From Rhodospirillales bacterium (GTDB lineage: Bacteria; Pseudomonadota; Alphaproteobacteria; Rhodospirillales; Magnetovibrionaceae): DNA of 64,000 bases. Numbering within the stretch: the first letter of the stretch is position 1; every line of letters begins with the position of its first letter. The translations under genes and the position numbers were made by a program. The DNA is taken from assembly GCA_024653965.1 (NCBI GenBank), contig JANLGW010000014.1, positions 1 through 64,000 on the forward strand, in the 5' to 3' direction. Below the pieces are notes generated by a model. That model was not told the DNA's origin. It made no database searches and saw nothing but the letters and a program-made list of their open reading frames with translations. Of this stretch, positions 1-64,000 are shown one piece after another.

Positions 1-606
1 TTCCGTAGCCGTGGTAATGATCACATTATCGAAGGCTTCCAGGCGATCCAACTCCGTATTTCCAACGCTGTTGGTGATAAAATGCGCGGTCAGCACATCA
101 GCGCTGATGCGTTTATCGGCCCGCACCGCCTCAGCCCCGCCCCGCGCCACCGCCATATTGCGTTTGTCCCAAAATTCCAACTGACCGTTGGTGGTGATGA
201 TATCCGCGCCGGACGTCAGGGTAACCGGATGAGCATCCTTCAGCACGATCACCGAGTTATCCACATCGTAAATCGCCATGCCGCCCGTCGCCACGCGCCC
301 GGGCGAGGTGATGCGCACATGACCCGTCGCATCCATGCGAAAAACTTCGCTAGAGCCACTGCCGGAAGGGCGGTAATGGGCGCGCATCTCATCGGCGTCC
401 AAAACCGTATCGCCGCGGGTCGCCTTGGCGGGACCGGAGGCGATGAACACTTGATCTTGCTGATTCCACTCGATGCCGCCCTGAGCGTCGATGGTGAGCG
501 GTTCGTTGCCGTCCCCCCCGGACAAATCGAGGCCCTGCGCCCAGGCCACACCTGGGACCGCGCCTAACATCAAAATCAACAGGGTCTTTTTAACCGTATT
601 CAACAT
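1..606 (-). CDS. lptA: LPS transport periplasmic protein LptA (3' end beyond window)
   Basis: LptA carries lipopolysaccharide across the periplasm between the LptBFGC inner-membrane complex and LptD. The reverse-strand frame opens at an ATG (604-606) and stays open to the window edge, giving about 202 residues. A signal peptide covers residues 1-23 (two lysines, a hydrophobic run, then GVAWA before Gln24). The mature part has the OstA/LptA beta-jellyroll pattern, with repeated short strands such as GGIEWNQQDQVFIASGPAKA. It lies directly after lptC in the same orientation, as in most proteobacteria. The start ATG shares its A with the TGA of a 17-codon upstream ORF, so translation may be coupled. 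The C-terminus is not visible. Confidence 0.9.
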   Translation of the reverse strand, partial: MLNTVKKTLLILMLGAVPGVAWAQGLDLSGGDGNEPLTIDAQGGIEWNQQDQVFIASGPAKATRGDTVLDADEMRAHYRPSGSGSSEVFRMDATGHVRITSPGRVATGGMAIYDVDNSVIVLKDAHPVTLTSGADIITTNGQLEFWDKRNMAVARGGAEAVRADKRISADVLTAHFITNSVGNTELDRLEAFDNVIITTATE

Positions 607-659
607 CACTTCTGGCTCCACAGCCTTAAATCCCGTCGCTTAAACGACAGTTGTTTCAT
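606..659 (-). CDS. Possible 17-aa coupling ORF between lptC and lptA
   Basis: The 54-nt reading frame encodes MKQLSFKRRDLRLWSQK. Its ATG overlaps the lptC stop as TGATG, and its own TGA overlaps the lptA ATG as TGATG. It therefore fills the whole lptC-lptA gap with one uninterrupted chain of termination-reinitiation junctions. The peptide is strongly basic and has no recognised domain. No separate Shine-Dalgarno is needed for reinitiation, but a GGAGCC stretch lies just before lptA. It may be a leader or coupler rather than a functional protein, or it may be chance; conservation has not been tested. Confidence 0.3.
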   Translation of the reverse strand: MKQLSFKRRDLRLWSQK

Positions 660-1378
660 CATTCGGCGCCTTGCGCCGCGTGAAGGATTACCTGGGCAGG
701 ACCGGTGAAATAGATCACCTGGCCCTTATCGATCAGCTTAATGCCTTGCGCTTTAAGTTCACCAAACGGACCATGACCATTTAAGGGATCATGCCCTTCT
801 GCGGAACCCGCGTTCAAGTCCACTAACAAGCGCTCCGTCGAAATTTCATAACCGGTGTCGTGAAACAAATTCACGCCACCGGCCAAATTCAAACTCGCCG
901 TGGCGCGTCTGTATTGCCCGGTATTGGCGGTCAGCACCAACCAGGTTCCATCCTCCAAGGTCAAGTCGGCCTTGGGCAACTCCAAATCGACCTGGCCGTT
1001 GTCTTCCGAAATGATGCGCGCCACATCGGCGGTGACGGAATACGGCTGGCGGTTTTCATCGGTGCCGACATAACGCGCATTGTCCATGCCCGGTGTGGCA
1101 TTGCCCACCAAATTAACCGATGCAAAACCAATGCGGAACGTATCATCCGTTTTTAGGCGCGGCCACGCCACGACCAGCGCGATCAGGCCAAGCGCAAAAA
1201 ACGGCAACAGCACCTTCATCCACTTGACGAAACGGGAATAACTTCCGCCCGCGTCTTTATCTCGTGCATTTGCATGGCGTTCGCCTTCGTAACCGCCAAC
1301 CAGATTAGCGGCAAGCGGCGCGCCATCCGCATTTTTAAGGGAATCCGCACTATGGGGTCCGATGGAACGGCTGACCAT
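659..1378 (-). CDS. lptC: LPS export ABC transporter periplasmic protein LptC
   Basis: LptC is the bitopic membrane component of the LPS export bridge; it takes LPS from LptBFG and passes it to LptA. The 239-residue product has an unusually long cytosolic N-terminus (about 53 residues, Gly/Asp-rich), one transmembrane helix at residues 54-72, then a periplasmic LptC/YrbK jellyroll with alternating strands such as TADVARIISEDNGQVDLELP. Family members are often about 190-230 aa, so the extra length is N-terminal. It starts 10 nt after the kdsD stop and runs into the coupled lptA, consistent with one transcript. Confidence 0.88.
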   Translation of the reverse strand: MVSRSIGPHSADSLKNADGAPLAANLVGGYEGERHANARDKDAGGSYSRFVKWMKVLLPFFALGLIALVVAWPRLKTDDTFRIGFASVNLVGNATPGMDNARYVGTDENRQPYSVTADVARIISEDNGQVDLELPKADLTLEDGTWLVLTANTGQYRRATASLNLAGGVNLFHDTGYEISTERLLVDLNAGSAEGHDPLNGHGPFGELKAQGIKLIDKGQVIYFTGPAQVILHAAQGAE

Positions 1379-1388
1379 CGCTTGAACC

Positions 1389-2396
1389 CTAGATCACGCC
1401 GGCTCTAAGGCAATCGTGAATGTGCAAGATGCCCAGCGGTTTGCCGTCTTCGACGCAAAACAGCGCCGTGATCTTGCGTTCGTTCATGATAGCGACGGCT
1501 TCGGAAGCAATTTGCGCCGAACGCACGCTGATGCCACCCGGCGTCATGACATCGCCCGCGCGCTGGTTGATCAAATCCTTGCTCATGTGACGGCGCAAAT
1601 CGCCGTCGGTGATCACGCCCAAGATATCGCCCTGCGCATCGATCACGCCGACCACGCCGAAGCTCTTGGCGGTCATTTCTAACAGCGCCTCGCTCATCGG
1701 CGCATTTTCGTCGATCAGCGGCAATTGCACGCCCGAATGCATTAGATCAGAGACCTTCAGCAGGCGTTGGCCCAATTTGCCGCCGGGATGAAAATTGCGA
1801 AAATCCTGCGCGGTAAAACCCTTGCGATCCAACAGACACACCGCCAGCGCATCGCCCAGCGCCAGCATCACCGTGGTCGAGGTGGTGGGCGCCATGCCGA
1901 TGGAGCAAGCTTCGGGGCTGTCGGGAATGACCAGCGCCACATCGGCGGCCTCGGCCAAAGTCGAACCGGCGCGCCCGGTCATGCCGATCAGGCCGATGCG
2001 GTAACGCCGCGTATAGGCGATGATGTCGGAAAGTTCGGCGGTTTCGCCAGAATTGGACAGCGCGATCACCACGTCGTCTTGCTGCACCATGCCCAAATCG
2101 CCGTGGCTGGCTTCGCCGGGATGGACGAAAAACGCGGGCTGGCCGGTGGACGCCAAGGTGGCTGCGATCTTGTTGCCGATGTGCCCGCTTTTGCCCATGC
2201 CGGTGACGACCACACGTCCGTGCGCCGCCTCGATCAAATTCAGCGCATCGACAAACGGCTGGCCCAAACTTTCGGCCAGCGCGGCTAGGGCGTCCTGCTC
2301 GGTTTTTAAAACCCGCCGCGCCGCCGCCAGATCGTCGCCGCTCACACGGCCATCGGTGCGGGCGGTTTCATCCGAAAGAGGTTTGCTTTGCGCCAT
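1389..2396 (-). CDS. kdsD: Arabinose-5-phosphate isomerase (KpsF/GutQ family)
   Basis: Converts D-ribulose 5-phosphate to D-arabinose 5-phosphate, the first step to Kdo for lipid A inner core. The 335-aa product has an N-terminal SIS sugar-isomerase domain (about residues 45-185) with the phosphate-binding stretch GMGKSGHIGNK at 66-76 and ALSNSGETAEL. Two C-terminal CBS repeats follow (about 210-335), including ITDGDLRR. This is the full-length family architecture. It leads the kdsD-lptC-lptA run, so Kdo synthesis and LPS export are probably co-expressed. The upstream 169 nt to rnd can hold its promoter. Confidence 0.93.
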   Translation of the reverse strand: MAQSKPLSDETARTDGRVSGDDLAAARRVLKTEQDALAALAESLGQPFVDALNLIEAAHGRVVVTGMGKSGHIGNKIAATLASTGQPAFFVHPGEASHGDLGMVQQDDVVIALSNSGETAELSDIIAYTRRYRIGLIGMTGRAGSTLAEAADVALVIPDSPEACSIGMAPTTSTTVMLALGDALAVCLLDRKGFTAQDFRNFHPGGKLGQRLLKVSDLMHSGVQLPLIDENAPMSEALLEMTAKSFGVVGVIDAQGDILGVITDGDLRRHMSKDLINQRAGDVMTPGGISVRSAQIASEAVAIMNERKITALFCVEDGKPLGILHIHDCLRAGVI

Positions 2397-2565
2397 CGTG
2401 GCGATGCTCCAATACGTGAAAACGGGGCGTTAAAACGGGGCGTTCTGGGAAGCCCTGTTGCACAGATTACCCGGTAAAACCTTGCCAGAGCCTTAAACAG
2501 GGGCCTTAAAATAAAACGGGAAAAAGGCCAAAAAAGGGCCAAAGAAGAGCCGAGCAATCCGCCGC

Positions 2566-3186
2566 TTAGTGGGCGAAAATATCCTGCTCGAGCCAACCTT
2601 CCAAGTCCAGCGCCGCGCGGGCGGGCAGAAAATCGAAGCATTGTTGCGCCAGACCGAGACGGCCTTCGCGTTCGAGCATCTGCATCAGCTTTTCCCGCAC
2701 TTCATGCAAATACAGCACGTCGGTGGCGGCATACATCAATTGCTCCTCGCTGAGCGTATCGGCGCCCCAATCGGAAGATTGCTGTTCCTTGGAGATTTCC
2801 ACCCCCGCCAGTTCCCGGCAGACGTTTTTGTAACCGTGCTGGTCGGTGTAGGTGCGCGCCAGCTTGGACGCGATCTTGGTGCAAAACAGCGGGGTCACAT
2901 GAATGCCCAGCGCCTTTTTCAATAGCATGATATCAAATCGTGCATAGTGAAATATCTTTACCACGCCGGGATCTTCCATCAGGCGCTTTAAGTTGGGGGC
3001 CTGGGTCACGCCCTTGGCGAACTTCACCAGATGACACACCCCGTCGCCGCCGGAAAGCTGCACCACGCACAAGCGATCGCGGTGGGGATTTAAGCCCATG
3101 GCCTCGGAATCCACGGCGACGGCGCCGCTGAACGTCACGCCCAAGGGCAAATCATTGTGATGGAGGTGTATGGTCGGAGTTTTCAT
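2566..3186 (-). CDS. rnd: Ribonuclease D, short exonuclease-only form
   Basis: A 3'-5' exoribonuclease of the DEDDy type, acting on tRNA precursors and other structured RNAs. The 206-aa product carries ExoI with D26 and E28 (AVDSEAM), ExoII with D85 (FHYARFD) and ExoIII with Y152 and D156 (YAATD). It lacks the HRDC domains of E. coli RNase D, as is usual for the short alphaproteobacterial form. The ATG at 3184-3186 is chosen because the open frame upstream runs through tRNA-Leu and reads like translated tRNA. It lies 117 nt downstream of tRNA-Leu on the same strand, so the two might be cotranscribed. Confidence 0.88.
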   Translation of the reverse strand: MKTPTIHLHHNDLPLGVTFSGAVAVDSEAMGLNPHRDRLCVVQLSGGDGVCHLVKFAKGVTQAPNLKRLMEDPGVVKIFHYARFDIMLLKKALGIHVTPLFCTKIASKLARTYTDQHGYKNVCRELAGVEISKEQQSSDWGADTLSEEQLMYAATDVLYLHEVREKLMQMLEREGRLGLAQQCFDFLPARAALDLEGWLEQDIFAH

Positions 3187-3303
3187 GCAGAGCCATTCCA
3201 ATCCTTTGAACTTGCCATTTCCTTTGGGCCATGCGGTTGGAAAAAACCGCGTGCTCCCGCGAAAAGAGCCGACCCTCTCACATACTATAGAGGATCGGAG
3301 GAA

Positions 3304-3390
3304 TGGTGCCCAGGAGAAGACTCGAACTTCCACGACCTTGCGGCCACAGGTACCTGAAACCTGCGCGTCTACCAATTCCGCCACCTGGGC
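3304..3390 (-). tRNA. tRNA-Leu (anticodon CAG)
   Basis: An 87-nt cloverleaf on the reverse strand. The acceptor stem GCCCAGG pairs with CCTGGGC, followed by A and an encoded CCA. The anticodon arm CAGGT/ACCTG closes a seven-base loop with CAG. A long variable arm of the leucine type follows (TGGCCGCAAGGTCGT region), then a T-arm containing GTTCGAGTC. It decodes CUG. Confidence 0.96.
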
Positions 3391-3525
3391 ACGACGACAA
3401 ACGGCCTTACGGCCCCTAACGTCCGGGGCATCAAGTATCCTTACGCGCCCTTGATGTCAACCGGATAAGGTAGGGCCTTCTTCTTTTTTGCGCCGTTACC
3501 GGCAAAACCGCGCTATCGTCCGACC

Positions 3526-4149
3526 ATGTCTTTGCGTGATCATTACGACCAACACATCTTGCCGCACCTGATCGACTGGGTGATGCGCTCGCCCATGGCG
3601 ACACGCGAACGCGCAGAATTGATCCCCCAGGCGGAAGGTAGGGTGTTGGAAATCGGCGCGGGCTCGGGCCTCAACTTCCCCTATTATAGTGGCGCGATCA
3701 GCCACCTTTATGCGCTCGAACCCTCGGGCAAACTCATTGCCAAGGCCGAGCCGCGCGCCGCGCGCACGCCGTTCCCCGTAGAATTTCTCAACTTCACGGG
3801 CGAGGCCATCCCCTTGAACGATGCCAGCATCGACATGATCGTGAGCACCTGGGTGTTGTGTTCCATTCCCGACGTCGAAGCGGCGCTGAAAGAAATGCGC
3901 CGGGTGCTCAAGCCCGGCGGAGCCTTGTTGTTCATCGAACACGGCCTAGCGCCTACGCCTGCGCTTGCCGCGTGGCAGAACCGCCTGAGCCCGCTGTGGT
4001 CGTGCTGCGCGGGCGGCTGCCAATTAAACCGTCGCCCCGATCGTTTGATCGAAGCGGCGGGTTTTACCCTAGAGCATCTGGAGCAAACGTATTTGGACGG
4101 GCCAAAATTATTGACCTACCATTACAAGGGCCTTGCCCGCCGCGCCTGA
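3526..4149 (+). CDS. Class I SAM-dependent methyltransferase, METTL7/UbiE-like
   Basis: A 207-aa Rossmann-fold methyltransferase. Motif I is VLEIGAGSGLN (about residues 40-50), with an acidic residue ending the next strand (ALEPS). The post-motif strand MIVSTWVLCSIPDVEAALKEMRRVLKPGG matches Methyltransf_11 proteins. The C-terminal CCAGGCQLNR segment and the length resemble bacterial relatives of the METTL7 thiol/lipid methyltransferases. The substrate cannot be read from sequence; a small hydrophobic or lipid-derived acceptor is a guess. It is monocistronic or precedes the NDUFA9-like gene by 97 nt in the same orientation. Confidence 0.8.
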   Translation: MSLRDHYDQHILPHLIDWVMRSPMATRERAELIPQAEGRVLEIGAGSGLNFPYYSGAISHLYALEPSGKLIAKAEPRAARTPFPVEFLNFTGEAIPLNDASIDMIVSTWVLCSIPDVEAALKEMRRVLKPGGALLFIEHGLAPTPALAAWQNRLSPLWSCCAGGCQLNRRPDRLIEAAGFTLEHLEQTYLDGPKLLTYHYKGLARRA

Positions 4150-4246
4150 AATGCCAACAATGGCCAAAGCCCTCAAAGCAGGGCGATGCCCTAAACCATT
4201 GGGGCCAAAAACAGCAAAGAAGAAACACCAGGGGAGAACCATCATC

Positions 4247-5278
4247 ATGAATCAACAATTGGTCACCGTTTTCGGCGGCAACGGTTTTGTCGGTCGGCAC
4301 ATCGTGCAGCGCCTGGCGCGCGCCGGCCACCGCGTCCGCGTTGCCTGCCGCGACCCAGAATCCGCTTTATTTCTCAGGCCATTGGGCGATCCGGGGCAGA
4401 TCGTCGCCGTTAAAGCCAACGTCGCCAGCGAAACCGAGGTGGCGCGCGCCCTTGAGGGTGCCGATTGGGCGGTAAACTGCGTCGGCATCCTCGCTTCAAC
4501 AGGGCGCAATTCCTTTTCCCGCGTCCACGAAACGGGTGCTGCCAACGTCGCGCACGCGGCCAAAGCGGCGGGAGTGCGAGCGTTGGTGCAGATTTCCGCG
4601 CTCGGCGCTGCAGAGGACGCTAAATCCAAATACGCCAAATCCAAGGCGCGGGGAGAACTCGCCGTTCTTAAAGCCTTTCCCGAAGCAACCATCCTGCGGC
4701 CATCCATCATCGTCGGCCCTGAAGACGGTTTTTTTAACCTGTTTGCCGCCATTTCGCGGTGGAGTCCGGTGGTGCCGATCGTCGGCTGCCCAATTTTGCC
4801 CAAGTTCAAAATGGTGCGCGGCCTGCAGACCCAATGGCTGTTCCCCTCGTTCGAGTTTTGCGACTTCGGCGGCACCCGGTTCCAGCCGATTTATGTCGGC
4901 GACGTGGCCGATGCGGCGCTGCAAGCGCTTGCCCGAGAACCCAATCAGAGCGCCATTTATGAACTCACCGGGCCTAAGGTCTATACCTTCCGCCGCCTGA
5001 TGGAGCTGATGCTGCGCGAAACCGGGCACAATCGCATGATCGTGCCCTATCCGGTGCCGCTGGCCTATCTCACGGCGCTGTTTGCCGAACTGATCCCCGG
5101 CAAGCCGTTCACCCGCGATCAGGTCCATATGCTCAAAACCGACAACGTCGCTTCCGGCAAACACAAGACCCTGGCGCATTTGGGGCTGGAACCGCGCGGC
5201 ATCGAATCGGTGCTGCCGAGTTACCTGCGCAGCTACCGCCCGCCCAGCAAGCGTCGCTTGCGAACGAGTGAGACCTAA
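4247..5278 (+). CDS. Complex I NDUFA9 subunit family NAD(P)-binding protein
   Basis: A 343-aa atypical short-chain dehydrogenase/epimerase. The N-terminal NAD(P)-binding motif VFGGNGFVGRHIV has G10, G13 and G16, and the fold then follows NmrA/NDUFA9 proteins (NCVGILASTGRNSF, PSIIVGPEDGFFN). In mitochondria and alphaproteobacteria this family is linked to respiratory complex I, where the protein binds NADPH structurally. The ATG at 4247 is preferred: GGGGAGAACC precedes it, and the 38 residues before it in the open frame are low-complexity readthrough. The last codons (RRLRTSET) lie inside a 28-bp tandem repeat, so the exact C-terminus may vary between strains. Confidence 0.85.
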   Translation: MNQQLVTVFGGNGFVGRHIVQRLARAGHRVRVACRDPESALFLRPLGDPGQIVAVKANVASETEVARALEGADWAVNCVGILASTGRNSFSRVHETGAANVAHAAKAAGVRALVQISALGAAEDAKSKYAKSKARGELAVLKAFPEATILRPSIIVGPEDGFFNLFAAISRWSPVVPIVGCPILPKFKMVRGLQTQWLFPSFEFCDFGGTRFQPIYVGDVADAALQALAREPNQSAIYELTGPKVYTFRRLMELMLRETGHNRMIVPYPVPLAYLTALFAELIPGKPFTRDQVHMLKTDNVASGKHKTLAHLGLEPRGIESVLPSYLRSYRPPSKRRLRTSET

Positions 5279-5306
5279 GCGCCGCTTGCGAACGAGCGAG
5301 ACTTAA
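5251..5306 (+). repeat. 28-bp tandem duplication spanning a gene's stop codon
   Basis: Two adjacent 28-bp units (5251-5278 and 5279-5306) differ at only three positions. The shared core is CGCTTGCGAACGAG. The first unit encodes the last residues and stop of the NDUFA9-like gene; the second is a non-coding copy just after it. A partial third unit (GCGACGC) follows. Probably slippage or unequal recombination. Confidence 0.85.
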
Positions 5307-5329
5307 GCGACGCAACCCAAAAATGCCAA

Positions 5330-5359
5330 AAAACCGCGCTCCATTCGGGGCGCGGTTTT
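5330..5359. terminator. Bidirectional intrinsic terminator
   Basis: A 10-bp perfect stem (AAAACCGCGC / GCGCGGTTTT) with a 10-nt loop, with A-run and T-run on its two sides. It sits between the convergent NDUFA9-like and marR genes and can end transcription from both. Confidence 0.8.
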
Positions 5360-5379
5360 GCATACCGGCAAACCGACGA

Positions 5380-5754
5380 TCAAGCGGGCTTGTTGTAATT
5401 TTGGTAATTGGCGTGGCCGCGGGCCGCCGCAACGATCAATTCGCCGTATTCGCGCAAAAACACCGACCCACGCACGGTGCGCTGGATCAGCACCGAACGG
5501 CGGTCTTCGTCGTCGGTTTTACGCCGCACCAGCTCCATATCGCTCAAACGGTCGATGGCGCGGGTGATGGCGGGTTTGGACACCTTCAAGGTCACGGACA
5601 AGCCACGCACCGTATGCGGCGGCGGCGTCAAATAGACGGTCAATAACAAAGCCATCTGGCGGGCGGTCAAATCCGGAGCGTCCAGGCGCACGGAGCTGAC
5701 AATGGCGCGCCGCCACAGGTCTAAGGCCTCTAATTCGGTCAATTCAAAGGACAT
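5380..5754 (-). CDS. MarR family transcriptional regulator
   Basis: A 124-aa winged-helix regulator. The helix-turn-helix and wing are clear at about residues 50-90 (TVRGLSVTLKVSKPAITRAIDRLSDMELVRRKTDDEDRRSVLIQRT), including the conserved D-x-R-x3 wing motif. The helices around it supply the dimer interface, but the protein is shorter than the usual 140-160 aa, and the missing part is mostly C-terminal helix. A perfect dyad (5815-5827) lies about 60 nt upstream of its start and could be its own operator. No neighbouring target gene or effector is evident. Confidence 0.85.
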   Translation of the reverse strand: MSFELTELEALDLWRRAIVSSVRLDAPDLTARQMALLLTVYLTPPPHTVRGLSVTLKVSKPAITRAIDRLSDMELVRRKTDDEDRRSVLIQRTVRGSVFLREYGELIVAAARGHANYQNYNKPA

Positions 5755-5814
5755 CCGGACCTCTATTCCCCGCCTCTATTCCCTTATGGAACGGGCTTGC
5801 GCCCCGATTCGATA

Positions 5815-5827
5815 CGTTAAGATAACG
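5815..5827. promoter_or_regulatory. Dyad in the marR upstream region, possible operator
   Basis: CGTTA-AGA-TAACG is a perfect 5-bp inverted repeat. It lies in an AT-rich 127-nt gap between marR and the upstream aminopeptidase gene, followed by GTTAAC and GCGTTACG. MarR-family operators are typically short dyads like this near their own promoter. Assignment to this regulator is inference. Confidence 0.4.
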
Positions 5828-5881
5828 ATCTATTGTTAACTAAGCGTTACGAGGCTGCAACCGTTTAGTTGCCGAAACGGG

Positions 5882-7297
5882 TTAATTTCCGAAACGGGAG
5901 TGCAGCGCCGCAAAAATAGCGCGCAGGCCCATGGCTTCGCCACCTTCGGGACGGCCCGGCTGGCTCACAACATTCCACGCCATCAAATCCACATGCGCCC
6001 AGGGGATGTCTTTGCCGACAAACGCTTCCAAAAACAGCGCCGCCGTGATCGCACCACCATAAGCGCTGTCGGTATCGTTTTTCAGATCCGCCACCTTGCT
6101 TTTGATCTGTTTTTTATAGGGCTGCCACAGCGGCAAGCGCCATAAAGGATCGCAGGTGCGGCCACTGGCGGCCAAGATTTCCGCCGCCAGGGCTTCGTCG
6201 TTGCAAAACAGCGCCGGAACTTCCGTGCCCAGGGCCACCCTGGCCGCGCCCGTCAGGGTGGCAAAATCGAACACCACATCGGGACGGTCTTCACTGGCGA
6301 GCGCCAAGGCATCGGCCAAAATCACCCGGCCTTCGGCGTCGGTATTGCCGATTTCCACACTCAAACCCAAGCGCGTCGCCACCACGTCCAAGGGGCGCAT
6401 GGCGGTGGCGGAAACGGAATTTTCCACCGCCGCAATCAACACCCGCAGGCGCACATCGAGACCCAGCGCCATGATCATCGACGCCAGGGCCAGCGCATGC
6501 GCCGCACCGCCCATGTCTTTTTTCATCAGTTTCATGTTGGCGGTGGATTTGATGTCGAGCCCACCTGAATCAAAACACACACCCTTGCCCACCAGCGTCA
6601 CCTTGGGCGCGTCTTCGCGGCCCCAGCGCAACTCTACCAGACGCGGCGCACGGCCATCTTCGGCGCCCCGGCCGACGGCATAGATAGCCGGATATCCTTC
6701 GCGGATCAGGTCTACACCGACAATCTCGGCGTAACTGGCGCCGGTCGCCTGGGCCAGATCCTTGGCCGCGCGCGCCAATTCGGCGGGGCCCATGTCCGAG
6801 GCGGGCGTATTGATCAAATCGCGCGCCAAACGGGCCGCCCCATGGGCGGCGCGCACATAGGCGCGATCCGCGCCCACCGGCCAGACCAGTTGGGGTTTAT
6901 CCGTGCCGTTATCCTCCGCATCCGGTTTGCGATAACGATCAAACTCATAATCAGCCAGCGAAAAACCCAGCGCCGCATCGGTGGCCGCGTCATCGCTGGT
7001 CAAATCGACCAGGGCAAAAACGCCGCCCTTGGGCAACTGCCCCTGCAGCGCGGCCCACGCCCACGGCCCGCCCAAACCTTCATCGTCCAACACATAAACC
7101 ACGCGGCTCAACGCGCCGCTTTCCCCCGGCAGCAACAGCGCCCGCCCGCGTTGGCCTTTAAAACCCGCGCCTGCGACCCACGCCTGCGTGCGCGCATCCT
7201 GCCCCGCCAGCCAAACCGCATAAGCGTCCTTGGCCATGGCATGCACGGGAACGGCATCGGGAGTCGGATCAACCAGACAGGCGGACATGGAAAACAT
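5882..7297 (-). CDS. M17 leucyl aminopeptidase family protein
   Basis: A cytosolic dinuclear-metal aminopeptidase that removes N-terminal residues from peptides. The 471-aa product has the PepA N-terminal macro-like domain, then the catalytic domain with all expected ligands: K238 and D243 (VGKGVCFDSGG), D261, and the signature NTDAEGRVILADAL with D320, E322 and R324. The GGLDIK variant and length of about 470 aa are closer to the PepB-like and alphaproteobacterial branch than to E. coli PepA. It is transcribed towards marR, with 127 nt between them. Exact peptide preference is unknown. Confidence 0.9.
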   Translation of the reverse strand: MFSMSACLVDPTPDAVPVHAMAKDAYAVWLAGQDARTQAWVAGAGFKGQRGRALLLPGESGALSRVVYVLDDEGLGGPWAWAALQGQLPKGGVFALVDLTSDDAATDAALGFSLADYEFDRYRKPDAEDNGTDKPQLVWPVGADRAYVRAAHGAARLARDLINTPASDMGPAELARAAKDLAQATGASYAEIVGVDLIREGYPAIYAVGRGAEDGRAPRLVELRWGREDAPKVTLVGKGVCFDSGGLDIKSTANMKLMKKDMGGAAHALALASMIMALGLDVRLRVLIAAVENSVSATAMRPLDVVATRLGLSVEIGNTDAEGRVILADALALASEDRPDVVFDFATLTGAARVALGTEVPALFCNDEALAAEILAASGRTCDPLWRLPLWQPYKKQIKSKVADLKNDTDSAYGGAITAALFLEAFVGKDIPWAHVDLMAWNVVSQPGRPEGGEAMGLRAIFAALHSRFGN

Positions 7298-7407
7298 CCT
7301 TATGGGCTAAGGGGGCGTGCTTCTAATTGTGTGTCTTCAATGTAGTCGCACGATCATGAGACGCAAGGGGCGATACGCCCCCACTCGAATTCTGGCCCCA
7401 TCCAAGT

Positions 7408-8169
7408 TCAGACCCCATCCAACATGCGTTGCCAATCTTTCGCGCACGCGACATACCGCGCGTGTTCGTCCGCCTGCTGCGGGTTGTTTTGGGTGCGCTC
7501 GGCAAAGCTTTCCATCACCGGTGCCTGCTGCGCCGCCAGGGCAAAAATATCGACGTGGGGCAAGCGCGAAACCAGCGTCGAAAAATTGGTGATGATGTGC
7601 CCGCCTTGCGGTTTGAGCGCCATTTTTTCCAAATCCCCGCGCAGGCTGGGCAACGCATCGAGCAGGCGCTCGGCAAACGGGCGCAAGACCAGCGCGTCAG
7701 ATTCCAACTGCGCGCGTTCGGCGGCGAAGTCTTCACGCAGCAAAATCTGATGATCACGATACACCGCTGGGGCGGCGGCGGAAATGTCACAGGCCCAGCC
7801 GGGTTTGGGCAGCAGCAAATCGCTCTGCTCGGCCTCGGCGCGCGCGCCCGAAAACGGCATGGCGCGACAGCGCTGCGGTTTGTCGGCATGCACGGCGCAT
7901 AACCCGTCATCGCCCAACGCCGGGCAGGCCATGCCGGGCGGCACGTAGGAAAATGGCGTCAGGCGCACGGCTGCCCGCTTACGATTTTTCAGGTGTAAGA
8001 CGAAGCCCAAACGGGCCGTCAGATCATAGGACTTGCCGCCGGGGCGCACCGGTGTCCACAGCAAAAACAGCGGAAACCGCGCCGCGTGCGCCAAAGCGTC
8101 GGGGATGGATAACGGCAGCCAGCCGGTGCAACATTTTCCACACGCGGTGCAGCCAAAATGACGCTCCAT
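7408..8169 (-). CDS. YkgJ family cysteine cluster protein
   Basis: A 253-aa protein with the CxxCGxCC metal-cluster signature at residues 7-14 (CTACGKCC) and further cysteines near CPALGDDGLC and CRAMPFSG, the pattern of the YkgJ/UPF0153 family (zinc or Fe-S binding; biochemical role unsettled). It lies 20 nt downstream of the ychJ-like gene, which also carries metal-binding cysteine motifs, so the two are probably cotranscribed. No membrane segment. Function beyond metal binding is not known. Confidence 0.8.
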   Translation of the reverse strand: MERHFGCTACGKCCTGWLPLSIPDALAHAARFPLFLLWTPVRPGGKSYDLTARLGFVLHLKNRKRAAVRLTPFSYVPPGMACPALGDDGLCAVHADKPQRCRAMPFSGARAEAEQSDLLLPKPGWACDISAAAPAVYRDHQILLREDFAAERAQLESDALVLRPFAERLLDALPSLRGDLEKMALKPQGGHIITNFSTLVSRLPHVDIFALAAQQAPVMESFAERTQNNPQQADEHARYVACAKDWQRMLDGV

Positions 8170-8189
8170 CGTGCCCAGCCTTTGCTAAC

Positions 8190-8675
8190 TTAAGCGCCGC
8201 AGCACTTTTTGAATTTTTTGCCCGAACCGCATGGACACGGATCATTGCGCCCAACTTTCACCACCCGCCGGGGTTCCGTGCCGGGGTTAATCTTGCCATC
8301 GACATAGAGCCACACACCATCGTCGCGGCGAAAATCGGCGCGTTCGCGGTGCGCATAAGTCTGGCCGTTTTCTTTGTAGCTCGCGGTAAAGGTGACCGTG
8401 CCGGTATCATCCTGTTGCCCGCCACCCGTGGTTTCGGTGATTTCCAGGCCCACCCATTCGGTGCCTTGCGACTGCGCCTTGGCGGCGGAAGCGTTGTAGG
8501 TGGAACGGATTTCCGGCGCATGGGTATTGGCGACGTGATCAAAATTGCCCATCACGTGCGCGGTGTACCGCGAACGCATCAAGGCTTCTGCGGTGGCTGC
8601 ACGAACGCTACCGTCGAGAATCGGACCGCAGCAGTCTTTAAACGCTTTGCCGGAATTGCAGGGACACGCGGTCAT
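8190..8675 (-). CDS. YchJ family protein with SEC-C motifs at both ends
   Basis: A 161-aa protein with a zinc-binding SEC-C motif at its N-terminus ([14 protein letters not shown]) and another at its C-terminus ([14 protein letters not shown]), flanking an NTF2-like central domain ([20 protein letters not shown]). This is the full YchJ arrangement. The same SEC-C motif occurs at the end of SecA, where it binds zinc and SecB. The ATG at 8675 follows AAAGGTG at good spacing; a TTG two codons earlier is less likely. It precedes the YkgJ gene by 20 nt. Confidence 0.85.
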
Positions 8676-8778
8676 AATCAAGCACCTTTATAAATTTGAA
8701 TGGAAACACTGTGCGGACAATGTAAAGCAGCAACATGATTTGGCAAAGCGCAGAAGCCCCGTTAATAAAACGCAGCCT

Positions 8779-10260
8779 TCAGCGCGCCAACATCCACACC
8801 ATCATCGCGCCGCCCATGACGATGCGATACCAGGCGAAAATCGCAAAACCGTGCCGCGAAACGAAGCTTAAAAACAGCCGCACCACGCTCAAGGCGGTCA
8901 GCAGGGCGACGACAAAACCCGTCGCGATAATTCCCGCATCGTCGAAATTGAGCACATCCCAATTTTTATACAGCGAATAGACGGCTGCGCCGAGCATGGT
9001 CGGGATGGCCAGAAAAAATGAGAACTCCGCCGCCGTCCGGCGTTCGACCCCGACCAGCAGCGCCCCCATGATGGTCGCGCCCGACCGCGAAACGCCGGGA
9101 ATCATCGAGAGGACCTGAAACAGGCCGATCTTCAAAGACAGGCCGCTGGAAAAGTCCTCGATGCGTCGGTAACGCCCCTCGTGGCGCATCCGCTCGATGG
9201 CGAGAATGGCAATGCCGCCCAGCACCAACATCACGGGCACCACCTCGGGCGCGCTTAAAAGGCGCTTGATCAGGGGATAAGCGAGCGCCCCGATCACCAT
9301 CGCCGGAAAAAATGCGATCAGAATATTGCGCACAAACGCACGCTCCACCGGGTCATAGGCAAAGTCCGCCGCCGCCCGCCACAATCGCCGCCAATACAGC
9401 AGACACACAGCCACGATGGCGCCCAATTGAATGACGATCTCGAAGGTCTTGCCCGGCGGCATCGGCACCGCCAGAAAATCGACGGCGAGAATCAGGTGCC
9501 CGGTCGAAGAAATGGGCAGAAACTCGGTCAAGCCTTCGAGCAACCCAAGAAAAACCGCCGCGAAAAACTGGCCCATGCCCATGTCCATACCTTGGCCCGA
9601 TACGGCAGCCCCCGCTGCATCCCCCATTGGCGCGACCGGCATGGCGCTGAAATATTCCGGCAGCTTCACCGCCGCAATGGCGAGCAAGATGAGCACCACC
9701 ACGGCGGTCGTCACCAGCTTGAGGCGCTTTTCGACAAAATCGCGAATCGTCGGCCCGAATTTCCACAGCAGCGCCGCGATCAGGAAAAACCGCATGGCCC
9801 GCGCAATGAAACTAGCGAAGGTAAATTGGAGCAAATCGAAATCGAAAGCGCCGGCGGCGATGGTGATGAGTTTATAAGGAATGGGCGTCGCGCCCTTCAC
9901 GATAATCACCCACACCCCATATTGATCAACCAAGGGTTTAAAGGCGTAGAACTTCTCCGTCAGGTGGAACACGTCCAAAATGGCCATGCCCAGCGTGCCC
10001 ATGAAAAAATAACCGATGGCATACCCCACATAACCGCCCGCCACCGAAGATAGGGTACAGACCATCGCAATGCGGAACCACCGGGTTGGGGCGGCCAAGA
10101 CCATCGGAATCAGCATGATATCGGGGGGAATGGGAAAGATTGAACTTTCGATGAACGAAACCACCGCCAGCCATGCCATCGCATGGCGATGCATCGCTTT
10201 GTCCATCGCCCAGCCATAAAACCGTTGCAGCATGTCGAAACTATATCCCTGTTGGATCAA
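8779..10260 (-). CDS. DedA/YqaA-like protein fused to undecaprenyl-diphosphatase UppP
   Basis: One uninterrupted 493-aa frame joins two membrane enzymes. Residues 1-200 are a DedA-superfamily (YqaA/VTT) domain: E38-S-S-I-F-P-I-P-P-D47, the second re-entrant stretch KGATPIPYKLITIAAGAF (122-139) and R154/R157. Residues 201-230 form a Met/Gly-rich linker. Residues 231-493 are complete UppP/BacA: LLEGLTEFLPISSTGHL with E242, E246 and H255, and PGVSRSGAT at 388-396. UppP removes a phosphate from C55-PP; some DedA proteins are reported to translocate C55-P across the membrane. The fusion could couple recycling and flipping of the lipid carrier. No other uppP is seen here. Its start is divergent from the SbmA-like gene. 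Confidence 0.9.
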   Translation of the reverse strand: MIQQGYSFDMLQRFYGWAMDKAMHRHAMAWLAVVSFIESSIFPIPPDIMLIPMVLAAPTRWFRIAMVCTLSSVAGGYVGYAIGYFFMGTLGMAILDVFHLTEKFYAFKPLVDQYGVWVIIVKGATPIPYKLITIAAGAFDFDLLQFTFASFIARAMRFFLIAALLWKFGPTIRDFVEKRLKLVTTAVVVLILLAIAAVKLPEYFSAMPVAPMGDAAGAAVSGQGMDMGMGQFFAAVFLGLLEGLTEFLPISSTGHLILAVDFLAVPMPPGKTFEIVIQLGAIVAVCLLYWRRLWRAAADFAYDPVERAFVRNILIAFFPAMVIGALAYPLIKRLLSAPEVVPVMLVLGGIAILAIERMRHEGRYRRIEDFSSGLSLKIGLFQVLSMIPGVSRSGATIMGALLVGVERRTAAEFSFFLAIPTMLGAAVYSLYKNWDVLNFDDAGIIATGFVVALLTALSVVRLFLSFVSRHGFAIFAWYRIVMGGAMMVWMLAR

Positions 10261-10507
10261 TAGCGTTCATGTCGAAGCGTTCATGTGACCCTTAGGTTTT
10301 ACCACCCCGGATATCGTCCACACTTTATTCGCCGCACAAATTGCCCGTTACGATGGCGCGTAAGCTATCAAGAGTTCAGGGGGTGGCGCAAGGCCCGCCA
10401 TGACAAAGTCGGCAACAAACTGCCAAATCCATTGGCAGCGGCGGCGAGAACATGTTTAATCACAAGATGGAGCGAATCTTAAACCATGAACCTATCGGGG
10501 GCGGTGA

Positions 10508-12334
10508 ATGAGGTCTGAAATAAAGAACGGACCAAAGTTCCATAAATTTGTCCGCAAAACGCGAGACTGGCCCGAGTTCTTTCGTCAATTTTTCCGCCTA
10601 GCGACCCCCTTCTGGAAAGGCGAAACCCGGTGGACCGCCTACGGGTTAACGGCAGGGCTTATCGTTTTGACCATCGCCCAAGTCGTCATTCCCGTCGCCA
10701 TTAATTTTTGGAGCGAAGGATTTTTTGACGCCCTCGAACAGCGTTCTTGGGATCTGTTCCTCGAACTGACGGGCGTACTGGGGCTGATCATCGCCGCCAA
10801 CGTCGCCATCGTGACGCTGCACTTGCGGGTCAAGCGGCGGCTGCAGGTCAGCTGGCGCACCTGGCTGACCGACCGGGTGGTCGGCGAGTGGATGACGACG
10901 GGCCGCCAGTACGAGGTATCCTCGCTGCCCGGCGAACACGACAATCCCGACGGGCGCATCGCCGAAGACGTGCGCATCGCCACCGAATACGCCATCGACC
11001 TCGCCCACTCCTTGTTTTTTTGCACCCTGCTTTTGATCAGTTTCACCAAAATTTTGTGGTCGCGTTCCGGGCCGCCGGAAATCCGGATCGGCGACATCGA
11101 GTTATGGATTCCCGGCCATCTGGTGTGGATCGCCATTATTTATGCGGCAAGCGGCGCCTTCATCGCGTGGTGGCTAGGCCGACCGCTGGTCGGGGCCGCG
11201 AACCGGCGCCAAATGTGGGAGGCCAACTTTCGTTTCGGCTTGGCCCACGCGCGGGAAAACGCGATGCCCATCGCTTTGCTGCGTGGCGAACCGGATGAAC
11301 GGCGCAACCTGCTCGGCCTGTTCGATGGCGCGGCGGATGCGTGGAACAAGCAAACATACGCCCTGACCCGGTTGTTTGCGTTTACCTCGTTCTGGTCGGT
11401 CGTCAGCCAAGTTTTTCCGGTCATGATCGCCGCCCCCCGCTACATCGCCCATACGATCAGCTTGGGCGTGCTGATGCAAACGGCCCAAGCGTTTCAGCAA
11501 ATGGTGGCGGCGCTGTCATGGCCCATCGACAATCTGGCCAGGGCCGCGGAGTGGCGGGCTTCATCCGAACGCGTGCTCGGGCTGCACGAAGCGCTGAACT
11601 GCATCGTCGAACGCATCCCCCGCGAAAAAGACGCCGCCATCCAAATCCACTTAGGCAGCCGGCCTGCACTCGAATTTTGCCAAGTCGCCATCACCGACCC
11701 GGAGGGCGGACTCCTCATCGAACCCTTCGACCTGGAAATCAAAGCCGGGGAACGGGTGCTGATTTCCGGCGACCATGCCGCCGCGCAGGCCATGTGCAAG
11801 GTCGTGGCCGGATTATGGCCGTGGGGACGGGGCGAGATCATCACGCCCAACGACGACGAAATTTTCTTCCTGCCGCAGCATTCCTATCTGCCCATCGGCC
11901 CCCTAAACGGCGCGGTCTGTTACCCCTCGCCGCCCTTATTTTGCGATTTGGATGAAATCGCCCGATCACTGCGCGCCGTCGGGTTGGAGGCTCTCGTCGA
12001 GCGTAGCGCCGAAAGCGGAAACTGGGCCGATATTCTGACTTTAGAAGAACAACAGCGGGTCGGTTTTGCGCGGCTGCTGCTGCGCCGCCCCCGTTGGGTC
12101 TTTATCCAAGAAGCGGTGGATGTGCTCGACCGCGAGGTACGCGGCGCCATGATGGATTTAATCTTACGGGAGCTTCCCGACTCGACCATCATCACCATCG
12201 GCCATCACCGCGATCTTGCCGCTTACCACAGCCGTAGGGTGGTGCTGTCGCGCACCAACGGCACGGTCACCGTAGAAGAACGCCCAGCAGAAAACGGCAT
12301 CGGGGCAGAGGATAACTCCCCCGCTCTGCTGTAA
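10508..12334 (+). CDS. SbmA/ABCD-type ABC protein with degenerate ATPase domain
   Basis: A 608-aa half-transporter. The N-terminal half (to about residue 340) is an ABC_membrane_2/SbmA-BacA domain with about six helices. The C-terminal half keeps the nucleotide-binding fold but has lost its motifs. Walker A reads SGDHAAAQAM, with Q427 in place of lysine and one residue missing. The signature is LTLEEQQR, with E513 for glycine. Walker B is FIQEAVDVLD, with Q534 for aspartate; E535 and H566 remain. The frame is intact throughout. E. coli SbmA has no ATPase domain and is proton-driven, so this may be a non-hydrolysing relative. Substrate unknown. It is divergent from the DedA-UppP gene across 247 nt. 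Confidence 0.85.
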   Translation: MRSEIKNGPKFHKFVRKTRDWPEFFRQFFRLATPFWKGETRWTAYGLTAGLIVLTIAQVVIPVAINFWSEGFFDALEQRSWDLFLELTGVLGLIIAANVAIVTLHLRVKRRLQVSWRTWLTDRVVGEWMTTGRQYEVSSLPGEHDNPDGRIAEDVRIATEYAIDLAHSLFFCTLLLISFTKILWSRSGPPEIRIGDIELWIPGHLVWIAIIYAASGAFIAWWLGRPLVGAANRRQMWEANFRFGLAHARENAMPIALLRGEPDERRNLLGLFDGAADAWNKQTYALTRLFAFTSFWSVVSQVFPVMIAAPRYIAHTISLGVLMQTAQAFQQMVAALSWPIDNLARAAEWRASSERVLGLHEALNCIVERIPREKDAAIQIHLGSRPALEFCQVAITDPEGGLLIEPFDLEIKAGERVLISGDHAAAQAMCKVVAGLWPWGRGEIITPNDDEIFFLPQHSYLPIGPLNGAVCYPSPPLFCDLDEIARSLRAVGLEALVERSAESGNWADILTLEEQQRVGFARLLLRRPRWVFIQEAVDVLDREVRGAMMDLILRELPDSTIITIGHHRDLAAYHSRRVVLSRTNGTVTVEERPAENGIGAEDNSPALL

Positions 12335-12388
12335 GCGTTGCTTTAAAAGGGAAGGGCAAAAAGAGTGGGGTAGAGAGTGGGATTGCTC

Positions 12389-12454
12389 GGGGCTCTGCCC
12401 CTCGTCCCTTCGGGACCGGTGCTGTGCACCGTCGCAAAACGCCCTGCGCTTTGC
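12389..12454. repeat. Array of four consecutive tri-loop hairpins
   Basis: Four adjacent inverted repeats, each with a 3-nt loop. H1 is GGGGC-TCT-GCCCC (12389-12401). H2 is GTCCC-TTC-GGGAC (12404-12416). H3 is CGGTGC-TGT-GCACCG (12417-12431). H4 is a nine-position stem with one mismatch around CCT (12434-12454). It lies between the ABC gene stop and the tRNA-Ser terminator. Short hairpins of the GGGGCTCTGCCCC type are common between genes in this bacterial group; a tight series of four is unusual. It might attenuate transcription or protect the mRNA 3' end. Confidence 0.7.
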
Positions 12455-12491
12455 CGAACCAAGGGTCCGTTCACCACACCCCATTCCCCAT

Positions 12492-12523
12492 AAACAAAGG
12501 CCCCACAAGGGGGCCTTTGTTTA
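12492..12523. terminator. Terminator downstream of tRNA-Ser
   Basis: A perfect stem of about 12 bp (AAACAAAGGCCC / GGGCCTTTGTTT) with a short loop, immediately 3' of tRNA-Ser on the reverse strand. The symmetric A/T flanks make it usable from both sides, including the upstream ABC gene. Confidence 0.8.
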
Positions 12524-12613
12524 TGGCGGAGAGAGTGGGATTCGAACCCACGTTAGGATTTCGCCTAAACACGCTTTCCAAGCGTGCGCCTTCAGCCACT
12601 CGGCCACCTCTCC
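12524..12613 (-). tRNA. tRNA-Ser (anticodon GGA)
   Basis: A 90-nt cloverleaf on the reverse strand. The acceptor stem GGAGAGG pairs with TCTCTCC (one G-U), then G and an encoded CCA. The anticodon arm CACGC/GCGTG holds loop TTGGAAA with anticodon GGA. A long serine-type variable arm (TTAGGCGAAATCCTAA) and a GTTCGAATC T-loop follow. It decodes UCC/UCU. Confidence 0.96.
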
Positions 12614-12753
12614 TTAAATCGTGGCGCAACCTAACCAAGGGAGGCGCAAAATTCAAGAACAACCGTACACACCCCCCTAAATACCCGTTAAATCGCTTGA
12701 ACCAAGACAAACCCGGCTAGCGGCAGAACCCTTGGCGCGATAGGATCACAATC

Positions 12754-13302
12754 ATGAACGATTCGATCAAACGATTGCTGTTTATCCTCGGTATTGCGCT
12801 CGCGGGCGCGGCTTTTGTGGCGACGGGCACGGAAATCGTCGCTTCGGCCTTAAATCCCGACTTAGGCCGCCTACCCAGCGCGGCGGAACTGTGGCGCGCC
12901 GTTTCGCCCGCAACTTTTGAGGCGGCCTTGGCGCAATGGCCGATGATCGTCTCAACCGTCTTAACTCTGCCCGCGTGGCTGCTGTTGGGCGCGCCGGGCA
13001 TCACTTTCATCATCATCGGCCACGAACGCGACGAAGACGCGGCGCCGGAAATCGAACAATCCTTATACTTGTTCGACGAACTGACGCGGCGTGCGCGCGA
13101 AGACGGTTTTGCCGACATTGATGATTTCAGCCACAGCACCGCCATGGACTTCCACCCCGCCGACCCGCAATTTATCCGCGATAGCGTCGCCGACGACCTG
13201 ATCGACGGTCACGACTATTTGCTCGATCCTCATAAAGCGGAAGCGGCGGACGGCGAAGCGCCACAGGCAGACGACAAAACGGTCAGTCGTCGCCCATCTT
13301 AA
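12754..13302 (+). CDS. Hypothetical two-helix membrane protein
   Basis: A 182-aa protein I do not recognise as a named family. Two hydrophobic helices are visible at about residues 8-30 and 65-89, separated by a loop of about 34 residues; the remaining 90 residues are acidic and probably cytosolic ([33 protein letters not shown]). The ATG sits after a weak purine stretch. It is convergent with lepA and the two coding regions overlap by 20 bp at their 3' ends. Codon use matches its neighbours, so it is likely a native gene. Function unknown. Confidence 0.65.
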
Positions 13303-15085
13303 GCGCGTTGATGAAGGCGCTTTGCGGGATTTCCACCTTGCCGAACTGGCGCATCTTCTTTTTGCCCTTTTTCTGCTTTTCCAGCAGCTTTTTCTTGCGC
13401 GTGATGTCGCCGCCGTAACATTTGGCGGTCACGTCTTTGCGCATGGCAGAAATGGTTTCACGCGCCACCACCTTGCCGCCGATGGCGGCCTGGATGGGAA
13501 TCTTGAACAACTGGCGCGGGATCAGGTCTTTTAGGCGTTCACACACCTGGCGGCCCCGGTTTTCCGATTGCGAACGGTGGCAGACAAACGCCAACGCATC
13601 CACCGGCTCGTTGTTGACCAGAATGGAAATCTTCACCAGATCGTTTTCGCTGTAACCATCCATTTCGTAATCGAAGCTGGCGTAACCGCGCGAAATGGAT
13701 TTGAGGCGGTCGTAAAAATCGAACACCACTTCGTTGAGCGGCAGGCGGTACACCACCATGGCGCGGTTGCCGACATACGTCAGTTCCACCTGTTCGCCAC
13801 GTCGGTCGGTACACAGGCCCAGCACCGAGCCCAGATATTCATCGGGCACCAAGATGGTGGCTTTGATCCACGGTTCTTCGATGGCCTTGATCTGGGTCGG
13901 ATCGGGCATATCGGCGGGATTGTGCAGATCAACCTGCCGCCCATCGATCAATTGAAGTTTATAAGCGACGCTGGGCGCGGTGGTGATCAGGTCGAGATCG
14001 AACTCGCGCTCTAAACGTTCCTGGATGATTTCCAGATGCAGCAGGCCTAAGAAACCGCAGCGAAAACCCTGGCCCAAAGCGGCCGAGGTTTCCGGATCGA
14101 ACTCAAAACTGGCGTCGTTGAGGCGCAGTTTGCCCATGGAATCGCGCAAATCGTCATAATCGGCGGCATCGACGGGAAATAACGAGCAAAACACCACCGG
14201 CACGCTCGGCTTAAAACCGGGCAGCGGTTCCGTGGCAGGGTTTTTATCGTCGGTAATGGTATCGCCGACGTTGGTATCGGCGACGGTTTTGATCGACGCG
14301 GTGAAATAACCCATCTCACCGGGGCCAAGTTCATCGAGCCTTGCGATCTTGGGCGTGAAGATGCCGACCTGCTCGACCTGATGGGCGCTGCCGGCGGCCA
14401 TCATGCGAACCTTCTGGCCGCGCTTCAAAACGCCATCGACCACGCGCACCAAAATCATCACACCCAGATACGAATCGTACCAGCTATCGACCAGCAGCGC
14501 TTTTAAGGGCGCGTTGCGATCCCCCTTGGGCGCGGGCAGGCGATGCACGATGGCTTCCAAGGTCTCGGTGATGCCGATGCCGGACTTGGCCGAAACCAAT
14601 AAGGCCTCCGAGGCATCGAGGCCGATCACGTCTTCAATTTGTGCGCGCACCTGTTCCGGCTCGGCGGCGGGCAGGTCGATCTTGTTCAGGACCGGGATGA
14701 TCTCCAGATCGTTGCCGAGCGCCAAATAAACGTTGGCGAGCGTCTGTGCCTCCACGCCTTGGGATGCGTCCACCACCAGCAATGCGCCTTCGCACGCGGC
14801 CAAGGAGCGCGACACTTCGTAGGCAAAATCGACATGGCCGGGGGTATCCATCAGATTGATCTGATAGGTCTCGCCGTTTTTGGCTTTGTACATCAGGCGC
14901 ACGGTCTGGGCTTTGATGGTGATGCCGCGTTCACGCTCGATATCCATGGAATCGAGCACCTGCTCGGACATCTCGCGGTCGGTCAGGCCGCCGCAATGCT
15001 GAATCAATCGATCCGCCAGCGTCGACTTGCCATGGTCGATGTGCGCGATGATGGAAAAATTGCGAATGTGTGAAAGCTCGGTCAT
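13283..15085 (-). CDS. lepA: Elongation factor 4 (back-translocating GTPase LepA)
   Basis: LepA is a ribosome-associated GTPase acting in translation and 30S biogenesis. The 600-aa product has the family's usual length. The G1 motif AHIDHGKST (about residues 14-22), DTPGHVDF (G3) and NKIDLP (G4) are intact. EF-G-like domains II, III and V follow, then the LepA-specific C-terminal domain with [20 protein letters not shown]. Its 3' end overlaps the convergent hypothetical membrane gene by 20 bp. It is the first gene of its strand after the accessory patch at 15.2-17.1 kb. Confidence 0.97.
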
Positions 15086-15168
15086 GGCGGGGCTTTTACC
15101 ACCCCCGGCGGGACTTTGCCAGAAAGACTTAAAAACGCCTCCGGCAGCGGACTAACGCCGAGCCTCCG

Positions 15169-15462
15169 CTAACGCTTGACCAAAGTGCGCTGAACAATGC
15201 CAGGATCCCTGTCGATCAGGGCCAACAGCACGCGGGCCGGGCCTTCGGGGATGCGGCGGCGATGTTCCCAATTGAGCAGCGTGCCCCTGGCCACGCCGAT
15301 GCTTTTGGCAAACGCGCCCTGAGACAGCCCGGTTTTGGCGCGAATCGCGCAAACGTCCGGTTCCGGCACAATGATTTCGTGAATAATCGCAGAGCCTTCG
15401 CCGCGGGCGTGGGCAATGGCCTCTTTTAGCCCTTGCTCGATGCTCTTGAACGCCTTGCTCAT
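15169..15462 (-). CDS. HigA/NadS-type antitoxin with XRE helix-turn-helix
   Basis: A 97-aa protein with a helix-turn-helix at about residues 45-85 (RAKTGLSQGAFAKSIGVARGTLLNWEHRRRIPEGPARVLL), the RxxPxGPAxxLL pattern of HigA-2/NadS antitoxins. The N-terminal half (GLKEAIAHARGEGSAIIHEIIVPEPDV) is the usual toxin-neutralising arm. It overlaps the upstream toxin gene by 4 bp (ATGA), so the toxin comes first, as in higBA modules. By family precedent it should bind the toxin and repress the operon. Confidence 0.82.
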   Translation of the reverse strand: MSKAFKSIEQGLKEAIAHARGEGSAIIHEIIVPEPDVCAIRAKTGLSQGAFAKSIGVARGTLLNWEHRRRIPEGPARVLLALIDRDPGIVQRTLVKR

Positions 15463-15842
15463 GTTTTTGCTCCGTAACTTTCCGACAGCATTTTGCCCAG
15501 CCTGCGCACGGTTTCCGTTTCCGATTGGCTCAAATTCGCTTTTTCATTTTTGGCAAACACCGTCAGCAAAAAAACCGGTAGCGTTCCATCGTCACCAAAA
15601 AAATGGATGACCCGATACCCGCCACTTTTGCCCCCGCCGGGTTTGGCAAAACGCACTTTGCGCACCCCGCCGCCGATGGCGACACCCGCCATGGGATTGC
15701 GGGCGATAAAATCGATCAGCGCGTGGCGCTCCGTTTCATCCATAATCGCGCCCGCCCGGCGCTGAAATTCCGGAGTCTCAACGACGGTAACGATGCGCTC
15801 AGGCGGCATGTTATGTGTCATTGGCTTATGTGTCAATGGCAT
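15459..15842 (-). CDS. RelE/HigB-type toxin
   Basis: A ribosome-dependent mRNA endonuclease candidate of the RelE/HigB-2 family (COG4737-like). Core sequence VVETPEFQRRAGAIMDETERHALIDFIARNP, then the beta strands VRKVRFAKPGGGKSGGYRVIHFF and VFLLTVFAKNEKANLS, which are typical. Its gene overlaps the antitoxin by 4 bp. The start is uncertain: ATGs at 15842, 15821 and 15809 are in frame, none with a strong Shine-Dalgarno. The first two add residues encoded by a 15-bp tandem repeat, so 15809 (116 aa, MPPERIVTV) could be the real one. The coordinates given use the longest ATG. Confidence 0.78.
   Translation of the reverse strand: MPLTHKPMTHNMPPERIVTVVETPEFQRRAGAIMDETERHALIDFIARNPMAGVAIGGGVRKVRFAKPGGGKSGGYRVIHFFGDDGTLPVFLLTVFAKNEKANLSQSETETVRRLGKMLSESYGAKT
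15811..15840. repeat. 15-bp tandem repeat at the toxin start, possible operator
   Basis: Two adjacent units, TTATGTGTCATTGGC and TTATGTGTCAATGGC, match at 14 of 15 positions. On the reverse strand they place TTGACA 17 nt before TAACAT, a possible promoter overlapping the candidate toxin starts. HigA-type repressors bind repeats at this position in other systems. The repeat may also be simple slippage. Confidence 0.5.
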
Positions 15843-15860
15843 ATATCTTTTGCCCACCCC

Positions 15861-17126
15861 TCACGCCATGCGGAAGCGGCGGCGCACCGCGAGGATGAAC
15901 AACGTCACGAACCCGGCGGTGGCGAGGGTTTGTAGTGTCGCCACAATACCGAAGAAAAACCGCCCCCATGGGCCGAGGCCAGTTATGCCAACCCCCGAAA
16001 TAATCGCGTCGAATGGCTTAACCATTTGCATGGTGTCGAATTTCAACACTTCGACCAATAAGGATGCATCCCCCTTGATCCCGGCCAATCCCAGCACAAA
16101 GCAATAAAGCAGGAAACCGAAGTAAAACACGCCAATCACCCCCACCAGTGGCCTTGCCAAACTCTGCCCGTATTCAGAGGCCACGTCATACGACCAGGAA
16201 ACAAACCTCACGAACCAGTGCGTGCCCGGCTGATGGCGCAGGCTCCGTTCTTCCAGCGCATGAAACTTGGCCATGCCATCCCAATTGCGCATCTCCTCCA
16301 TAGCCAATTTTAAGGTGCGATAGGCGGAAGGAGCATGGAGGCTTTTGACATCAAGAAATTCCGCCTTCTCAATGGTGCAGCCTTGATGCAATTGCGCGCC
16401 GTGAAAATCAGGCGCGACGTGAAACACCGCGCCCCAGAAATCCACGGGCTCTGAAAACCGACGGTTGGTAAACCGCGCCCCTCTCTCAAACTGCGCCCAA
16501 CGGAAATCTATACTAGGGAACGGGGGCGTCTTTTCATTAGCGGAAAAGTCCGCAAGCTCCATAAAACGAGCACCTACGAAGCTGACCCAATTCTCAAATT
16601 CAGAATCCGAAAAATTGGCTTCGCCCCTAAACTCAACATTAGTAAAAAATGCACCCCGCGAAAAGAAAGCTCGCTCAAATTCTGCCGATCCGTAAAAGCA
16701 CGCCCATTCCAAACGCAAAAATGGAAAATGTGCCCTTCCGTCTCCAGTCTTGGGGTTGACTCCTACGGGATGCTCCAACGCCTCAATAAGGCCAAACTCA
16801 TATGGAAAGACCACCCCTCGTAAATCAGCAACCTCATAAGTTACTGTCTCTCGTTCCCCAAACCCCCGCAGTAATGCGCCACGAATGCCCTGCTTAAAAG
16901 AGGTACGCCCTGACCACGACGGATCTTCCTTATCGGTAGGCGCGCCATCCTTGTGCTCCATCGGCATGTGGAAGCAGCAATAATGCTTGCCGTCCACCTC
17001 GAAGAATTTCCTTACCCCACTGAATTGACATGGTTCCAACTCCGATTCTGACGAAAAACCCGGAAAGTAAAAATAAGGCTCTATTTGAGCACAACACTTC
17101 GGTTTATCGTCTAAGGCTTCGCTCAT
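15861..17126 (-). CDS. Pentapeptide-repeat protein with Cys/His N-terminus and C-terminal membrane domain
   Basis: A 421-aa protein. The N-terminus (residues 10-55) holds paired cysteines and a histidine in CQFSGVRKFF then YCCFHMP, spaced like a small zinc knuckle. Residues about 90-250 are degenerate pentapeptide repeats (ACFYGSAEFERAFFSRGAFFTNVEFRGEANFSDSEF), which fold as a right-handed quadrilateral helix. The C-terminal third has two strong helices separated by about 50 residues, ending TLQTLATAGFVTLFILAVRRRF, like channel-type tails on other pentapeptide proteins. Base composition is lower in GC than its surroundings, suggesting transfer. It is next to, and in line with, the HigBA-type pair. 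Function unknown; a membrane sensor or effector is possible. Confidence 0.75.
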   Translation of the reverse strand: MSEALDDKPKCCAQIEPYFYFPGFSSESELEPCQFSGVRKFFEVDGKHYCCFHMPMEHKDGAPTDKEDPSWSGRTSFKQGIRGALLRGFGERETVTYEVADLRGVVFPYEFGLIEALEHPVGVNPKTGDGRAHFPFLRLEWACFYGSAEFERAFFSRGAFFTNVEFRGEANFSDSEFENWVSFVGARFMELADFSANEKTPPFPSIDFRWAQFERGARFTNRRFSEPVDFWGAVFHVAPDFHGAQLHQGCTIEKAEFLDVKSLHAPSAYRTLKLAMEEMRNWDGMAKFHALEERSLRHQPGTHWFVRFVSWSYDVASEYGQSLARPLVGVIGVFYFGFLLYCFVLGLAGIKGDASLLVEVLKFDTMQMVKPFDAIISGVGITGLGPWGRFFFGIVATLQTLATAGFVTLFILAVRRRFRMA

Positions 17127-17217
17127 GGTCACGCTCGCGGGTTTAGAATCGCTCTGTCGCGGTCATTCTACCATTGCTGGTCCGATTCGCCTATGAAACG
17201 CGGCGCTAAGTGCGCGC

Positions 17218-17898
17218 CTACGGCAGCGGGCTGACGCCGAGGGTGTGCAGGTGTGCGCCCATCAATAGGGCATAAAGGACCAAGCCGCCCCAGGTGGGCA
17301 CGCCCAGCACTCCGCGCCAATCGATGCGGGTGCGGCCTTGAAGGGCGGCGGCGAACGGTACGTTAGAGGTCGGCCCCGCCAGTTCCGCCCAGCGTTCGGC
17401 CCCCAATTGGCGGCGCGCCTTCATATCGAGACTTTTCGGCCCGATCGCGCCCAGGGCCAAAAACAGGCCGAACATCAATATTGATGCCACATCGCCGTTG
17501 GGTACCATGTGCGCTGCTGCCCACAACATCAGCGCCCACATCAACGGGTGGCGGGTGATGGAAACGATGCCGGGCTTGGCCGGGTCAAACTTTGCCACCT
17601 GAACGCCCACCGACAGCGGATTGGCGTGGCTCAAACTGCCCACCAGCAGCACACACGCCGGAAGCATTAAAGCCGCTGGAAGCCAGCGCATCCACACCGC
17701 TTGTGGCCACAGTTCGATATAATCCGCCCCCGCATAGGCCACCCCGACCCACGTCAACAAAACCAGCGACACGATTGAATAGCCGACGATGTAAATGGGC
17801 TTGCCCAACACCGCGATCAGCCAGCGCCGCACCATTGGGGCGGCGGGGATCAGGTGCAGGGCGATGAACACACCGATGCTGAGCAGTAGGGTTTGCAT
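17218..17898 (-). CDS. NnrU family membrane protein
   Basis: A 226-aa multi-pass membrane protein of the NnrU/isoprenylcysteine-methyltransferase-like fold. The central signature SITRHPLMWALMLWAAAHM and the early WLP..LM segment are typical, with six or so hydrophobic helices. In Rhodobacter nnrU is linked to nitric oxide and nitrite metabolism; in many alphaproteobacteria it sits alone, as here, and the biochemical role is unproven. No denitrification genes are in the window. Confidence 0.85.
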   Translation of the reverse strand: MQTLLLSIGVFIALHLIPAAPMVRRWLIAVLGKPIYIVGYSIVSLVLLTWVGVAYAGADYIELWPQAVWMRWLPAALMLPACVLLVGSLSHANPLSVGVQVAKFDPAKPGIVSITRHPLMWALMLWAAAHMVPNGDVASILMFGLFLALGAIGPKSLDMKARRQLGAERWAELAGPTSNVPFAAALQGRTRIDWRGVLGVPTWGGLVLYALLMGAHLHTLGVSPLP

Positions 17899-17960
17899 AC
17901 TTCAAGCGTAACGCGGACCATTGCGGAAACAAAGGGGGGAAGTGGGGAAAGAAGTATTCA

Positions 17961-18042
17961 CCACAGAGGACACAGAGGATACAGAGAAATTTTTAACCCG
18001 GTCTTTTCTGTGCTCTCTCTGTGCGCTCTGTGCGCTCTGTGG
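17961..18042. repeat. Dispersed-type CCACAGAGG inverted repeat
   Basis: Left arm 17961-17988 (starts CCACAGAGGACACAGAGG) and right arm 18006-18042 (ends GCGCTCTGTGG) form a long imperfect hairpin with internal ACAGAG periodicity. It lies between nnrU and the end of folD. Very similar CACAGAG/CTCTGTG inverted repeats recur in intergenic regions of many unrelated bacteria. It could be a non-autonomous mobile repeat; its role is unknown. Confidence 0.75.
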
Positions 18043-18055
18043 TTTAAAGCTTTTT

Positions 18056-18952
18056 TTATTCCGGCTCCACCACACCTTCGATGCGGCAGCACGCGGTGAC
18101 GGTATTGGCGAGCAACACGGCGATGGTCATCGGCCCGACACCACCCGGCACCGGGGTGATGGAACCCGCAACCTTGGAAGCACTTGCAAAATGCACGTCG
18201 CCCACCAAACGGGTTTTGCCTTCACCGCGTTCGGGTGCGGGCACGCGGTTGATGCCCACGTCGATCACACAGGCACCCGGTTTGATCCATTCGCCCAAGA
18301 TCATTTCCGCGCGGCCCACGGCGGCGACCACGATGTCGGCGCGGCGGCATTCTTCGGCCAGATCTTTGGTGCGCGAATGCGCGATGGTCACGGTGCAGCT
18401 TTCTTTGAGCAGCAATTGCGCCATCGGTTTGCCGACGATGTTGGAGCGCCCCACCACGATGGCGCGTAGGCCCGCAAGATTATCGCCCAAGGTGTCTTTG
18501 ATTAACATCACACAGCCGAGCGGCGTACACGGCACCATTGAGGGCTGGCCGGTGGCGAGCCTGCCGGCGTTGATGACGTGAAAACCATCCACATCTTTAT
18601 CGGGGTTGATGGCGTTGATCACGCGCGTTTCGTTGATGTGCGCGGGCAGCGGCAACTGCACCAAAATGCCGTGCACGGCGGGGTCGGCGTTGAGCCTTGC
18701 CACCACCGACAGCACTTCTTCTTCTGAAGCCTCGGCGCTCAGTTTGTGTTCGATCGAACGCATGCCAACCGCTTGCGTTTGTTCGCCCTTGTTGCGCACG
18801 TAAACTTGGGAAGCCGGATCTTCGCCCACCAGCACCACCGCGAGGCCCGGCGTGATGCCGTCGGCGTCTTGCAGCTTTTTCACCTTGGCCGCGACGCGGG
18901 CGCGCAGGCCCTCGGCAAAGGCTTTACCGTCGATGCGCTTGGCTTCGCTCAT
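18056..18952 (-). CDS. folD: Bifunctional methylene-THF dehydrogenase/cyclohydrolase FolD
   Basis: Interconverts 5,10-methylene-THF, 5,10-methenyl-THF and 10-formyl-THF in one-carbon metabolism. The 298-aa product shows the catalytic-region sequence [15 protein letters not shown], the loop [12 protein letters not shown], the NADP-binding [14 protein letters not shown] and [13 protein letters not shown]. The ATG at 18952 overlaps the yggU stop as ATGA, favouring it over an ATG three codons earlier. It is the last gene of yggT-yggU-folD, a gene order seen in other alphaproteobacteria. Confidence 0.96.
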
Positions 18953-19290
18953 GCGTCCCATCCCTTACTTTCGCTCCACGCCGTCAGGCGCGCCGCCAGC
19001 TCGATGCCATCGCCTTCAAGGCACAAAACCTTGTTGCGGCTGGTATGGCCTTGTATCACTTCCAAGGTGGTTTTTGCCACCCTCCATTCTTTGGCCAGCA
19101 GCTTGATCAGCGCTTCGTTGGCTTTGCCGCCTTCGGGGGCTTTGGTGACGCTGGCTTTTAAGGCCGCCTGACCGTCGGCACCCTGCATCAGGCCCAAAAC
19201 CTGATCGGCGCGGCCCGCCGGTTGCAGGCGCACCCGAACCCTCAAGCCGCCCGACATGTCCTCGAAAAACGCCGCCAGCGCCAAGATCAC
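18949..19290 (-). CDS. DUF167 (YggU) family protein
   Basis: A 113-aa protein of the DUF167/UPF0235 family: [20 protein letters not shown], then [41 protein letters not shown], which contains the highly conserved P-G-KAN and G-xxSR-KxL motifs. The start is taken as a GTG (19288-19290) overlapping the yggT stop as GTGA; an ATG 11 codons downstream (MSGG) is an alternative that would trim the first strand. Molecular role unknown. It is coupled to folD through a 4-bp overlap. Confidence 0.85.
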
Positions 19291-19583
19291 ATCCGATGCA
19301 TAAAGTCGCTGAGAATCCCCTGGATTAAGAAAATCGCCAGCAATACCACCACCGGCGACAGATCGATGCCGCCCATATTGGGCAAGACGTTGCGAATCCG
19401 GCGATAAACGGGCTCGGTCGCGCGGTAGGTGAAATCCATAATCATGGCGACAAACTGGTTCGAGGTGTTGATGACGTTGAACGACACCAGCCAACTCACC
19501 ACCACGTTGACGATCACGATCCACTGATAAATGTCGAGCGCGACGATCAACACTTTGAATATATTGACGATAACCACATCCAT
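19287..19583 (-). CDS. YggT family membrane protein
   Basis: A 98-aa inner-membrane protein with two hydrophobic segments (residues about 3-33 and 72-92) around the conserved loop [29 protein letters not shown]. YggT proteins are linked to cell shape, division and osmotic tolerance in different bacteria, without a known activity. First gene of the yggT-yggU-folD run; its stop overlaps the yggU start. Confidence 0.88.
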
Positions 19584-19680
19584 GCCTGAAACACCGATTT
19601 ACTGTTGGGGGTGTGCAAACTTAAGCCCCAGGCCCGGCCTGCGCAAGTGCGCCTTAAGCGCTGCGCCCAATAGGGGCATC

Positions 19681-19710
19681 TTGACAACAAGCCAAAGGCT
19701 CGCGCATATA
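19681..19710 (+). promoter_or_regulatory. Likely promoter of tRNA-Ala
   Basis: A consensus -35 TTGACA (19681-19686), an 18-nt spacer and CATATA (19705-19710), about 50 nt upstream of the tRNA. The strong -35 fits a highly expressed stable RNA. Confidence 0.5.
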
Positions 19711-19762
19711 TCGCCCACGCGGCGCTTGTCCCATCAGGCTGGGCCGCAAGTTTTAAGACTTT

Positions 19763-19821
<59 letters not shown>

Positions 19822-19838
<17 letters not shown>

Positions 19839-20007
19839 AATCATAAAACGCCGCTATCCGCTTGGGTGGCGGCGTTTTTTTATGCCGCACGCGGCTTCGC
19901 CGCTTCGCGGTGGGCCCGCTCGGCTCCACCAAATCATAAAGCGCCGCTATCAGTTTTGATGGCGGCGTTTTTTTATGCCGCATGCGGCTTCGCCGCTTCG
20001 CGGTTGG
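19822..20007 (+). repeat. 93-bp tandem duplication of the tRNA-Ala 3' end plus terminator
   Basis: Unit 1 (19822-19914) begins with the last 17 nt of tRNA-Ala (CCCGCTCGGCTCCACCA) and includes the terminator and a GC-rich hairpin with a TTC loop. Unit 2 (19915-20007) repeats all of it, including a second non-functional tRNA 3' end. The two terminators differ inside the stem but stay paired. Duplicated tRNA 3' ends usually mark attachment sites, but only 93 bp separate the copies and no integrase is near. It is either an excised-element scar or a plain tandem duplication. Confidence 0.85.
19846..19880 (+). terminator. Terminator of tRNA-Ala
   Basis: Stem ACGCCGC/GCGGCGT followed by seven T, 7 nt after the tRNA. 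A second copy at 19940-19974 (CGCCGC/GCGGCG with a T-run) belongs to the duplicated unit. Confidence 0.85.
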
Positions 20008-20080
20008 CCAAGCCGAACGAAGGCACTTCCTGATTTTGATTTTGTGGTAGGCTACGAGTTCTTCGTGGAGGGGTGATATC

Positions 20081-20806
20081 ATGGAACTGCTCACCGCATA
20101 TTGGTCTCATGAGGAGTTGGTCATCAACGGCATCATCATGCTGCACCTCATGGGGGCGTTAGCGGTCGGGGTGCTGATCGGGTATGAGCGTTCCTACCAC
20201 GGGCGGGCGGCAGGCATCCGCACCTACGCTTTAGTGTGCGTCGGCTCGACCCTGCTCACGGTGGTCAATGCCTATCCCGACATGTGGTACGGCGGGCTGG
20301 TGCAATCTCCAGCCGCCGCCGATCCCTCCCGGGCCATCCAGGGGATTCTGACCGGCATCGGCTTTCTCGGCGCCGGGGTCATCATCAAAGAAGGCTTCTC
20401 CATCCGGGGCCTGACCACGGCGGCCTCCATCTGGTTGACCGCAACGGTGGGGATCATCATCGGGCTTGGTTTCTACGGCGCGGCGATGTCCACGGCGCTT
20501 CTGAGCGTGCTGTTGATGAGCGGTTCCCGCCTGATTGAACCCTACCTGCCCCGCGAACACACCGCCCATGTCGCGCTAACCTTTCCCCGCAATCACGTGC
20601 CCTCCAGCAAGGCGGTGCAGGAGCTGATGGCGGGGCTAGGGTATACCGTCGCCAACTGGAACTTCGAGTTGACGGCAGGGGGGGAACGTTACGGATATCA
20701 TCTGGAACTCAAATCGACCCGCCCCCACGATCCGACCCAGTTGGCCGAGGCCCTATCTTCCATCGAAGGCCTGATCGAGTTCAGCCTCGCCCCGTCGCGG
20801 AGCTAA
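20081..20806 (+). CDS. MgtC/SapB family membrane protein
   Basis: A 241-aa protein with about four to five N-terminal helices and the MgtC signature GVLIGYERSYHGRAAGIRTYALVCVGSTLLT, followed by GILTGIGFLGAGVIIKEGFSIRGLTTAASIWLTATVGIIIG. The C-terminal 70 residues form a soluble ACT-like domain. MgtC proteins inhibit F-ATPase in some pathogens and help growth in low magnesium; environmental homologues are less understood. A strong GGAGGGG precedes the start. No magnesium-sensing leader is apparent upstream; that stretch is the duplicated tRNA unit. Confidence 0.9.
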   Translation: MELLTAYWSHEELVINGIIMLHLMGALAVGVLIGYERSYHGRAAGIRTYALVCVGSTLLTVVNAYPDMWYGGLVQSPAAADPSRAIQGILTGIGFLGAGVIIKEGFSIRGLTTAASIWLTATVGIIIGLGFYGAAMSTALLSVLLMSGSRLIEPYLPREHTAHVALTFPRNHVPSSKAVQELMAGLGYTVANWNFELTAGGERYGYHLELKSTRPHDPTQLAEALSSIEGLIEFSLAPSRS

Positions 20807-21034
20807 CCTTTTTAGCCAAGCTGCTGAATAAATAATCCTGCAGTGCAGCATCCTTCAAGACACCCGTTCACAAGCCCCCGGTTTGCGCGTCTATGTCCTG
20901 AACACGGCGAAGCAATGAGGGTGGCCATGGGTTGGGCGCGGACGTTGAAGCTTGCACAACTGCTCTCCGAAGCCATCCATGCCCATGCCGCGGCGCAACC
21001 CTCGCCAGCCGGACACGAGCCTCAGGAGAATCCC

Positions 21035-21235
21035 ATGGACGATACCATCAACACCGCTCCGGCCGACACCGCCCCGAGCACGCCCACGGCACCAATGCCG
21101 ACATCGGCGCTCGGCGAGTTCGACGGCAAGTTGGAGCGCGTGATCGAGTTCGTGAAAATCCTCAACGACAATCCGGCTATTCATAGCTTGCTATGCGCGC
21201 TGCTGGGCATCGATACCAACAAACCCGCCGCCTGA
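21035..21235 (+). CDS. Small hypothetical protein
   Basis: A 66-aa frame starting at an ATG preceded by CAGGAGAATCCC, a good ribosome site. The N-terminal third is Pro/Thr/Ala-rich and probably unstructured; the rest (GEFDGKLERVIEFVKILNDNPAIHSLLCALLGI) could form two amphipathic helices. No family recognised. The frame stays open upstream to 20843, with weaker starts at 20915 and 20927, so a longer product cannot be excluded. It lies between mgtC and the convergent Lon-type gene. Confidence 0.5.
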   Translation: MDDTINTAPADTAPSTPTAPMPTSALGEFDGKLERVIEFVKILNDNPAIHSLLCALLGIDTNKPAA

Positions 21236-21263
21236 ACCTTGGGCATCAGGTGGGCCTTGACCC

Positions 21264-23774
21264 TTAGGTTTCGCCGTGCGACGGCTGCACCTTGATGACG
21301 GTATGGCTGGAACCATTTGTCGGGGGCACGCCGAACGCATGCAGTTTTTCCGCCACTTGGCGCAGGCGGCGCGCCACCGCGCGGTTGACCGAATCGATGG
21401 GATATTCACCCTTGGCGTCCATTTGCCCAGCGGGTATGCCGGTCAAAATTTCGATGCCTTCGTCGATGGTGCCGACCGCCCACACGTTGAACTGCCCGGC
21501 CTTCACCGCGTCGACCACGTCGGCGCGTAGCATCAGGTGTTTGACGTTGGTGGCGGGAATCATCACGCCTTCGATCCCGGTCAGGCCGCGTTGCTGACAA
21601 ATGTCGAAAAAGCCTTCGATCTTTTCGTTCACGCCGCCGATGGCCTGCACCCGGCCTTGCTGATCGACCGAGCCGGTCACCGCGATGTATTGTTTGATGG
21701 GAATTTCCGCAATCGCCGAAAGCAACGCATAAAGTTCGGTCGATGAAGCGCTGTCGCCATCGACTTCACCGTAGGATTGTTCAAAGGTGATGCGCGCGCT
21801 CAGCGCCAGCGGCCCGTTTTGCGCAAAACGCGAGGCCAAAAAACTTTCCAAGATCATCATGCCCTTGGAATGCAGCGGCCCGCCCAGTTCGACCTGACGC
21901 TCGATGTCGATCAGTTCGCCTTTGCCCATGCTCACCGATGCGGTGATGCGCGACGGGCGGCCAAAAGCGAAAGTATCCAACTGCAACACCGCGAGGCCGT
22001 TGATCTGCCCCACCTTCGCGCCGGTGGTTTCGACCACCAACGTGCCGCGTTGGATTTCTTCTTGCAGGCGTTCGCGATAGCGGTCCGAGCGATAGATTTT
22101 TGCGTCGATCGCTTCTTGCACGTGTTTGGCGGAGATGATCTGGGCATTTTCCACACCCGCCCAATAATCGGATTCCCGCACCAGATCCACCAGTGAAGCC
22201 ATATGGGTGGTGAGTTTTTGTGCGTCCCCCGCCAGCCGCGCGCCATGTTCGACCACCCGCGCCACCGCGCTTTTATCCAGATGGCGCAGGCTTTCGCGTT
22301 CCACCTGCCCCGCCAATAGGCACGCGTAACCGCCCAGGCCTTCGCGGTCGCGGTCCATGCGGTCGGCAAAGTCGGCGGCGACTTTGAACAGTTCTTTGAA
22401 GTCCGGATCATAGAGCGACAACAGATAATAAATCATCGGCTCGCCCAGCAGCACCACCTTCAAATCGAGCGGCACCGGTTCGGGTTCCAGCGACACGGTG
22501 GTGACCCAGCCCATGCTTTCCGCCGGACCTTCGATACGGATGTGCCCCGCACGCAACGCGCGTTTAAGGCTTTCCCAAGCGAACGGCTGCATCAAAATGC
22601 GCCGCGCATCCATGATCAAATAACCGCCGTTGGCGCGATGCAGCGCCCCCGCCTTGATCAAATTGAAATCGGTAAGCAAGGTGCCCATCTGGCTGACGTG
22701 TTCGATGCGCCCCACCAAGTTGGGTTGGGTGGGGTGTTCTTCTTCCACCACCGGCGCGCCGCACGAATCATCCGCACCCGTCATGCCGCATGCGGCGCCG
22801 GACGCCCGGGCGGAATTGTCCACCAGCACGTTCACCTGATAACGGCGGAAGGTGCCCGAGCCCACCGTGCCGCCTTGCCGCCCGCCCGCTAAGGCAAAGC
22901 TCTGCTGCGCCGATTCGGCGGAAGGCAGAAAATCGGCGGCATGCGCCATCACATCGGCGCGGACTTCTTCTAGGTAAGCCAGCACCGATTTTAAATCTTG
23001 CCACTTTTTTTCCAGCTCTTCGATCAAATGGCCGACCGCGCGCTGGGTGACTTCACGATTAAGTTCGCGGATTTTTTCGCGATGCTCTTTTTCCCACTTC
23101 GGGATTTGCACGAGAATTTCTTCCAACTGCTGCTGCAGCAGGCCGAGCGCCTCTTGGCGTTTTTTTTGTTCTTTCTTAGACAGGGTTTCAAAATCCTGCG
23201 GGCTCAGCACCTCGCCGTCTTTGGTGGGGGCAAGGCCCAGCCCCATGGGCGTGCGCACCAACGCCACCTGACTTTCGGTCGCGCGTTCCTGTAATTTGGT
23301 GAACGCGCCTTCGTGCTGTTTTTTCAATTCGTCTTCCAGCGCTTCTTTGCGCTGGGCATAGTCTTCGCTTTCAAAGGCGGCGGGCAGCGCGCCTTGCAGT
23401 TCTTCGACCAAATGTTCCATATCGTCGCGCAGCGGACAGGCCTTGCCGGCCGGCAGGGCCAGGGCGCGCGGTTTGTGCGGATCTTCAAAATTGTTGACGT
23501 AACACCAGTCCGATGGCACCGCTTCTTTTTGAGCTTCATGTTCCAAAAAGCGCCGCACGGTGGACGATTTGCCCGTTCCTTCCGGGCCGAAGGCGAACAG
23601 GTTGTAACCATCGTGACGCATGCCGATGGCGAAGCGGATGGATTCCACCGCGCGCGCCTGACCGATCACGCCGTCCAACGGTTTGACGTCTTGGGTAGTC
23701 TTGAAGTCGAACGCATCGGCGGAACATACGGTATAAAGCTGTTCGGCCTTCAATCGATGGATATTGCCGCTCAC
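21264..23774 (-). CDS. LonB/YcbZ-type ATP-dependent protease
   Basis: An 836-aa Lon-related protease. The AAA P-loop GPEGTGKS is at residues 63-70. A long charged, coiled-coil insertion (about 130-280) separates it from the rest of the ATPase (ANGGYLIMDARRIL, an NGG sensor-like loop). The C-terminal S16 domain has the Ser-Lys dyad S675 (DGDSAS) and K718 (GGVNEK), 43 residues apart as in Lon. It lacks the classic Lon N-terminal substrate domain, matching the YcbZ/LonB-like group. Substrates unknown. Transcribed in line with the zincin gene upstream. Confidence 0.9.
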   Translation of the reverse strand: MSGNIHRLKAEQLYTVCSADAFDFKTTQDVKPLDGVIGQARAVESIRFAIGMRHDGYNLFAFGPEGTGKSSTVRRFLEHEAQKEAVPSDWCYVNNFEDPHKPRALALPAGKACPLRDDMEHLVEELQGALPAAFESEDYAQRKEALEDELKKQHEGAFTKLQERATESQVALVRTPMGLGLAPTKDGEVLSPQDFETLSKKEQKKRQEALGLLQQQLEEILVQIPKWEKEHREKIRELNREVTQRAVGHLIEELEKKWQDLKSVLAYLEEVRADVMAHAADFLPSAESAQQSFALAGGRQGGTVGSGTFRRYQVNVLVDNSARASGAACGMTGADDSCGAPVVEEEHPTQPNLVGRIEHVSQMGTLLTDFNLIKAGALHRANGGYLIMDARRILMQPFAWESLKRALRAGHIRIEGPAESMGWVTTVSLEPEPVPLDLKVVLLGEPMIYYLLSLYDPDFKELFKVAADFADRMDRDREGLGGYACLLAGQVERESLRHLDKSAVARVVEHGARLAGDAQKLTTHMASLVDLVRESDYWAGVENAQIISAKHVQEAIDAKIYRSDRYRERLQEEIQRGTLVVETTGAKVGQINGLAVLQLDTFAFGRPSRITASVSMGKGELIDIERQVELGGPLHSKGMMILESFLASRFAQNGPLALSARITFEQSYGEVDGDSASSTELYALLSAIAEIPIKQYIAVTGSVDQQGRVQAIGGVNEKIEGFFDICQQRGLTGIEGVMIPATNVKHLMLRADVVDAVKAGQFNVWAVGTIDEGIEILTGIPAGQMDAKGEYPIDSVNRAVARRLRQVAEKLHAFGVPPTNGSSHTVIKVQPSHGET

Positions 23775-23804
23775 CGTCGTTCCTCCTGTTTGCCCGCTTC
23801 CAAA

Positions 23805-24218
23805 TTAAGCCGCGTATTGATCCGCCGCCGCCTCGATGGCTTCCATATCTTCGTCGCTAAACCCGAAATGATGGCCGATCTCATGGATCAAAACATGGCG
23901 GATCAGGTGTTGTAAATCTTCGTCGCTTTCACACCAATAATCCAAAATGGGACGGCGGTAGAGATGAATCCGGTCCACGTCTTGCGGCGCGTCGGAAATG
24001 CTTTTATCGCCCAGGGCCACGCCATGATAAAGCCCCAGCAAATCGAATGGGCTCTCAAGCTCCATTTCGCGCTCGGTCTCGGCATCGGGGAAATCATCGA
24101 CGCGGATCACCACGCCCTCGACATGCCGGGCCAGTTCGGCGGGAATCTGCGCAAACGCTTGGCGCGCCATGATTTCCATGTCGTCTAGGCTCGGGGCTAT
24201 CGTCCACTGCTCAGTCAT
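23805..24218 (-). CDS. Zincin-like metallopeptidase (DUF1025 family)
   Basis: A 137-aa protein with HEIGHHFGFSDEDM at 112-125, giving the zinc ligands H112 and H116, catalytic E113 and D122 of the extended HExxHxxGxxD motif. The N-terminal region (FDLLGLYHGVALGDKS, DRIHLYRRPILDY) is typical of the compact Zincin_1/DUF1025 family. The ATG at 24218 (MTEQWT) is preferred because the residues before it are not conserved in such proteins. It precedes the Lon-like gene by 30 nt, so the two proteases may be cotranscribed. No natural substrate is established. Confidence 0.85.
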   Translation of the reverse strand: MTEQWTIAPSLDDMEIMARQAFAQIPAELARHVEGVVIRVDDFPDAETEREMELESPFDLLGLYHGVALGDKSISDAPQDVDRIHLYRRPILDYWCESDEDLQHLIRHVLIHEIGHHFGFSDEDMEAIEAAADQYAA

Positions 24219-24295
24219 AACAAAAGCGTACTCCCCCTTGAACGGCAGGCCAAGTATTACCACTTAAAATCATACAGAAAAACAAGGAGCTACGC

Positions 24296-24592
24296 ATGAC
24301 CCCGCTGGACCCCCAAGAGGTGCACTCCCGCTTGGCGAAGCTAAAGGGCTGGACCCTCGCCGCAGACGGCAAGGCTATCGAAAAGCGATTTAGCTTTCAT
24401 GATTTTTCCCAAGCGTTCGCTTTTATGACCCGCGCCGCCCTAGCGGCGGAAAAACTCAACCACCACCCGGACTGGAGCAACGCCTACAACCGCGTTGATG
24501 TGCGCCTGAGCACCCACAGCGCCGCCGCGGGCCGAGGCGGATTGACGGATTTGGATTTCACATTCGCCCAAACCCTGGATACGTTGATGTAG
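24296..24592 (+). CDS. phhB: Pterin-4a-carbinolamine dehydratase
   Basis: A 98-aa protein dehydrating 4a-hydroxytetrahydrobiopterin, the product of aromatic amino acid hydroxylases. The conserved active-site region is [23 protein letters not shown], with H-H-P-x-W. The length is standard for PCD. The start follows AAGGAG. No phenylalanine hydroxylase is visible nearby; in such genomes the enzyme may serve molybdopterin or another pterin pathway. Confidence 0.92.
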
Positions 24593-24602
24593 CTTTTCAA
24601 GC

Positions 24603-25541
24603 TTACGGCGTATGTTCGTGGCCGACCGCGACCACGCCCGGCTGCGGCGGGGCGGCGACGGCGCGGCTGACCCGGGCTTCGCGGTGCGCGATATAAACGC
24701 CCGACGCCATAATCACTGCCGAGCCCGCAATCGTCCACCCATCGGGACTTTCACCGAACACACCATAACCCATCATGGCGACGAAGGGAATTTGCGCGAA
24801 CCCAAACGGCGCAATGAACGACGCATCCGACGACGCAAAGGCGCGATTGATGGCCAGATGAGCAAACGTCGCCACCAAGCCCAACGCCACCAGCCAAGCC
24901 CACGTCCAGCCCGTCGGCCAGCTCCAAAAGGCTAGCGCAGGCGGCAGGGAAAACAGGCTCATAAACACGCCCATCCACAACACCATAGCGTTGGGCGATT
25001 CGGTGCGCGCCAAGGATTTATTCGACAGCATCGATCCGGCGATAAATACCGCCGACGATAGAGCGATGAGCGCGGGCAATTCGACTTCATGCAGGCCGGG
25101 GCGGATGACCATCAGCACGCCCAAAAAACCAAAAACCGTGGCGAGCCAACGGCGCGGCCCCACCCGTTCACGCAAAAACAACGCCGCCCCGGCGGTGGTG
25201 AACAAGGGTGCGGAGAAACTGATCGCGGTGGCTTCGGCGATGGGCATTTGCGTCACCACCCAAAACCACGTCAGCATGGCGCAAATGCCAAAACTGGAGC
25301 GCCGCACATGGGCCCACACCCGGCGGGTGCGCACGCCCTTGATCCCCGCCAGCACCGCCCACGGAATCATGAACGCGAACTGGCCGAAGTTACGAAAGAA
25401 CGCGATCTCAAACGGATGCAGATCGCTTGCGATGTGTCGCACCATCAGGCTCAACGAAGCCAACAGACAAGCCGCGCCCAACATCCACAGCGCGCCCGCC
25501 GAGGCGGGACTCATCAAAGAAGGGGTGGAGCGTGTGGGCAT
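24603..25541 (-). CDS. DMT superfamily transporter (EamA domains)
   Basis: A 312-aa inner-membrane protein with ten predicted helices in two EamA repeats. Typical features include HPFEIAFFRNFGQFAFMIPW in the first repeat and the AISFSAPLFTTAGAALFLRERVGPRRWLATVFGFLGVLMVIRP stretch. Family members export amino acids, metabolites or other small molecules; the substrate is not predictable. Convergent with phhB (10 nt apart) and 9 nt downstream of the small RND-labelled membrane gene. Confidence 0.87.
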   Translation of the reverse strand: MPTRSTPSLMSPASAGALWMLGAACLLASLSLMVRHIASDLHPFEIAFFRNFGQFAFMIPWAVLAGIKGVRTRRVWAHVRRSSFGICAMLTWFWVVTQMPIAEATAISFSAPLFTTAGAALFLRERVGPRRWLATVFGFLGVLMVIRPGLHEVELPALIALSSAVFIAGSMLSNKSLARTESPNAMVLWMGVFMSLFSLPPALAFWSWPTGWTWAWLVALGLVATFAHLAINRAFASSDASFIAPFGFAQIPFVAMMGYGVFGESPDGWTIAGSAVIMASGVYIAHREARVSRAVAAPPQPGVVAVGHEHTP

Positions 25542-25550
25542 GGGACACGA

Positions 25551-25859
25551 TCAGTCTTTATCACCAACGTCAGGACTATCGCTGCTGCGGGCAACGCTTG
25601 CCGCAGCGCTTTCGGCACGCACCTGACGGTCCCGCCAGACTTTAGCGATTACCAACACCGCCGAACTGCCATGCAAAACGATGTCGAACCAATCGATGGG
25701 GGCCAGCGACACGCCGTCCTTGATCATCATGGCCTTTTCCCACAAATGCGGCTCCGGCAAAATGGGCATCAAGGCAAAAATCACGCCCAGTAAAATCACC
25801 GGGCCAAAAGGCAGTTTATCAAGAATATTATTCACGGTTAGCATTCCCATATTCATCAT
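25551..25859 (-). CDS. Small membrane protein of the type annotated 'RND transporter'
   Basis: About 102 aa with two hydrophobic segments: DKLPFGPVILLGVIFALMPILPEPHLWEKAMMIKDG and PIDWFDIVLHGSSAVLVIAKVW. This short layout (LP..P.L...GLAPF.PEPH...K, then PxDxFDLxxH) is found in small proteins that databases often call RND transporter, although it is far too short to be one. The exact start among ATGs at 25859, 25856, 25850 and 25844 is undecided. It precedes the DMT gene by 9 nt. Function unknown. Confidence 0.65.
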   Translation of the reverse strand: MMNMGMLTVNNILDKLPFGPVILLGVIFALMPILPEPHLWEKAMMIKDGVSLAPIDWFDIVLHGSSAVLVIAKVWRDRQVRAESAAASVARSSDSPDVGDKD

Positions 25860-26049
25860 GTGCCGAATACGCCGAAGCGGAAACTTCGACTTTAATGAAT
25901 TATGCGTAAGCGCTGGGCGGATTAATGTCAAAGGGCTTTGCCCGGTCAGCAGCCGCGCCATCGGCAAGGCAACGGACGGCCACCGTCCGGTTTGCCGCCC
26001 GCCAATACTGCCCCGCTGGTGCGCAGAGGGAGGTCCGCACAACCGTTCT

Positions 26050-26514
26050 TTATGGCCGAATGTAGTGCCAGCCTTGATCCTGACGCACCATAATCTGCAC
26101 CACGCCGGAGGGTACGGTGGTGATGGCATCGGACTGGATCAATTCCGGAACCTTGCCTTCGCTTTTGGTCATCCCTTCAAGAGTGTTGCCACATGCCGCA
26201 AACGTTACGTCGGGAAAGCTCGGCGCATAAGTGGCCAAACGATCCTTCACCGGCGAGGTATCGGCGCGCAGCATATGCAGGCCCGGACCATAAGCGACGA
26301 TTTCGACTTGCACCCGTTCTCCCTGGCCCGCGTAGTGCTTCACGACATTGGCCGCGTTGTTAAGCGCCAGATTCATCGTCGCCGCGTCATTTTCGTCCAC
26401 ATGAAACACCACGTGATGGTTATAACCGTCGCTTGCCGCCTGAGCGGGAGCCGCCGTTAAAATGCCGATCGACACCCACACCGCCGCCAGCGCCGCAATA
26501 AATGTTTTCCTCAT
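26050..26514 (-). CDS. Exported DsrE family protein
   Basis: A 154-aa protein with a signal peptide (MRKTFIAALAAVWVSIGILT then AAPAQA) and a DsrE/DsrF-like domain: HVDENDAATMNLALNNAANVVKHY and VEIVAYGPGLHMLRAD. One conserved cysteine remains (FAACGNTLEGM). Cytoplasmic DsrE proteins relay sulfur; exported versions have no firm function and may bind sulfur compounds or metals. The start at 26514 is placed by the signal peptide and a CAGGGGGGC ribosome site. Confidence 0.82.
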   Translation of the reverse strand: MRKTFIAALAAVWVSIGILTAAPAQAASDGYNHHVVFHVDENDAATMNLALNNAANVVKHYAGQGERVQVEIVAYGPGLHMLRADTSPVKDRLATYAPSFPDVTFAACGNTLEGMTKSEGKVPELIQSDAITTVPSGVVQIMVRQDQGWHYIRP

Positions 26515-26731
26515 CAATAAAGCCCCCTGCTTCAGGTTCGGCCTGCGTATCACTTTCGTACGCTTTGTCGCCGTAATTGCGAAACATTATCATTAAAAAA
26601 ACAAGCGTGCGAGCATTAACAGAAGCCACTTTATATACGCCAGAGTGTATCGAAGGGTTGAAACCCCGCCCGCCTTGCGCCATTTTGACCGCGCTTTTCC
26701 ATCCCACCACCCGCACGGCAAAGGATTTTCC

Positions 26732-27334
26732 ATGAGAGGTTATTTCGGCATCGGCGTGGAACGCATCAGCAAACCGATGAACGCCGGGGCGATTTTCCGC
26801 ACCGCGCACGCCTTCGGCGGCAGCTTCGTATTCACCGTCAACGCCACCTACCAACGCCGCGTGGGCAGCTTGGCCGATACCTCCAGCGCGTTGTCACATA
26901 TGCCGTTTTTTAGTTTTCCCACCTTAACCGACATGCGCCTGCCCGAAGACTGCCGCTTGGTGGGCGTGGAACTCACCGACGATGCCATCGATCTGCCCAG
27001 CTTTCGCCACCCCAGCCGATGCGCCTATATTTTAGGGCCGGAACGCCATTCGCTGTCGCCGCAAATGATCGATAAATGCGAATTCGTGATCAAGATCCCG
27101 ACGTCTTTTTGCATCAATGTGTCGGTCGCGGCGGCCATCGTGCTGTATGACCGCGCCCTTTCAATGGGACGTTTTGCCGAACGCCCAGTGCGCGCCGGAG
27201 GCCCTGTGGCGGAACGTCCCGAGCACCGCCACGGCAGCCCGATTTTTCGTGGCCTCGATCCGTTTCGCGACCCACCACCGCTGGGCGAAGGCTTCGATGC
27301 GCCGATCTCAGGTGAAGAGGAAAACGACGTCTAA
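26732..27334 (+). CDS. SpoU/TrmH family RNA methyltransferase
   Basis: A 200-aa SPOUT-fold enzyme methylating RNA 2'-O with SAM. The knot motifs are present: N-GAIFRTAHAFGGSFVF (motif 1), YILGPERHSLSPQ (motif 2) and IKIPTSFCINVSVAAAIVLYD (motif 3). The last 45 residues are a polar Pro/Gly-rich tail without known fold. The ATG at 26732 follows AAAGGA. The target RNA is not predictable, though the compact form resembles tRNA methylases. Confidence 0.88.
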   Translation: MRGYFGIGVERISKPMNAGAIFRTAHAFGGSFVFTVNATYQRRVGSLADTSSALSHMPFFSFPTLTDMRLPEDCRLVGVELTDDAIDLPSFRHPSRCAYILGPERHSLSPQMIDKCEFVIKIPTSFCINVSVAAAIVLYDRALSMGRFAERPVRAGGPVAERPEHRHGSPIFRGLDPFRDPPPLGEGFDAPISGEEENDV

Positions 27335-27349
27335 GGCTGTGCCTTGGTC

Positions 27350-28348
27350 TTAAAAAACCAAACCGGGCCCCGAACGAATATCCCCGACGATTGCGCCCAG
27401 CGTATTGGCCAAGGGTTTGACCAGCAACTCGGCCAGCGCCACGCGGGCGTCATCATCCAACAGGCCCAGCGCATTCAGCACATTGACCATGGCGACATCG
27501 CTGGCCCGCGCCGCGCCGTCGTCAATTTTCAGGGCGATGCCCCAACCGCGTTCCGGCACCATCGCGATATGCATGCCTTCGGCCCCGGCCTTGCTCGCCA
27601 CCCGCCCGGCGCAAACCGTCATGATATGGGTATCGGCCCGGTCCGTGCCTGCCACCACGCCAGGATAGGCCATCATCGCACCGATAATGCGCGCGGCGGC
27701 GGGGCGTCTAACCGTATCGGTCATACGCGCCATGGCCAGCGCCAAAGCGTCGAGCGGCATGGCGCAAGCGGGAATGCCACAGCCGTCGATACCGCAGGCG
27801 TGCATATCCAGGCGCACCCCGGTCATCTCTTCCATCGCTCGGGCAACGCGGCGCTGCACCGGATGATCGGCGCGCTCATAAGCCGCCAACGGCTCATTCA
27901 TGTGCAGCGCGGTGCATAAAAATCCGGTGTGTTTGCCTGAACAGTTGTTATGCGCCCGGCCCAGCGTTACGCCGTTTTGCGCCATCTCCAGCGCCACCTG
28001 AGCGTTGATGGAAGGATGCGCGCCGCACGCCAGATCAGCCTCATCAAGCCCCAGCCGCGCCAGCCAGGCCCGCACGGCGGCCACGTGCTCCACCTCGCCG
28101 TTGTGCGAGGCGCAGGCCAGGGCGATTTCCGCGTCCGTCACATCAAACCGCGCCGCCGCGCCGGTTTCGATCAAGGGCAACGCCTGCACCGGTTTGATGG
28201 CGGAACGCGGAAATACCCTGCGCTGAACGTCGCCTAGCCCATGCACCAGCCGCCCATCGGCGGCCATCACCACGCACGCGCCGCGGTGGCGGCTTTCCAC
28301 CGCGCCGCCGCGCGTGACCTCGATCAAAACGGGATTGCTGCTGTCCAT
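27350..28348 (-). CDS. Asparaginase of the thermolabile, R. etli-type family
   Basis: A 332-aa enzyme of the asparaginase_II family (ReAV-like), unrelated to the classic E. coli type. The active-site sequences RSAIKPVQALP (Ser-x-x-Lys), NNCSGKHTGFL and the zinc-associated cysteine region HACGIDGCGIPACAMP are all present. It should hydrolyse L-asparagine to aspartate and ammonia. The ATG at 28348 is preferred to a GTG six codons earlier. It is divergent from the IalB gene and convergent with the SpoU gene, so likely monocistronic. Confidence 0.87.
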   Translation of the reverse strand: MDSSNPVLIEVTRGGAVESRHRGACVVMAADGRLVHGLGDVQRRVFPRSAIKPVQALPLIETGAAARFDVTDAEIALACASHNGEVEHVAAVRAWLARLGLDEADLACGAHPSINAQVALEMAQNGVTLGRAHNNCSGKHTGFLCTALHMNEPLAAYERADHPVQRRVARAMEEMTGVRLDMHACGIDGCGIPACAMPLDALALAMARMTDTVRRPAAARIIGAMMAYPGVVAGTDRADTHIMTVCAGRVASKAGAEGMHIAMVPERGWGIALKIDDGAARASDVAMVNVLNALGLLDDDARVALAELLVKPLANTLGAIVGDIRSGPGLVF

Positions 28349-28410
28349 AGCCTTAGCTTTCCCCACACGGGGGGGCTTGTCCAGCGCGTCGTTCTCAGTA
28401 GACTGAAGCC

Positions 28411-28926
28411 ATGATCCAGTTTCGATTCGCGATCCGTCTGTTCGGCCTGCTGGGTGCAGTCGCCCTAGCCATGCCCGCGCATGCCGAAGATTTGGGCGAG
28501 TTTGGCGATTGGTCGGCGGTCAAGGGAACCGAAGGCGGCAAGCCGCTGTGTTACATTTCCGCCCAACCACAAAAATCCGAAGGCAATTACAAACAGCGCG
28601 GCCAGGTCTACGCCATCATCACCCACCGCCCGGCGGAAAAATCCATCGGCGTGGTGAGTTTTCAGGCCGGATACGCCTTAAAAGGCGATACCCCCGTCAC
28701 CGTCACCATCGACGGCAAAAAGACCTTTTCCCTGTTCGGTCAGGATGAATTCGCCTGGACCCGCGAAGCCGACGACGACAAAGCCTTAGGTGCCGCCATG
28801 CGCAATGGCTCGATCCTGGTGGTCAACGGCACCTCGGCGCGCGGCACGCTAACCACCGATACTTATTCACTTTCCGGCTTCACCGCGGCCATCAATGCCA
28901 TCAATACGGCGTGCGGCGTAAAATAA
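28411..28926 (+). CDS. Invasion-associated locus B (IalB) family protein
   Basis: A 171-aa exported protein: signal peptide at about residues 1-25 ending in AHA, then the IalB fold starting FGDWSAVKG and including [11 protein letters not shown] and [19 protein letters not shown]. Alphaproteobacteria commonly carry several periplasmic IalB homologues; despite the name a role in invasion is known only in Bartonella. Its 3' end lies 65 nt before rlmN in the same direction. Confidence 0.85.
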
Positions 28927-28991
28927 TTTTTGCAGGCTTGCTTGCCAAGATTCTTTGCGATTCAAGCCAAAACACCCTATATGAGCGCCCT

Positions 28992-30113
28992 ATGAACAGC
29001 GCGCGCACCAATTTAATCGGCTTAAGCCGCGAACAGCTCATCGAAGTCTTAAAAGGCTTAGGCGAGAAGCCGTTTCGCGCCACCCAGCTTTGGCACTGGA
29101 TGTACCATCGCGGCGTGACCGATTTTACGGCCATGACCGATTTGGGCAAACCGCTGCGCGAAAAGCTAATCGCGGGATTTTATGTCGGGCGGCTGGAAAT
29201 CAAACAAGCGCTGGTCAGCACCGATGGTTCGCGCAAGTGGCTGTTGCGTTTAGACGATGGCAACGAAATTGAAACGGTGCTGATCCCCGACGATGGACGC
29301 GGGGCGCTGTGCATTTCGTCGCAAGTGGGCTGCACCTTAAATTGCGACTTTTGCAACACCGGCACCCAGCGTCTGGTGCGCAATCTGACACCTGCCGAAA
29401 TTGTCGGCCAATTGATGATGGCGCGCGACGCATTGGGCGAGTGGCCGGCGGGCGTGGACGGGCGCTTGCTCACCAACATCGTGATGATGGGCATGGGCGA
29501 GCCGTTGATGAATTTCGACAACGTGCGCGACGCGTTGCGCATCATCAAAGACGGTGAAGGCCTAGCCATTTCGCGCCGCCGCATCACGCTTTCGACTTCA
29601 GGCGTGGTGCCGATGATCGCGCGCGCGGGCCAGGAAATCGACGTCGATCTGGCCATCAGCCTGCATTCCGGCGACAACGCCGTGCGCGACGTGTTGGTGC
29701 CGATCAACAAAAAATATCCACTCGAAGAACTGCTCAGGGCCTGCGCCGCGTATCCCGGCGCGCGCAATTCGCGGCGCATCACCATGGAATATGTGATGCT
29801 CAAAGACGTCAACGATTCAGACGACGACGCCCGGCATCTGGCGCACCTGATGCGTAAATACAAAATTCCCGCCAAGTTCAACCTCATTCCGTTCAACCCT
29901 TGGCCGGGCACCAAGTACGAGTGTTCGTCCAACAACCGCGTGCATCGTTTTTCGCAGATCCTCAACGACGCCGGATTTTCCGCGCCCATCCGCCACCCGC
30001 GCGGGCGCGACATCATGGCCGCGTGTGGGCAGTTGAAATCCGACAGCGAAAATCAAAAACTCAAGGCGCTCAAAGAAAAACGCGAGAGCGAGGGCGAAAC
30101 CGCAACGGCCTGA
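28992..30113 (+). CDS. rlmN: 23S rRNA/tRNA A2503/A37 C2-methyltransferase RlmN
   Basis: A radical-SAM enzyme methylating C2 of A2503 in 23S rRNA and A37 in some tRNAs. The 373-aa product has the cluster motif C114-x3-C118-x2-C121 ([12 protein letters not shown]), [13 protein letters not shown] and [22 protein letters not shown]. The C-terminal mechanistic cysteine is in [12 protein letters not shown]. The ATG at 28992 gives the usual family N-terminus; upstream in-frame residues belong to the IalB overlap. A charged tail ([13 protein letters not shown]) follows the conserved end. Confidence 0.96.
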
Positions 30114-30191
30114 TGGTTTGCGCGCCTTTGTTTTTATGCCCACATGGTTTATTCTTAACCTATCGTTCCATAATCAACGGACTTCAGACCC

Positions 30192-30788
30192 ATGTCCCGG
30201 CCCCAGCAATTCGATCGCGACGACGTCTTAGACCGGGCGCTCATGGTGTTTTGGTTGAAGGGCTTCGAGACCGCCTCCATTCAAGATCTGGTCGACGCCA
30301 CCGGATTGAATCGCGGCAGCCTCTACAATACGTTCGGCGACAAAGCCGAGCTGTTCGCCGCCGTCATGGAACGGTACCGCGATGCCTCGCCCACCAAACC
30401 GTTGGCCGATGCGGCGCGCAGAGCGCCCGACGGCATCGATTCACGAACCCTGATCGTCGCTTTTTTCAAAGACCTGACCAAACGCGCGCTCAACGATCCC
30501 GAACACAAGGGCTGCCTGCTGACCAATACTTCCGCCGGATTTTACGGCTGCGCCGATAGCATGGCCGAGTGGGTGCGCGCCACCCTCAGCGGTTTGGAAA
30601 ATACCCTGACCACGCTGGTGGAGCGCGGCCAGAAACAAGGCGACATCACCTCGGATGCCAAGGCCCGCGCCATCGCCCGCTCGCTGATCGCCAGCGCCCA
30701 GGGGCTTAACGTATTGGCGCGCAGCGGCGCCAACGCGCAAACACTTAAAGACGTCGCGGCCTTAGCCGTGCGGGTGCTGGACCGCTAA
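30192..30788 (+). CDS. TetR family regulator
   Basis: A 198-aa repressor. The N-terminal helix-turn-helix is clear (residues about 10-55: DVLDRALMVFWLKGFETASIQDLVDATGLNRGSLYNTFGDKAELF). The C-terminal domain includes KGCLLTNTSAGFYGCAD, a pattern of the AcrR/YxaF-type TetR_C_16-like subgroup that often carries reactive cysteines. The two 17-nt inverted sites downstream (30835-30909), flanking the promoter of the CMD-family gene, are its most likely operators. A thiol- or electrophile-sensing role is inference. Confidence 0.9.
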   Translation: MSRPQQFDRDDVLDRALMVFWLKGFETASIQDLVDATGLNRGSLYNTFGDKAELFAAVMERYRDASPTKPLADAARRAPDGIDSRTLIVAFFKDLTKRALNDPEHKGCLLTNTSAGFYGCADSMAEWVRATLSGLENTLTTLVERGQKQGDITSDAKARAIARSLIASAQGLNVLARSGANAQTLKDVAALAVRVLDR

Positions 30789-30834
30789 CTCACCGTAATT
30801 GCCAACTCAGCATAATTGCCAGTTCACTATAGTT

Positions 30835-30909
30835 GAATGGCCGTTCAAAAATAACTTGACGCCTTATTCAACCCGGGTTTATGTTCGTTTAGTTTTTGAA
30901 CGATCATTC
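30835..30909 (+). promoter_or_regulatory. Promoter flanked by two inverted operator sites
   Basis: Site 1 (30835-30851) is GAATGGCCGTTCAAAAA. Site 2 (30893-30909) is TTTTTGAACGATCATTC, the reverse complement of site 1 at 15 of 17 positions. Between them lie TTGACG (30856-30861), 17 nt, then TTATGT (30879-30884). A repressor bound at both sites would cover or loop out this promoter. The promoter drives the CMD-family gene; the adjacent TetR protein is the obvious candidate. Confidence 0.65.
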
Positions 30910-30942
30910 CAATATGGCCGATAGGATTAACGGAGGTTCGCC

Positions 30943-31509
30943 ATGCATCACCTAACCTTGCACACCCGCAACAGCGCCCCGGCTGGCGCGCACCCCATCA
31001 TGGACGCTTATGCCCAACGGTTCGGCTTTGTGCCCAACTTGGTCGCGGCCATGGCGGAATCCCCGGCGGCGCTGAAAGGTTATGCGCAGACTTATCTGTT
31101 GCTGGGCGAAACCGACTTTACCCCGGCCGAACAACAGCTGATCTTTTTGACCGTCAGCCGCACCAATGGCTGCACCTATTGTGTCGCCGCCCATTCCATG
31201 GCGGGCAAGATGATGGGCCTGGATGATGAAACCATCAACGCCGTGCGCGACGGTCGCCCGGTGCTTGACCCCAAACTGGCGGGCATCGTCGAGTTCACCA
31301 CCAAAATGGTCGAAAAACGCGGCCACGTCAGCGCGCTCGACATCGAAACGTTTCTCACCGCCGGGCACAGCAAGGCGCAAATCTTGGAAATTCTGCTCGG
31401 CATCGCCACCAAAACCATCAGCAACTACATGAACCACATCGCCGCTACGCCGCTGGATGACGCCTTCGCCGCCACGGCGTGGGAACCCGGCGCGATCGCG
31501 GCCCAATAA
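30943..31509 (+). CDS. Carboxymuconolactone decarboxylase/AhpD-like family protein
   Basis: A 188-aa all-helical protein with the redox motif C77-x2-C80-x3-H84 (NGCTYCVAAH) and a preceding glutamate, as in AhpD-type peroxidase partners. Most proteins of this layout are peroxidase-related or alkylhydroperoxidase-like, with unknown natural substrates. It has a good ribosome site (GGAGGTT) and a promoter flanked by two TetR-type operators, which together suggest induction by a small electrophile or oxidant. Confidence 0.87.
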   Translation: MHHLTLHTRNSAPAGAHPIMDAYAQRFGFVPNLVAAMAESPAALKGYAQTYLLLGETDFTPAEQQLIFLTVSRTNGCTYCVAAHSMAGKMMGLDDETINAVRDGRPVLDPKLAGIVEFTTKMVEKRGHVSALDIETFLTAGHSKAQILEILLGIATKTISNYMNHIAATPLDDAFAATAWEPGAIAAQ

Positions 31510-31567
31510 CGAGCCGATTACAGACCCCCTTACGGACCCCCCTTACGGAGATACCCTCCCTGCCTTT

Positions 31568-31643
31568 CTCCCCCTCAGCGTCTTGAATATGTTCAGCCTT
31601 GTACCCCCTCGTCTGAACGTTACGGCTTGGCGCTGAGGGGGAG
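31568..31643. repeat. Nested inverted repeat upstream of the DsbA-like gene
   Basis: A perfect 13-bp outer stem (CTCCCCCTCAGCG / CGCTGAGGGGGAG) encloses 50 nt, with an inner GTTCAG/CTGAAC pair. It lies between the CMD-family gene and the DsbA-like gene. It lacks a T-run, so it is not a standard terminator. It could be a structured leader or a small repeat element. Confidence 0.6.
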
Positions 31644-31697
31644 GAGCCCTACATTCATCATAAAGCACGATAGGACCTTTCCCCTCGCGAGCGCCGC

Positions 31698-32396
31698 ATG
31701 ACGAACCCCTGCACCGATACCTGCGCCATTAATCCACAATCCGCCGCCGGGAATGAGCGACCATTCGATCCCGGACCCGGCAAACACGTGTTGTATTTCG
31801 GCGATCCCATGTGTTCGTGGTGCTGGGGTTTCGCGCCCGAACTGCGCCAGATACATGACGCTATCCAAGACCGCGCCCAGTTTCATCTGGTGATGGGCGG
31901 CCTGCGCCCCGGCACGAGCGATGCGTGGGACGGTGCCATGCGCCGCGATATCCGCCACCATTGGCAAGACGTACAAGACAAATCCGGCCAGCCGTTCGAT
32001 TTTGCACGTTTTGACGATGAGACCTTCGTTTACGACACCGAGCCCGCCTGCCGGGCGCTGGTTAGCGTGCGCATGCTGGCCCCCGATATGGCATTATCGT
32101 TTTACGAATCCCTGCAACGCGCTTTTTATGCCGAAGGCCTCAATATCGTCGATCCCACCTTGCTGGCCGATCTGGCCCAGGCCCAGGGCCTAACGCGCGA
32201 AGCGTTTACCCGCCACTTCACTGAAGCAGAGGCCCGCACCCAGGTCGCCTTCGATTTCAACCGCACCCGCGCCTTCGGCGTCAGCGGTTTTCCCACCGTG
32301 CTGTGCGCCGACAACGGCCAATACGCCTTTTTGACGCTGGGGTATCGCCCCTTCACCACCCTGGCCGAACTGTTGCAAGAGTGGTTGAACGCTTAA
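31698..32396 (+). CDS. DsbA family thioredoxin-fold protein
   Basis: A 232-aa protein of the DsbA/FrnE group with active-site C39-S-W-C42 (FGDPMCSWCWGFAPE) and the cis-proline loop FGVSGFPTVLC. A helical insertion separates them as in FrnE-like proteins. No signal peptide, so it is probably cytosolic and acts as a thiol oxidoreductase. The neighbouring AhpD-like gene and its thiol-type regulator hint at a shared redox stress role. It has its own long upstream region with an inverted repeat. Confidence 0.86.
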   Translation: MTNPCTDTCAINPQSAAGNERPFDPGPGKHVLYFGDPMCSWCWGFAPELRQIHDAIQDRAQFHLVMGGLRPGTSDAWDGAMRRDIRHHWQDVQDKSGQPFDFARFDDETFVYDTEPACRALVSVRMLAPDMALSFYESLQRAFYAEGLNIVDPTLLADLAQAQGLTREAFTRHFTEAEARTQVAFDFNRTRAFGVSGFPTVLCADNGQYAFLTLGYRPFTTLAELLQEWLNA

Positions 32397-32412
32397 GAGA
32401 TTCCCCTATACT
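32385..32412 (+). promoter_or_regulatory. Likely sigma-70 promoter of argG
   Basis: TTGAAC (32385-32390), a 16-nt spacer and TATACT (32407-32412). The -35 lies inside the last codons of the DsbA-like gene; predicted start about 75 nt before the argG ATG. Confidence 0.5.
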
Positions 32413-32496
32413 GCGCCCGCTTCCCGAGGGGCGCGCCGATGCGGCCACGCCCCCACGTATCTGATCAATGGATCTCATCAATAAAGGACACCCATC

Positions 32497-33708
32497 ATGG
32501 CGGGCGAAGTCAAAAAAGTCGTATTGGCGTATAGCGGCGGTCTCGATACCTCGATCATCCTGCGCTGGCTGCAAGACACCTATGGCTGCGAAGTGGTGAC
32601 CTTCACCGCCGATCTGGGCCAGGGCGAAGAGCTGGAACCCGCGCGCGCCAAGGCCGAAATGATGGGCATCAAACAAATCTTTATCGAAGATTTGCGCGAA
32701 GAGTTTGTACGCGATTACGTGTTTCCGATGTTTCGCGCCAACGCGCTGTATGAAGGCACCTATTTGCTCGGCACCTCCATCGCTAGGCCTTTGATCGCCA
32801 AACGCCAAATCGAAATCGCCCGTGAAGTCGGCGCCGACGCCGTCGCCCACGGCGCCACTGGCAAAGGCAACGACCAGGTGCGCTTTGAATTGGGCTATTA
32901 CGCGCTCAACCCCGACATCAAAATCATCGCCCCGTGGCGCGAGTGGAACCTGCACAGCCGCACCGATTTGATCGAATACGCGGAAAAACACCAGATTCCG
33001 GTGCCCAAAGACAAACGCGGCGAAAGCCCGTTCAGCCAGGACGCCAACCTGCTGCACATTTCATCTGAGGGCAAAATCCTCGAAGACCCGTGGACCGAGC
33101 CCGATTACGACCTGATTTTGTCGCGTATGGTCACGCCCATGGCCGCGCCCGACGAGCCGACCGAAATCACCATCGATTTTGCCCACGGCGACCCCACCGC
33201 CATCAACGGCGAAAAACTGAGCCCGGCCAAGCTGCTCACCAAACTGAACGATTTGGGCGGCGCCAACGGCATCGGCGCCATCGACATCGTAGAAAACCGC
33301 TTTGTCGGCATGAAATCACGCGGCGTTTACGAAACCCCCGGCGGCACCATCTTGTTCCAGGCGCGGCGCGCCATGGAAAGCATCACCTTGGACCGCGGCG
33401 CGGCCCACACCAAAGACGAAATGATGCCGCGTTACGCCGAGATGATCTACAACGGCTTTTGGTTCTCGCCCGAACGCGAAATGCTGCAGGCCGCCATCGA
33501 CAAGGCGTCTGAGCGCGTCACCGGCACGGTGCGCATGAAGCTCTATAAGGGCAACGTCATCATCACCGGGCGCAAATCGCCCAACTCGCTTTACGACGAA
33601 GCGACGGTGACGTTCGAAGAAGGCGGCACCTATAACCAAAAGGACGCCGAAGGTTTCATCAAGCTCAACGCCCTGCGCCTGCGGTTAGGCGCACGCCTGA
33701 AAAAATAG
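32497..33708 (+). CDS. argG: Argininosuccinate synthase
   Basis: Joins citrulline and aspartate with ATP, the penultimate step of arginine synthesis. The 403-aa product has the PP-loop AYSGGLDTS at residues 11-19, then [13 protein letters not shown] and [13 protein letters not shown], all standard. Full length. AAAGGA precedes the ATG. A 17-bp stem-loop follows the stop. Confidence 0.98.
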
Positions 33709-33754
33709 CGGAAATTCGCCACTTCTAAACGGCGGGCGATCCCGGCCACAAAAT

Positions 33755-33795
33755 AAGGATAATACCTGAACCTTAAAAGTTCGGGCATTATCCTT
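33755..33795. terminator. Long stem-loop between argG and the AAA gene
   Basis: Arms AAGGATAATACCTGAAC and GTTCGGGCATTATCCTT form a 17-bp stem with a few G-T type mismatches and a 7-nt loop. It lies between the convergent argG and AAA/DUF4143 genes. It lacks a clear T-run, so its terminator role is likely but unproven. Confidence 0.6.
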
Positions 33796-33824
33796 AGGCG
33801 TTCAGAATTGCGCTTAATTGTGGA

Positions 33825-35237
33825 TTAGGCTTTTTTGGTCGCTATCGAGCCGGTCAACAAGACCTGACCCACCGCATAACACCACACCGCCACCGGCATA
33901 AAGCCGATTTCATGGTTGCCGATAAAGCGTTTGCCCGACATGTTGCGGGTCAGCGCCTTCGACGGCGTACTCGGTTTATTGGCGTCCAAAAATTCCATCA
34001 TATCGCCCAGCACTTCCCGCGGGCGGGCAATGGCGCGATTGGACCAATCCAGCTCGATGCATTTGACCGGGGTATCGCCGGTGGCGGGCATTTCCACCAG
34101 CGACACGCTCATATGTTTGCGGCCCTTTTTCCAAAATGCATAAAACAGGCGCTGGAAGGTCGGGGAATGCATAAACTGGCTGATAACGGCGGTTTCCGCC
34201 AGCCGCGCCATGGCTTCGTCGTTGATCGCAACGGGACCGGCAAGACCGGCGCGCATGGCGGGCGAGGTCAAATACACCTTAAAACGGGTCTGGCGCTGGA
34301 ACCGTTTGCTTTCGCCGTCCACCCGCCAGATGCGTTTGATCAGATAGGCGGATTCCAGGAATTCCAAGTACTTGCGCAGCGTATTTTTGGCCACGTTCAT
34401 ATCCGCCGAGAGGTTCTCGATGCTCGTTTCCAGCCCCGTTTCCAGCGCCAGACGGGTCATCAGCTTGGCCACTTCGCGTTGATCGGCAATGCCGCACAGC
34501 CCCGCCAAATCGCGGTGAATGATGTGCGAAACCACATCGCCTAAGTTGACCTCGCGGCCCACGGTGAAGGCAACCTCAGGAAAACCGCCGCTATTGACGT
34601 AGTTCACAAACGCGGCGTTCAGCGCGTCTAGGTTTGCCAAGCGTCCATCCGCATCGAACAGCTTTTCGCGAATGCGCAAAATATGCAGGTATTCGGCAAA
34701 CAGCACCGGCGGCAAAATGGTTTGGCTGAAGGGTCCCGGGGCTTTGGCGCCTTCGGGGTGGAGGCTGGGATCGAACGCGGGCGTCAAACCGGATACCGCC
34801 GTAATGCGGCAACCCGGACGGGCGCGCGCCACATCGTCCAGACGTTGTTCCCAATCGGGAACGTTGTGCATATCGTCCAAAAACACATAAGCGCCGGAGC
34901 CGCCTTTGGCGAGGCCGGACACTTCAAACGCCTGATCGAGCAGTTCCACCAGATCTTGATTGGCGAAGGCTGGATTATCCAGGCGCACATAGACTAAAAA
35001 CTTGGGATCGACTTTCGCGTCGATCATGCGCGAAATGGCCTGTTTGACCAAAACGGACTTGCCCGCGCGCCCCGGACCGGTCAGCACTGCGGCAACGCCG
35101 CCACCCGCGCGAACCCGTTCGATAAATGGATTAACAAACGCTCGGCGCGCCAAACGCTGCACTGCGGCTTCGACCGCACCGGTCGTCCACCAGGGATTGT
35201 CCAGGAGGAGCCTGTTTCTTAACTCAATATCCAGCAC
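33825..35237 (-). CDS. AAA_14/DUF4143 family ATPase
   Basis: A 470-aa ATPase of the AAA_14 plus DUF4143 architecture. Walker A is GPGRAGKS (54-61), Walker B YVFLDDMHN (about 117-125). The DUF4143 part follows with the helix-turn-helix-like IENLSADMNVAKNTLRKYLEFLESAYLI and a nuclease-like beta region. Such proteins are widespread in prokaryotes, often mobile, and mostly uncharacterised. It uses a GTG start after GGGGG. It stands alone; the far end bears AT-rich, divergent DNA towards the Bax gene, suggestive of insertion. Confidence 0.85.
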   Translation of the reverse strand: MLDIELRNRLLLDNPWWTTGAVEAAVQRLARRAFVNPFIERVRAGGGVAAVLTGPGRAGKSVLVKQAISRMIDAKVDPKFLVYVRLDNPAFANQDLVELLDQAFEVSGLAKGGSGAYVFLDDMHNVPDWEQRLDDVARARPGCRITAVSGLTPAFDPSLHPEGAKAPGPFSQTILPPVLFAEYLHILRIREKLFDADGRLANLDALNAAFVNYVNSGGFPEVAFTVGREVNLGDVVSHIIHRDLAGLCGIADQREVAKLMTRLALETGLETSIENLSADMNVAKNTLRKYLEFLESAYLIKRIWRVDGESKRFQRQTRFKVYLTSPAMRAGLAGPVAINDEAMARLAETAVISQFMHSPTFQRLFYAFWKKGRKHMSVSLVEMPATGDTPVKCIELDWSNRAIARPREVLGDMMEFLDANKPSTPSKALTRNMSGKRFIGNHEIGFMPVAVWCYAVGQVLLTGSIATKKA

Positions 35238-35425
35238 CTATGCCCCCAAGCACATACCCGGTCTTGCCGAGCTTATTGTTCATGTCCGGCCCCATAAACA
35301 TTAAGCAACTTTATCTGAGTTTATTTTCACACTCAAGCATAAAGATCAATTTAATGACGTTTTTTCTCGCCTTCCTTAAATTAGCCCAGGCCCCTATAGT
35401 TCGCGGCCATCTAGATGAGGGATCA

Positions 35426-36259
35426 ATGTCGAAGCCTATCAAAAACAAGCGCATCCGCATTGCCACCACCGTGCTGCTCACGGCGCTTTTGGCCTGGGTT
35501 GGGGTGATTTTTTTTGCGCCCGAGCCGAACGTCGCGGTGCGCGCCCAGGCGGCGAAGGAAATGCTGGAACGGGTGCGCGAGACCCGCACCCTGCACCCAA
35601 TCGAAGCGCTTTCCACCTTGCCGTTGCCCGAAGCCAAAAGCCCGGCGCAGCGCAAGGCGCTGTTCATCGCCGCCATGCTGGAGCCCATCGCGCGTGAAAA
35701 TGCGCGCATCCTCAAACAACGCGCCCGCGCCCTTCAGGCCCCGCTCGACGGCCAGGAATATGCCGCCTTAGCCCAATCTTACGGCCTGCACCCCACGGTC
35801 GCGCGCACATTGTTGCTTAGCCGGGTTGATGTCGTGCCCGCATCCTTGACCTTGGCCCAGGGGGCCATCGAATCGGCCTGGGGCACATCGCGCTTCGCCC
35901 AGGAAGGCAACGCCTTTTTCGGCGAACGCACGTATGACGAAGAAACTCCGGGACTTACCCCCGTTTCGGTCGATGCCACGGCCCAGCCATTTAAGGTCAA
36001 AAGTTTTTCCGACGGGCATTTAAGCGTGCGTTCATTTATGTACACGCTCAACACCCACCCGGCCTATCGCGCTTTTCGCCAGCAACGCGCGGCCCTGCGC
36101 GCCGAAGAGGTGTACCCCACGGGCCTAGCGCTCGCGCCCTTTTTGCACGGCTATTCGGAAATCGGCGACGTCTACATCCAGCGTATCCTCGCCACCATTC
36201 ACGCGGGTGACCTGGGCGCTTATGACGACCTGCGCCTAGCCGGCGAACCCGACCTCTGA
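35426..36259 (+). CDS. Bax-like glucosaminidase-domain protein
   Basis: A 277-aa protein with an N-terminal membrane anchor or signal (residues about 9-30) and a C-terminal glucosaminidase domain like E. coli Bax: SLTLAQGAIESAWGTSRFAQEGNAFFGE, where the glutamate of AIESAWG is catalytic in the family. It should hydrolyse the glycan strands of peptidoglycan in the periplasm. The ATG at 35426 follows GAGGGA. Alone on its transcript or upstream of the phosphatase set by 92 nt. Confidence 0.85.
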   Translation: MSKPIKNKRIRIATTVLLTALLAWVGVIFFAPEPNVAVRAQAAKEMLERVRETRTLHPIEALSTLPLPEAKSPAQRKALFIAAMLEPIARENARILKQRARALQAPLDGQEYAALAQSYGLHPTVARTLLLSRVDVVPASLTLAQGAIESAWGTSRFAQEGNAFFGERTYDEETPGLTPVSVDATAQPFKVKSFSDGHLSVRSFMYTLNTHPAYRAFRQQRAALRAEEVYPTGLALAPFLHGYSEIGDVYIQRILATIHAGDLGAYDDLRLAGEPDL

Positions 36260-36351
36260 TCACCTGTTTTTATTACAGGACTACCCCTTGCCAGACGAAA
36301 GGCGCGCCGGGATAATCCCTCAAAGATAATCCCGATACCGGAGGTCCTTGC

Positions 36352-36819
36352 TTGGTTAGCGTTTTGTTTGTTTGTCTTGGTAACATTTGCCGTTCCCCCA
36401 CCGCCGAGGGCATCTTTCGCGATCTGATCGAACGTGAAGGACTGGCCGACCACTTCACCATCGACAGCGCCGGAACCGCCGCCTATCACGTCGGCTCGCC
36501 GCCCGATTCCCGCGCTCAGGCCGAAACAAAGCGCCACGGCATCGATATCGGCGGCCTGCGGGCGCGCCAAGCGCGTCATCTAGATTTCACACAATTCGAC
36601 TATATCCTTGCCATGGATCAAGAAAATCACCGCAACCTGATGGCCATCTGCCCGCCGGGTGGCGAGCATCGGCTGCACCTGTTTTTGGACTTTGCTTCAA
36701 ACCCCGGCCGGCGCGACGTGCCCGACCCCTACTACGACGGTCGGTTCGACGCGGTCTTTGACCTGATCGAAGATGCGGCCAAAGGCTTGTTGGCCGACAT
36801 TCGCGCCAAACACCTTTGA
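36352..36819 (+). CDS. Low molecular weight protein-tyrosine phosphatase
   Basis: A 155-aa LMW-PTP with the P-loop VCLGNICRSPT (C8, R14) and the acid loop DPYYDG. It starts at TTG (36352) after GGAGGTCC; no upstream ATG fits. In bacteria these enzymes often dephosphorylate tyrosine kinases of exopolysaccharide synthesis, or small targets. It begins a three-gene run with fructosamine kinase and a HAD phosphatase, gaps of 9 and 16 nt, an order shared with other bacteria and suggestive of glycation repair or sugar-phosphate clean-up. Confidence 0.9.
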   Translation: MVSVLFVCLGNICRSPTAEGIFRDLIEREGLADHFTIDSAGTAAYHVGSPPDSRAQAETKRHGIDIGGLRARQARHLDFTQFDYILAMDQENHRNLMAICPPGGEHRLHLFLDFASNPGRRDVPDPYYDGRFDAVFDLIEDAAKGLLADIRAKHL

Positions 36820-36828
36820 AGGCTTTTC

Positions 36829-37707
36829 ATGCGCCACACCCGCCTTGCCGACCGCATCGAATCCATCGTCGGCCAGCGCCCTGACCGCATTGCCGCCCTT
36901 TCCGGCGGCTGCGTGGGCGATGTCTACAGAGCCGAAATGCCGAACGGCCGGGATCTGGTGATCAAACTCGGCGACGGCCACAACCACCAGGGCCACAACC
37001 CAAGCCTGGCTTTAGAAGGCCGCATGTTGGTGCATCTGGCCACCCATAGCGATTTGACCGTGCCCAAGGTGATTTGCATCGACGACGATTTGCTGCTGAT
37101 GGAAGCCCTGCCCGCAGGCGGCGACCTAAACGCCCAGGCGCAGGCCCACGCCGCCCAACTGATCGCGGCGCTGCACGATATCGGCACCGACAAGGGTTTT
37201 GGCTTCGATTTTGATACCGTCATCGGCGGGCTGCACCAGCCCAACCCTTGGAATTCAAGCTGGCGGGAGTTTTTCGCCCAGCAGCGCCTCATCCACATGG
37301 GGCATGAAGCGACCCGCGCGGGGCGGTTGCCCACCGCCGTGATGGCCCGGCTGGAACGGTTCGCAGACACGCTGGATCGCTGGATCGACGAGCCCGCCCA
37401 GCCGTCGCTCATCCACGGCGATCTGTGGGCCGGCAACATCTTGAGCGCAAACGGGTGCATCACCGGTTTTATCGATCCCGCGATCTACTATGCCGATGCG
37501 GAAATCGAACTGGCCTTCACCACCCTGTTCGGCACCTTCAATGATGCTTTTTTCGGCCCTTACCACGAATTGCGCCCCATCAAACCGGGCTTTTTTGAAG
37601 AACGGCGCGACATTTACACCCTTTATCCTTTATTGGTGCATGTGCGCCTGTTTGGCGGCAGTTACATCGATTCGGTTGACCGCGCCTTAAAACGCTTTGG
37701 CTATTAG
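36829..37707 (+). CDS. Fructosamine/ketosamine-3-kinase family protein
   Basis: A 292-aa kinase phosphorylating ketosamines on glycated proteins or free sugar adducts. Conserved motifs: IAALSGGCVGDVYRAEM (nucleotide loop), LLLMEALPAGG, and the catalytic PSLIHGDLWAGNIL with the following FIDPAIYYADAEIELAF. Length agrees with FN3K. Between the LMW phosphatase and HAD genes, 9 nt after the former. Bacterial FN3K are often paired with LMW phosphatases, an arrangement known in other species. Confidence 0.92.
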   Translation: MRHTRLADRIESIVGQRPDRIAALSGGCVGDVYRAEMPNGRDLVIKLGDGHNHQGHNPSLALEGRMLVHLATHSDLTVPKVICIDDDLLLMEALPAGGDLNAQAQAHAAQLIAALHDIGTDKGFGFDFDTVIGGLHQPNPWNSSWREFFAQQRLIHMGHEATRAGRLPTAVMARLERFADTLDRWIDEPAQPSLIHGDLWAGNILSANGCITGFIDPAIYYADAEIELAFTTLFGTFNDAFFGPYHELRPIKPGFFEERRDIYTLYPLLVHVRLFGGSYIDSVDRALKRFGY

Positions 37708-37723
37708 GGTTTGGAGCCTAACC

Positions 37724-38368
37724 ATGCTGATCATTTTCGATTGCGACGGTGTGTTGGTGGATAGCGAAATGATCGCCAGCCAAGAACTGGCGGCTTATTT
37801 AAGCGATTTAGGCCGCCCGACCAGCGGGGCCGAGTGCCGCGAGGCGTTCACCGGCATTTCCATTCAGGCCGTCGGCGACAAGGTGCGCCACGACTGGGGG
37901 CTGGAGCTGCCGCAAGACTTCGTCGCCGCCCTGCGTGAACGCGACCGCATGGCCTTTGAGCGCGATTTGGCCGCCATTCCCGGTATTTTTGCGGCGCTGG
38001 ACGATCTGGATCAACGCGGTTTGCGCTATTGTGTCGCGTCCAGCGGCACGCCGGAAAAGATCCGCCATTCGCTAGAGCTGACGGGCCTGATCGAGCGGTT
38101 TGACGGCCATTTGTTCAGCGCTTCCCAAGTCGCGCGGGGCAAACCCGCGCCGGATTTGTTCTTATTTGCCGCCGCGTCCATGAACACGGCGCCAAACGAC
38201 TGCATCGTCATCGAAGACAGCCCGGCGGGCGTGGCGGGGGCAAAAGCCGCAGGCATGCGCGTGCTCGGGTTTACCGGCGGCGGCCATTGCGGCCCGGATT
38301 ATGCGGCCAAACTCAGCGCCGCCGACGCGGTGTTCGACGACATGGCGGCGCTGGTGTCTCTGCTTTAG
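37724..38368 (+). CDS. HAD superfamily phosphatase, beta-phosphoglucomutase-like
   Basis: A 214-aa HAD hydrolase with motif I DCDGVLVDSE, a cap domain, motif II VASSGTPEKI, motif III lysine in GKPAPD and motif IV EDSPAGVAGAKAAGM. The pattern fits the subfamily of sugar-phosphate phosphatases and mutases. The ATG at 37724 follows TTGGAG. It closes the phosphatase-FN3K-HAD run and is convergent with thpR, 8 nt away. Confidence 0.9.
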   Translation: MLIIFDCDGVLVDSEMIASQELAAYLSDLGRPTSGAECREAFTGISIQAVGDKVRHDWGLELPQDFVAALRERDRMAFERDLAAIPGIFAALDDLDQRGLRYCVASSGTPEKIRHSLELTGLIERFDGHLFSASQVARGKPAPDLFLFAAASMNTAPNDCIVIEDSPAGVAGAKAAGMRVLGFTGGGHCGPDYAAKLSAADAVFDDMAALVSLL

Positions 38369-38376
38369 GGGGGGCT

Positions 38377-38916
38377 TTAACCCACAAACGTATATTCGAC
38401 GATGCGCTCGTACTCGGCCCCTTCAGGACGCAGGTGGCTTTGAAACAGGGTAAACCCCGCCACCTCGAAGGGTTCCAGCGCTAAGGCGCCGTTTATTTCC
38501 AAAAATTGCACCAAACGGTTCACACTTGCTTTACGAAACCGCGCCAAGGTCACGTGCGGGGCGAATTTGCGGTGTTCCGGCTCCAGCCCCTGACGCACCA
38601 AAACACTTTCCACCGCGCCGTTCAACGCGGCCAGCGCGCCCGATGGCGCATCCTCGGCCCCCACCCACAGCGCGTGCGGCGGGTGGCCGAAGGTGCCGAG
38701 CCCGTGGAGCGTTACCCCAAATGGCTTGCCGTTCACGCCGTTTAAGGCCTCGGCCACCGCTTCGCCCACGTGTTCGTCCACCTCGCCGATAAAGCGCAAG
38801 GTGAGGTGCAGGTTCTCCGGCGCGACCCAACGCGCACCCTCGATGCCGTGGCCCAGCAGACTCAGGCGCTGGCGGTGCGTTTGCGGCAAAGTGAGACCGA
38901 CAAATAGGCGAACCAT
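38377..38916 (-). CDS. thpR: RNA 2',3'-cyclic phosphodiesterase
   Basis: A 2H-phosphoesterase of 179 aa with two HxTx motifs: H37-L-T39 (HLTLRFIGEV) and H121-V-T123 (HVTLARF). It should open 2',3'-cyclic phosphates on RNA ends. Upstream, 104 nt of very AT-rich DNA (AATGCATTATATAATATGC, then mostly A/T) separates it from tesA and probably holds its promoter. Confidence 0.9.
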   Translation of the reverse strand: MVRLFVGLTLPQTHRQRLSLLGHGIEGARWVAPENLHLTLRFIGEVDEHVGEAVAEALNGVNGKPFGVTLHGLGTFGHPPHALWVGAEDAPSGALAALNGAVESVLVRQGLEPEHRKFAPHVTLARFRKASVNRLVQFLEINGALALEPFEVAGFTLFQSHLRPEGAEYERIVEYTFVG

Positions 38917-39020
38917 GGTTAAATCTCCGAAAAAATCAGGCTATTCAATGCATTATATAATATGCTTTTTTAATTGATCTAATTTTTTATACTCATAATT
39001 TTATAATTAATTTTATTTCC

Positions 39021-39734
39021 TTAGTTGTGTTTTGCCCGGACCAGCAGTTCAATGCCCTTTAATTTCAATCTATTAACGATGATGGCGACGCCTTGGGCAT
39101 TGGGGTGAATGCCGTCTGGCTGGTTCAGCGCCGGGTCTGCCGCGACACCTTCAAGATAAAACGGATCGAACAACGCGCCGTAGCGTTGGGCCAGATCAGG
39201 ATAAAGGGCGTTGAATTCGCGGCCATAATCCTGGCCCAGATTGGGCGGAGCCTGCATACCGGTCAGCAGCACCGGCAGGCCCCGTTGTTTGAGCGCCGCC
39301 AAAATCCATTCGAGATTGGCGCGGGTTTCGCCCGGATCGAGGCCGCGCAGGCCGTCGTTCGCACCCAGCTCGACGATCACCGCGTCGATTTCGGGTGTCA
39401 GCAGCCATTCCAGGCGCGAACGCCCACCCGCCGAGGTGTCGCCCGACACGCCCGCATTAACGACGGTGACCGTATGGCCCGCGTCGCGAAGCGCCGTTTC
39501 AAGCTGAGCGGGAAAGGCATCCGCCTGATCGAGCCCTAAGCCCGCCGTCAGGCTGTCGCCCAGCGCCAAAATCGTCACCTCGTCCGCGCGGGCGGGCGAC
39601 ACCACCGCGCACAACACCATCAACACCGCCGCCGCATTGACAAACGCTCGCTTAAGGCCATATCCCTGGGCAATGGCCTCTTTTATGATGACGCGGGGGC
39701 GCAAACGCAGCGGCAGATCAAAGGCCTTGTTCAT
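39021..39734 (-). CDS. SGNH/GDSL arylesterase-thioesterase, TesA-like
   Basis: A 237-aa exported esterase. The catalytic Ser61 is in ALGDSLTAG, with N126 (GANDG) and D207-x2-H210 (DGIHPN). The signal sequence sits late (residues about 28-50, ending PARA), so the first 27 residues are an odd polar lead; a later start cannot be ruled out. The start codon overlaps that of the divergent ybbA-like gene on a CATG palindrome. TesA divergent from ybbAP is the E. coli arrangement too, indicating a functional link. Confidence 0.88.
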   Translation of the reverse strand: MNKAFDLPLRLRPRVIIKEAIAQGYGLKRAFVNAAAVLMVLCAVVSPARADEVTILALGDSLTAGLGLDQADAFPAQLETALRDAGHTVTVVNAGVSGDTSAGGRSRLEWLLTPEIDAVIVELGANDGLRGLDPGETRANLEWILAALKQRGLPVLLTGMQAPPNLGQDYGREFNALYPDLAQRYGALFDPFYLEGVAADPALNQPDGIHPNAQGVAIIVNRLKLKGIELLVRAKHN

Positions 39735-40455
39735 GAACGATCTTTCCCTTTCGCCAGCCCTTTCGCCAGCCATCCAACTCGACAACGTCCACCTAAGACT
39801 GAACAGCGACGCGGGCGAGGTCAACATCCTTCGTGGCATCAATATAAACATCAACCGTGGCGAAACGGTGGGGCTGGTCGGCCCCAGCGGCTCGGGCAAA
39901 ACGTCCCTATTGATGGTGGTGGCGGGTTTGGAACGCCCGACCGAAGGGCGTGTCCACGTCGCGGGCGACAACATCACGGGTCTGAGCGAAGACAAACTGG
40001 CGTTGTTTCGCCGCCAACACACCGGCATCGTGTTTCAGAACTTTCATCTGGTGCCGACCATGACGGCGCTGGAAAACGTCGCCCTGCCGCTCGAATTTGC
40101 CGGGCGCGGCCAAGCCTTCGAGCTCGCCCGCGAACAGCTCGGCGCCGTAGGCTTGGGCCATCGTTTGGAACATTACCCCGGCCAATTGTCAGGCGGTGAA
40201 CAGCAGCGCGTGGCGCTGGCGCGTGCGTTTGTCACCGAACCGACCCTGTTGCTTGCCGATGAGCCGACCGGAAACTTAGACGGCAAAACCGGCGATCTGG
40301 TGATGGAACTGCTGTTTGATCTGCACGCGCGCAAAAACACCACCTTGTTGCTGATCACCCACGCGCCGACATTGGCAGAAAAATGCAACCGCATCCTCAC
40401 CATGGCCGACGGCAACATCGTTTCCGACGCCTGCGCCGACACCCCCATAGGTTAA
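39733..40455 (+). CDS. ABC transporter ATP-binding protein, YbbA-like
   Basis: A 240-aa ATPase of the MacB/LolD-type family. Walker A GPSGSGKT (50-57), Q-loop region [24 protein letters not shown], signature LSGGEQQR and Walker [13 protein letters not shown] are all intact. It pairs with the large permease that follows 4 nt later. E. coli YbbAP-TesA is reported to act on hydrophobic or lipid-like compounds at the inner membrane; the same role is inferred from synteny. Confidence 0.92.
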
Positions 40456-40459
40456 CCGC

Positions 40460-43033
40460 ATGACGACGCTCCCCTCCCCCGCAGGTTCCGATCCTGGCGC
40501 GGCCAGCGGATTGATTTTGGCGTGGCGCATCGCCCGGCGCGAAATGCGTACCGGGCTTAAAGGCTTTCGCGTATTTCTTGCTTGTCTGGCGCTGGGCGTG
40601 GCGTCCATCGCGGCGGTGGGCAGCCTATCGCAATCGGTCAAAGCGGGTCTGATGGCCGACGCCCAGGTATTGCTGGGCGGGGATGTTTCGGTGCGCATGC
40701 AACATCGTCCCACCGAAGGCGAGGCGCTCGCCTATTTGCAAAACAACGTGCAGGCACTTTCATCCGTGATCGAAATGAAGGCCATGGCGCAGACCGATAC
40801 GGCCCGTGCGCTGGTGGAACTGAAGGCCGTGGATGGCCGTTATCCGCTATCGGGCCAAGTGGTTTTAGAACCGCCAAGCGATCTGCAAAACCTGCTCAGA
40901 CAAAAAGACGGCCCTCAGGGTAAGGTATGGGGCGCGGCGGTCGAAAGCGGCCTGCTCGCCAAACTGGGCTTAGAGATCGGCGCGTTGGTGCGTGTCGGCG
41001 AAGGCCACTTTCAAATCCGCGCCGTAATTGCCAAAGAACCCGACCGCGTCGCCAGCATCGTCAACTTCGGCCCGCGTTTTATGGTCGCCACCGCCGCCCT
41101 GGCCGACACCGGGCTGGTGCAGCTGGGCAGCCAAATTCGCTATTTTGATCGCGCCCTGCTGGCCCCCGGCCAAGACCCCAAAACCTTTATCGAGCAGCTT
41201 CATCAGGCTTTCCCCGAACAAGGCTGGCGCGTGTCCGGCCCCGAAGACGCGGCCCCCGGATTGCAGCGTTTTGTCGAACGCTTGACGCTGTTTCTCACCT
41301 TCGCCGGGCTGACCGCATTGTTGGTCGGCGGCATCGGCGTGCTGGGATCGGTGCGCAGTTATCTGGAAACCAAAACCGAGACCATCGCCACGCTCAAATG
41401 TTTGGGCGCGCCGGGCGCTTTGGTGTTTCAGGCTTACCTGTTGCAGGTGCTGAGTTTAAGCGCGCTCGGCATCTTGATCGGCTTAAGCTTAGGCGCGGCC
41501 CTGCCGTTTATCGGCATTGAGTTGGTGCGCGAGCATCTGCCCGTCGCGCCGCAGATGGGGCTGTTTCCACTGGCCCTGATGAAGGCCGCCATCTTCGGCT
41601 TTTTGGTTTCGCTCACCTTTGCGTTGTGGCCGTTGGCGCAGGCGCGGGAAACGCCGGCGGCCAACTTGTTTCGCACCAACGTCATGCCCAACCTGCAATG
41701 GCCACGCCTCAATTATGTGCTGGCGGTCGCTGCAGGCGTGGTGATTTTGGCCGCACTGGTGATCGTATGGGCCGAAGAAAAACGCTTTGCGGTGTGGTTC
41801 GTTTTAGTCAGCGCCGTCACCATCTTGCTGCTGCGTTTGGGCGCCAGCGCCGTCATGCAGGCCGCCAAACGCGTGCCGCGCCCGGATCACGCCATGTTGC
41901 GCCTGGTGCTGGCCAATTTGCATCGCCCCGGCACCTCCACCCCCGGCGTGGTGTTGGCCTTGGGCGTGGGCCTTTCGGTGCTGGTGGCGGTGGCGCTTAT
42001 TCAAGGCAACATCACGCGCCAGGTAGAAGACACTATCCCCGAGCAAGCCCCGGCGTTTTTCTTCATCGACATTCAGCCCCATCAGGTCGCCGCCTTCGAT
42101 GCCGCCGTTAGCGGCGTGGCCGGGACGCACGATCTGGTGCGTATGCCGTCCATGCGCGGACGCATCGTCGCCATCAACGGCGTGCCCGTCGATCAGGTCG
42201 ACATCGCCAGTTCGGCGCGCTGGGCGGTGCAGGGCGACCGCGCCCTCACCTATGCCGCCAAACCCGCCGAAGGAGCCGAGTTTGAAGCGGGCGAGTGGTG
42301 GGCGCAAGATTACCAAGGCCCGCCGCTCATCAGTTTCGACGCCGACGTCGCGCGGGGGTTTGGCATCGGTTTGGGCGACACCCTGACCGTCAACGTCATG
42401 GGCCGCGACATTACGGCCACGATCGCGTCGCTACGCACCATCGACTGGCGCACGCTGCGCTTCGATTTCGCCACCATCTTTTCGCCCGGCACGCTGGAAG
42501 GCGCGCCGCACACCCACATCGCCGCCATCAAAGCGCCAGCCAGCGCAGAAGCCGAAATCGAGCGCACCGTGGCGCTTGGGTTTCCCAACATTTCCACCAT
42601 CCGCGTGCGCGACGCGCTGGAAGCGGCCAACCGCATCATCCAAGGCATCGCCGCCGCCATCACCGGCACGGCCAGCGTCACGGTACTGGCGGGCATCATC
42701 GTGTTGGCGGGCACCATCGCCGCGACCCGCACCCGGCGGGTTTACGACAGCGTGGCATTTAAGGTGCTGGGCGCGACCCGTCGCCAAATTTTGGGCGCGT
42801 TTTTGCTGGAATACGGTTTGCTCGGCCTGTTCACCGGCATCGTCGGCGCAGGCGTGGGCACGCTGATTTCATGGGCGGTGATCGTCGAAATCATGGGCAT
42901 GGCGTGGGTCTTTTTGCCCCTCCACGCCGCCATCACGGTGCTGATGGCCATGATCTTCACCACCTTGGCGGGCTTTTTCGGCACCTGGCGGGCGCTGGGC
43001 GAACGCGCCGGAAGTCACCTGCGCAACGAATAA
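40460..43033 (+). CDS. FtsX-like permease, YbbP-like
   Basis: An 857-aa permease with ten predicted helices: one near the N-terminus (GFRVFLACLALGVASIAAV), three around residues 270-410, a central set and the final three. Two large periplasmic domains of about 220 residues lie between, as in YbbP. It should partner the upstream YbbA-like ATPase as an inner-membrane complex that moves molecules into or out of the outer leaflet. ATGA-like spacing of 4 nt implies cotranslation. Confidence 0.9.
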   Translation: MTTLPSPAGSDPGAASGLILAWRIARREMRTGLKGFRVFLACLALGVASIAAVGSLSQSVKAGLMADAQVLLGGDVSVRMQHRPTEGEALAYLQNNVQALSSVIEMKAMAQTDTARALVELKAVDGRYPLSGQVVLEPPSDLQNLLRQKDGPQGKVWGAAVESGLLAKLGLEIGALVRVGEGHFQIRAVIAKEPDRVASIVNFGPRFMVATAALADTGLVQLGSQIRYFDRALLAPGQDPKTFIEQLHQAFPEQGWRVSGPEDAAPGLQRFVERLTLFLTFAGLTALLVGGIGVLGSVRSYLETKTETIATLKCLGAPGALVFQAYLLQVLSLSALGILIGLSLGAALPFIGIELVREHLPVAPQMGLFPLALMKAAIFGFLVSLTFALWPLAQARETPAANLFRTNVMPNLQWPRLNYVLAVAAGVVILAALVIVWAEEKRFAVWFVLVSAVTILLLRLGASAVMQAAKRVPRPDHAMLRLVLANLHRPGTSTPGVVLALGVGLSVLVAVALIQGNITRQVEDTIPEQAPAFFFIDIQPHQVAAFDAAVSGVAGTHDLVRMPSMRGRIVAINGVPVDQVDIASSARWAVQGDRALTYAAKPAEGAEFEAGEWWAQDYQGPPLISFDADVARGFGIGLGDTLTVNVMGRDITATIASLRTIDWRTLRFDFATIFSPGTLEGAPHTHIAAIKAPASAEAEIERTVALGFPNISTIRVRDALEAANRIIQGIAAAITGTASVTVLAGIIVLAGTIAATRTRRVYDSVAFKVLGATRRQILGAFLLEYGLLGLFTGIVGAGVGTLISWAVIVEIMGMAWVFLPLHAAITVLMAMIFTTLAGFFGTWRALGERAGSHLRNE

Positions 43034-43175
43034 TCCCTTGCCCGAAGGCACCAGCCCTTGAATCGCCGCATTTTTCTGACATATTAAGATCAACCTAGGT
43101 GAATGCGTCTTAGGTTCCGCCTATGACGCACTCATTTGTAACGCACGATTGGCCCATTATTGGAGAACCCGCCCC

Positions 43176-43895
43176 ATGGCTTTCGAAAACAACCAAACGA
43201 TCCTTCGCACCGGTGCGCGCGCCCAAACGGCCGCCATCGACGAGGGTCTGCGCGCGTACATGCTCAAGGTCTACAACTACATGGCCTCGGCCCTGGCGTT
43301 GACCGGCGTGGTCGCGATGATGACCGCCAGTTCCGAAACGATGATGCAGGCCATTTTCGGCACCCCGCTGGCGTGGGTGGTGATGCTGGCGCCGCTGGGC
43401 TTCGTATTCGCGCTGTCGTTCGGCATCCACAAAATGAGCATGACCACCGTGCAGGCCCTGTTTTGGTCCTTCGCGGTCGTCATGGGCCTGTCGATGGCGT
43501 CGATCTTCGTGGTCTACACCGGCACCTCGATCGCGCGCGTGTTTTTCATCACGTCGGGCATGTTCGCGGGCATGAGCCTTTACGGTTACACCACCAAACG
43601 CGACCTGACCGGCATCGGTTCATTTTTGATGATGGGCCTGATCGGCCTGCTCATCGCGATGATCGTCAACATCTTCTTGGAATCCACCGCCCTGCACTTC
43701 ATCATTTCGGCGGCGGGTGTGCTGATTTTTGTCGGCCTCACCGCTTACGACACGCAGAAGATCAAGTTGATCTACGGTGAATTCGACGACGCCACCACCG
43801 CCACCAAAAAGGCCATCATGGGCGCGTTGACGCTGTATCTCGACTTCATCAACCTGTTCATGATGTTGCTGCGCCTCTTTGGTGAGCGCCGCTAA
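43176..43895 (+). CDS. Bax inhibitor-1/YccA family membrane protein
   Basis: A 239-aa protein with seven predicted helices and the BI-1 motif GLTAYDTQKIKLIYGE, which contains the conserved aspartate-bearing pore motif. E. coli YccA modulates FtsH; BI-1 relatives act as calcium leak or pH-sensitive channels. The ATG at 43176 follows TGGAGAA. It is monocistronic, with its own terminator 50 nt after the stop. Confidence 0.94.
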   Translation: MAFENNQTILRTGARAQTAAIDEGLRAYMLKVYNYMASALALTGVVAMMTASSETMMQAIFGTPLAWVVMLAPLGFVFALSFGIHKMSMTTVQALFWSFAVVMGLSMASIFVVYTGTSIARVFFITSGMFAGMSLYGYTTKRDLTGIGSFLMMGLIGLLIAMIVNIFLESTALHFIISAAGVLIFVGLTAYDTQKIKLIYGEFDDATTATKKAIMGALTLYLDFINLFMMLLRLFGERR

Positions 43896-43944
43896 ACAAA
43901 TAGAGTTCGGCGAACGCCGATAAACTCAGGTTTTCGACAAAACA

Positions 43945-43975
43945 AAAGGCCCGGGGAAATCCCCGGGCCTTTTTT
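43945..43975 (+). terminator. Intrinsic terminator of the BI-1 gene
   Basis: Stem AAGGCCCGGGG/CCCCGGGCCTT with a four-base loop and a T-run. It also lies downstream of the convergent dehydrogenase gene. Confidence 0.92.
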
Positions 43976-43990
43976 GTTGGCGTAGCGCTG

Positions 43991-44965
43991 TTAAATAACG
44001 ACCTCGCGCACCGGGCGGCCACCCGCCAGCACGGCCAAAATGTTATCGATGGCCAGATTGCCCATCGCCAAGCGTGTTTCGACCGTGGCGCTGCCCAGAT
44101 GCGGCAGCAAATAGACGTTGGGCAAGTCGCGATAACCGGGATGGATATTCGGTTCACCCACATACACATCCAGCCCCGCCGCCGCCACACGGCCGCTTTT
44201 TAAGGCTTCGATCAAGGCCACGTCATCCACCACCGGGCCGCGCCCCGAATTGACGACGATCGCGCCGGGCGGCAGTTTTTTAAGAGTCTCGCTATTGATC
44301 AAGCCCTTGGTCGCGGGCGTCAGCGGGCACAACAAACAGAGAAAATCCGCCACTTGGAACAGGCTTTCGGCGCTGGCGTGATACACAGCACCTTGCTCTT
44401 GATCGGCGCTTAAGCGGCTGCGGTTGTGGTAATGCACGACCATATCGAAGCCGCGTGCGCGTTTGGCGACACCCTGGCCGATGCGCCCCAAGCCCAATAT
44501 GGCGAGGCGTTTGCCGCTGACCTGGGTGCCCATCAGCTGGGTCGGTGTCCAGCCGGTCCAAGTGACGTCACGCACCATCTTTTCGCCTTCATGCGCGCGC
44601 CGCGCGGCGGCCAGCAGCAATAACCACGTCAGATCCGCGGTGGCGTCGCTCAACACGTCGGGGGTGTGGCCCACCGGAATGCCTGCCGCTTGAGCGGCCT
44701 TCACATCCACGTGGTCGAAGCCCACCGAAAAAGTGGAAATGACGCGCACGCTACCTTTAAGCGCGTCGATCACTTCGGCCGTGATGGCATCACCGGGGGC
44801 CACCAACAACGCGTCGCAGCCTTGTGCGCCTTTGATGATCGCCGCCGCGCTTAAAGCCGGGCCTTCGGGCTGCACGGTGGCGTCGAATTCGCGCAAGATG
44901 CGCGCTTCCACCGGGTCGGGCAGGTGGCGCGTGACGAAGACTTTGGGTCGATTAGGCTGGGTCAT
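43991..44965 (-). CDS. D-isomer 2-hydroxyacid dehydrogenase (glyoxylate/hydroxypyruvate reductase-like)
   Basis: A 324-aa NAD(P)-dependent dehydrogenase. The Rossmann motif ILGLGRIGQGVAKRARGF, the substrate-binding VISTFSVGFDHVD, catalytic arginine in NSGRGPVVDD, glutamate in DVYVGEPNIHP and histidine in LPHLGSATVETR are all present. The pattern fits GyaR-type glyoxylate/hydroxypyruvate reductases; substrate preference cannot be set from sequence. It is 32 nt downstream of the J-domain gene. Confidence 0.88.
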   Translation of the reverse strand: MTQPNRPKVFVTRHLPDPVEARILREFDATVQPEGPALSAAAIIKGAQGCDALLVAPGDAITAEVIDALKGSVRVISTFSVGFDHVDVKAAQAAGIPVGHTPDVLSDATADLTWLLLLAAARRAHEGEKMVRDVTWTGWTPTQLMGTQVSGKRLAILGLGRIGQGVAKRARGFDMVVHYHNRSRLSADQEQGAVYHASAESLFQVADFLCLLCPLTPATKGLINSETLKKLPPGAIVVNSGRGPVVDDVALIEALKSGRVAAAGLDVYVGEPNIHPGYRDLPNVYLLPHLGSATVETRLAMGNLAIDNILAVLAGGRPVREVVI

Positions 44966-44997
44966 TTCGGTTCATCCTGATCAATCTATCCCGCCCA

Positions 44998-45693
44998 CTA
45001 TAATCCCCCCCGGCGCAGCATTTCCATGGCGGCATTGAGCTGGCTCATACGCAGATGGCTGCCATCCTTGCCGTCGGGGTGATAAACCGTGGCCAAACGG
45101 CGAAAGCGTGTGCGCAGCGCCCCTTGATCGGGGATCGAGCCGGGCGGGAAACCCAGTACATACAAAGCTTGATCGCGGCTCACCACGCCGCCGGGCAGCG
45201 GGTCGAACTGCAAAGCGGCCACGATGTTGCGCAGACGCTCCAGCTCATCGTGCGCTTCGCGCATCAGCGCCGTTTCGGCATCACGCTGCAGTTCCGCTTC
45301 GTTTTTTTCGCTTTCCGATTCTAAACCGACGTCCAAATGTCCGCGTTCGATGGCCAGCGCTAAGCCAAGCGCCTTGCGGATGGTGGCAACGGCAAAACCG
45401 GGGGCCATGCGCACCTGCAGGCGCGGTTTGCGCCGCCACGGTTTTCCCTGGGCATTGCCGGATTTCAATACCACCGTTTCGCGGTCATCGCGGGCCGGTT
45501 CGCCGGGATCGGGGGACGCATTGATCCGCCCCAACGGCACCACCAACACCACGGAACGCGCCAAATCGGCGACATTGCACTGTTTAACCCGCGCCAGCTC
45601 CGTCACTTGATCGCGAAAGCGACTGGAACACGGCACGGTGTAGGAATGCTTATTTGTTACGTTTTGTGCATGGATTGTCGTGTCCACGTTCAC
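44998..45693 (-). CDS. J-domain co-chaperone-like protein
   Basis: About 231 aa. The C-terminus is a J-domain (LYVLGFPPGSIPDQGALRTRFRRLATVYHPDGKDGSHLRMSQLNAAMEML) with the essential HPD; such domains stimulate DnaK. The N-terminal part (TVPCSSRFRDQVTELARVKQCNVADLARSVVLVVP) is found with J-domains in alphaproteobacterial proteins; its role is unknown. The start is uncertain: GTG codons at 45693 and 45687 follow GAAGGTG, while the first ATG upstream (45798) lies in AT-rich, unlikely coding DNA. Confidence 0.75.
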   Translation of the reverse strand: MNVDTTIHAQNVTNKHSYTVPCSSRFRDQVTELARVKQCNVADLARSVVLVVPLGRINASPDPGEPARDDRETVVLKSGNAQGKPWRRKPRLQVRMAPGFAVATIRKALGLALAIERGHLDVGLESESEKNEAELQRDAETALMREAHDELERLRNIVAALQFDPLPGGVVSRDQALYVLGFPPGSIPDQGALRTRFRRLATVYHPDGKDGSHLRMSQLNAAMEMLRRGGL

Positions 45694-46735
45694 CGCACCT
45701 TCGTTTATGCCCGCCCTTCCGCGTCGGCGCGGAAAAAACAGTCCATTTTCACCCCTTTGCAACAAGTCTAAAGTTTGACGAGGCGGCGTCAACTGCATTT
45801 GTGGTCAAAATGCCCTCGTTTTTCATTTTTGGCGTTTTAAGCGTCCTAAATTTGCACAATTAGTGAATGTATTAGATTAAGAAAAGTTTATACTATATTG
45901 TAATAAAACAAAAAAAATTGCGTTAAATAAGCGTTAGTAATATTTCAAAAATCCTTGCCCGACGACGCTTTTTCGACAAATCCAAAGCATCTCGTGGCAG
46001 CTTTCCGCCGTAAATTCCACGCAACGGCGCTTTTTCAAGGGAGCAGATTCGAAAAAAACTGCATATGATGTTGTCGAATTTGAGCCCCCAAACATGCAGG
46101 CGATCAAATTCGTTGCCATTCGCGCCGTTCTCAACGACGCCGATCCATCACCCAGACGGTCGACCGCCCCGGCCCGATCCCGGCAAACATTCATTACCGC
46201 AACAAATCGTCCGCCTTTGTTATCCATTCGTTAACCATAACCATCGAAATCCTTTTGCCCCCTAAACACGCCCAAATCCCCACCGGGCGCAGGCCCCCCA
46301 TCCGGGCCGGAATTTACCCACAGAGTCGGCTTAAAACAAACCCGATGGCCGTGTGCCACGCCCCAGACAAAAACAACCGGGATCGCAACGATCAAAAATA
46401 AATGTTTAATTTCAATGAATTGTGTCCATTGCCCGTGAGACCGTTCAGGGGCGGGGCAAATCGGGGCGATCTTGGCGCCAAAGACCCTAAAACATCCCAA
46501 AACGGCCCATCTGGCCCCATGCCGACGCGGGTGGGGCAACGTTGCCCGAGGCGAACGGCTTAGTTCTCCCGTTACCTTACCGATCCGAATTAAACAATCT
46601 TTAACCATAAAGCTTAAGGTCTTAAATACCCGTTTTGCGGTTAATGTGCATAAAATACACCCCTAAAAAGGGTGATTTTTGCCTTGAACCCTGCTCAAAC
46701 GGGCAAAAACAAAAAACACTTCGCTTGCGATACGG
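45694..46735. other. About 1 kb without a convincing gene
   Basis: This stretch lies between the J-domain gene and the rarD remnant. 45780-45950 is strongly AT-rich (CTATATTGTAATAAAAC, poly-A) and probably holds the J-domain promoter. The rest is mixed in composition, with several pyrimidine-rich stretches and one full CtrA-type motif (46590-46604). The two longest frames, both on the reverse strand (45934-46227 and 46231-46608), show no recognisable domain and no good ribosome site. A small hairpin CACCCCTAAAAAGGGTG with a following T-run (46657-46680) is a weak terminator candidate. An unrecognised small RNA or decayed gene is possible. Confidence 0.5.
46590..46604. promoter_or_regulatory. 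CtrA-type binding motif
   Basis: TTAA, seven bases, TTAA, followed by CC: the full CtrA consensus of alphaproteobacteria. A second TTAAG stretch follows. No gene start lies within 150 nt in either direction, so its target is unclear; it may serve an unannotated transcript. Confidence 0.4.
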
Positions 46736-47739
46736 TCAGGCGGCAGATTGCGCCGATTTGGAACGCTCAAAACTGTCCCAGCCGTAAACGGCTAGGCCTA
46801 ACCAGATCAGCGCAAAGGCCCACAGGTGCGCCAAGGTGAACGGTTCGTCAAAGACAAATACCGCCCCGTCGGCACGAGGTACATCAGCAGGCCGAGCGTC
46901 GAGAGCCGCAAAATGCGCACGGCGCGGGTAAACAGCAGCAGCGGAAACGCCGTCACCGCCCCGGTGGCGACCAGCAGCGCGCTATCGCCCCAGTTCGCGC
47001 CGAAAACGGGAGGCACCGCCCCACCCACCAAAGCCAGCCAAGCGATATAACCCACCGCCAGGGGCGCCAACATCATGGTTTCCAGATAAAGCCCCGGCAA
47101 CGAGCCGATCGGCGCCAATTTGCGGACCAGCCCATAAAACGCCCATGAAAACGCCAAGATCAGCGCCGCCCAGGGGATCGCGCCAAACCGAAACACCAAC
47201 AACAACACCCCCGCCGTCGCCAGGGCAACCGCCGCCCAGGCCCTAACTTCTAAGCGTTCGCGCAAAAACGCCACCGCCAGCAGCACGCTGACCAAGGGGC
47301 TGATGAAATAACCGAGGCTCGATTGCAACACCTGATCGTGGTTCACCGCCCAAATGAAGGTGCCCCAGTTGGCCGCAATGGCTAGGCCCGAAAACAAAGC
47401 ACCGCCTAAAATACGCGGGGCATAAAACGTGGCCACGAAAATTTCGCGCCGCCCCATCATCACCATCGCCGCCGCCGCAAAAACCAACGTCCACAAGGAG
47501 CGGTGCGCCAGCACCTCCAGGGCGTCAATGTGCGTCACGGCCTTAAACAGCAGTGGAAATAAACTCCAAAAACAGGTCGCGCCAAGCGCCAAAATCACGC
47601 CCTGGGCCACGCCCTGGGCCACGCCCTGGGCCACACCCTGGGCCACACCCTGGGCAGGACCGGCGGCGGACGCGCAGTCGGCTGAAGCGCTCAAAACGCG
47701 CCGCAAGGAAGATCGGGGGAGGTCCGGCATGGCTTGCAC
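46736..47739 (-). pseudogene. rarD-like EamA permease, frameshifted near its C-terminus
   Basis: The main frame (46807-47739, 310 aa) is a RarD-type chloramphenicol-sensitive/DMT permease of about ten helices (TCFWSLFPLLFKAVTHIDALEVLAHRSLWTLV). At about 46865 it leaves the family sequence: after LGLLMYLVPT it reads GRYLSLTNRSPWRTCGPLR and stops. The next frame continues correctly with AVFVFDEPFTLAHLWAFALI and WLGLAVYGWDSFERSKS to a stop at 46736. So a small deletion has removed several codons and broken the last helix. The N-terminus also carries an expanded QGVA repeat. Probably decaying, unless the sequence has an error. Confidence 0.75.
47596..47655 (-). repeat. 12-bp minisatellite in the rarD N-terminus
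   Basis: Five tandem units of GCCCAGGGCGTG (two carry a C-to-T change) encode repeated QGVA just before the first helix. In-frame copy-number change is likely by slippage. Confidence 0.9.
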
Positions 47740-47916
47740 CTGTTAGAAGTCCGGGTCTTAAAAAACCATGGCCTTAAAAAAACTGGGCCTGTGACGGAGG
47801 CTCTATTCAGCACGGGCTAGGGTGGGTTACACTACGCTTCTTAAGGTGGCCTGCAATAAGATTGAATAAGCTTAAAAAAAACCCGAAACCGACCAGGACC
47901 TCGCCAGGAACTTTAG

Positions 47917-48102
47917 ATGACCCCTATGCTCCGCCAAGTCGCGCTCTGTGGGCGGGCGCTCGCCCGCGATAAACAAGGCGCCACCGCCATCGAATACGCG
48001 CTAATCGCTTCTTTAATCGCGGTGGTGATCATCGGCGCGGTCACGGGATTGGGCGGCACCGTATCGGACATGTTCAACGACACGTCGACGGCGCTTCAAT
48101 AA
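47917..48102 (+). CDS. Flp family type IVb pilin, orphan
   Basis: A 61-aa prepilin. The TadV-type cleavage site is G21|A22 (KQG-ATAIEYALIASLIAVVIIGA), with the conserved glutamate at mature position +5 (E26) and tyrosine next. A typical short Flp tail follows. These pilins form adhesive tight-adherence fibres. No tad/cpa assembly genes are in the window, so the machinery must be elsewhere or the gene is a stray copy. Confidence 0.9.
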   Translation: MTPMLRQVALCGRALARDKQGATAIEYALIASLIAVVIIGAVTGLGGTVSDMFNDTSTALQ

Positions 48103-48159
48103 GCGCCACAGCACGCCCCACAGCACAGCCATGGGCCGTTTCCGGTAACGACAGGCGTT

Positions 48160-48561
48160 TTAAGCGACCGCCGAAACCGGGCTAGGGTTCGCACCGAACG
48201 CCAAAAACCGCTTGATCGTCGCCAAAAACACGGAAATATCGATCGGTTTGGAAAGATAAGCGTCGCATCCCCCGGACAATATCTTTTCTTCGTCGCCCTT
48301 CATGGCGAACGCCGTCACGGCGACCACGGGGATGTTTTTAAGATGCGGGTCCGCCTTTAAGCGTTTGGTCAGCTCCAGACCGGAATGGTCCACCAGATGA
48401 ATGTCCATAATGATCAAATCGGGGCGACGAACCCGAACCCCATCCATAACGTCTTTGCCATCCACGGACAGGATGGTTTCATAGCCTTCGAGGCGCAAAA
48501 GAGCCTCAAACATTTTCATGTTTGACTCATTGTCTTCAACAATCAGGATCGTTTTTGCCAT
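48160..48561 (-). CDS. DivK-like single-domain response regulator
   Basis: A 133-aa receiver without output domain. It has the acidic pocket (E9, D10), phospho-acceptor D53 (LIIMDIHL), T83 and K105 (LSKPID). The sequences KTILIVEDNESNMKMFEALL, MDIHLVDHSGLELTKRLKAD and VTAFAMKGDEEKILSGGCDAYLSKPI closely follow Caulobacter DivK, the cell-fate and cell-cycle regulator, but no pleD follows. It could be DivK itself or a paralogue. The ATG at 48561 is preferred to the one four codons earlier. Confidence 0.85.
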   Translation of the reverse strand: MAKTILIVEDNESNMKMFEALLRLEGYETILSVDGKDVMDGVRVRRPDLIIMDIHLVDHSGLELTKRLKADPHLKNIPVVAVTAFAMKGDEEKILSGGCDAYLSKPIDISVFLATIKRFLAFGANPSPVSAVA

Positions 48562-48700
48562 GGCGCCTCTCAACTCAGGGATATTTGATCGATATACAGC
48601 AGCAAGCTGACAATTCCCTGACTAAGTCTGCATTTTTTTACGCCCCTAACGTTTTCGGGCCCCCAATAGGGGCCCGAACGGCGCAAAACGCTGCAAAAAA

Positions 48701-48776
<76 letters not shown>

Positions 48777-48899
48777 CTAGTGTCCTGCCCCAGAAATACG
48801 TTGTCTTCAATGCACCGTATTTCGGAGCCATCACCCTAGAGGCGCGTTCTTGTAATCCGCGCATCCCGGCGCGTCAATGTCTTTGGCAACAAGAAAGCC

Positions 48900-50240
48900 T
48901 TACGATTGCAGCCTAAGCACGTCTTGCGGCTTGGCACTGGGCGGGTTTGCCCAGGCCAACGCATCGAACGTTTTGCACTTGGGGCAATGCGGCGTCCACT
49001 GGGTATCGACATGCCCACAATGGCCGCACAGCCACGCCGGATCGGCCGGGGCGACCGCCGCGCGCGCCAGCCAAACGCGGCTGGCGTCTTTATCGCCGCA
49101 GTCTTCTTCTTCCAGACGCGCCATCAAGGTCATCGCCGTGCGCAGCGGGCCGCCCGCCTGACCCCCTGAAGATTCCAGCACCGCCTCAAGGTGCGTGCGC
49201 GCCTGACCCCACAATTGGGCCTCCAGCGCCGCCGCCGCCATGGCGATGTGGCTATAGGGCGAGCTGGATTTCAACGACAACAGCGCTTGCGCCGCCGTGA
49301 CTTTTTTCAGGCCGTCCGTCGCCTTGGCTGCATCAAAATAAAGCGCCAGCAAATCGGGATGCGGCGCTAACGCCCAAGCCTTTTCGATCACGTCCTTGGC
49401 TTTGCGCGCGTTATCGCCAGCCATCAACAGCCGCGCCAGATGCGCCGACGCCACCACCAGCGCCGGATCTTCGTTCAGCGCCTTTTGCGCCAGTTTGATG
49501 GCGTCTTGGGTGTTGCCCTTTTTGTGTGCTTCCACACTTTGACCCAACAGCGCCACCGCGCGGCGATGATTGACCTCGCGTGCAGAAAAATCCGTCAGTT
49601 TGCCGACCTTTTTAAGCGCTTCGTCCGCGCCCAGCCAGCTTCCGGCACGCGCCTCCAACTGAAACACGGTTTCCGCCAGCCACGCACTTTTGCCATTGAG
49701 CCCCTGCGCCCGGCGCGCCAGTTCCAGCGCCGTTTTGTCGTCGCCGCGTTTCATCGCCTGATTGAGCAAGCCACGCAGCCCTAAAAACTCCATTTCCGCA
49801 TCATCGAGCATAAGGGTGAAAAACGTTTCCGCCGCCCCTTCGTCGCCGTTCAACTGCGCAGCCTGCGCCTTCAGCAGCAACGTCAGCGGCGGTTCATTGA
49901 GCAGACTATCGGCTTTGCCCACTTGGCGTTTAGCTTCTTCGGCGTCGCCCGCCGCGACCGCCACCATGCCTTTGGTCAGGGCCTTATAGCCCTTTTGCGA
50001 GCGGCGTTCCTTAAAGGCCATGCCGATGCGCCCCGGCGCGCGGGTGAGAAACAGCCAAAACCGATACAGCAACGCCGCCGTCACGGCGAAGACGATCAAA
50101 GCCACGCCCAGCACCCCCGCCGAGGTGTCGATGCGCCACCCGCCCCATACCAGGCTCATCTGCCCCGGATGGTCGGCAACCCACACCACGCCCCAGGCAA
50201 GGGCTAAGGCAACTACAAAAAACAGAAACAGACGCGCCAT
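48900..50240 (-). CDS. HemY N-domain TPR membrane protein with C-terminal zinc ribbon
   Basis: A 446-aa inner-membrane protein. Two N-terminal helices (residues about 2-24 and 40-65) carry the HemY_N domain. Tetratricopeptide repeats fill most of the remainder (about 85-370). A zinc ribbon follows: CGHCGHVDTQWTPHCPKC. This is the E. coli HemY type, not the Bacillus protoporphyrinogen oxidase of the same name. Its role in heme synthesis is unclear beyond gene linkage; coupling to HemC/HemD or envelope assembly is proposed. Last gene of hemC-hemD-mitofilin-hemY. Confidence 0.9.
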   Translation of the reverse strand: MARLFLFFVVALALAWGVVWVADHPGQMSLVWGGWRIDTSAGVLGVALIVFAVTAALLYRFWLFLTRAPGRIGMAFKERRSQKGYKALTKGMVAVAAGDAEEAKRQVGKADSLLNEPPLTLLLKAQAAQLNGDEGAAETFFTLMLDDAEMEFLGLRGLLNQAMKRGDDKTALELARRAQGLNGKSAWLAETVFQLEARAGSWLGADEALKKVGKLTDFSAREVNHRRAVALLGQSVEAHKKGNTQDAIKLAQKALNEDPALVVASAHLARLLMAGDNARKAKDVIEKAWALAPHPDLLALYFDAAKATDGLKKVTAAQALLSLKSSSPYSHIAMAAAALEAQLWGQARTHLEAVLESSGGQAGGPLRTAMTLMARLEEEDCGDKDASRVWLARAAVAPADPAWLCGHCGHVDTQWTPHCPKCKTFDALAWANPPSAKPQDVLRLQS

Positions 50241-50252
50241 CGACCTGCTCCC

Positions 50253-51428
50253 TCAACCGCCGCCAGCGGCGGACAGCACGGTCAGCGCATGGCGGTGCAG
50301 GTCTTCCAACGCCGCTTCCGCGTCAAGGCGCGCATGAGCGTCGCCCAGCCACGCGGCGGCGGCCTCACCGGGCGCACCCTGCACTTCGCTCAAAACCTGC
50401 ACCGCTTCGCCCAGCTCGCCCAATTCCAGCGCCGCTTCGGCCACCGCCACGGCGCGTTCCACCTGATCGGTAATTTCTGCGGGATTGGTGCGCCGCACCG
50501 TCACTATGCCGCCCAAACCTTCTTTCACCGCGCCCAGCCAACCCCCGGCTTCGGAGGTCGAGCGCGCGCTCATTACCGCCTGAGCCACCTTGGCAAAACG
50601 CGCGGTCAGCGCCGCTTCGCTCGGCACGCCCACTTCGGCGTGGGGTTTTAAGCGATGCAACGCGGCCATCACGGTAGCATCCCCGGCGGCGATGGTTTCC
50701 AGGGCCGCGAGTTCGGCGGCAAACGGGCTATCGCCGGTCAGACGCGAACGCAACTGCGTCACCCCCAGCACCAAAGCCTGCGCCGGGGCGGTGGGATCGG
50801 CGCGTGAACCGTCTTCCAGGGCTTGAATACGGGCAGACAAGGCCGCCACTTCATCTTTCAGCGCTGTCACCGCCGCCAGCAGTTCAGCGTCGGGGGCGAC
50901 TGCGGGGGCGGCATCGGGTGCGGTTTCCTGTGCAGTCGGTTCTGCTGTGATTTCGGACTCTGCAACCGCAGGCTCGGCTGCGGCCTGGGTCTCGGGCTCG
51001 GTTTCGGGCGCGGCTACGGGCGTTTCGCTCGTTTCGGGCAATGGCGCGGCGGGGGTTTCAGCCGTGATTTCCGCTGGCGTTTCCGTAGCCATTTCCGTTG
51101 GCATTTCCGCCACCGCCGGGGGCGTATCGGACGGCAGGCGCGCTTGGGTCGGGCGCGGCGTCATGCCCAGCAAGGCGCGCATATCGGCGATGACGGGTTC
51201 CACGCTGGGGCCGATCACCGACCAGCCCGCCACGGCACCGCCGCCTAAGATGACCAGCACCACCACGAACCACACCAGCCCGCCACCGCTTTTGGCCTCT
51301 ACGCCGGGTTGAGAGGCATTCGACGCCTTCGCAACGCTATCCGTTGCGGCTGGCGTTTCCGATGCATCCTTTTTTACATCCTCTGCGGCGATGTCTTTCA
51401 GGCTGGGTTTATCGGCGGTATCGGTCAT
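50253..51428 (-). CDS. Mitofilin/Mic60-like inner membrane protein
   Basis: A 391-aa protein with one N-terminal transmembrane helix (about residues 49-70), an Ala/Pro/Glu/Thr-rich low-complexity linker (about 95-180), a short coiled coil (ELLAAVTALKDEVAALSARIQALED) and a helical C-terminal Mitofilin domain. The hemC-hemD-mitofilin-hemY gene order is the setting from which alphaproteobacterial Mic60, the ancestor of the mitochondrial crista-junction protein, was recognised. It probably shapes or tethers membranes. The start at 51428 is preferred; upstream in-frame sequence has no ribosome site. Confidence 0.82.
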   Translation of the reverse strand: MTDTADKPSLKDIAAEDVKKDASETPAATDSVAKASNASQPGVEAKSGGGLVWFVVVLVILGGGAVAGWSVIGPSVEPVIADMRALLGMTPRPTQARLPSDTPPAVAEMPTEMATETPAEITAETPAAPLPETSETPVAAPETEPETQAAAEPAVAESEITAEPTAQETAPDAAPAVAPDAELLAAVTALKDEVAALSARIQALEDGSRADPTAPAQALVLGVTQLRSRLTGDSPFAAELAALETIAAGDATVMAALHRLKPHAEVGVPSEAALTARFAKVAQAVMSARSTSEAGGWLGAVKEGLGGIVTVRRTNPAEITDQVERAVAVAEAALELGELGEAVQVLSEVQGAPGEAAAAWLGDAHARLDAEAALEDLHRHALTVLSAAGGG

Positions 51429-51510
51429 GGTCCCTCGTCTTTTTGTGCGGCCTGCGCATGTTCCGGTAACGGCGTAGTTTAACACGCCTTTTGCTCTTGT
51501 CTTGCAATGC

Positions 51511-52212
51511 TTAAGCGAGCAAGTCCAGCAGCGCCTCTTGATCCGGGCGGGCCGCCACACGCACCGCCGCCCAATGCAGGCTTTGCACGGCATCGGCTAC
51601 CGCTTGGCTTAAACAATAGGCACGGACGCCGCTTAAACGATCGCCTAAACCCGCGTGCTGGACCAGCCGCACAAACGCCTGGGCGGTGCGCGGCGAATAG
51701 AACAGCACCCCATCCACGCTACCCGCACTTAAGGCATCGCGCGCGATTTCGGGTAAAATTTCCACGGGCTCGGCCCGATACAACACGGCGCGACAATAGC
51801 TAAACCCGGCCTGTTGCAACAGCCCCGCCAGATCGCCCGCGACCTTCGATCCCGCCGGGTGCAGCACTTCGCCCTCTTGCGGGTCCAACTCGGCTTGAAC
51901 CAGTTCGGCCAGCGCCGCCACGTCGCCATTGGCGCTTTTAACATCCCGAAAGCCCGCCGCCGCCGCTTCACGTGCCGTCGCGTCGCCGACACAAAACACC
52001 GCCAGCCCACGTTCATGAGAGCGGGCGGCAAACGCGCGCACCCCGTTGGCGGAGGTAAACAACACCGCCTGCACGCCCTGCAAATTCAATGCATCGCCCG
52101 CTATGTTTTTAATCTCGAGCAAGGGTGCGGGCACCGCTTCATGGCCCAGTGCCGCCAGCCGCTCGGCAAGCGGGGCCGCATCCTCATGGGGTCGGGTGAC
52201 GAGGATGCGCAT
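51511..52212 (-). CDS. hemD: Uroporphyrinogen-III synthase
   Basis: Closes and inverts ring D of hydroxymethylbilane to give uroporphyrinogen III. The 233-aa bilobed protein shows the weakly conserved HemD pattern: ILVTRPHEDAAPLAERLAALGHEAVPAPLLEI, FTSANGVRAFA, CVGDATAREAAAAGF and YSPRTAQAFVRLV. Sequence identity is low in the family; the HemC gene 9 nt upstream makes the call firm. Confidence 0.92.
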   Translation of the reverse strand: MRILVTRPHEDAAPLAERLAALGHEAVPAPLLEIKNIAGDALNLQGVQAVLFTSANGVRAFAARSHERGLAVFCVGDATAREAAAAGFRDVKSANGDVAALAELVQAELDPQEGEVLHPAGSKVAGDLAGLLQQAGFSYCRAVLYRAEPVEILPEIARDALSAGSVDGVLFYSPRTAQAFVRLVQHAGLGDRLSGVRAYCLSQAVADAVQSLHWAAVRVAARPDQEALLDLLA

Positions 52213-52221
52213 GGCCCGGCC

Positions 52222-53217
52222 TTATTTCAGTTTTAAGGGCGCGGTGGTCGGCGAATGTTCGTGCGCCGTGGCGACCAAGAAATCCGGGCCGATTTTGACC
52301 TTCAATTCATGGCCCGCGTCAAAGCCCATGGCTTCGGCAGCATCTTGATTGGCCGGGCAGGCGCGTGTGACGGCATGGACTTCGGAGCCATCGGGTTTAG
52401 CCACCAGCCCGTGAAAACGCAGCGTCGCCGCGCCATCGAACCAAGCCTGCGCGGCAATCGGCGTGCGGCATGAACCGTCCAGCACCGCCAAAAACGCCCG
52501 CTCGGCGGTGACCCGCACCAACGTCGCTGGGTGGTTGAGCGCCGCCAAGCGGGCATTGGTGTCGACATCATCGATCAAACAGGTGATGCCGATAGCCCCT
52601 TGGCCCACGGCAGGCACAAATTCTTCCGGGTCCATCATTTGCGTGATGTGCTGTTCCAGCCCCAGCCGTTTCAGGCCCGCCGCCGCCAGCATGGTGCCGT
52701 CGACCTCGCCCGCTTCCAGTTTTTTCAGGCGCGTCTGCACCGTGCCACGAAAGGTCACCACCTTCATATCGGGGCGGCGGGCGAGAATCTGCGATTGGCG
52801 GCGCAACGAGGCGGAGCCGATCACCGCGCCCTGCGGCAGATCCCACAGCGAGTTTGCTTTGGGCGAAATGAACACGTCGCGCACATCTTGGCGTTCCAAC
52901 ATGCACGGCAGATGAATGCCGGTCGGCATCCAGGTCGGCACGTCTTTCATCGAATGCACCGCGATATCGATTTCACCCGCCAGCATGGCGTCGTCGATTT
53001 CCTTGGTGAACAGGCCCTTGCCGCCCACTTCCATCAAGGCGCGGTCCTGTACCTTGTCGCCGGTGGTTTTGATGGTGACGATTTCGATCGCGCCTTGGGC
53101 GCCCATCTCGGGAAAAGCGGCAATCAATTTGTCGCGGGTTTCATAAGCCTGGGCCAGCGCCAAGGGGCTGCCGCGCGTGCCAATGCGAAACGGGGGACGA
53201 AATGAAGAGGTGGTCAT
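52222..53217 (-). CDS. hemC: Hydroxymethylbilane synthase (porphobilinogen deaminase)
   Basis: Polymerises four porphobilinogens into hydroxymethylbilane. The 331-aa product has RIGTRGSPLALAQA, HSMKDVPTW, the arginine-rich GSASLRRQSQI, and C250 in LDGSCRTPIAA for the dipyrromethane cofactor. The ATG at 53217 replaces a longer frame that lacks conserved sequence. It heads the hem cluster and is divergent from tsaD across 116 nt. Confidence 0.97.
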   Translation of the reverse strand: MTTSSFRPPFRIGTRGSPLALAQAYETRDKLIAAFPEMGAQGAIEIVTIKTTGDKVQDRALMEVGGKGLFTKEIDDAMLAGEIDIAVHSMKDVPTWMPTGIHLPCMLERQDVRDVFISPKANSLWDLPQGAVIGSASLRRQSQILARRPDMKVVTFRGTVQTRLKKLEAGEVDGTMLAAAGLKRLGLEQHITQMMDPEEFVPAVGQGAIGITCLIDDVDTNARLAALNHPATLVRVTAERAFLAVLDGSCRTPIAAQAWFDGAATLRFHGLVAKPDGSEVHAVTRACPANQDAAEAMGFDAGHELKVKIGPDFLVATAHEHSPTTAPLKLK

Positions 53218-53333
53218 ATACGCAAATATCCCTATTCGAGAAGGTCTGGTTTCTAAACTCTGGTTTATTCTGTGCGCCATAGAGTAAAGTCCCGGCGCAG
53301 GCAAACAAGCATTTTGTGAAGGTTTATACAGAG

Positions 53334-54416
53334 ATGATCGTGCTGGGGCTAGAAACCAGTTGTGATGAAACCGCCGCCGCCGTCGTGCGCCTGAACACGG
53401 ACGAGGGCGCGGACGGGCGCGGGGAGATTTTGTCCAACCGCATCTTGAGCCAGATCGAAATGCACCGCCCGTTTGGCGGCATCGTGCCCGAGGTCGCGGC
53501 GCGCGCCCATTTGGAATGTGTCGATGCCATCGTACAGGGTGCGATGGACGACGCCGGGCTGGGCTACGATCAGCTCGACGCCGTCGCCGCCACCGGCGGG
53601 CCGGGGCTGATCGGCGGGGTGATCGTCGGCGTGATGATGGCCAAAGCCATCGCGCGCGCGCGTTCCATCCCCTTCATCGCGGTCAACCACTTGGAAGGCC
53701 ACGCGCTCACCGCGCGGCTTACTCAAGGGGTCGAGTTTCCTTATTTATTGCTGCTGGTGTCGGGCGGCCATAGCCAGCTCTTGGCCGTGCGCGGGGTGGG
53801 CGATTATGTGCGTTTAGGCACCACCATCGACGACGCGGTGGGCGAAGCGTTCGACAAAACCGCCAAGATGCTGGGTTTGGGTTATCCGGGCGGCCCGCCC
53901 ATCGAGGCCGCCGCCAAATTGGGCAATGCTAAACGCTTTGCCCTGCCAAGGCCGTTAAAAGGCAAACCGGGCTGCCATTTTTCCTTTTCCGGCTTGAAGG
54001 CGGCGGTCAAACGCGCCCTCGATGCGCTGCCGCCGGGCGATCTTCAGCCCCAAGACATCAACGACATGGCGGCCAGTTTTCAGGCCGCCGTGGCCGAGGT
54101 CATCGGTGATCGCACGCGCCGCGCCATCCATCTGTTTCGCGATCTCTGCCCCCAAGGGCGGTCGTTAGTGGTAGCGGGCGGCGTCGCCGCCAACACGGCG
54201 TTGCGCGACACGCTGCAAGCGGTCGCCGCCGCCGAAGGTTTGACCTTAGCCGCCCCGCCCTTGGCATTATGCACCGACAACGGCGCGATGATCGCCTGGG
54301 CGGGCATCGAACGGCTGCGGCTGGGCCTGACGGACGGTTTGGATTTTGCGCCGCGCCCACGCTGGCCGCTGGACCCCGACGCGCCCAAGGCCACGGGTGC
54401 GGGCATCAAGGCGTAA
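53334..54416 (+). CDS. tsaD: tRNA N6-threonylcarbamoyladenosine transferase subunit
   Basis: Transfers threonylcarbamoyl to A37 of ANN-decoding tRNAs. The 360-aa ASKHA protein has [15 protein letters not shown], the metal site H119-x3-H123 (NHLEGHA), LVSGGHSQL and [15 protein letters not shown]. The ATG at 53334 gives the family N-terminus; a GTG six codons upstream is possible. Transcribed before gpsA with a 61-nt gap, divergent from hemC. Confidence 0.96.
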
Positions 54417-54477
54417 GCCTTGTCATTGCCCGCCCTGCAAGGCATATATGATGGATCAAAGGGTTAAGGAGAAGCGC

Positions 54478-55467
54478 GTGCAATCCATCGGTATTTTAGG
54501 CGCGGGCGCGTGGGGTACGGCGCTGGCCATGACGGCGGCATACGCCGGTCGCGACGTTACCTTGCAGGCGCACGACGCCCGCAACGCCGCCGCCATCCGA
54601 CAGGCGCGGGAAAATGCCGCTTATCTGCCGGGCATCAAGCTCGACCCCGCCATCCGCGTCACCGCCGATGTCGCCGACGCGGTCAAGGCCGATGCGGTGC
54701 TGGTGGTCACGCCCGCCCAATTTTTGCGCCCCGTTTTACAATCCGCCAAACCTCACTGGAAAAGCGGCGCGCCCGCCGTGATTTGCGCCAAGGGCATCGA
54801 GCAGGGCAGCTTTAAGCTGCTCAGCGAGGTGGTGACGGAAACCTTGGGCGACAGCGTCCCCGTGGCGGTGTTATCCGGCCCCACCTTCGCCGTCGAGGTG
54901 GCGCGCCAACTGCCCACCGCCGTCACGCTGGCGTGTGTGGACGAAGAAATCGGCCAGGCGTTATGCAATGCGCTCAACTGCCGCCATTTCCGCCCCTATT
55001 ATTCTTATGACGTGATCGGCGCGCAATTGGGCGGCGCGGTCAAAAACGTGCTGGCCATCGCGTGTGGCATCGTGCAGGGCAAAAATTTGGGCGACAATGG
55101 CCGCGCGGCGCTGATCACCCGCGGTTTGGCGGAAATCGCCCGGCTGGCCCTGGTCTTGGGCGCGGACGAACACACCTTAATGGGCCTGTCGGGTTTGGGC
55201 GACCTGACCTTGACCTGCAACGCCATGCAATCGCGCAACTTTTCGCTCGGCGTGGCGCTGGGCCAGGGGCGCAGCCTTAAGTCCATTTTGGCCGAACGCA
55301 CTTCCGTCACCGAAGGCGTTTATACCGCCGCTGCCGTCACCGAACTGGCACGGCGCGAGGAGGTCGACATGCCGATCTGCCAAGCCGTTCATGCGGTGTT
55401 GAACTTGGGCGCCGATCTCGATTCCGTTATTCACGGTTTGCTCACGCGCCCGCTCAACATCGAATGA
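54478..55467 (+). CDS. gpsA: NAD(P)-dependent glycerol-3-phosphate dehydrogenase
   Basis: Reduces dihydroxyacetone phosphate to sn-glycerol 3-phosphate for phospholipid synthesis. The 329-aa product begins VQSIGILGAGAWGTALA (nucleotide motif G8-x-G10-x2-G13), then AKGIEQG, YYSYDVIGAQLGGAVKNVLAIACG and GLSGLGDLTLTC. It uses GTG (54478) seven bases after TAAGGAG; in-frame ATGs upstream have no such site. Follows tsaD. Confidence 0.96.
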   Translation: MQSIGILGAGAWGTALAMTAAYAGRDVTLQAHDARNAAAIRQARENAAYLPGIKLDPAIRVTADVADAVKADAVLVVTPAQFLRPVLQSAKPHWKSGAPAVICAKGIEQGSFKLLSEVVTETLGDSVPVAVLSGPTFAVEVARQLPTAVTLACVDEEIGQALCNALNCRHFRPYYSYDVIGAQLGGAVKNVLAIACGIVQGKNLGDNGRAALITRGLAEIARLALVLGADEHTLMGLSGLGDLTLTCNAMQSRNFSLGVALGQGRSLKSILAERTSVTEGVYTAAAVTELARREEVDMPICQAVHAVLNLGADLDSVIHGLLTRPLNIE

Positions 55468-55522
55468 CCGCCCTTGCCGCTTTTAAGGCCCGCTTTTAAG
55501 GCCAACTTTTAAGGATTTCCCC

Positions 55523-55807
55523 ATGCTGTTTGCTATTTTCTGTACCGATAAAAAAGACTTTTTAGAGGTGCGCCTCAACAATCGCGCCGCACACCTTGAG
55601 CACCTAAAAGCGCAGGGCGAGCGGCTGGTGTTTGCCGGGCCGACCTTTGCCGACGATGGCCAGACCATGAACGGCAGTTTGATCGTGCTCGATTGCGACA
55701 GCCGCGCCGACGCCGAAACATTCTCGGCTATGGACCCTTATGCGCAAGCGCATTTGTTTGAGAGCGTAACCATCCGGGCGTGGAAAAAAGTTTTCCCGCA
55801 AAGCTAA
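55523..55807 (+). CDS. YciI family protein
   Basis: A 94-aa ferredoxin-fold protein: FAIFCTDKKDFLEVRLNNRAAHLEHLK with the conserved His-Asp-type pair, FAGPTFADDGQTMNGSLIVLDCDSRADAETFSAMDPYAQAHLFESVTIRAWKKVF. Family members are small dehydratase-like or chlorohydrolase-like proteins with poorly defined substrates. It lies in the gpsA-YciI-EVE-Rieske run, as in other alphaproteobacteria. Confidence 0.9.
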   Translation: MLFAIFCTDKKDFLEVRLNNRAAHLEHLKAQGERLVFAGPTFADDGQTMNGSLIVLDCDSRADAETFSAMDPYAQAHLFESVTIRAWKKVFPQS

Positions 55808-55843
55808 CCAACCTAACCGCAGCGCATTTGAGGATCTATCCCC

Positions 55844-56272
55844 ATGCACCATTGGCTGGTCAAATCCGAACCCGAAACCTGGTCGTGGGCCGATCATGTG
55901 CGCAAGGGCGTGGAGCCGTGGGTGGGGGTGCGCAACCATCAGGCCGCCAACTTTTTGAAGGCCATGAAAAGCGGCGATCTGGCCTTTTTTTATCATTCCG
56001 TCCACGGCAAGGAAATCGTCGGCGTTTTGCAGGTGGTGCGCGAAGCTTATATCGACCCCACCGACCCGGCGGGGCGCTTCGTCGCCGTGGATTTTAAGGC
56101 CTTGGCCGCCCTCGGTCGCCCGGTTTCCTTAAAGACCCTGCGCGCCCACCCCGCCTTGCAGGGTTTGGCGCTGCTGCGCCAGTCGCGCCTTTCCGTCAGC
56201 CCGGTCAGCCGCCCCGAATGGGAAGAGATTTTGACTTTGGGTGGTGGTTTGGGCGCAAAGGTGAAACCATGA
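55844..56272 (+). CDS. EVE domain protein
   Basis: A 142-aa EVE (PUA-like) protein: HWLVKSEPETWSW then VGVRNHQAANFLKAMKSGDLAFFYHS and GVLQVVREAYIDPTDPAGRFVAVDFKAL. EVE domains bind modified bases in nucleic acids; this stand-alone form is a universal bacterial type of unproven role. It overlaps the Rieske gene by 4 bp (ATGA). Confidence 0.92.
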   Translation: MHHWLVKSEPETWSWADHVRKGVEPWVGVRNHQAANFLKAMKSGDLAFFYHSVHGKEIVGVLQVVREAYIDPTDPAGRFVAVDFKALAALGRPVSLKTLRAHPALQGLALLRQSRLSVSPVSRPEWEEILTLGGGLGAKVKP

Positions 56273-56604
56273 GCCAAACCCGGCTGTGTTCGCTCAACGA
56301 CATCGAAAACGGCGACTCCATCGGTTTGGTTGCCGAAATCGACGGTTTGCGCACCTCTTTGATCGTCGTGCGCCAGGGTGAACAAGCCTTTGTTTATGTC
56401 AACGTCTGCCCGCACACCGGCGCGCCGCTGGATTTCGAGCCGGGGCAGTTTATGAACTTCGACCGCGCCTTCATCATGTGCGCCATGCACGGTGCGCTGT
56501 TTAACATCCACGATGGATTTTGCATCCAGGGGCCGTGCGTGGGCAAATCTTTAACGCCCATCGCTTCCGAAGTGCGGGAAGGTCAAGTGTGGCTGGCGGT
56601 TTGA
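56269..56604 (+). CDS. Rieske [2Fe-2S] domain protein
   Basis: A 111-aa stand-alone Rieske ferredoxin with box 1 NVCPHTGAPLDF (Cys, His) and box 2 CAMHGALFNIHDGFCIQGPC (Cys, His). The GPCVGKSLTPIASEVREGQVWL tail is typical of the NirD/bphA3-like group. It should carry electrons for an oxygenase or reductase elsewhere. The start at 56269 overlaps the EVE stop. Last gene of the run. Confidence 0.9.
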   Translation: MSQTRLCSLNDIENGDSIGLVAEIDGLRTSLIVVRQGEQAFVYVNVCPHTGAPLDFEPGQFMNFDRAFIMCAMHGALFNIHDGFCIQGPCVGKSLTPIASEVREGQVWLAV

Positions 56605-56631
56605 CGCTTGCTCCTTGTTCGCTATTGCACA

Positions 56632-56655
56632 ATAATCCAAGCCATAATCCAAGCC
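56632..56655 (+). repeat. 12-bp perfect tandem repeat upstream of acsA
   Basis: Two exact copies of ATAATCCAAGCC, 47-70 nt before the acsA start. It may bind a regulator or be slippage. Confidence 0.6.
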
Positions 56656-56701
56656 GGGACGCAGGTGCGGCTTCAAGACAACCCAGGGAGGGGCAGTTTC
56701 C

Positions 56702-58642
<1,941 letters not shown>

Positions 58643-58700
58643 CACGCAGATGGACTGAAGGGCACTTAAAGCCCGGTCCGTCCAAACCATCCAAACGAAC

Positions 58701-58728
58701 ACGGCGGGAGTCATTTCCCGCCGTTTTT
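58701..58728 (+). terminator. Terminator of acsA
   Basis: Stem CGGCGGGA/TCCCGCCG with a short loop and a run of five T. Confidence 0.9.
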
Positions 58729-59279
58729 GTCTGCAAAGACCTCTCCAGCCGCTCCTTGAGACGCCCCTAAACCCGGTATTAACCGCAGATTTTCGGGCTT
58801 TTTATGGACCACACCCGTCTAAAAATTGAATAAGCATCTTGAACTATTTTTATTATTTAGCTTATTGCGCCGATTTTAAAATAAATACTCTGCACAGTGC
58901 TTAAATAATCACCCGCCCAAAAAGCCTTAATTTCCAAGGCCTACAGAAGCACTCATGAACTGTGATTGAAAACCGAGGCCGCCGCTTTAAGGGGCCATTT
59001 TTTGCCCGATGGACATCCATCGAAGCCGCCGGGCAGTTTTTTACGGACGCGCGGCGCGCGGGCCTAGCCTGTTTTGCCGGGCAAAACGGGCTTATCTGCG
59101 CCTGTAGCTTTTTCCTTGCGCTTGTGTTCAGCGCTCAAGACACAGACACAACGGCCAGGGCAAACATCCGCACAAACGCAACAAATGCACCGCCCAAAAG
59201 GAAACCGTCGCCCCGGCGGCCGGATTGCCCATCGGATTCAGACGAAACAAAAGACTTTTAGGTTGCGCCAGCGCACCGA
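58729..59279. other. Intergenic stretch, no supported gene
   Basis: About 550 nt between acsA and the DUF1674 gene. 58800-58930 is AT-rich. A 99-codon GTG frame (58962-59261) has no ribosome site, a Lys/Pro-rich low-complexity tail and no recognisable domain, so it is not called. Promoters for the region may lie here, but I see no confident -10/-35 pair. Confidence 0.5.
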
Positions 59280-59471
59280 TCAAAAGTCGATGCAGCGACC
59301 CGCCTTTTCCCAATCGCCGAACCGTGTCGGATCCGGACCGATACGCCCGCCGATTTCCTGGGCCGCGCCGTCCTTTTTCGTTGCGCTATCGCAATCACTA
59401 GTGGGGGCGGGATCGGGGGCGGGGCCAGAAACAGGGCCATGGGCGATATCCGTGATTTTGGTTTTATCCAT
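59280..59471 (-). CDS. DUF1674 (SDHAF4-like) protein
   Basis: A 63-aa protein with the DUF1674 signature at its C-terminus: EIGGRIGPDPTRFGDWEKAGRCIDF. The eukaryotic homologue SDHAF4 binds flavinated SdhA during succinate dehydrogenase assembly; a similar role is likely. The N-terminus is low-complexity. The ATG at 59471 is preferred over one 13 codons upstream. It is divergent from rsmB. Confidence 0.85.
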   Translation of the reverse strand: MDKTKITDIAHGPVSGPAPDPAPTSDCDSATKKDGAAQEIGGRIGPDPTRFGDWEKAGRCIDF

Positions 59472-59621
59472 TGTCTCTATTCCTTGACCTTGCCCAAAGC
59501 CTGTCCCCACCGCGCCGCGTCTTCAGCTTTCAGTATAACTGGGGTCAAAGCCGTGGTATAGGGGGGCGTCTTTTGCCAGTACTTTGTTGTCAGCACCTTA
59601 ACTTCACGAGCCAGAACCTTC

Positions 59622-60896
59622 ATGCCCCGCATCGCCGCTTTCGATTTGCTCGACGCCGTTTTAGGCCACAAACGCCTGTTGGACGAAGCGCTCGACCAGA
59701 CCCCCAGTTTTTCCAAGTTACCTGAACGCGACCGAGGCTTAGCCGCGCTGATCGTGCGCACCGTCTTGCGCCATAACGGCGAAATCGACGCCCTGATCGA
59801 TGCTTTTTTAGATACACCGCTGGGCAAAAAAGGCTTGAGCGCCAAACACGTGCTGCGCATCGGTCTGGCGCAATTGTTGTTTTTGGACATCGCCGAACAC
59901 GCCGCCGTGGATACCGCCGTCGAATTGTGCGGCAGCGCCGATCTGGCCCCCTATCGCAAGTTGGTCAACGCCATTTTGCGCCGCGCCCAGCGTGAAGGCC
60001 GCGCCCTGCTGGCCGCTTATGACGCGCCACGTTTGAATACGCCCGTTTGGTTATGGGATAGCTGGGTCGATGCTTACGGGATCGAAACGACCCGCGCCAT
60101 CGCGGCGGTGCATCTGCAAGAACCGCCGCTCGATTTAACGGTCAAAAACGACCCCGCCCACTGGGCCGAGGTCTTAGAGGCGCAATTGATGCCCAGCGGC
60201 ACGCTGCGCTTCAACCGCAAGGTAACCGTGACGGGCCTCGAAGGCTTCGCCGAAGGGGCATGGTGGGTGCAAGACTTGGCCGCCAGCCTGCCCGCGCGCC
60301 TGCTGGGCAATGTTGAAGGCATGGACGTCATCGATTTGTGCGCGGCCCCCGGCGGCAAAACCCTGGAACTGGCTGCCGTCGGCGGGCGCGTGATCGCGGT
60401 GGATCGCTCCGCCAAACGCATGGAACGCGTACAGCAAAACTTGGCGCGCACCCAATTAAACGCCCAATTGGTGGTCGCCGACGCCGAAACCTGGCGGCCC
60501 ACCATGCTGGCCGATGCCTTAATCCTGGACGCGCCGTGTTCAGCCACCGGCACCGCGCGCCGCCACCCCGACGTGTTGCCCTTAAAAACCCACGCCGATG
60601 TGCTGAAACTGGCCAATTTGCAGAGCCGCCTGTTGCGTGCGGCGGTGGACATGGTGCGCCCCGGCGGCCTGATCGTCTATTGCACCTGTTCTTTGCAACC
60701 CGAAGAAGGCGAGCAACAGATCGAAGCCCTGCTGGCCAGCGGCGCGCCGGTGGAGCTGGATCCGGTCAAACCCGCCGAGGCCGGGGCGCTGGCCCATGTG
60801 GTCACGGCCCAGGGCTTTTTGCGCACCTTGCCCAGCCATCTGGCCGAACAGGGCGGCATGGACGGCTTTTTTGCCGCCCGCCTACGCCGCTTATAA
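59622..60896 (+). CDS. rsmB: 16S rRNA m5C967 methyltransferase RsmB family protein
   Basis: A 424-aa enzyme methylating C967 of 16S rRNA. The N-terminal NusB-like RNA-binding domain (LRIGLAQLLFLDIAEHAAVDTAVELC) precedes the Rossmann domain with CAAPGGKTLELAA, DAPCSATGTARRHPDV (C306) and YCTCSLQPEEGE (catalytic C356). Both catalytic cysteines are present. Somewhat short for the family. It is followed 172 nt later by the heparinase-type gene. Confidence 0.93.
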   Translation: MPRIAAFDLLDAVLGHKRLLDEALDQTPSFSKLPERDRGLAALIVRTVLRHNGEIDALIDAFLDTPLGKKGLSAKHVLRIGLAQLLFLDIAEHAAVDTAVELCGSADLAPYRKLVNAILRRAQREGRALLAAYDAPRLNTPVWLWDSWVDAYGIETTRAIAAVHLQEPPLDLTVKNDPAHWAEVLEAQLMPSGTLRFNRKVTVTGLEGFAEGAWWVQDLAASLPARLLGNVEGMDVIDLCAAPGGKTLELAAVGGRVIAVDRSAKRMERVQQNLARTQLNAQLVVADAETWRPTMLADALILDAPCSATGTARRHPDVLPLKTHADVLKLANLQSRLLRAAVDMVRPGGLIVYCTCSLQPEEGEQQIEALLASGAPVELDPVKPAEAGALAHVVTAQGFLRTLPSHLAEQGGMDGFFAARLRRL

Positions 60897-61068
60897 TGTA
60901 ACAGGTCAAATCAATTCGTTACGCTTTGGCAGCGAATCGGCGGATTCCCCGCCGAAGCCTTAACACCCCCAACCTTGGCTTAATGCCCAACACCTTGCAA
61001 GATAAAGGCTTTACGGCCTATGACGGCGGTTGTTGCGCCCTCTGCCTAAGCCTGTTACCCATCAGTTT

Positions 61069-62799
61069 ATGAGCAAGCCCCACGATCAGCACCCGAGGCC
61101 GCGCCAGACACCGCCAGACAGCGCCCATTTGGCTACCCGCTTGGTCGGCCATGTGGCCCCGCACTTAAGTTCCCGGCGGACAAACAAAGGCGGATTACAG
61201 ACCACCTGGCTTTACCGCCAATGGCTGCGCGGCCCCGCGCCCAAAGGGGTGGCCGTAAATGTGCCGATCCTGTGGCCCGGCGCACCCGAGGTGGGCGCGG
61301 CCCTGCTGACGGGACGTTTTGCCCACAAAGGCGAAAGCCATATGCTCGATTCCGCCGCACACGTTCCCTTTGAGGCTAGCGAAATCTGGCTGAATTGGTT
61401 TCACGGCCTCCACTGGCTGGTGGATATCGCGGCCCTGTCGGGCGGTGAACGGGGCGGCGAAGCGCCCTATTTCGCGCGCGAATGGCTGTCGGCCTGGATG
61501 GACGCCAATACCCGCTACGACCCCATCGCCTGGGCCCCCGAGGTAACCGCCAACCGCGTCATTAACGTGATCCGCACCTGGTCGTTTTTGGTGCGCGACG
61601 ACGCGGCGGGGCCGTTTGAGAAGATGCTGCGCCACACCCTTGGCCGCGATACCCGCCACATCTTCAGATCCCCGCCACCATCGGGCGCGGGTTATGCGCG
61701 GCTGGTGACGCTGAAAGGCCAAAGCTTCGCGGCGCTGGCGCTAAAAGGCTTTGAGCGCAAACTGCCCAAGGCGCTGGCCCGTCTGGAAACGGAAATCAAC
61801 GCCCAGGTGTTGCCCGATGGTGGATATGTCGAGCGCAACCCAGCGCGTCTGGCCGATGTACTGCGCGATTTGCTGGAACTCAAAGCCCTGATCGCCGCCG
61901 CCACCGGGCAGATGTCGGGCTGCGTGCAAAACGCCATCGACCGCGCCGCCCCCATGCTGCGCCAATTGCGCCACCCCGACGGCGGCTTGAGCCTGTTCAA
62001 CGGCGCGCAAGAAGGCGACGCGGCAGAAATCGACCTGCTACTGGCGCACACCGACGCCGGAGCCAAGGCGCCGGGGCGCGCGCCCTATGCCGGGTTTCAG
62101 CGCTTAACCGCGGGCAACGTGACGCTGATCATGGATTGTGGCAAACCCGTCGGACCGGGCCGCCGCCTGCATGCCGGCACTTTGAGTTTTGAGATGAGCG
62201 TCGGGGCGCACCGTTTGGTGGTCAACTGCGGCGCACGCCCGGGTGAAGCGGACCCGTGGCGCACCGCGCTGGCGGCCACGGCGGCGCATTCGACCCTGAC
62301 GGTCAACGACACGTCATCGGCGGCGTTCAACTTAGACGGCTCATTGCACCGCGGGCCGGATAGCGTAACCTGTGCGCGCACCGACGGCGACGACGGCGTT
62401 TTAGTCGAGGCCAGCCACGACGGATATTTAAACACCTTTGGCCTGATCCATCATTGCGCCATCTTTGTTGAGCCATCGGGGGAAAGTGTGCGTGGCGAAG
62501 ACCGCCTGAGCGGCACCGGCGGTGAATACTTCACGCTTCGTTTTCATCTGCACCCCAGTGTCAAAGCCTCATTGTTAGGCGGCAGCGATAGTGCTGCGGG
62601 CGTATTGCTGCGTTTTGGCGGACGCACCAAAGAAACTTGGCGGCTGCGTGCATCGTTTGGCGAAATCGCTTTGGAGAGCAGCGTTTATTTGGGCCACGGC
62701 GGCGAACAGCGCCGCACCGAACAGATCGTCATTTCCGGCCCGCTGACCGGCAACGGCGCATTGATCAAATGGGCCTTTTTGCGCGAAGGATCAAAATGA
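61069..62799 (+). CDS. Heparinase II/III family protein
   Basis: A 576-aa protein with an N-terminal alpha/alpha toroid (WFHGLHWLVDIAALSGG, ANRVINVIRTWSFLV) and a C-terminal beta-sandwich (heparinase_II_C; ERNPARLADVLRDLLELKAL, HSTLTVNDTSSA). Such uncharacterised bacterial members are often encoded beside rsmB or in polysaccharide clusters and may cleave or remodel surface glycan; it lacks a signal peptide. The ATG at 61069 lacks a clear ribosome site; a TTG at 61030 is an alternative. It overlaps the GT2 gene by 4 bp. Confidence 0.85.
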   Translation: MSKPHDQHPRPRQTPPDSAHLATRLVGHVAPHLSSRRTNKGGLQTTWLYRQWLRGPAPKGVAVNVPILWPGAPEVGAALLTGRFAHKGESHMLDSAAHVPFEASEIWLNWFHGLHWLVDIAALSGGERGGEAPYFAREWLSAWMDANTRYDPIAWAPEVTANRVINVIRTWSFLVRDDAAGPFEKMLRHTLGRDTRHIFRSPPPSGAGYARLVTLKGQSFAALALKGFERKLPKALARLETEINAQVLPDGGYVERNPARLADVLRDLLELKALIAAATGQMSGCVQNAIDRAAPMLRQLRHPDGGLSLFNGAQEGDAAEIDLLLAHTDAGAKAPGRAPYAGFQRLTAGNVTLIMDCGKPVGPGRRLHAGTLSFEMSVGAHRLVVNCGARPGEADPWRTALAATAAHSTLTVNDTSSAAFNLDGSLHRGPDSVTCARTDGDDGVLVEASHDGYLNTFGLIHHCAIFVEPSGESVRGEDRLSGTGGEYFTLRFHLHPSVKASLLGGSDSAAGVLLRFGGRTKETWRLRASFGEIALESSVYLGHGGEQRRTEQIVISGPLTGNGALIKWAFLREGSK

Positions 62800-63512
62800 C
62801 TGCCCGCAAGCTCAGTGTCGTCATTCCCTGTTACAACGAAGCCGCCACCCTGGCCCAAGTGATCGGCAAAGTCGGCCAAGCACCAACGGCGGGCTTGGAA
62901 CTGGAAATCGTCATCGTCGATGATTGTTCCGCCGATGCGTCCTTGACCATCGCGCAGGGTTTGGCGCAACACGATGCGCGCATCCGGGTGTTGCACCACC
63001 CGGTCAACCAGGGCAAGGGTGCGGCGCTGCGCAGCGGTTTTGCGGCGGCCAGCGGCGATCTGGTGATCGTGCAGGACGCCGACATGGAATACGACCCCGC
63101 CGATTATGAGCGTTTGCTAGCGCCCATTTTAGCCGGCGACGCCGACGTGGTGTACGGCTCGCGGTTTTTGGATCGCCCCGCCACGCAAGCCCATTATCTG
63201 CTCCACGGCCTCGCCAACCGTTTTTTGACCGGGCTTTCCAACCTGCTTTCGGGGCTGAAACTCACCGATATGGAAACCTGTTACAAATTGGTGCCCAAAA
63301 CCCTGCTCGATCAGATCACCATTAGCGAAAACCGCTTTGGCATCGAGCCGGAAATCACCGCCAAGCTGGCGCGGCTGAAACCCAAACCGCGCATTCAAGA
63401 AGTGGCGGTGTCGTACCATAATCGCTCTTACGCCGAGGGCAAAAAGATCGGCTGGAAAGACGGCCTCAGCGCGATCCGCTGCATCGTCAAATTCAACTTA
63501 TCTCGCCAATAA
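62796..63512 (+). CDS. Glycosyltransferase family 2, dolichol-phosphate-mannose-synthase-like
   Basis: A 238-aa GT-A enzyme: SVVIPCYNEAATL, IVIVDDCSADAS, the metal site VQDADMEYDP, and NRFGIEPEITAKLA. The short form without a membrane anchor resembles DPM1-type enzymes that charge a lipid phosphate with a sugar. The start overlaps the heparinase stop as ATGA, and GAAGGA precedes it. Context suggests a cell-surface polysaccharide pathway. Confidence 0.9.
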   Translation: MTARKLSVVIPCYNEAATLAQVIGKVGQAPTAGLELEIVIVDDCSADASLTIAQGLAQHDARIRVLHHPVNQGKGAALRSGFAAASGDLVIVQDADMEYDPADYERLLAPILAGDADVVYGSRFLDRPATQAHYLLHGLANRFLTGLSNLLSGLKLTDMETCYKLVPKTLLDQITISENRFGIEPEITAKLARLKPKPRIQEVAVSYHNRSYAEGKKIGWKDGLSAIRCIVKFNLSRQ

Positions 63513-63596
63513 AAGCCTGCCGCATCGAATCACGGATGTGATAGGCTCTGCAGCACCGCGTTTTCATCTTTGATTTCATCCAGGTAACCGCCCGCC

Positions 63597-64000
63597 ATGG
63601 CCCCTTTGCCCAACACCTTGTCGCCCAAAAGCCTGTTGCCCAATCCGCGCGCGATGATCGCGTTTGGCCACGACGTGGTGATGGCGGCGCTGTCGTTTGG
63701 CCTGTCGCTGGGCCTGCGCACCGGGTTTGAATTCGACGCCCTTCACGGCCAGGTGCTCTTGCCCGGCACGGTGATTTTTACGCTCACGGCGGCGGTGGTG
63801 TTTTTGGCCATGCGCCTTTATCGCGGCATCTGGCGTTATGCGTCGATGAACGATCTGGTGCAGCTCGCCAAGGCGGTAACAATCTTGATGGCGCTGTTTG
63901 CGTTGGAGATGTTTTTGTTTTTCCGCCTCGAAGGTGTGCCGCGTTCGATGCCGTTCATCAACTGGTTTGTATTGCTGGCGATGCTGGGCGGGCCGCGGTT
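63597..64000 (+). CDS. CapD/WbpM-type polysaccharide biosynthesis protein (5' part)
   Basis: The open frame from ATG 63597 runs off the window (134 residues visible). It shows the N-terminal membrane domain of nucleotide-sugar 4,6-dehydratases of the CapD/WbpM/FlaA1 type: about four hydrophobic helices with FGHDVVMAALSFGLSLGLRTG, FLAMRLYRGIWRYASMNDLVQLAKA and MFLFFRLEGVPRSMPFINW, where YRGxWRYxSxxDL is the family pattern. The soluble dehydratase domain would lie beyond the edge. It continues the GT2/heparinase run after 84 nt. Confidence 0.8.
   Translation, partial: MAPLPNTLSPKSLLPNPRAMIAFGHDVVMAALSFGLSLGLRTGFEFDALHGQVLLPGTVIFTLTAAVVFLAMRLYRGIWRYASMNDLVQLAKAVTILMALFALEMFLFFRLEGVPRSMPFINWFVLLAMLGGPR

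Follow-up and report, generated by a model that had tools for sequence, protein, structure and literature searches.

A DedA domain and an UppP phosphatase in one open frame

The window (the whole 64,000-nucleotide stretch of Rhodospirillales DNA that was analyzed) contains a stop-free open frame of 493 codons on its minus strand (8779..10260), which begins with TTG and is read from 10260 down to 8779. Since standalone relatives align from residues 9-10, the ATG at codon 10 (position 10233) is the likelier start, giving a probable coding sequence at 8779-10233 (minus strand) for a protein of 484 aa; residue numbers here follow the whole frame. The product consists of a DedA (VTT) half of the YqaA/PIPPD type (residues 10-200; 9661..10233, minus strand), a linker of 28 residues that lacks Lys and Arg (residues 201-228; 9577..9660, minus strand), and an UppP/BacA half (residues 229-493; 8782..9576, minus strand). 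The Pfam VTT profile (PF09335) matches residues 44-164 with 37.3 bits against a curated cut-off of 33.9, the BacA profile (PF02673) matches residues 235-484 with 256.5 bits against 33.4, and NCBIfam model NF001389 identifies the C-terminal half as an undecaprenyl-diphosphate phosphatase (346.6, cut-off 262); the E-values exclude a chance match to these domains. The initial annotation, made from the sequence alone, had described, without giving the strand, a DedA domain and UppP in a single frame, with both halves complete, and the comparison with relatives bears this out. Standalone DedA relatives (190-195 aa) stop where the linker starts and standalone UppP relatives start at approximately residue 229, indicating that two complete domains are joined by 28 residues. 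The residues highlighted in that annotation are also where it placed them: E38, PIPPD (43-47), KGATPIP (122-128) and R154 in the DedA half, and E242, E246, H255 and PGVSRSGAT (388-396) in the UppP half. The one stop-free frame rules out reading the contig as a frameshift or as two genes, and codon-position GC is coding-like across the two domains, with third-position values of 0.69-0.79, and the linker has 0.69. A search for the source of the linker gave no convincing match, and a promoter scan upstream of the fusion found nothing.

The border between the domains contains three in-frame ATG codons (residues 225, 227 and 229; 9574..9588, minus strand), which, judging from the sequence, are candidate internal starts for UppP alone. 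That of residue 227 has AAGG ~7 nt upstream, and standalone UppP proteins begin at the matching place. The uppP gene might therefore be expressed mainly from an internal start, yielding a separate UppP besides the fusion, with the dedA frame simply over-running into it. There is no stop between the halves, however, so every full read of dedA would yield the fusion as well, and we consider it improbable that internal initiation is the main route.

The UppP half keeps the (E/Q)xxxE, SS..H and PGxSRSGxT motifs, and its E242, E246, S252, H255 and R392 align with the catalytic residues E17, E21, S27, H30 and R174 of Escherichia coli BacA (PMC5861054). By sequence, it matches solved BacA/UppP structures with E = 4e-53. 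In an AlphaFold2 model (14 sequences, mean pLDDT 75.8, pTM 0.52), both halves are folded and the linker is disordered, most of it being predicted with a pLDDT under 50; because the model was built only from the window sequence together with sequences of the loci compared, the relative placement of the halves in this model is not reliable. The predicted C-terminal half adopts an interdigitated inverted-repeat fold that superposes on E. coli BacA (PDB 5OON) with a Z score of 35.4 and 2.5 Å over 262 residues. It thus resembles E. coli BacA/UppP (PDB 5OON, 6CB2) in fold and in its catalytic Glu pair, Ser, His and Arg, but the E. coli enzyme is a standalone protein, whereas here a DedA domain and linker precede it. 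That the UppP half acts as a C55-PP phosphatase is plausible from these features.

The DedA half is modeled with helix-turn-helix re-entrant pairs at 18-31/38-47 and 99-114/120-129 (model numbering), and E38/D47 and K122/K130 (model residues 29, 38, 113 and 121) are positioned at or beside the re-entrant turns; comparison of this predicted half with the PDB gave no clear match to a solved DedA fold. A YqaA relative is predicted to have a cytoplasmic N-terminus and an extracellular C-terminus (PMC8679861), and both termini of E. coli BacA are periplasmic (PMC5852022, PMC5861054). A basic segment, RDFVEKRLK, precedes the last DedA helix and the linker without Lys or Arg follows it, making a periplasmic linker the natural reading. 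From its sequence, therefore, the linker is probably periplasmic, which would fit the periplasmic N-terminus of BacA.

The genomic island between pepA and tRNA-Ser

Comparison with the corresponding loci of relatives (L106-L110) places the fusion gene within an inserted segment with approximate ends at 7340..12510. On its far side is conserved pepA, encoding an M17 aminopeptidase (5882..7297, minus strand), and on its near side are tRNA-Ser(GGA) (12524..12613, minus strand), the 3' end of which points toward the segment, and lepA (13283..15085, minus strand), beside which the tRNA gene is conserved in relatives. LepA is 84-92% identical within the host's family (f1), indicating that the contig belongs to this genome. 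Besides the fusion, the segment encodes a CxxCxxCC (YkgJ-like) protein (7408..8169, minus strand; PF03692), a YchJ/SEC-C protein (8190..8681, minus strand; PF17775, PF02810) and, divergent from the fusion, an SbmA/BacA-like ABC transporter (10508..12334, plus strand; PF06472, PF05992), which is unrelated to UppP though both are named BacA. The transporter beside the fusion could concern peptide uptake or resistance; we looked for a link between the fusion and defence and found none. The tRNA-Ser and pepA genes are direct neighbours in two genomes of the family (G011 and G015), are ~5 kb apart in the window, and in a third genome (G005) are separated by ~6.5 kb of different DNA; in two more (G007 and G002), no pepA lies within the stretch read near tRNA-Ser. 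In this family, the interval has the look of a hot spot for insertions, being empty in two genomes and variously filled elsewhere. No integrase was seen in the 5-kb inserted segment of the window.

Several comparisons point to a source outside the family. Nothing in the tRNA-Ser-pepA interval of two relatives (L107/L108) matches the YchJ/SEC-C and CxxCxxCC proteins, and in 17 same-family genomes there was no match to the ABC transporter at E<=1e-60 or to the group to which the UppP half belongs (here called UppP-2) at E<=1e-75. The best relative of the transporter (58%) is found in G052, a genome of family f15, and the UppP half pairs with that same genome, on a long branch (SH-aLRT 96). Standalone proteins of 190-193 aa from Magnetococcia and from f22, another family of the order, share 69-82% identity with the DedA half, which branches beside Magnetococcia (SH-aLRT 90) and well away from the DedA native to the host's family. 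The two halves therefore differ in their nearest kin: those of the DedA half are in Magnetococcia, and those of the UppP half in a different family of the order. A foreign origin of the island is, by these sequence comparisons, well supported. As a separate observation, the occurrence of a DedA clade ~80% identical to the fusion's half in both Magnetococcia and one family of the order suggests transfer between classes.

Kin in a different class for one half and a different family for the other, in an assembly fragmented into 153 contigs, could also result from an assembly chimera in which genes of different organisms were joined. Several observations argue against such a join: it is in frame, through a linker of coding composition; it lies >9 kb from the contig start, flanked on either side by synteny that is conserved in the family; the adjoining ABC transporter is also foreign to the family, so that foreignness characterizes the island as a whole; and the genome otherwise lacks a whole DedA of the fusion's type. 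Together, these observations leave a chimera only a slim chance.

Loss of the native dedA and distribution of the fusion

Relatives keep a tRNA-Leu(CAA)-dedA arrangement that is followed in many of them by dsbB and/or coq7. In the genome containing the fusion, tRNA-Leu (C59:28384-28470) is followed by a remnant of dedA and then by dsbB and coq7. The remnant comprises the last ~28 codons of the gene (C59:28229-28312; L151 8230-8313), with 39% identity to residues 165-192 of the DedA protein of a relative (G009; E = 0.002 in a 10-kb stretch). No other DedA of the fusion's type was found in this genome, which is 99.6% complete, and with the native gene cut to ~28 codons, the only DedA of YqaA/PIPPD type in the genome is the one in the fusion. 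The dedA loss at C59 may be a misassembly. Because the native gene is deleted to a 3' remnant, it is plausible that the DedA half functionally replaces it. The initial annotation had anticipated neither this deletion nor the location of the fusion on an island. The DedA of the tRNA-Leu-dedA-dsbB-coq7 locus is likewise of the PIPPD / TPxPYK family (in the host's family, 43-51% identity), but it is standalone and vertically inherited, whereas the DedA half of the fusion was acquired and has its nearest kin in Magnetococcia.

Examination of the genome for further uppP and dedA genes, which the initial annotation had proposed, found, in addition to this 3' remnant, a native UppP, which is a distant paralogue with 31% identity (C36:1438-2193), and another, COG0586-like DedA. 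With these two proteins present, lipid-carrier recycling could proceed without the fusion.

No second DedA-UppP fusion was found in ~1,050 distinct genomes, drawn from overlapping sets of relatives (60 genomes), the order (317), the class (385), the phylum (398) and Magnetococcia (48); for the class and the phylum the limits were strict (1e-100 and 1e-66), and a very divergent fusion could be missed at them. Plasmids likewise contained no such fusion, a scan of a set of genome contigs found one standalone DedA, and viral contigs contained standalone genes only. Several IMG/VR contigs have near-identical uppP genes at their ends or close to them, which may be either carried genes or host DNA beside proviruses. 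One match that crossed the domain border (residues 9-298, in G167) was rejected as a fusion because it runs through four stops. Within the genomes searched, the fusion is thus a lone, non-conserved case (1 of ~1,050), an outcome that the initial annotation had itself named as counting against its proposal. Linkage of unfused dedA and uppP-2 was seen in one genus only (g27; G039 and G059), where the two genes are neighbours in convergent rather than tandem orientation. Also in one genus, a uppP-2 gene shares 4 bases with the end of an MMPL-family gene (L069), and this uppP-2 lies convergent to a YqaA-type dedA. In other genomes, uppP-2 has no shared operon context, and its neighbours vary (an MMPL protein, a PAS kinase, a glycosyl transferase family member).

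The DedA subfamily and possible functions of the fusion

Annotated plasmid relatives of the DedA half (40-42% identity) are named "YqaA family protein". E38, D47, K130 and R154 are invariant in 49/49 aligned PIPPD-type proteins, K122 is present in all 21 members of the near clade (21/21), and the glycine at G137 is shared by every DedA protein aligned. The acidic pair of E. coli YghB (Glu39 and Asp51) has its counterpart in E38 and D47. YghB residues Arg130 and Arg136 are absent, with G123 and Y129 in those columns; K122 and K130 are one column away from the arginine positions, in a loop where the alignment is uncertain by a residue. Neither lysine occurs in E. coli YqaA or in the YqaA-like gene on contig C78 of the fusion's own genome. 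In the main text of Todor et al. (PMC10127716), COG1238/YqaA DedA proteins are described as common in Proteobacteria and essential in some of them, are placed outside the C55-P flippases and thought unlikely to flip C55-P, and are proposed to carry other lipids. They are also described there as having almost no basic residues at the second re-entrant tip; this holds for E. coli YqaA, in which that tip has none, but it fits the PIPPD branch poorly, given its invariant K130 and frequent K122. One could imagine that the PIPPD/TPxPYK branch of YqaA-type DedA proteins is a C55-P (or polyprenyl-phosphate) translocase in which the lysines replace the two arginines, and that the fusion would hand C55-P directly from phosphatase to flippase, but we regard this specific proposal as rather unlikely.

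Fusions of a translocase and a phosphatase are already known. An InterPro survey lists DUF368-BacA, DUF368-PAP2 and PAP2-DUF368 proteins and many DedA-PAP2 proteins (Sit et al. 2022, PMC9876793, main text), and Todor et al. (PMC10127716, main text) describe PAP2 fusions in COG0586 and report that 99% of COG1238 members are single-domain proteins. Like the fusion described here, DUF368-BacA proteins combine a C55-P translocase domain with a C55-PP phosphatase of the BacA family, but their translocase is DUF368 (PopT type) and not DedA; no DUF368 protein was found in the fusion's own genome. DedA-PAP2 proteins also share with it a DedA domain and a C55-PP phosphatase, but there the phosphatase is PAP2 and the DedA belongs to the COG0586 group of C55-P flippases (PMC10127716), whereas here BacA/UppP accompanies a DedA of YqaA/PIPPD type. 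A DedA-BacA fusion is not named in the main texts of PMC9876793 and PMC10127716. The suggestion in the initial annotation that the architecture is undescribed therefore survives in part: the kind is published, and the pairing of BacA with a YqaA-type DedA appears to be new.

These features would be consistent with a bifunctional inner-membrane protein whose single chain performs two successive steps in the recycling of the lipid carrier. Its UppP half would remove phosphate from C55-PP at the periplasmic face, and the tethered DedA half would then take up the C55-P so produced (or a similar phospho-lipid) and return it to the cytoplasmic leaflet. E38/D47 would serve in proton coupling, and K122/K130, at the tip of the second re-entrant pair, would engage the phosphate. 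The gene would have arrived on the tRNA-Ser island, and its DedA half would now stand in for the deleted native dedA. Complete domains and motifs, a compatible topology, the loss of dedA and the known fusions of other families count in favor of this reading; its occurrence in a lone genome, the COG1238 classification, the absent COG0586 arginines, the presence of both a native UppP and a COG0586-like DedA, the dsbB-coq7 context and the convergent dedA/uppP-2 linkage count against it. We hold the view of an island-borne phosphatase and translocase that replaces the native dedA only tentatively.

Close to it in weight is the possibility that the fusion is real and translated but that its halves work independently, the DedA half performing a YqaA-type task on another lipid in place of the native dedA, and a spare UppP having been joined to it accidentally by rearrangement within the island. 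In favor of this, the fusion occurs once among ~1,050 genomes, the halves have different nearest kin, the native dedA context is dsbB-coq7 and not uppP, a native UppP is present, and other lipids have been proposed for COG1238 proteins (PMC10127716, main text). Against independent halves stand the consecutive steps of one pathway that UppP and some DedA proteins serve, the fitting linker topology and clean frame, and the intact catalytic residues of the UppP half despite its long branch. In view of the single genome, and of a DedA half of a type classed as unlikely to flip C55-P in the main text of PMC10127716, "direct genetic support" for C55-P flipping, as the initial annotation put it, was too strong; the fusion is suggestive, and not direct, evidence of C55-P flipping by its DedA half.

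A natural fusion to UppP in a genome that has lost the host copy provides a concrete construct with which to ask whether C55-P is a substrate of YqaA-type DedA proteins, and DedA-BacA adds a pairing beside the known DUF368-BacA and DedA-PAP2 fusions. The locus also suggests that island-borne copies may displace a conserved envelope gene. At the conserved locus of that gene, YqaA-type dedA repeatedly adjoins dsbB and coq7, both of which are tied to ubiquinone, an arrangement that might point to a role for this DedA branch connected with quinones or polyprenyls.

Follow-up and report, generated by a model that had tools for sequence, protein, structure and literature searches.

Conserved loss of the ATP site in a clade of BclA/YddA-type half-transporters linked to GH1 beta-glucosidases

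The window analysed here, a whole stretch of 64,000 nucleotides from a Rhodospirillales bacterium (contig JANLGW010000014.1), contains a gene for a BclA/YddA-type half-transporter whose nucleotide-binding domain (NBD) has lost, in its Walker A, Walker B and signature motifs, the residues on which ATP hydrolysis depends. Why would such a domain be kept, and how might its owner work: as a decaying gene, as a step towards the peptide importer SbmA, as one half of a heterodimer, or as a permease that does without ATP? The gene and the features discussed below are the following.

10508–12334, + strand: gene for a BclA/YddA-type half-transporter with a dead NBD; 608 amino acids, ATG start, open frame
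10628–11440, + strand: transmembrane domain (TMD; PF06472/PF05992), residues 41–311 by Pfam
10820–10822, + strand: H105, a histidine specific to the dead clade
11006–11008, + strand: H167, a histidine in most dead-clade members, adjoining the column of SbmA E203
11663–12292, + strand: NBD, residues 386–595, with the fold retained and the ATP site gone
11768–11791, + strand: former Walker A, residues G421–A428 (GDHAAAQA), without GK[ST] and with one residue deleted
12035–12055, + strand: former ABC signature, residues 510–516 (LTLEEQQ), with E513 in place of the signature glycine
12095–12112, + strand: former Walker B, residues 530–535 (WVFIQE), with Q534 in place of the aspartate and E535 in the catalytic-glutamate column
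12203–12205, + strand: H566, in the H-loop column
12524–12613, − strand: tRNA-Ser (gga), a short distance beyond the end of the transporter gene

A nucleotide-binding fold without its ATP site

The 608-aa product matches the Pfam families ABC_membrane_2 (6.7e-33) and SbmA_BacA (2.7e-20), both above the curated cut-off, and Pfam returned no ABC_tran match in this frame; its NBD is still recognised by NCBIfam and by PDB sequence searches. The closest solved relative is Rv1819c (PDB sequence search, 6.7e-59; Foldseek TM score of 0.80), and ABCD1 and ABCD3 are also among the best fold matches. An AlphaFold2 model with a mean pLDDT of 91 contains the full NBD fold. In this model, the strand formed by residues 416–421 is followed by a helix (423–433) that begins only one residue later and, therefore, no P-loop remains.

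A sequence-only reading of this DNA had claimed that all three catalytic signatures are altered in an intact frame, and family alignments bear this out over an open frame of 608 codons. Q427 occupies the column of the Walker A lysine and is followed by a one-residue deletion. E513 falls in the column of the signature glycine and Q534 in that of the Walker B aspartate, and these two columns hold Gly and Asp, respectively, in 32/32 intact relatives. The same reading was also right that the fold and H566 persist, as judged from the well folded domain of the model and from the alignment. It was silent on two further residues that the query retains, E535 in the catalytic-glutamate column and the Q-loop glutamine, Q457.

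A regular expression for the P-loop defined the set of dead members used for column counts, dN/dS and trees, which makes counts of Walker A loss inside this set circular. Across this set, the catalytic-glutamate column contains E in 38 and D in 41 of 91 members, the Q-loop column Q in 41 and E in 37 of 92, the signature-glycine column Gly in 23 of 91 and the H-loop column His in 29 of 90, whereas structural columns of the NBD are fixed (W437, W439, G442, P447 and P473 in 92/92; R522 and W530 in 91/91). The Walker B aspartate is still present in one of 30 dead-type loci (L241). The persistence of E535, Q457 and H566 in the query and its intact predicted fold could speak for a protein that still binds and uses ATP through an unusual site, and the acidic residue (E or D) that still adjoins the position of the Walker B aspartate makes residual nucleotide binding conceivable. 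Nevertheless, the P-loop, its lysine and the Walker B aspartate are lost jointly and the other contact columns drift across the clade, which leaves continued use of ATP hardly plausible.

Two loci outside the clade also depart from the canonical site: L183 has a Walker A and a change from His to Gln in the H-loop, and L171 has Asp for the catalytic Glu and has lost the H-loop His. Judging from their motifs, they are perhaps further stages of ATP-site loss.

The window contains other genes of note close to the transporter. A 493-aa frame at 8779–10260 (− strand) joins a VTT (DedA-type) domain (residues 44–164) to an undecaprenyl-diphosphatase UppP/BacA domain (residues 235–484), the latter unrelated to SbmA/BacA. 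We take the function of the VTT domain to be lipid-carrier flipping, and this protein could possibly combine cleavage and flipping of one lipid carrier in a single chain. Another frame, of 423 aa, at 15861–17132 (− strand), contains pentapeptide repeats (PF13576).

Shared loss, selection and the relation to SbmA

The losses are shared by orthologues. The P-loop is absent from 82 of 86 relatives, the other four, all distant, having one; these relatives were chosen by similarity alone, with a search that used peptide patterns of the query and hence favours close kin. A loss common to so many relatives is far from chance. In a profile search of 199 genomes of the order, the matches fell into two distinct ranges of score, one of 822 bits or more (37 genomes) and one of 569 bits or less (15 genomes), four genomes being represented in both. 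Likewise, among the loci taken from the profile searches of the order and the phylum, Walker A is absent in 30/30 top-scoring loci and present in 28/28 lower-scoring loci; this comparison, by profile score, and that of the 86 relatives, by similarity, are the counts of loss free of circularity. The dead type occurs, in open frames, in several families of Alphaproteobacteria and also in a few assemblies that carry a gammaproteobacterial label.

In trees built from the TMD only, which omit the columns carrying the motif loss, the dead members form one group, supported at 98 (SH-aLRT) in a larger, quick tree (42 dead rows of 87) and at 99/97 in a reduced, more careful one (18 dead rows of 47), and in both this clade is nested among relatives that have an NBD and whose Walker A is intact. 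Forty genes were hand-chosen from the non-SbmA matches, with no random draw, and L038 and L051 were left out, being identical to L004 and L005. For the reduced tree, 16 rows that appeared long-branched, oddly composed or unclear (seven without an NBD or of SbmA, and nine intact, including Escherichia coli YddA) were removed after the first tree had been seen, and the dead rows were cut from 42 to 18.

The median dN/dS of the NBD is 0.173 in the dead clade (28 independent pairs) and 0.181 in intact relatives (four pairs), and that of the TMD is 0.126 and 0.150, respectively. Mean identity in the dead clade is higher in the TMD (57%) than in the NBD (49%), and intact relatives show the opposite order (38% and 43%); these means still include L170 (APSGTGKT), wrongly typed as dead and dropped from the column counts. 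These values indicate that the NBD of the dead clade is under purifying selection. Because its structural columns are fixed and its dN/dS is low while its nucleotide-contact columns are loose, the fold of the NBD is under selection and the ATP site is not. Decay of the gene would account for columns at which the query strays further from the clade consensus than its relatives, such as M429, C430 and N467; set against this are a loss common to several alphaproteobacterial families in open frames and a dN/dS well below 1 in both domains, so that the query is almost certainly not a gene in decay. For the clade as a whole, the shared loss, the open frames and a dN/dS far below 1 refute decay.

The sequence-only reading had also proposed that the protein is a missing intermediate towards SbmA. 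According to the portions of PMC13316013 (2026) available to us, SbmA is proposed to derive from a YddA-like protein after loss of the NBD, the loss of coupling helices is a feature of SbmA/BacA (SLiPT), and the proton ladder of SbmA consists of E193, E203, E269, E276, E287 and E378, of which YddA lacks E203 and E287. The corresponding residues of the query are E153, I163, A231, E238, R249 and E348, that is, three of six glutamates. An intermediate would require that the NBD died first and was dropped later, with transport already driven by protons, and this would fit the three matching glutamates and the shared membrane fold (9g3g, Z of 24.9 over 309 residues). However, the clade lacks equivalents of E203, E269 and E287, as do most ATP-driven relatives, and SbmA lies outside the dead clade in both TMD trees. 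A grouping of the clade with SbmA can be rejected on the reduced tree (p-AU of 0.002), a result that depends on the choice of rows, and not on the larger one (p-AU of 0.18), so some kinship is still conceivable. All considered, we find an intermediate towards SbmA very unlikely. Rather, as far as these alignments and trees allow us to judge, the superfamily probably gave up ATP use on two independent occasions, in one case discarding the NBD and in the other keeping it.

The clade might instead possess a proton ladder of its own, unrelated to that of SbmA and formed by H105, H167, E160 and D164, and thus act as a proton-coupled symporter. These positions are well conserved in the dead clade (H105 and E160 in 91/92, D or E at 164 in 83/92, H167 in 74/92) and, in a second set, H105 occurs in 30/30 dead members and 0/28 intact relatives. 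Conversely, E160 and D/E164 are also found in intact sisters such as L177, and a pathway through all four residues is hypothetical. We consider this symporter unlikely, although deserving of some weight.

Partner subunit and neighbouring GH1 genes

A partner half-transporter in the genome, as suggested by the sequence-only reading, was not found: in profile searches for PF05992 and PF06472, the query is the only match in its own genome, which is 99.6% complete. Among the 37 carrier genomes, 33 are without an intact homologue and four have one. ABC-like frames, sought with a simple motif and a simple gene finder, occur in the flanks of only 4/78 clade loci, so we rejected a partner NBD encoded next door. 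There are well-known examples of ABC exporters in which one of the sites is degenerate (excerpts of PMC12038006 and PMC7544095), and the four carriers with an intact homologue could agree with the query being a regulatory or non-catalytic subunit that pairs with an ATP-competent one in a heterodimer. Given the lone match in a nearly complete genome, the 33 carriers without an intact homologue and the scarcity of flanking ABC-like frames, we hold such a heterodimer to be highly improbable.

Most of the clade loci share a different kind of neighbour. A Pfam scan of 100 nearest-neighbour frames, part of 149 after leaving out near-duplicate loci and long frames, yielded 30 GH1 beta-glucosidases, the next families having at most four. 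Within the available flanks (up to ca. 5 kb), GH1 is present at 56 of 78 clade loci, either downstream and convergent (21), upstream on the same strand (20) or downstream on the same strand (15), compared with 0/20 loci of intact homologues with similar flanks, control loci that were picked by hand. The remaining 22 loci have no GH1 nearby, some of them being on short contigs; seven from Neoroseomonas/Roseomonas and three from Novispirillaceae lack it next door although their flanks are long, save the upstream flank of L097.

Co-occurrence across genomes points in the same direction. Of the 199 genomes of the order, GH1 was found in 35/37 carriers of the transporter, one of them with a broken copy only, and in 22/162 non-carriers (Fisher p of 1.5e-21, ignoring the kinship of genomes), and 17 of these 22 belong to one genus; it lies within 5 kb of the transporter in 18/37 carriers. 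Both genes are absent in 17/17 genomes of the same family, several of them incomplete, and in one genus GH1 is missing from two genomes that have the transporter and is broken in another. The pair thus tends towards joint gain or loss, with exceptions. The genome of the window itself contains one GH1 gene, around 70% identical to the linked ones, on another contig (L264, G000:C117:9000-25000), where a GH3 beta-glucosidase gene follows on the opposite strand; this separate location counts against pairing with the transporter. Together, the comparative data indicate that these proteins are a conserved clade of NBD-dead BclA/YddA-type transporters tied to GH1.

At one dead-type locus, L270 (G876:C22:204000-222000), three genes for GH1 and one for an MFS transporter lie within ca. 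8 kb.

The linked GH1 genes are of two subtypes, TFNEFSV-like and MMLNEPNV-like. The nucleophile glutamate and an FEW/YEW site are kept in 57/57 rows and the acid/base glutamate in 56/57, four of the rows (L056, L058, L076 and L078) being partial. We assume that the FEW/YEW site is typical of enzymes for free, rather than phosphorylated, glucosides. No signal peptide was evident in the GH1 N-termini inspected by eye. With an active site that reads as one for free glucosides and no evident signal peptide, the substrates would have to enter the cytosol unphosphorylated.

A candidate permease among known transporters

We propose, with a probability of about 0.45, that the query is a homodimeric, ATP-independent permease of the BclA/YddA type for unphosphorylated beta-glycosides, with GH1 as their intracellular sink. 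The half-transporter would pair with itself and move its substrates, most likely hydrophilic, by alternating access without using ATP; a broad-cavity permease of the Rv1819c kind could admit such compounds. Cleavage of the imported beta-glycosides in the cytosol by the GH1 beta-glucosidase would lower their concentration inside and pull uptake along the gradient, as facilitated diffusion. Since hydrolysis would keep the gradient inward, ATP would not be needed; protons might perhaps assist through the ionisable residues specific to the clade. The retained NBD, neither binding nor hydrolysing ATP, would brace or gate the membrane domain from the cytosolic side. The sequence-only reading had put forward a structural or regulatory role for the kept domain, and such a role is indeed likely because the frame is intact around a dead nucleotide site, the losses recur in orthologues and selection maintains the domain.

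There are precedents for ABC membrane domains uncoupled from ATP, since LmrA functions in proton-coupled transport after removal of its NBD (excerpt of PMC2704374) and TAP, when mutated, turns into an ATP-uncoupled facilitator (excerpt of PMC10960864). Nonetheless, the compounds that relatives of the BclA/YddA/Rv1819c type are known to import are peptides and cobalamin rather than sugars (partial texts of PMC12003926 and PMC10960864), which counts against a beta-glycoside permease. The pair could also serve another purpose than sugar uptake, such as glycolipid flipping or the export of a glycosylated product on which GH1 acts. Some proteins of the wider fold family, to which the good fold matches ABCD1 and ABCD3 belong, do move lipids and acyl-CoA, although Rv1819c, the closest match in both fold and sequence, carries water-soluble compounds (excerpt of PMC10960864), and we regard this alternative cargo as quite improbable. 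Extending the beta-glycoside permease to the clade, that is, an entire lineage that became ATP-free independently of SbmA, kept its NBD as a lock or brace made of the old motor and is pulled by GH1 hydrolysis, is a somewhat more tentative proposal than that for the query.

In a literature search of open-licence PMC papers, partly available as excerpts, we recognised none on a dead-NBD BclA/YddA clade or its GH1 link, and the clade seems unremarked in those parts of the main texts of PMC12003926 and PMC13316013, two studies of the family, that were available. If our proposal is true, this would be a natural lineage of ABC transporters whose homodimer is without any working ATP site, and a living comparison for the loss of the motor in SbmA. 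A dead yet retained NBD opens the question of which roles NBDs have beyond hydrolysis, and the GH1 link offers a concrete substrate class, testable in culturable bacteria (Azospirillum and relatives of Magnetospirillum).

The clade shares with BclA, YddA and Rv1819c (mycobacterial BacA) a type IV membrane domain and the architecture of a half-transporter with TMD and NBD in one chain; Rv1819c is the best sequence and fold match of the query, and the clade sits among this type in the trees. Unlike them, it has lost the ATP site throughout, and its linkage to GH1 was seen at none of the 20 control loci of intact homologues. With the proton-driven peptide importers SbmA/BacA (SLiPT) it has in common a homologous membrane domain, the want of a usable ATPase and three of the six ladder glutamates, but SbmA/BacA have no NBD where the clade has a complete NBD fold without the E203, E269 and E287 equivalents, and the two are separate in both trees. 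Degenerate-site ABC exporters (TM287/288, MsRv1273c/72c and TAP) also have altered catalytic motifs in a retained NBD; according to the excerpts cited above, they keep one working site per dimer, whereas a homodimer of the clade would have none. Finally, the engineered LmrA-MD, from which the NBD was deleted, resembles the proposed mode of the clade in being an ABC membrane domain that works without ATP (PMC2704374, excerpt); there, the change is an engineered deletion in an exporter, while here it is natural and the NBD is retained.
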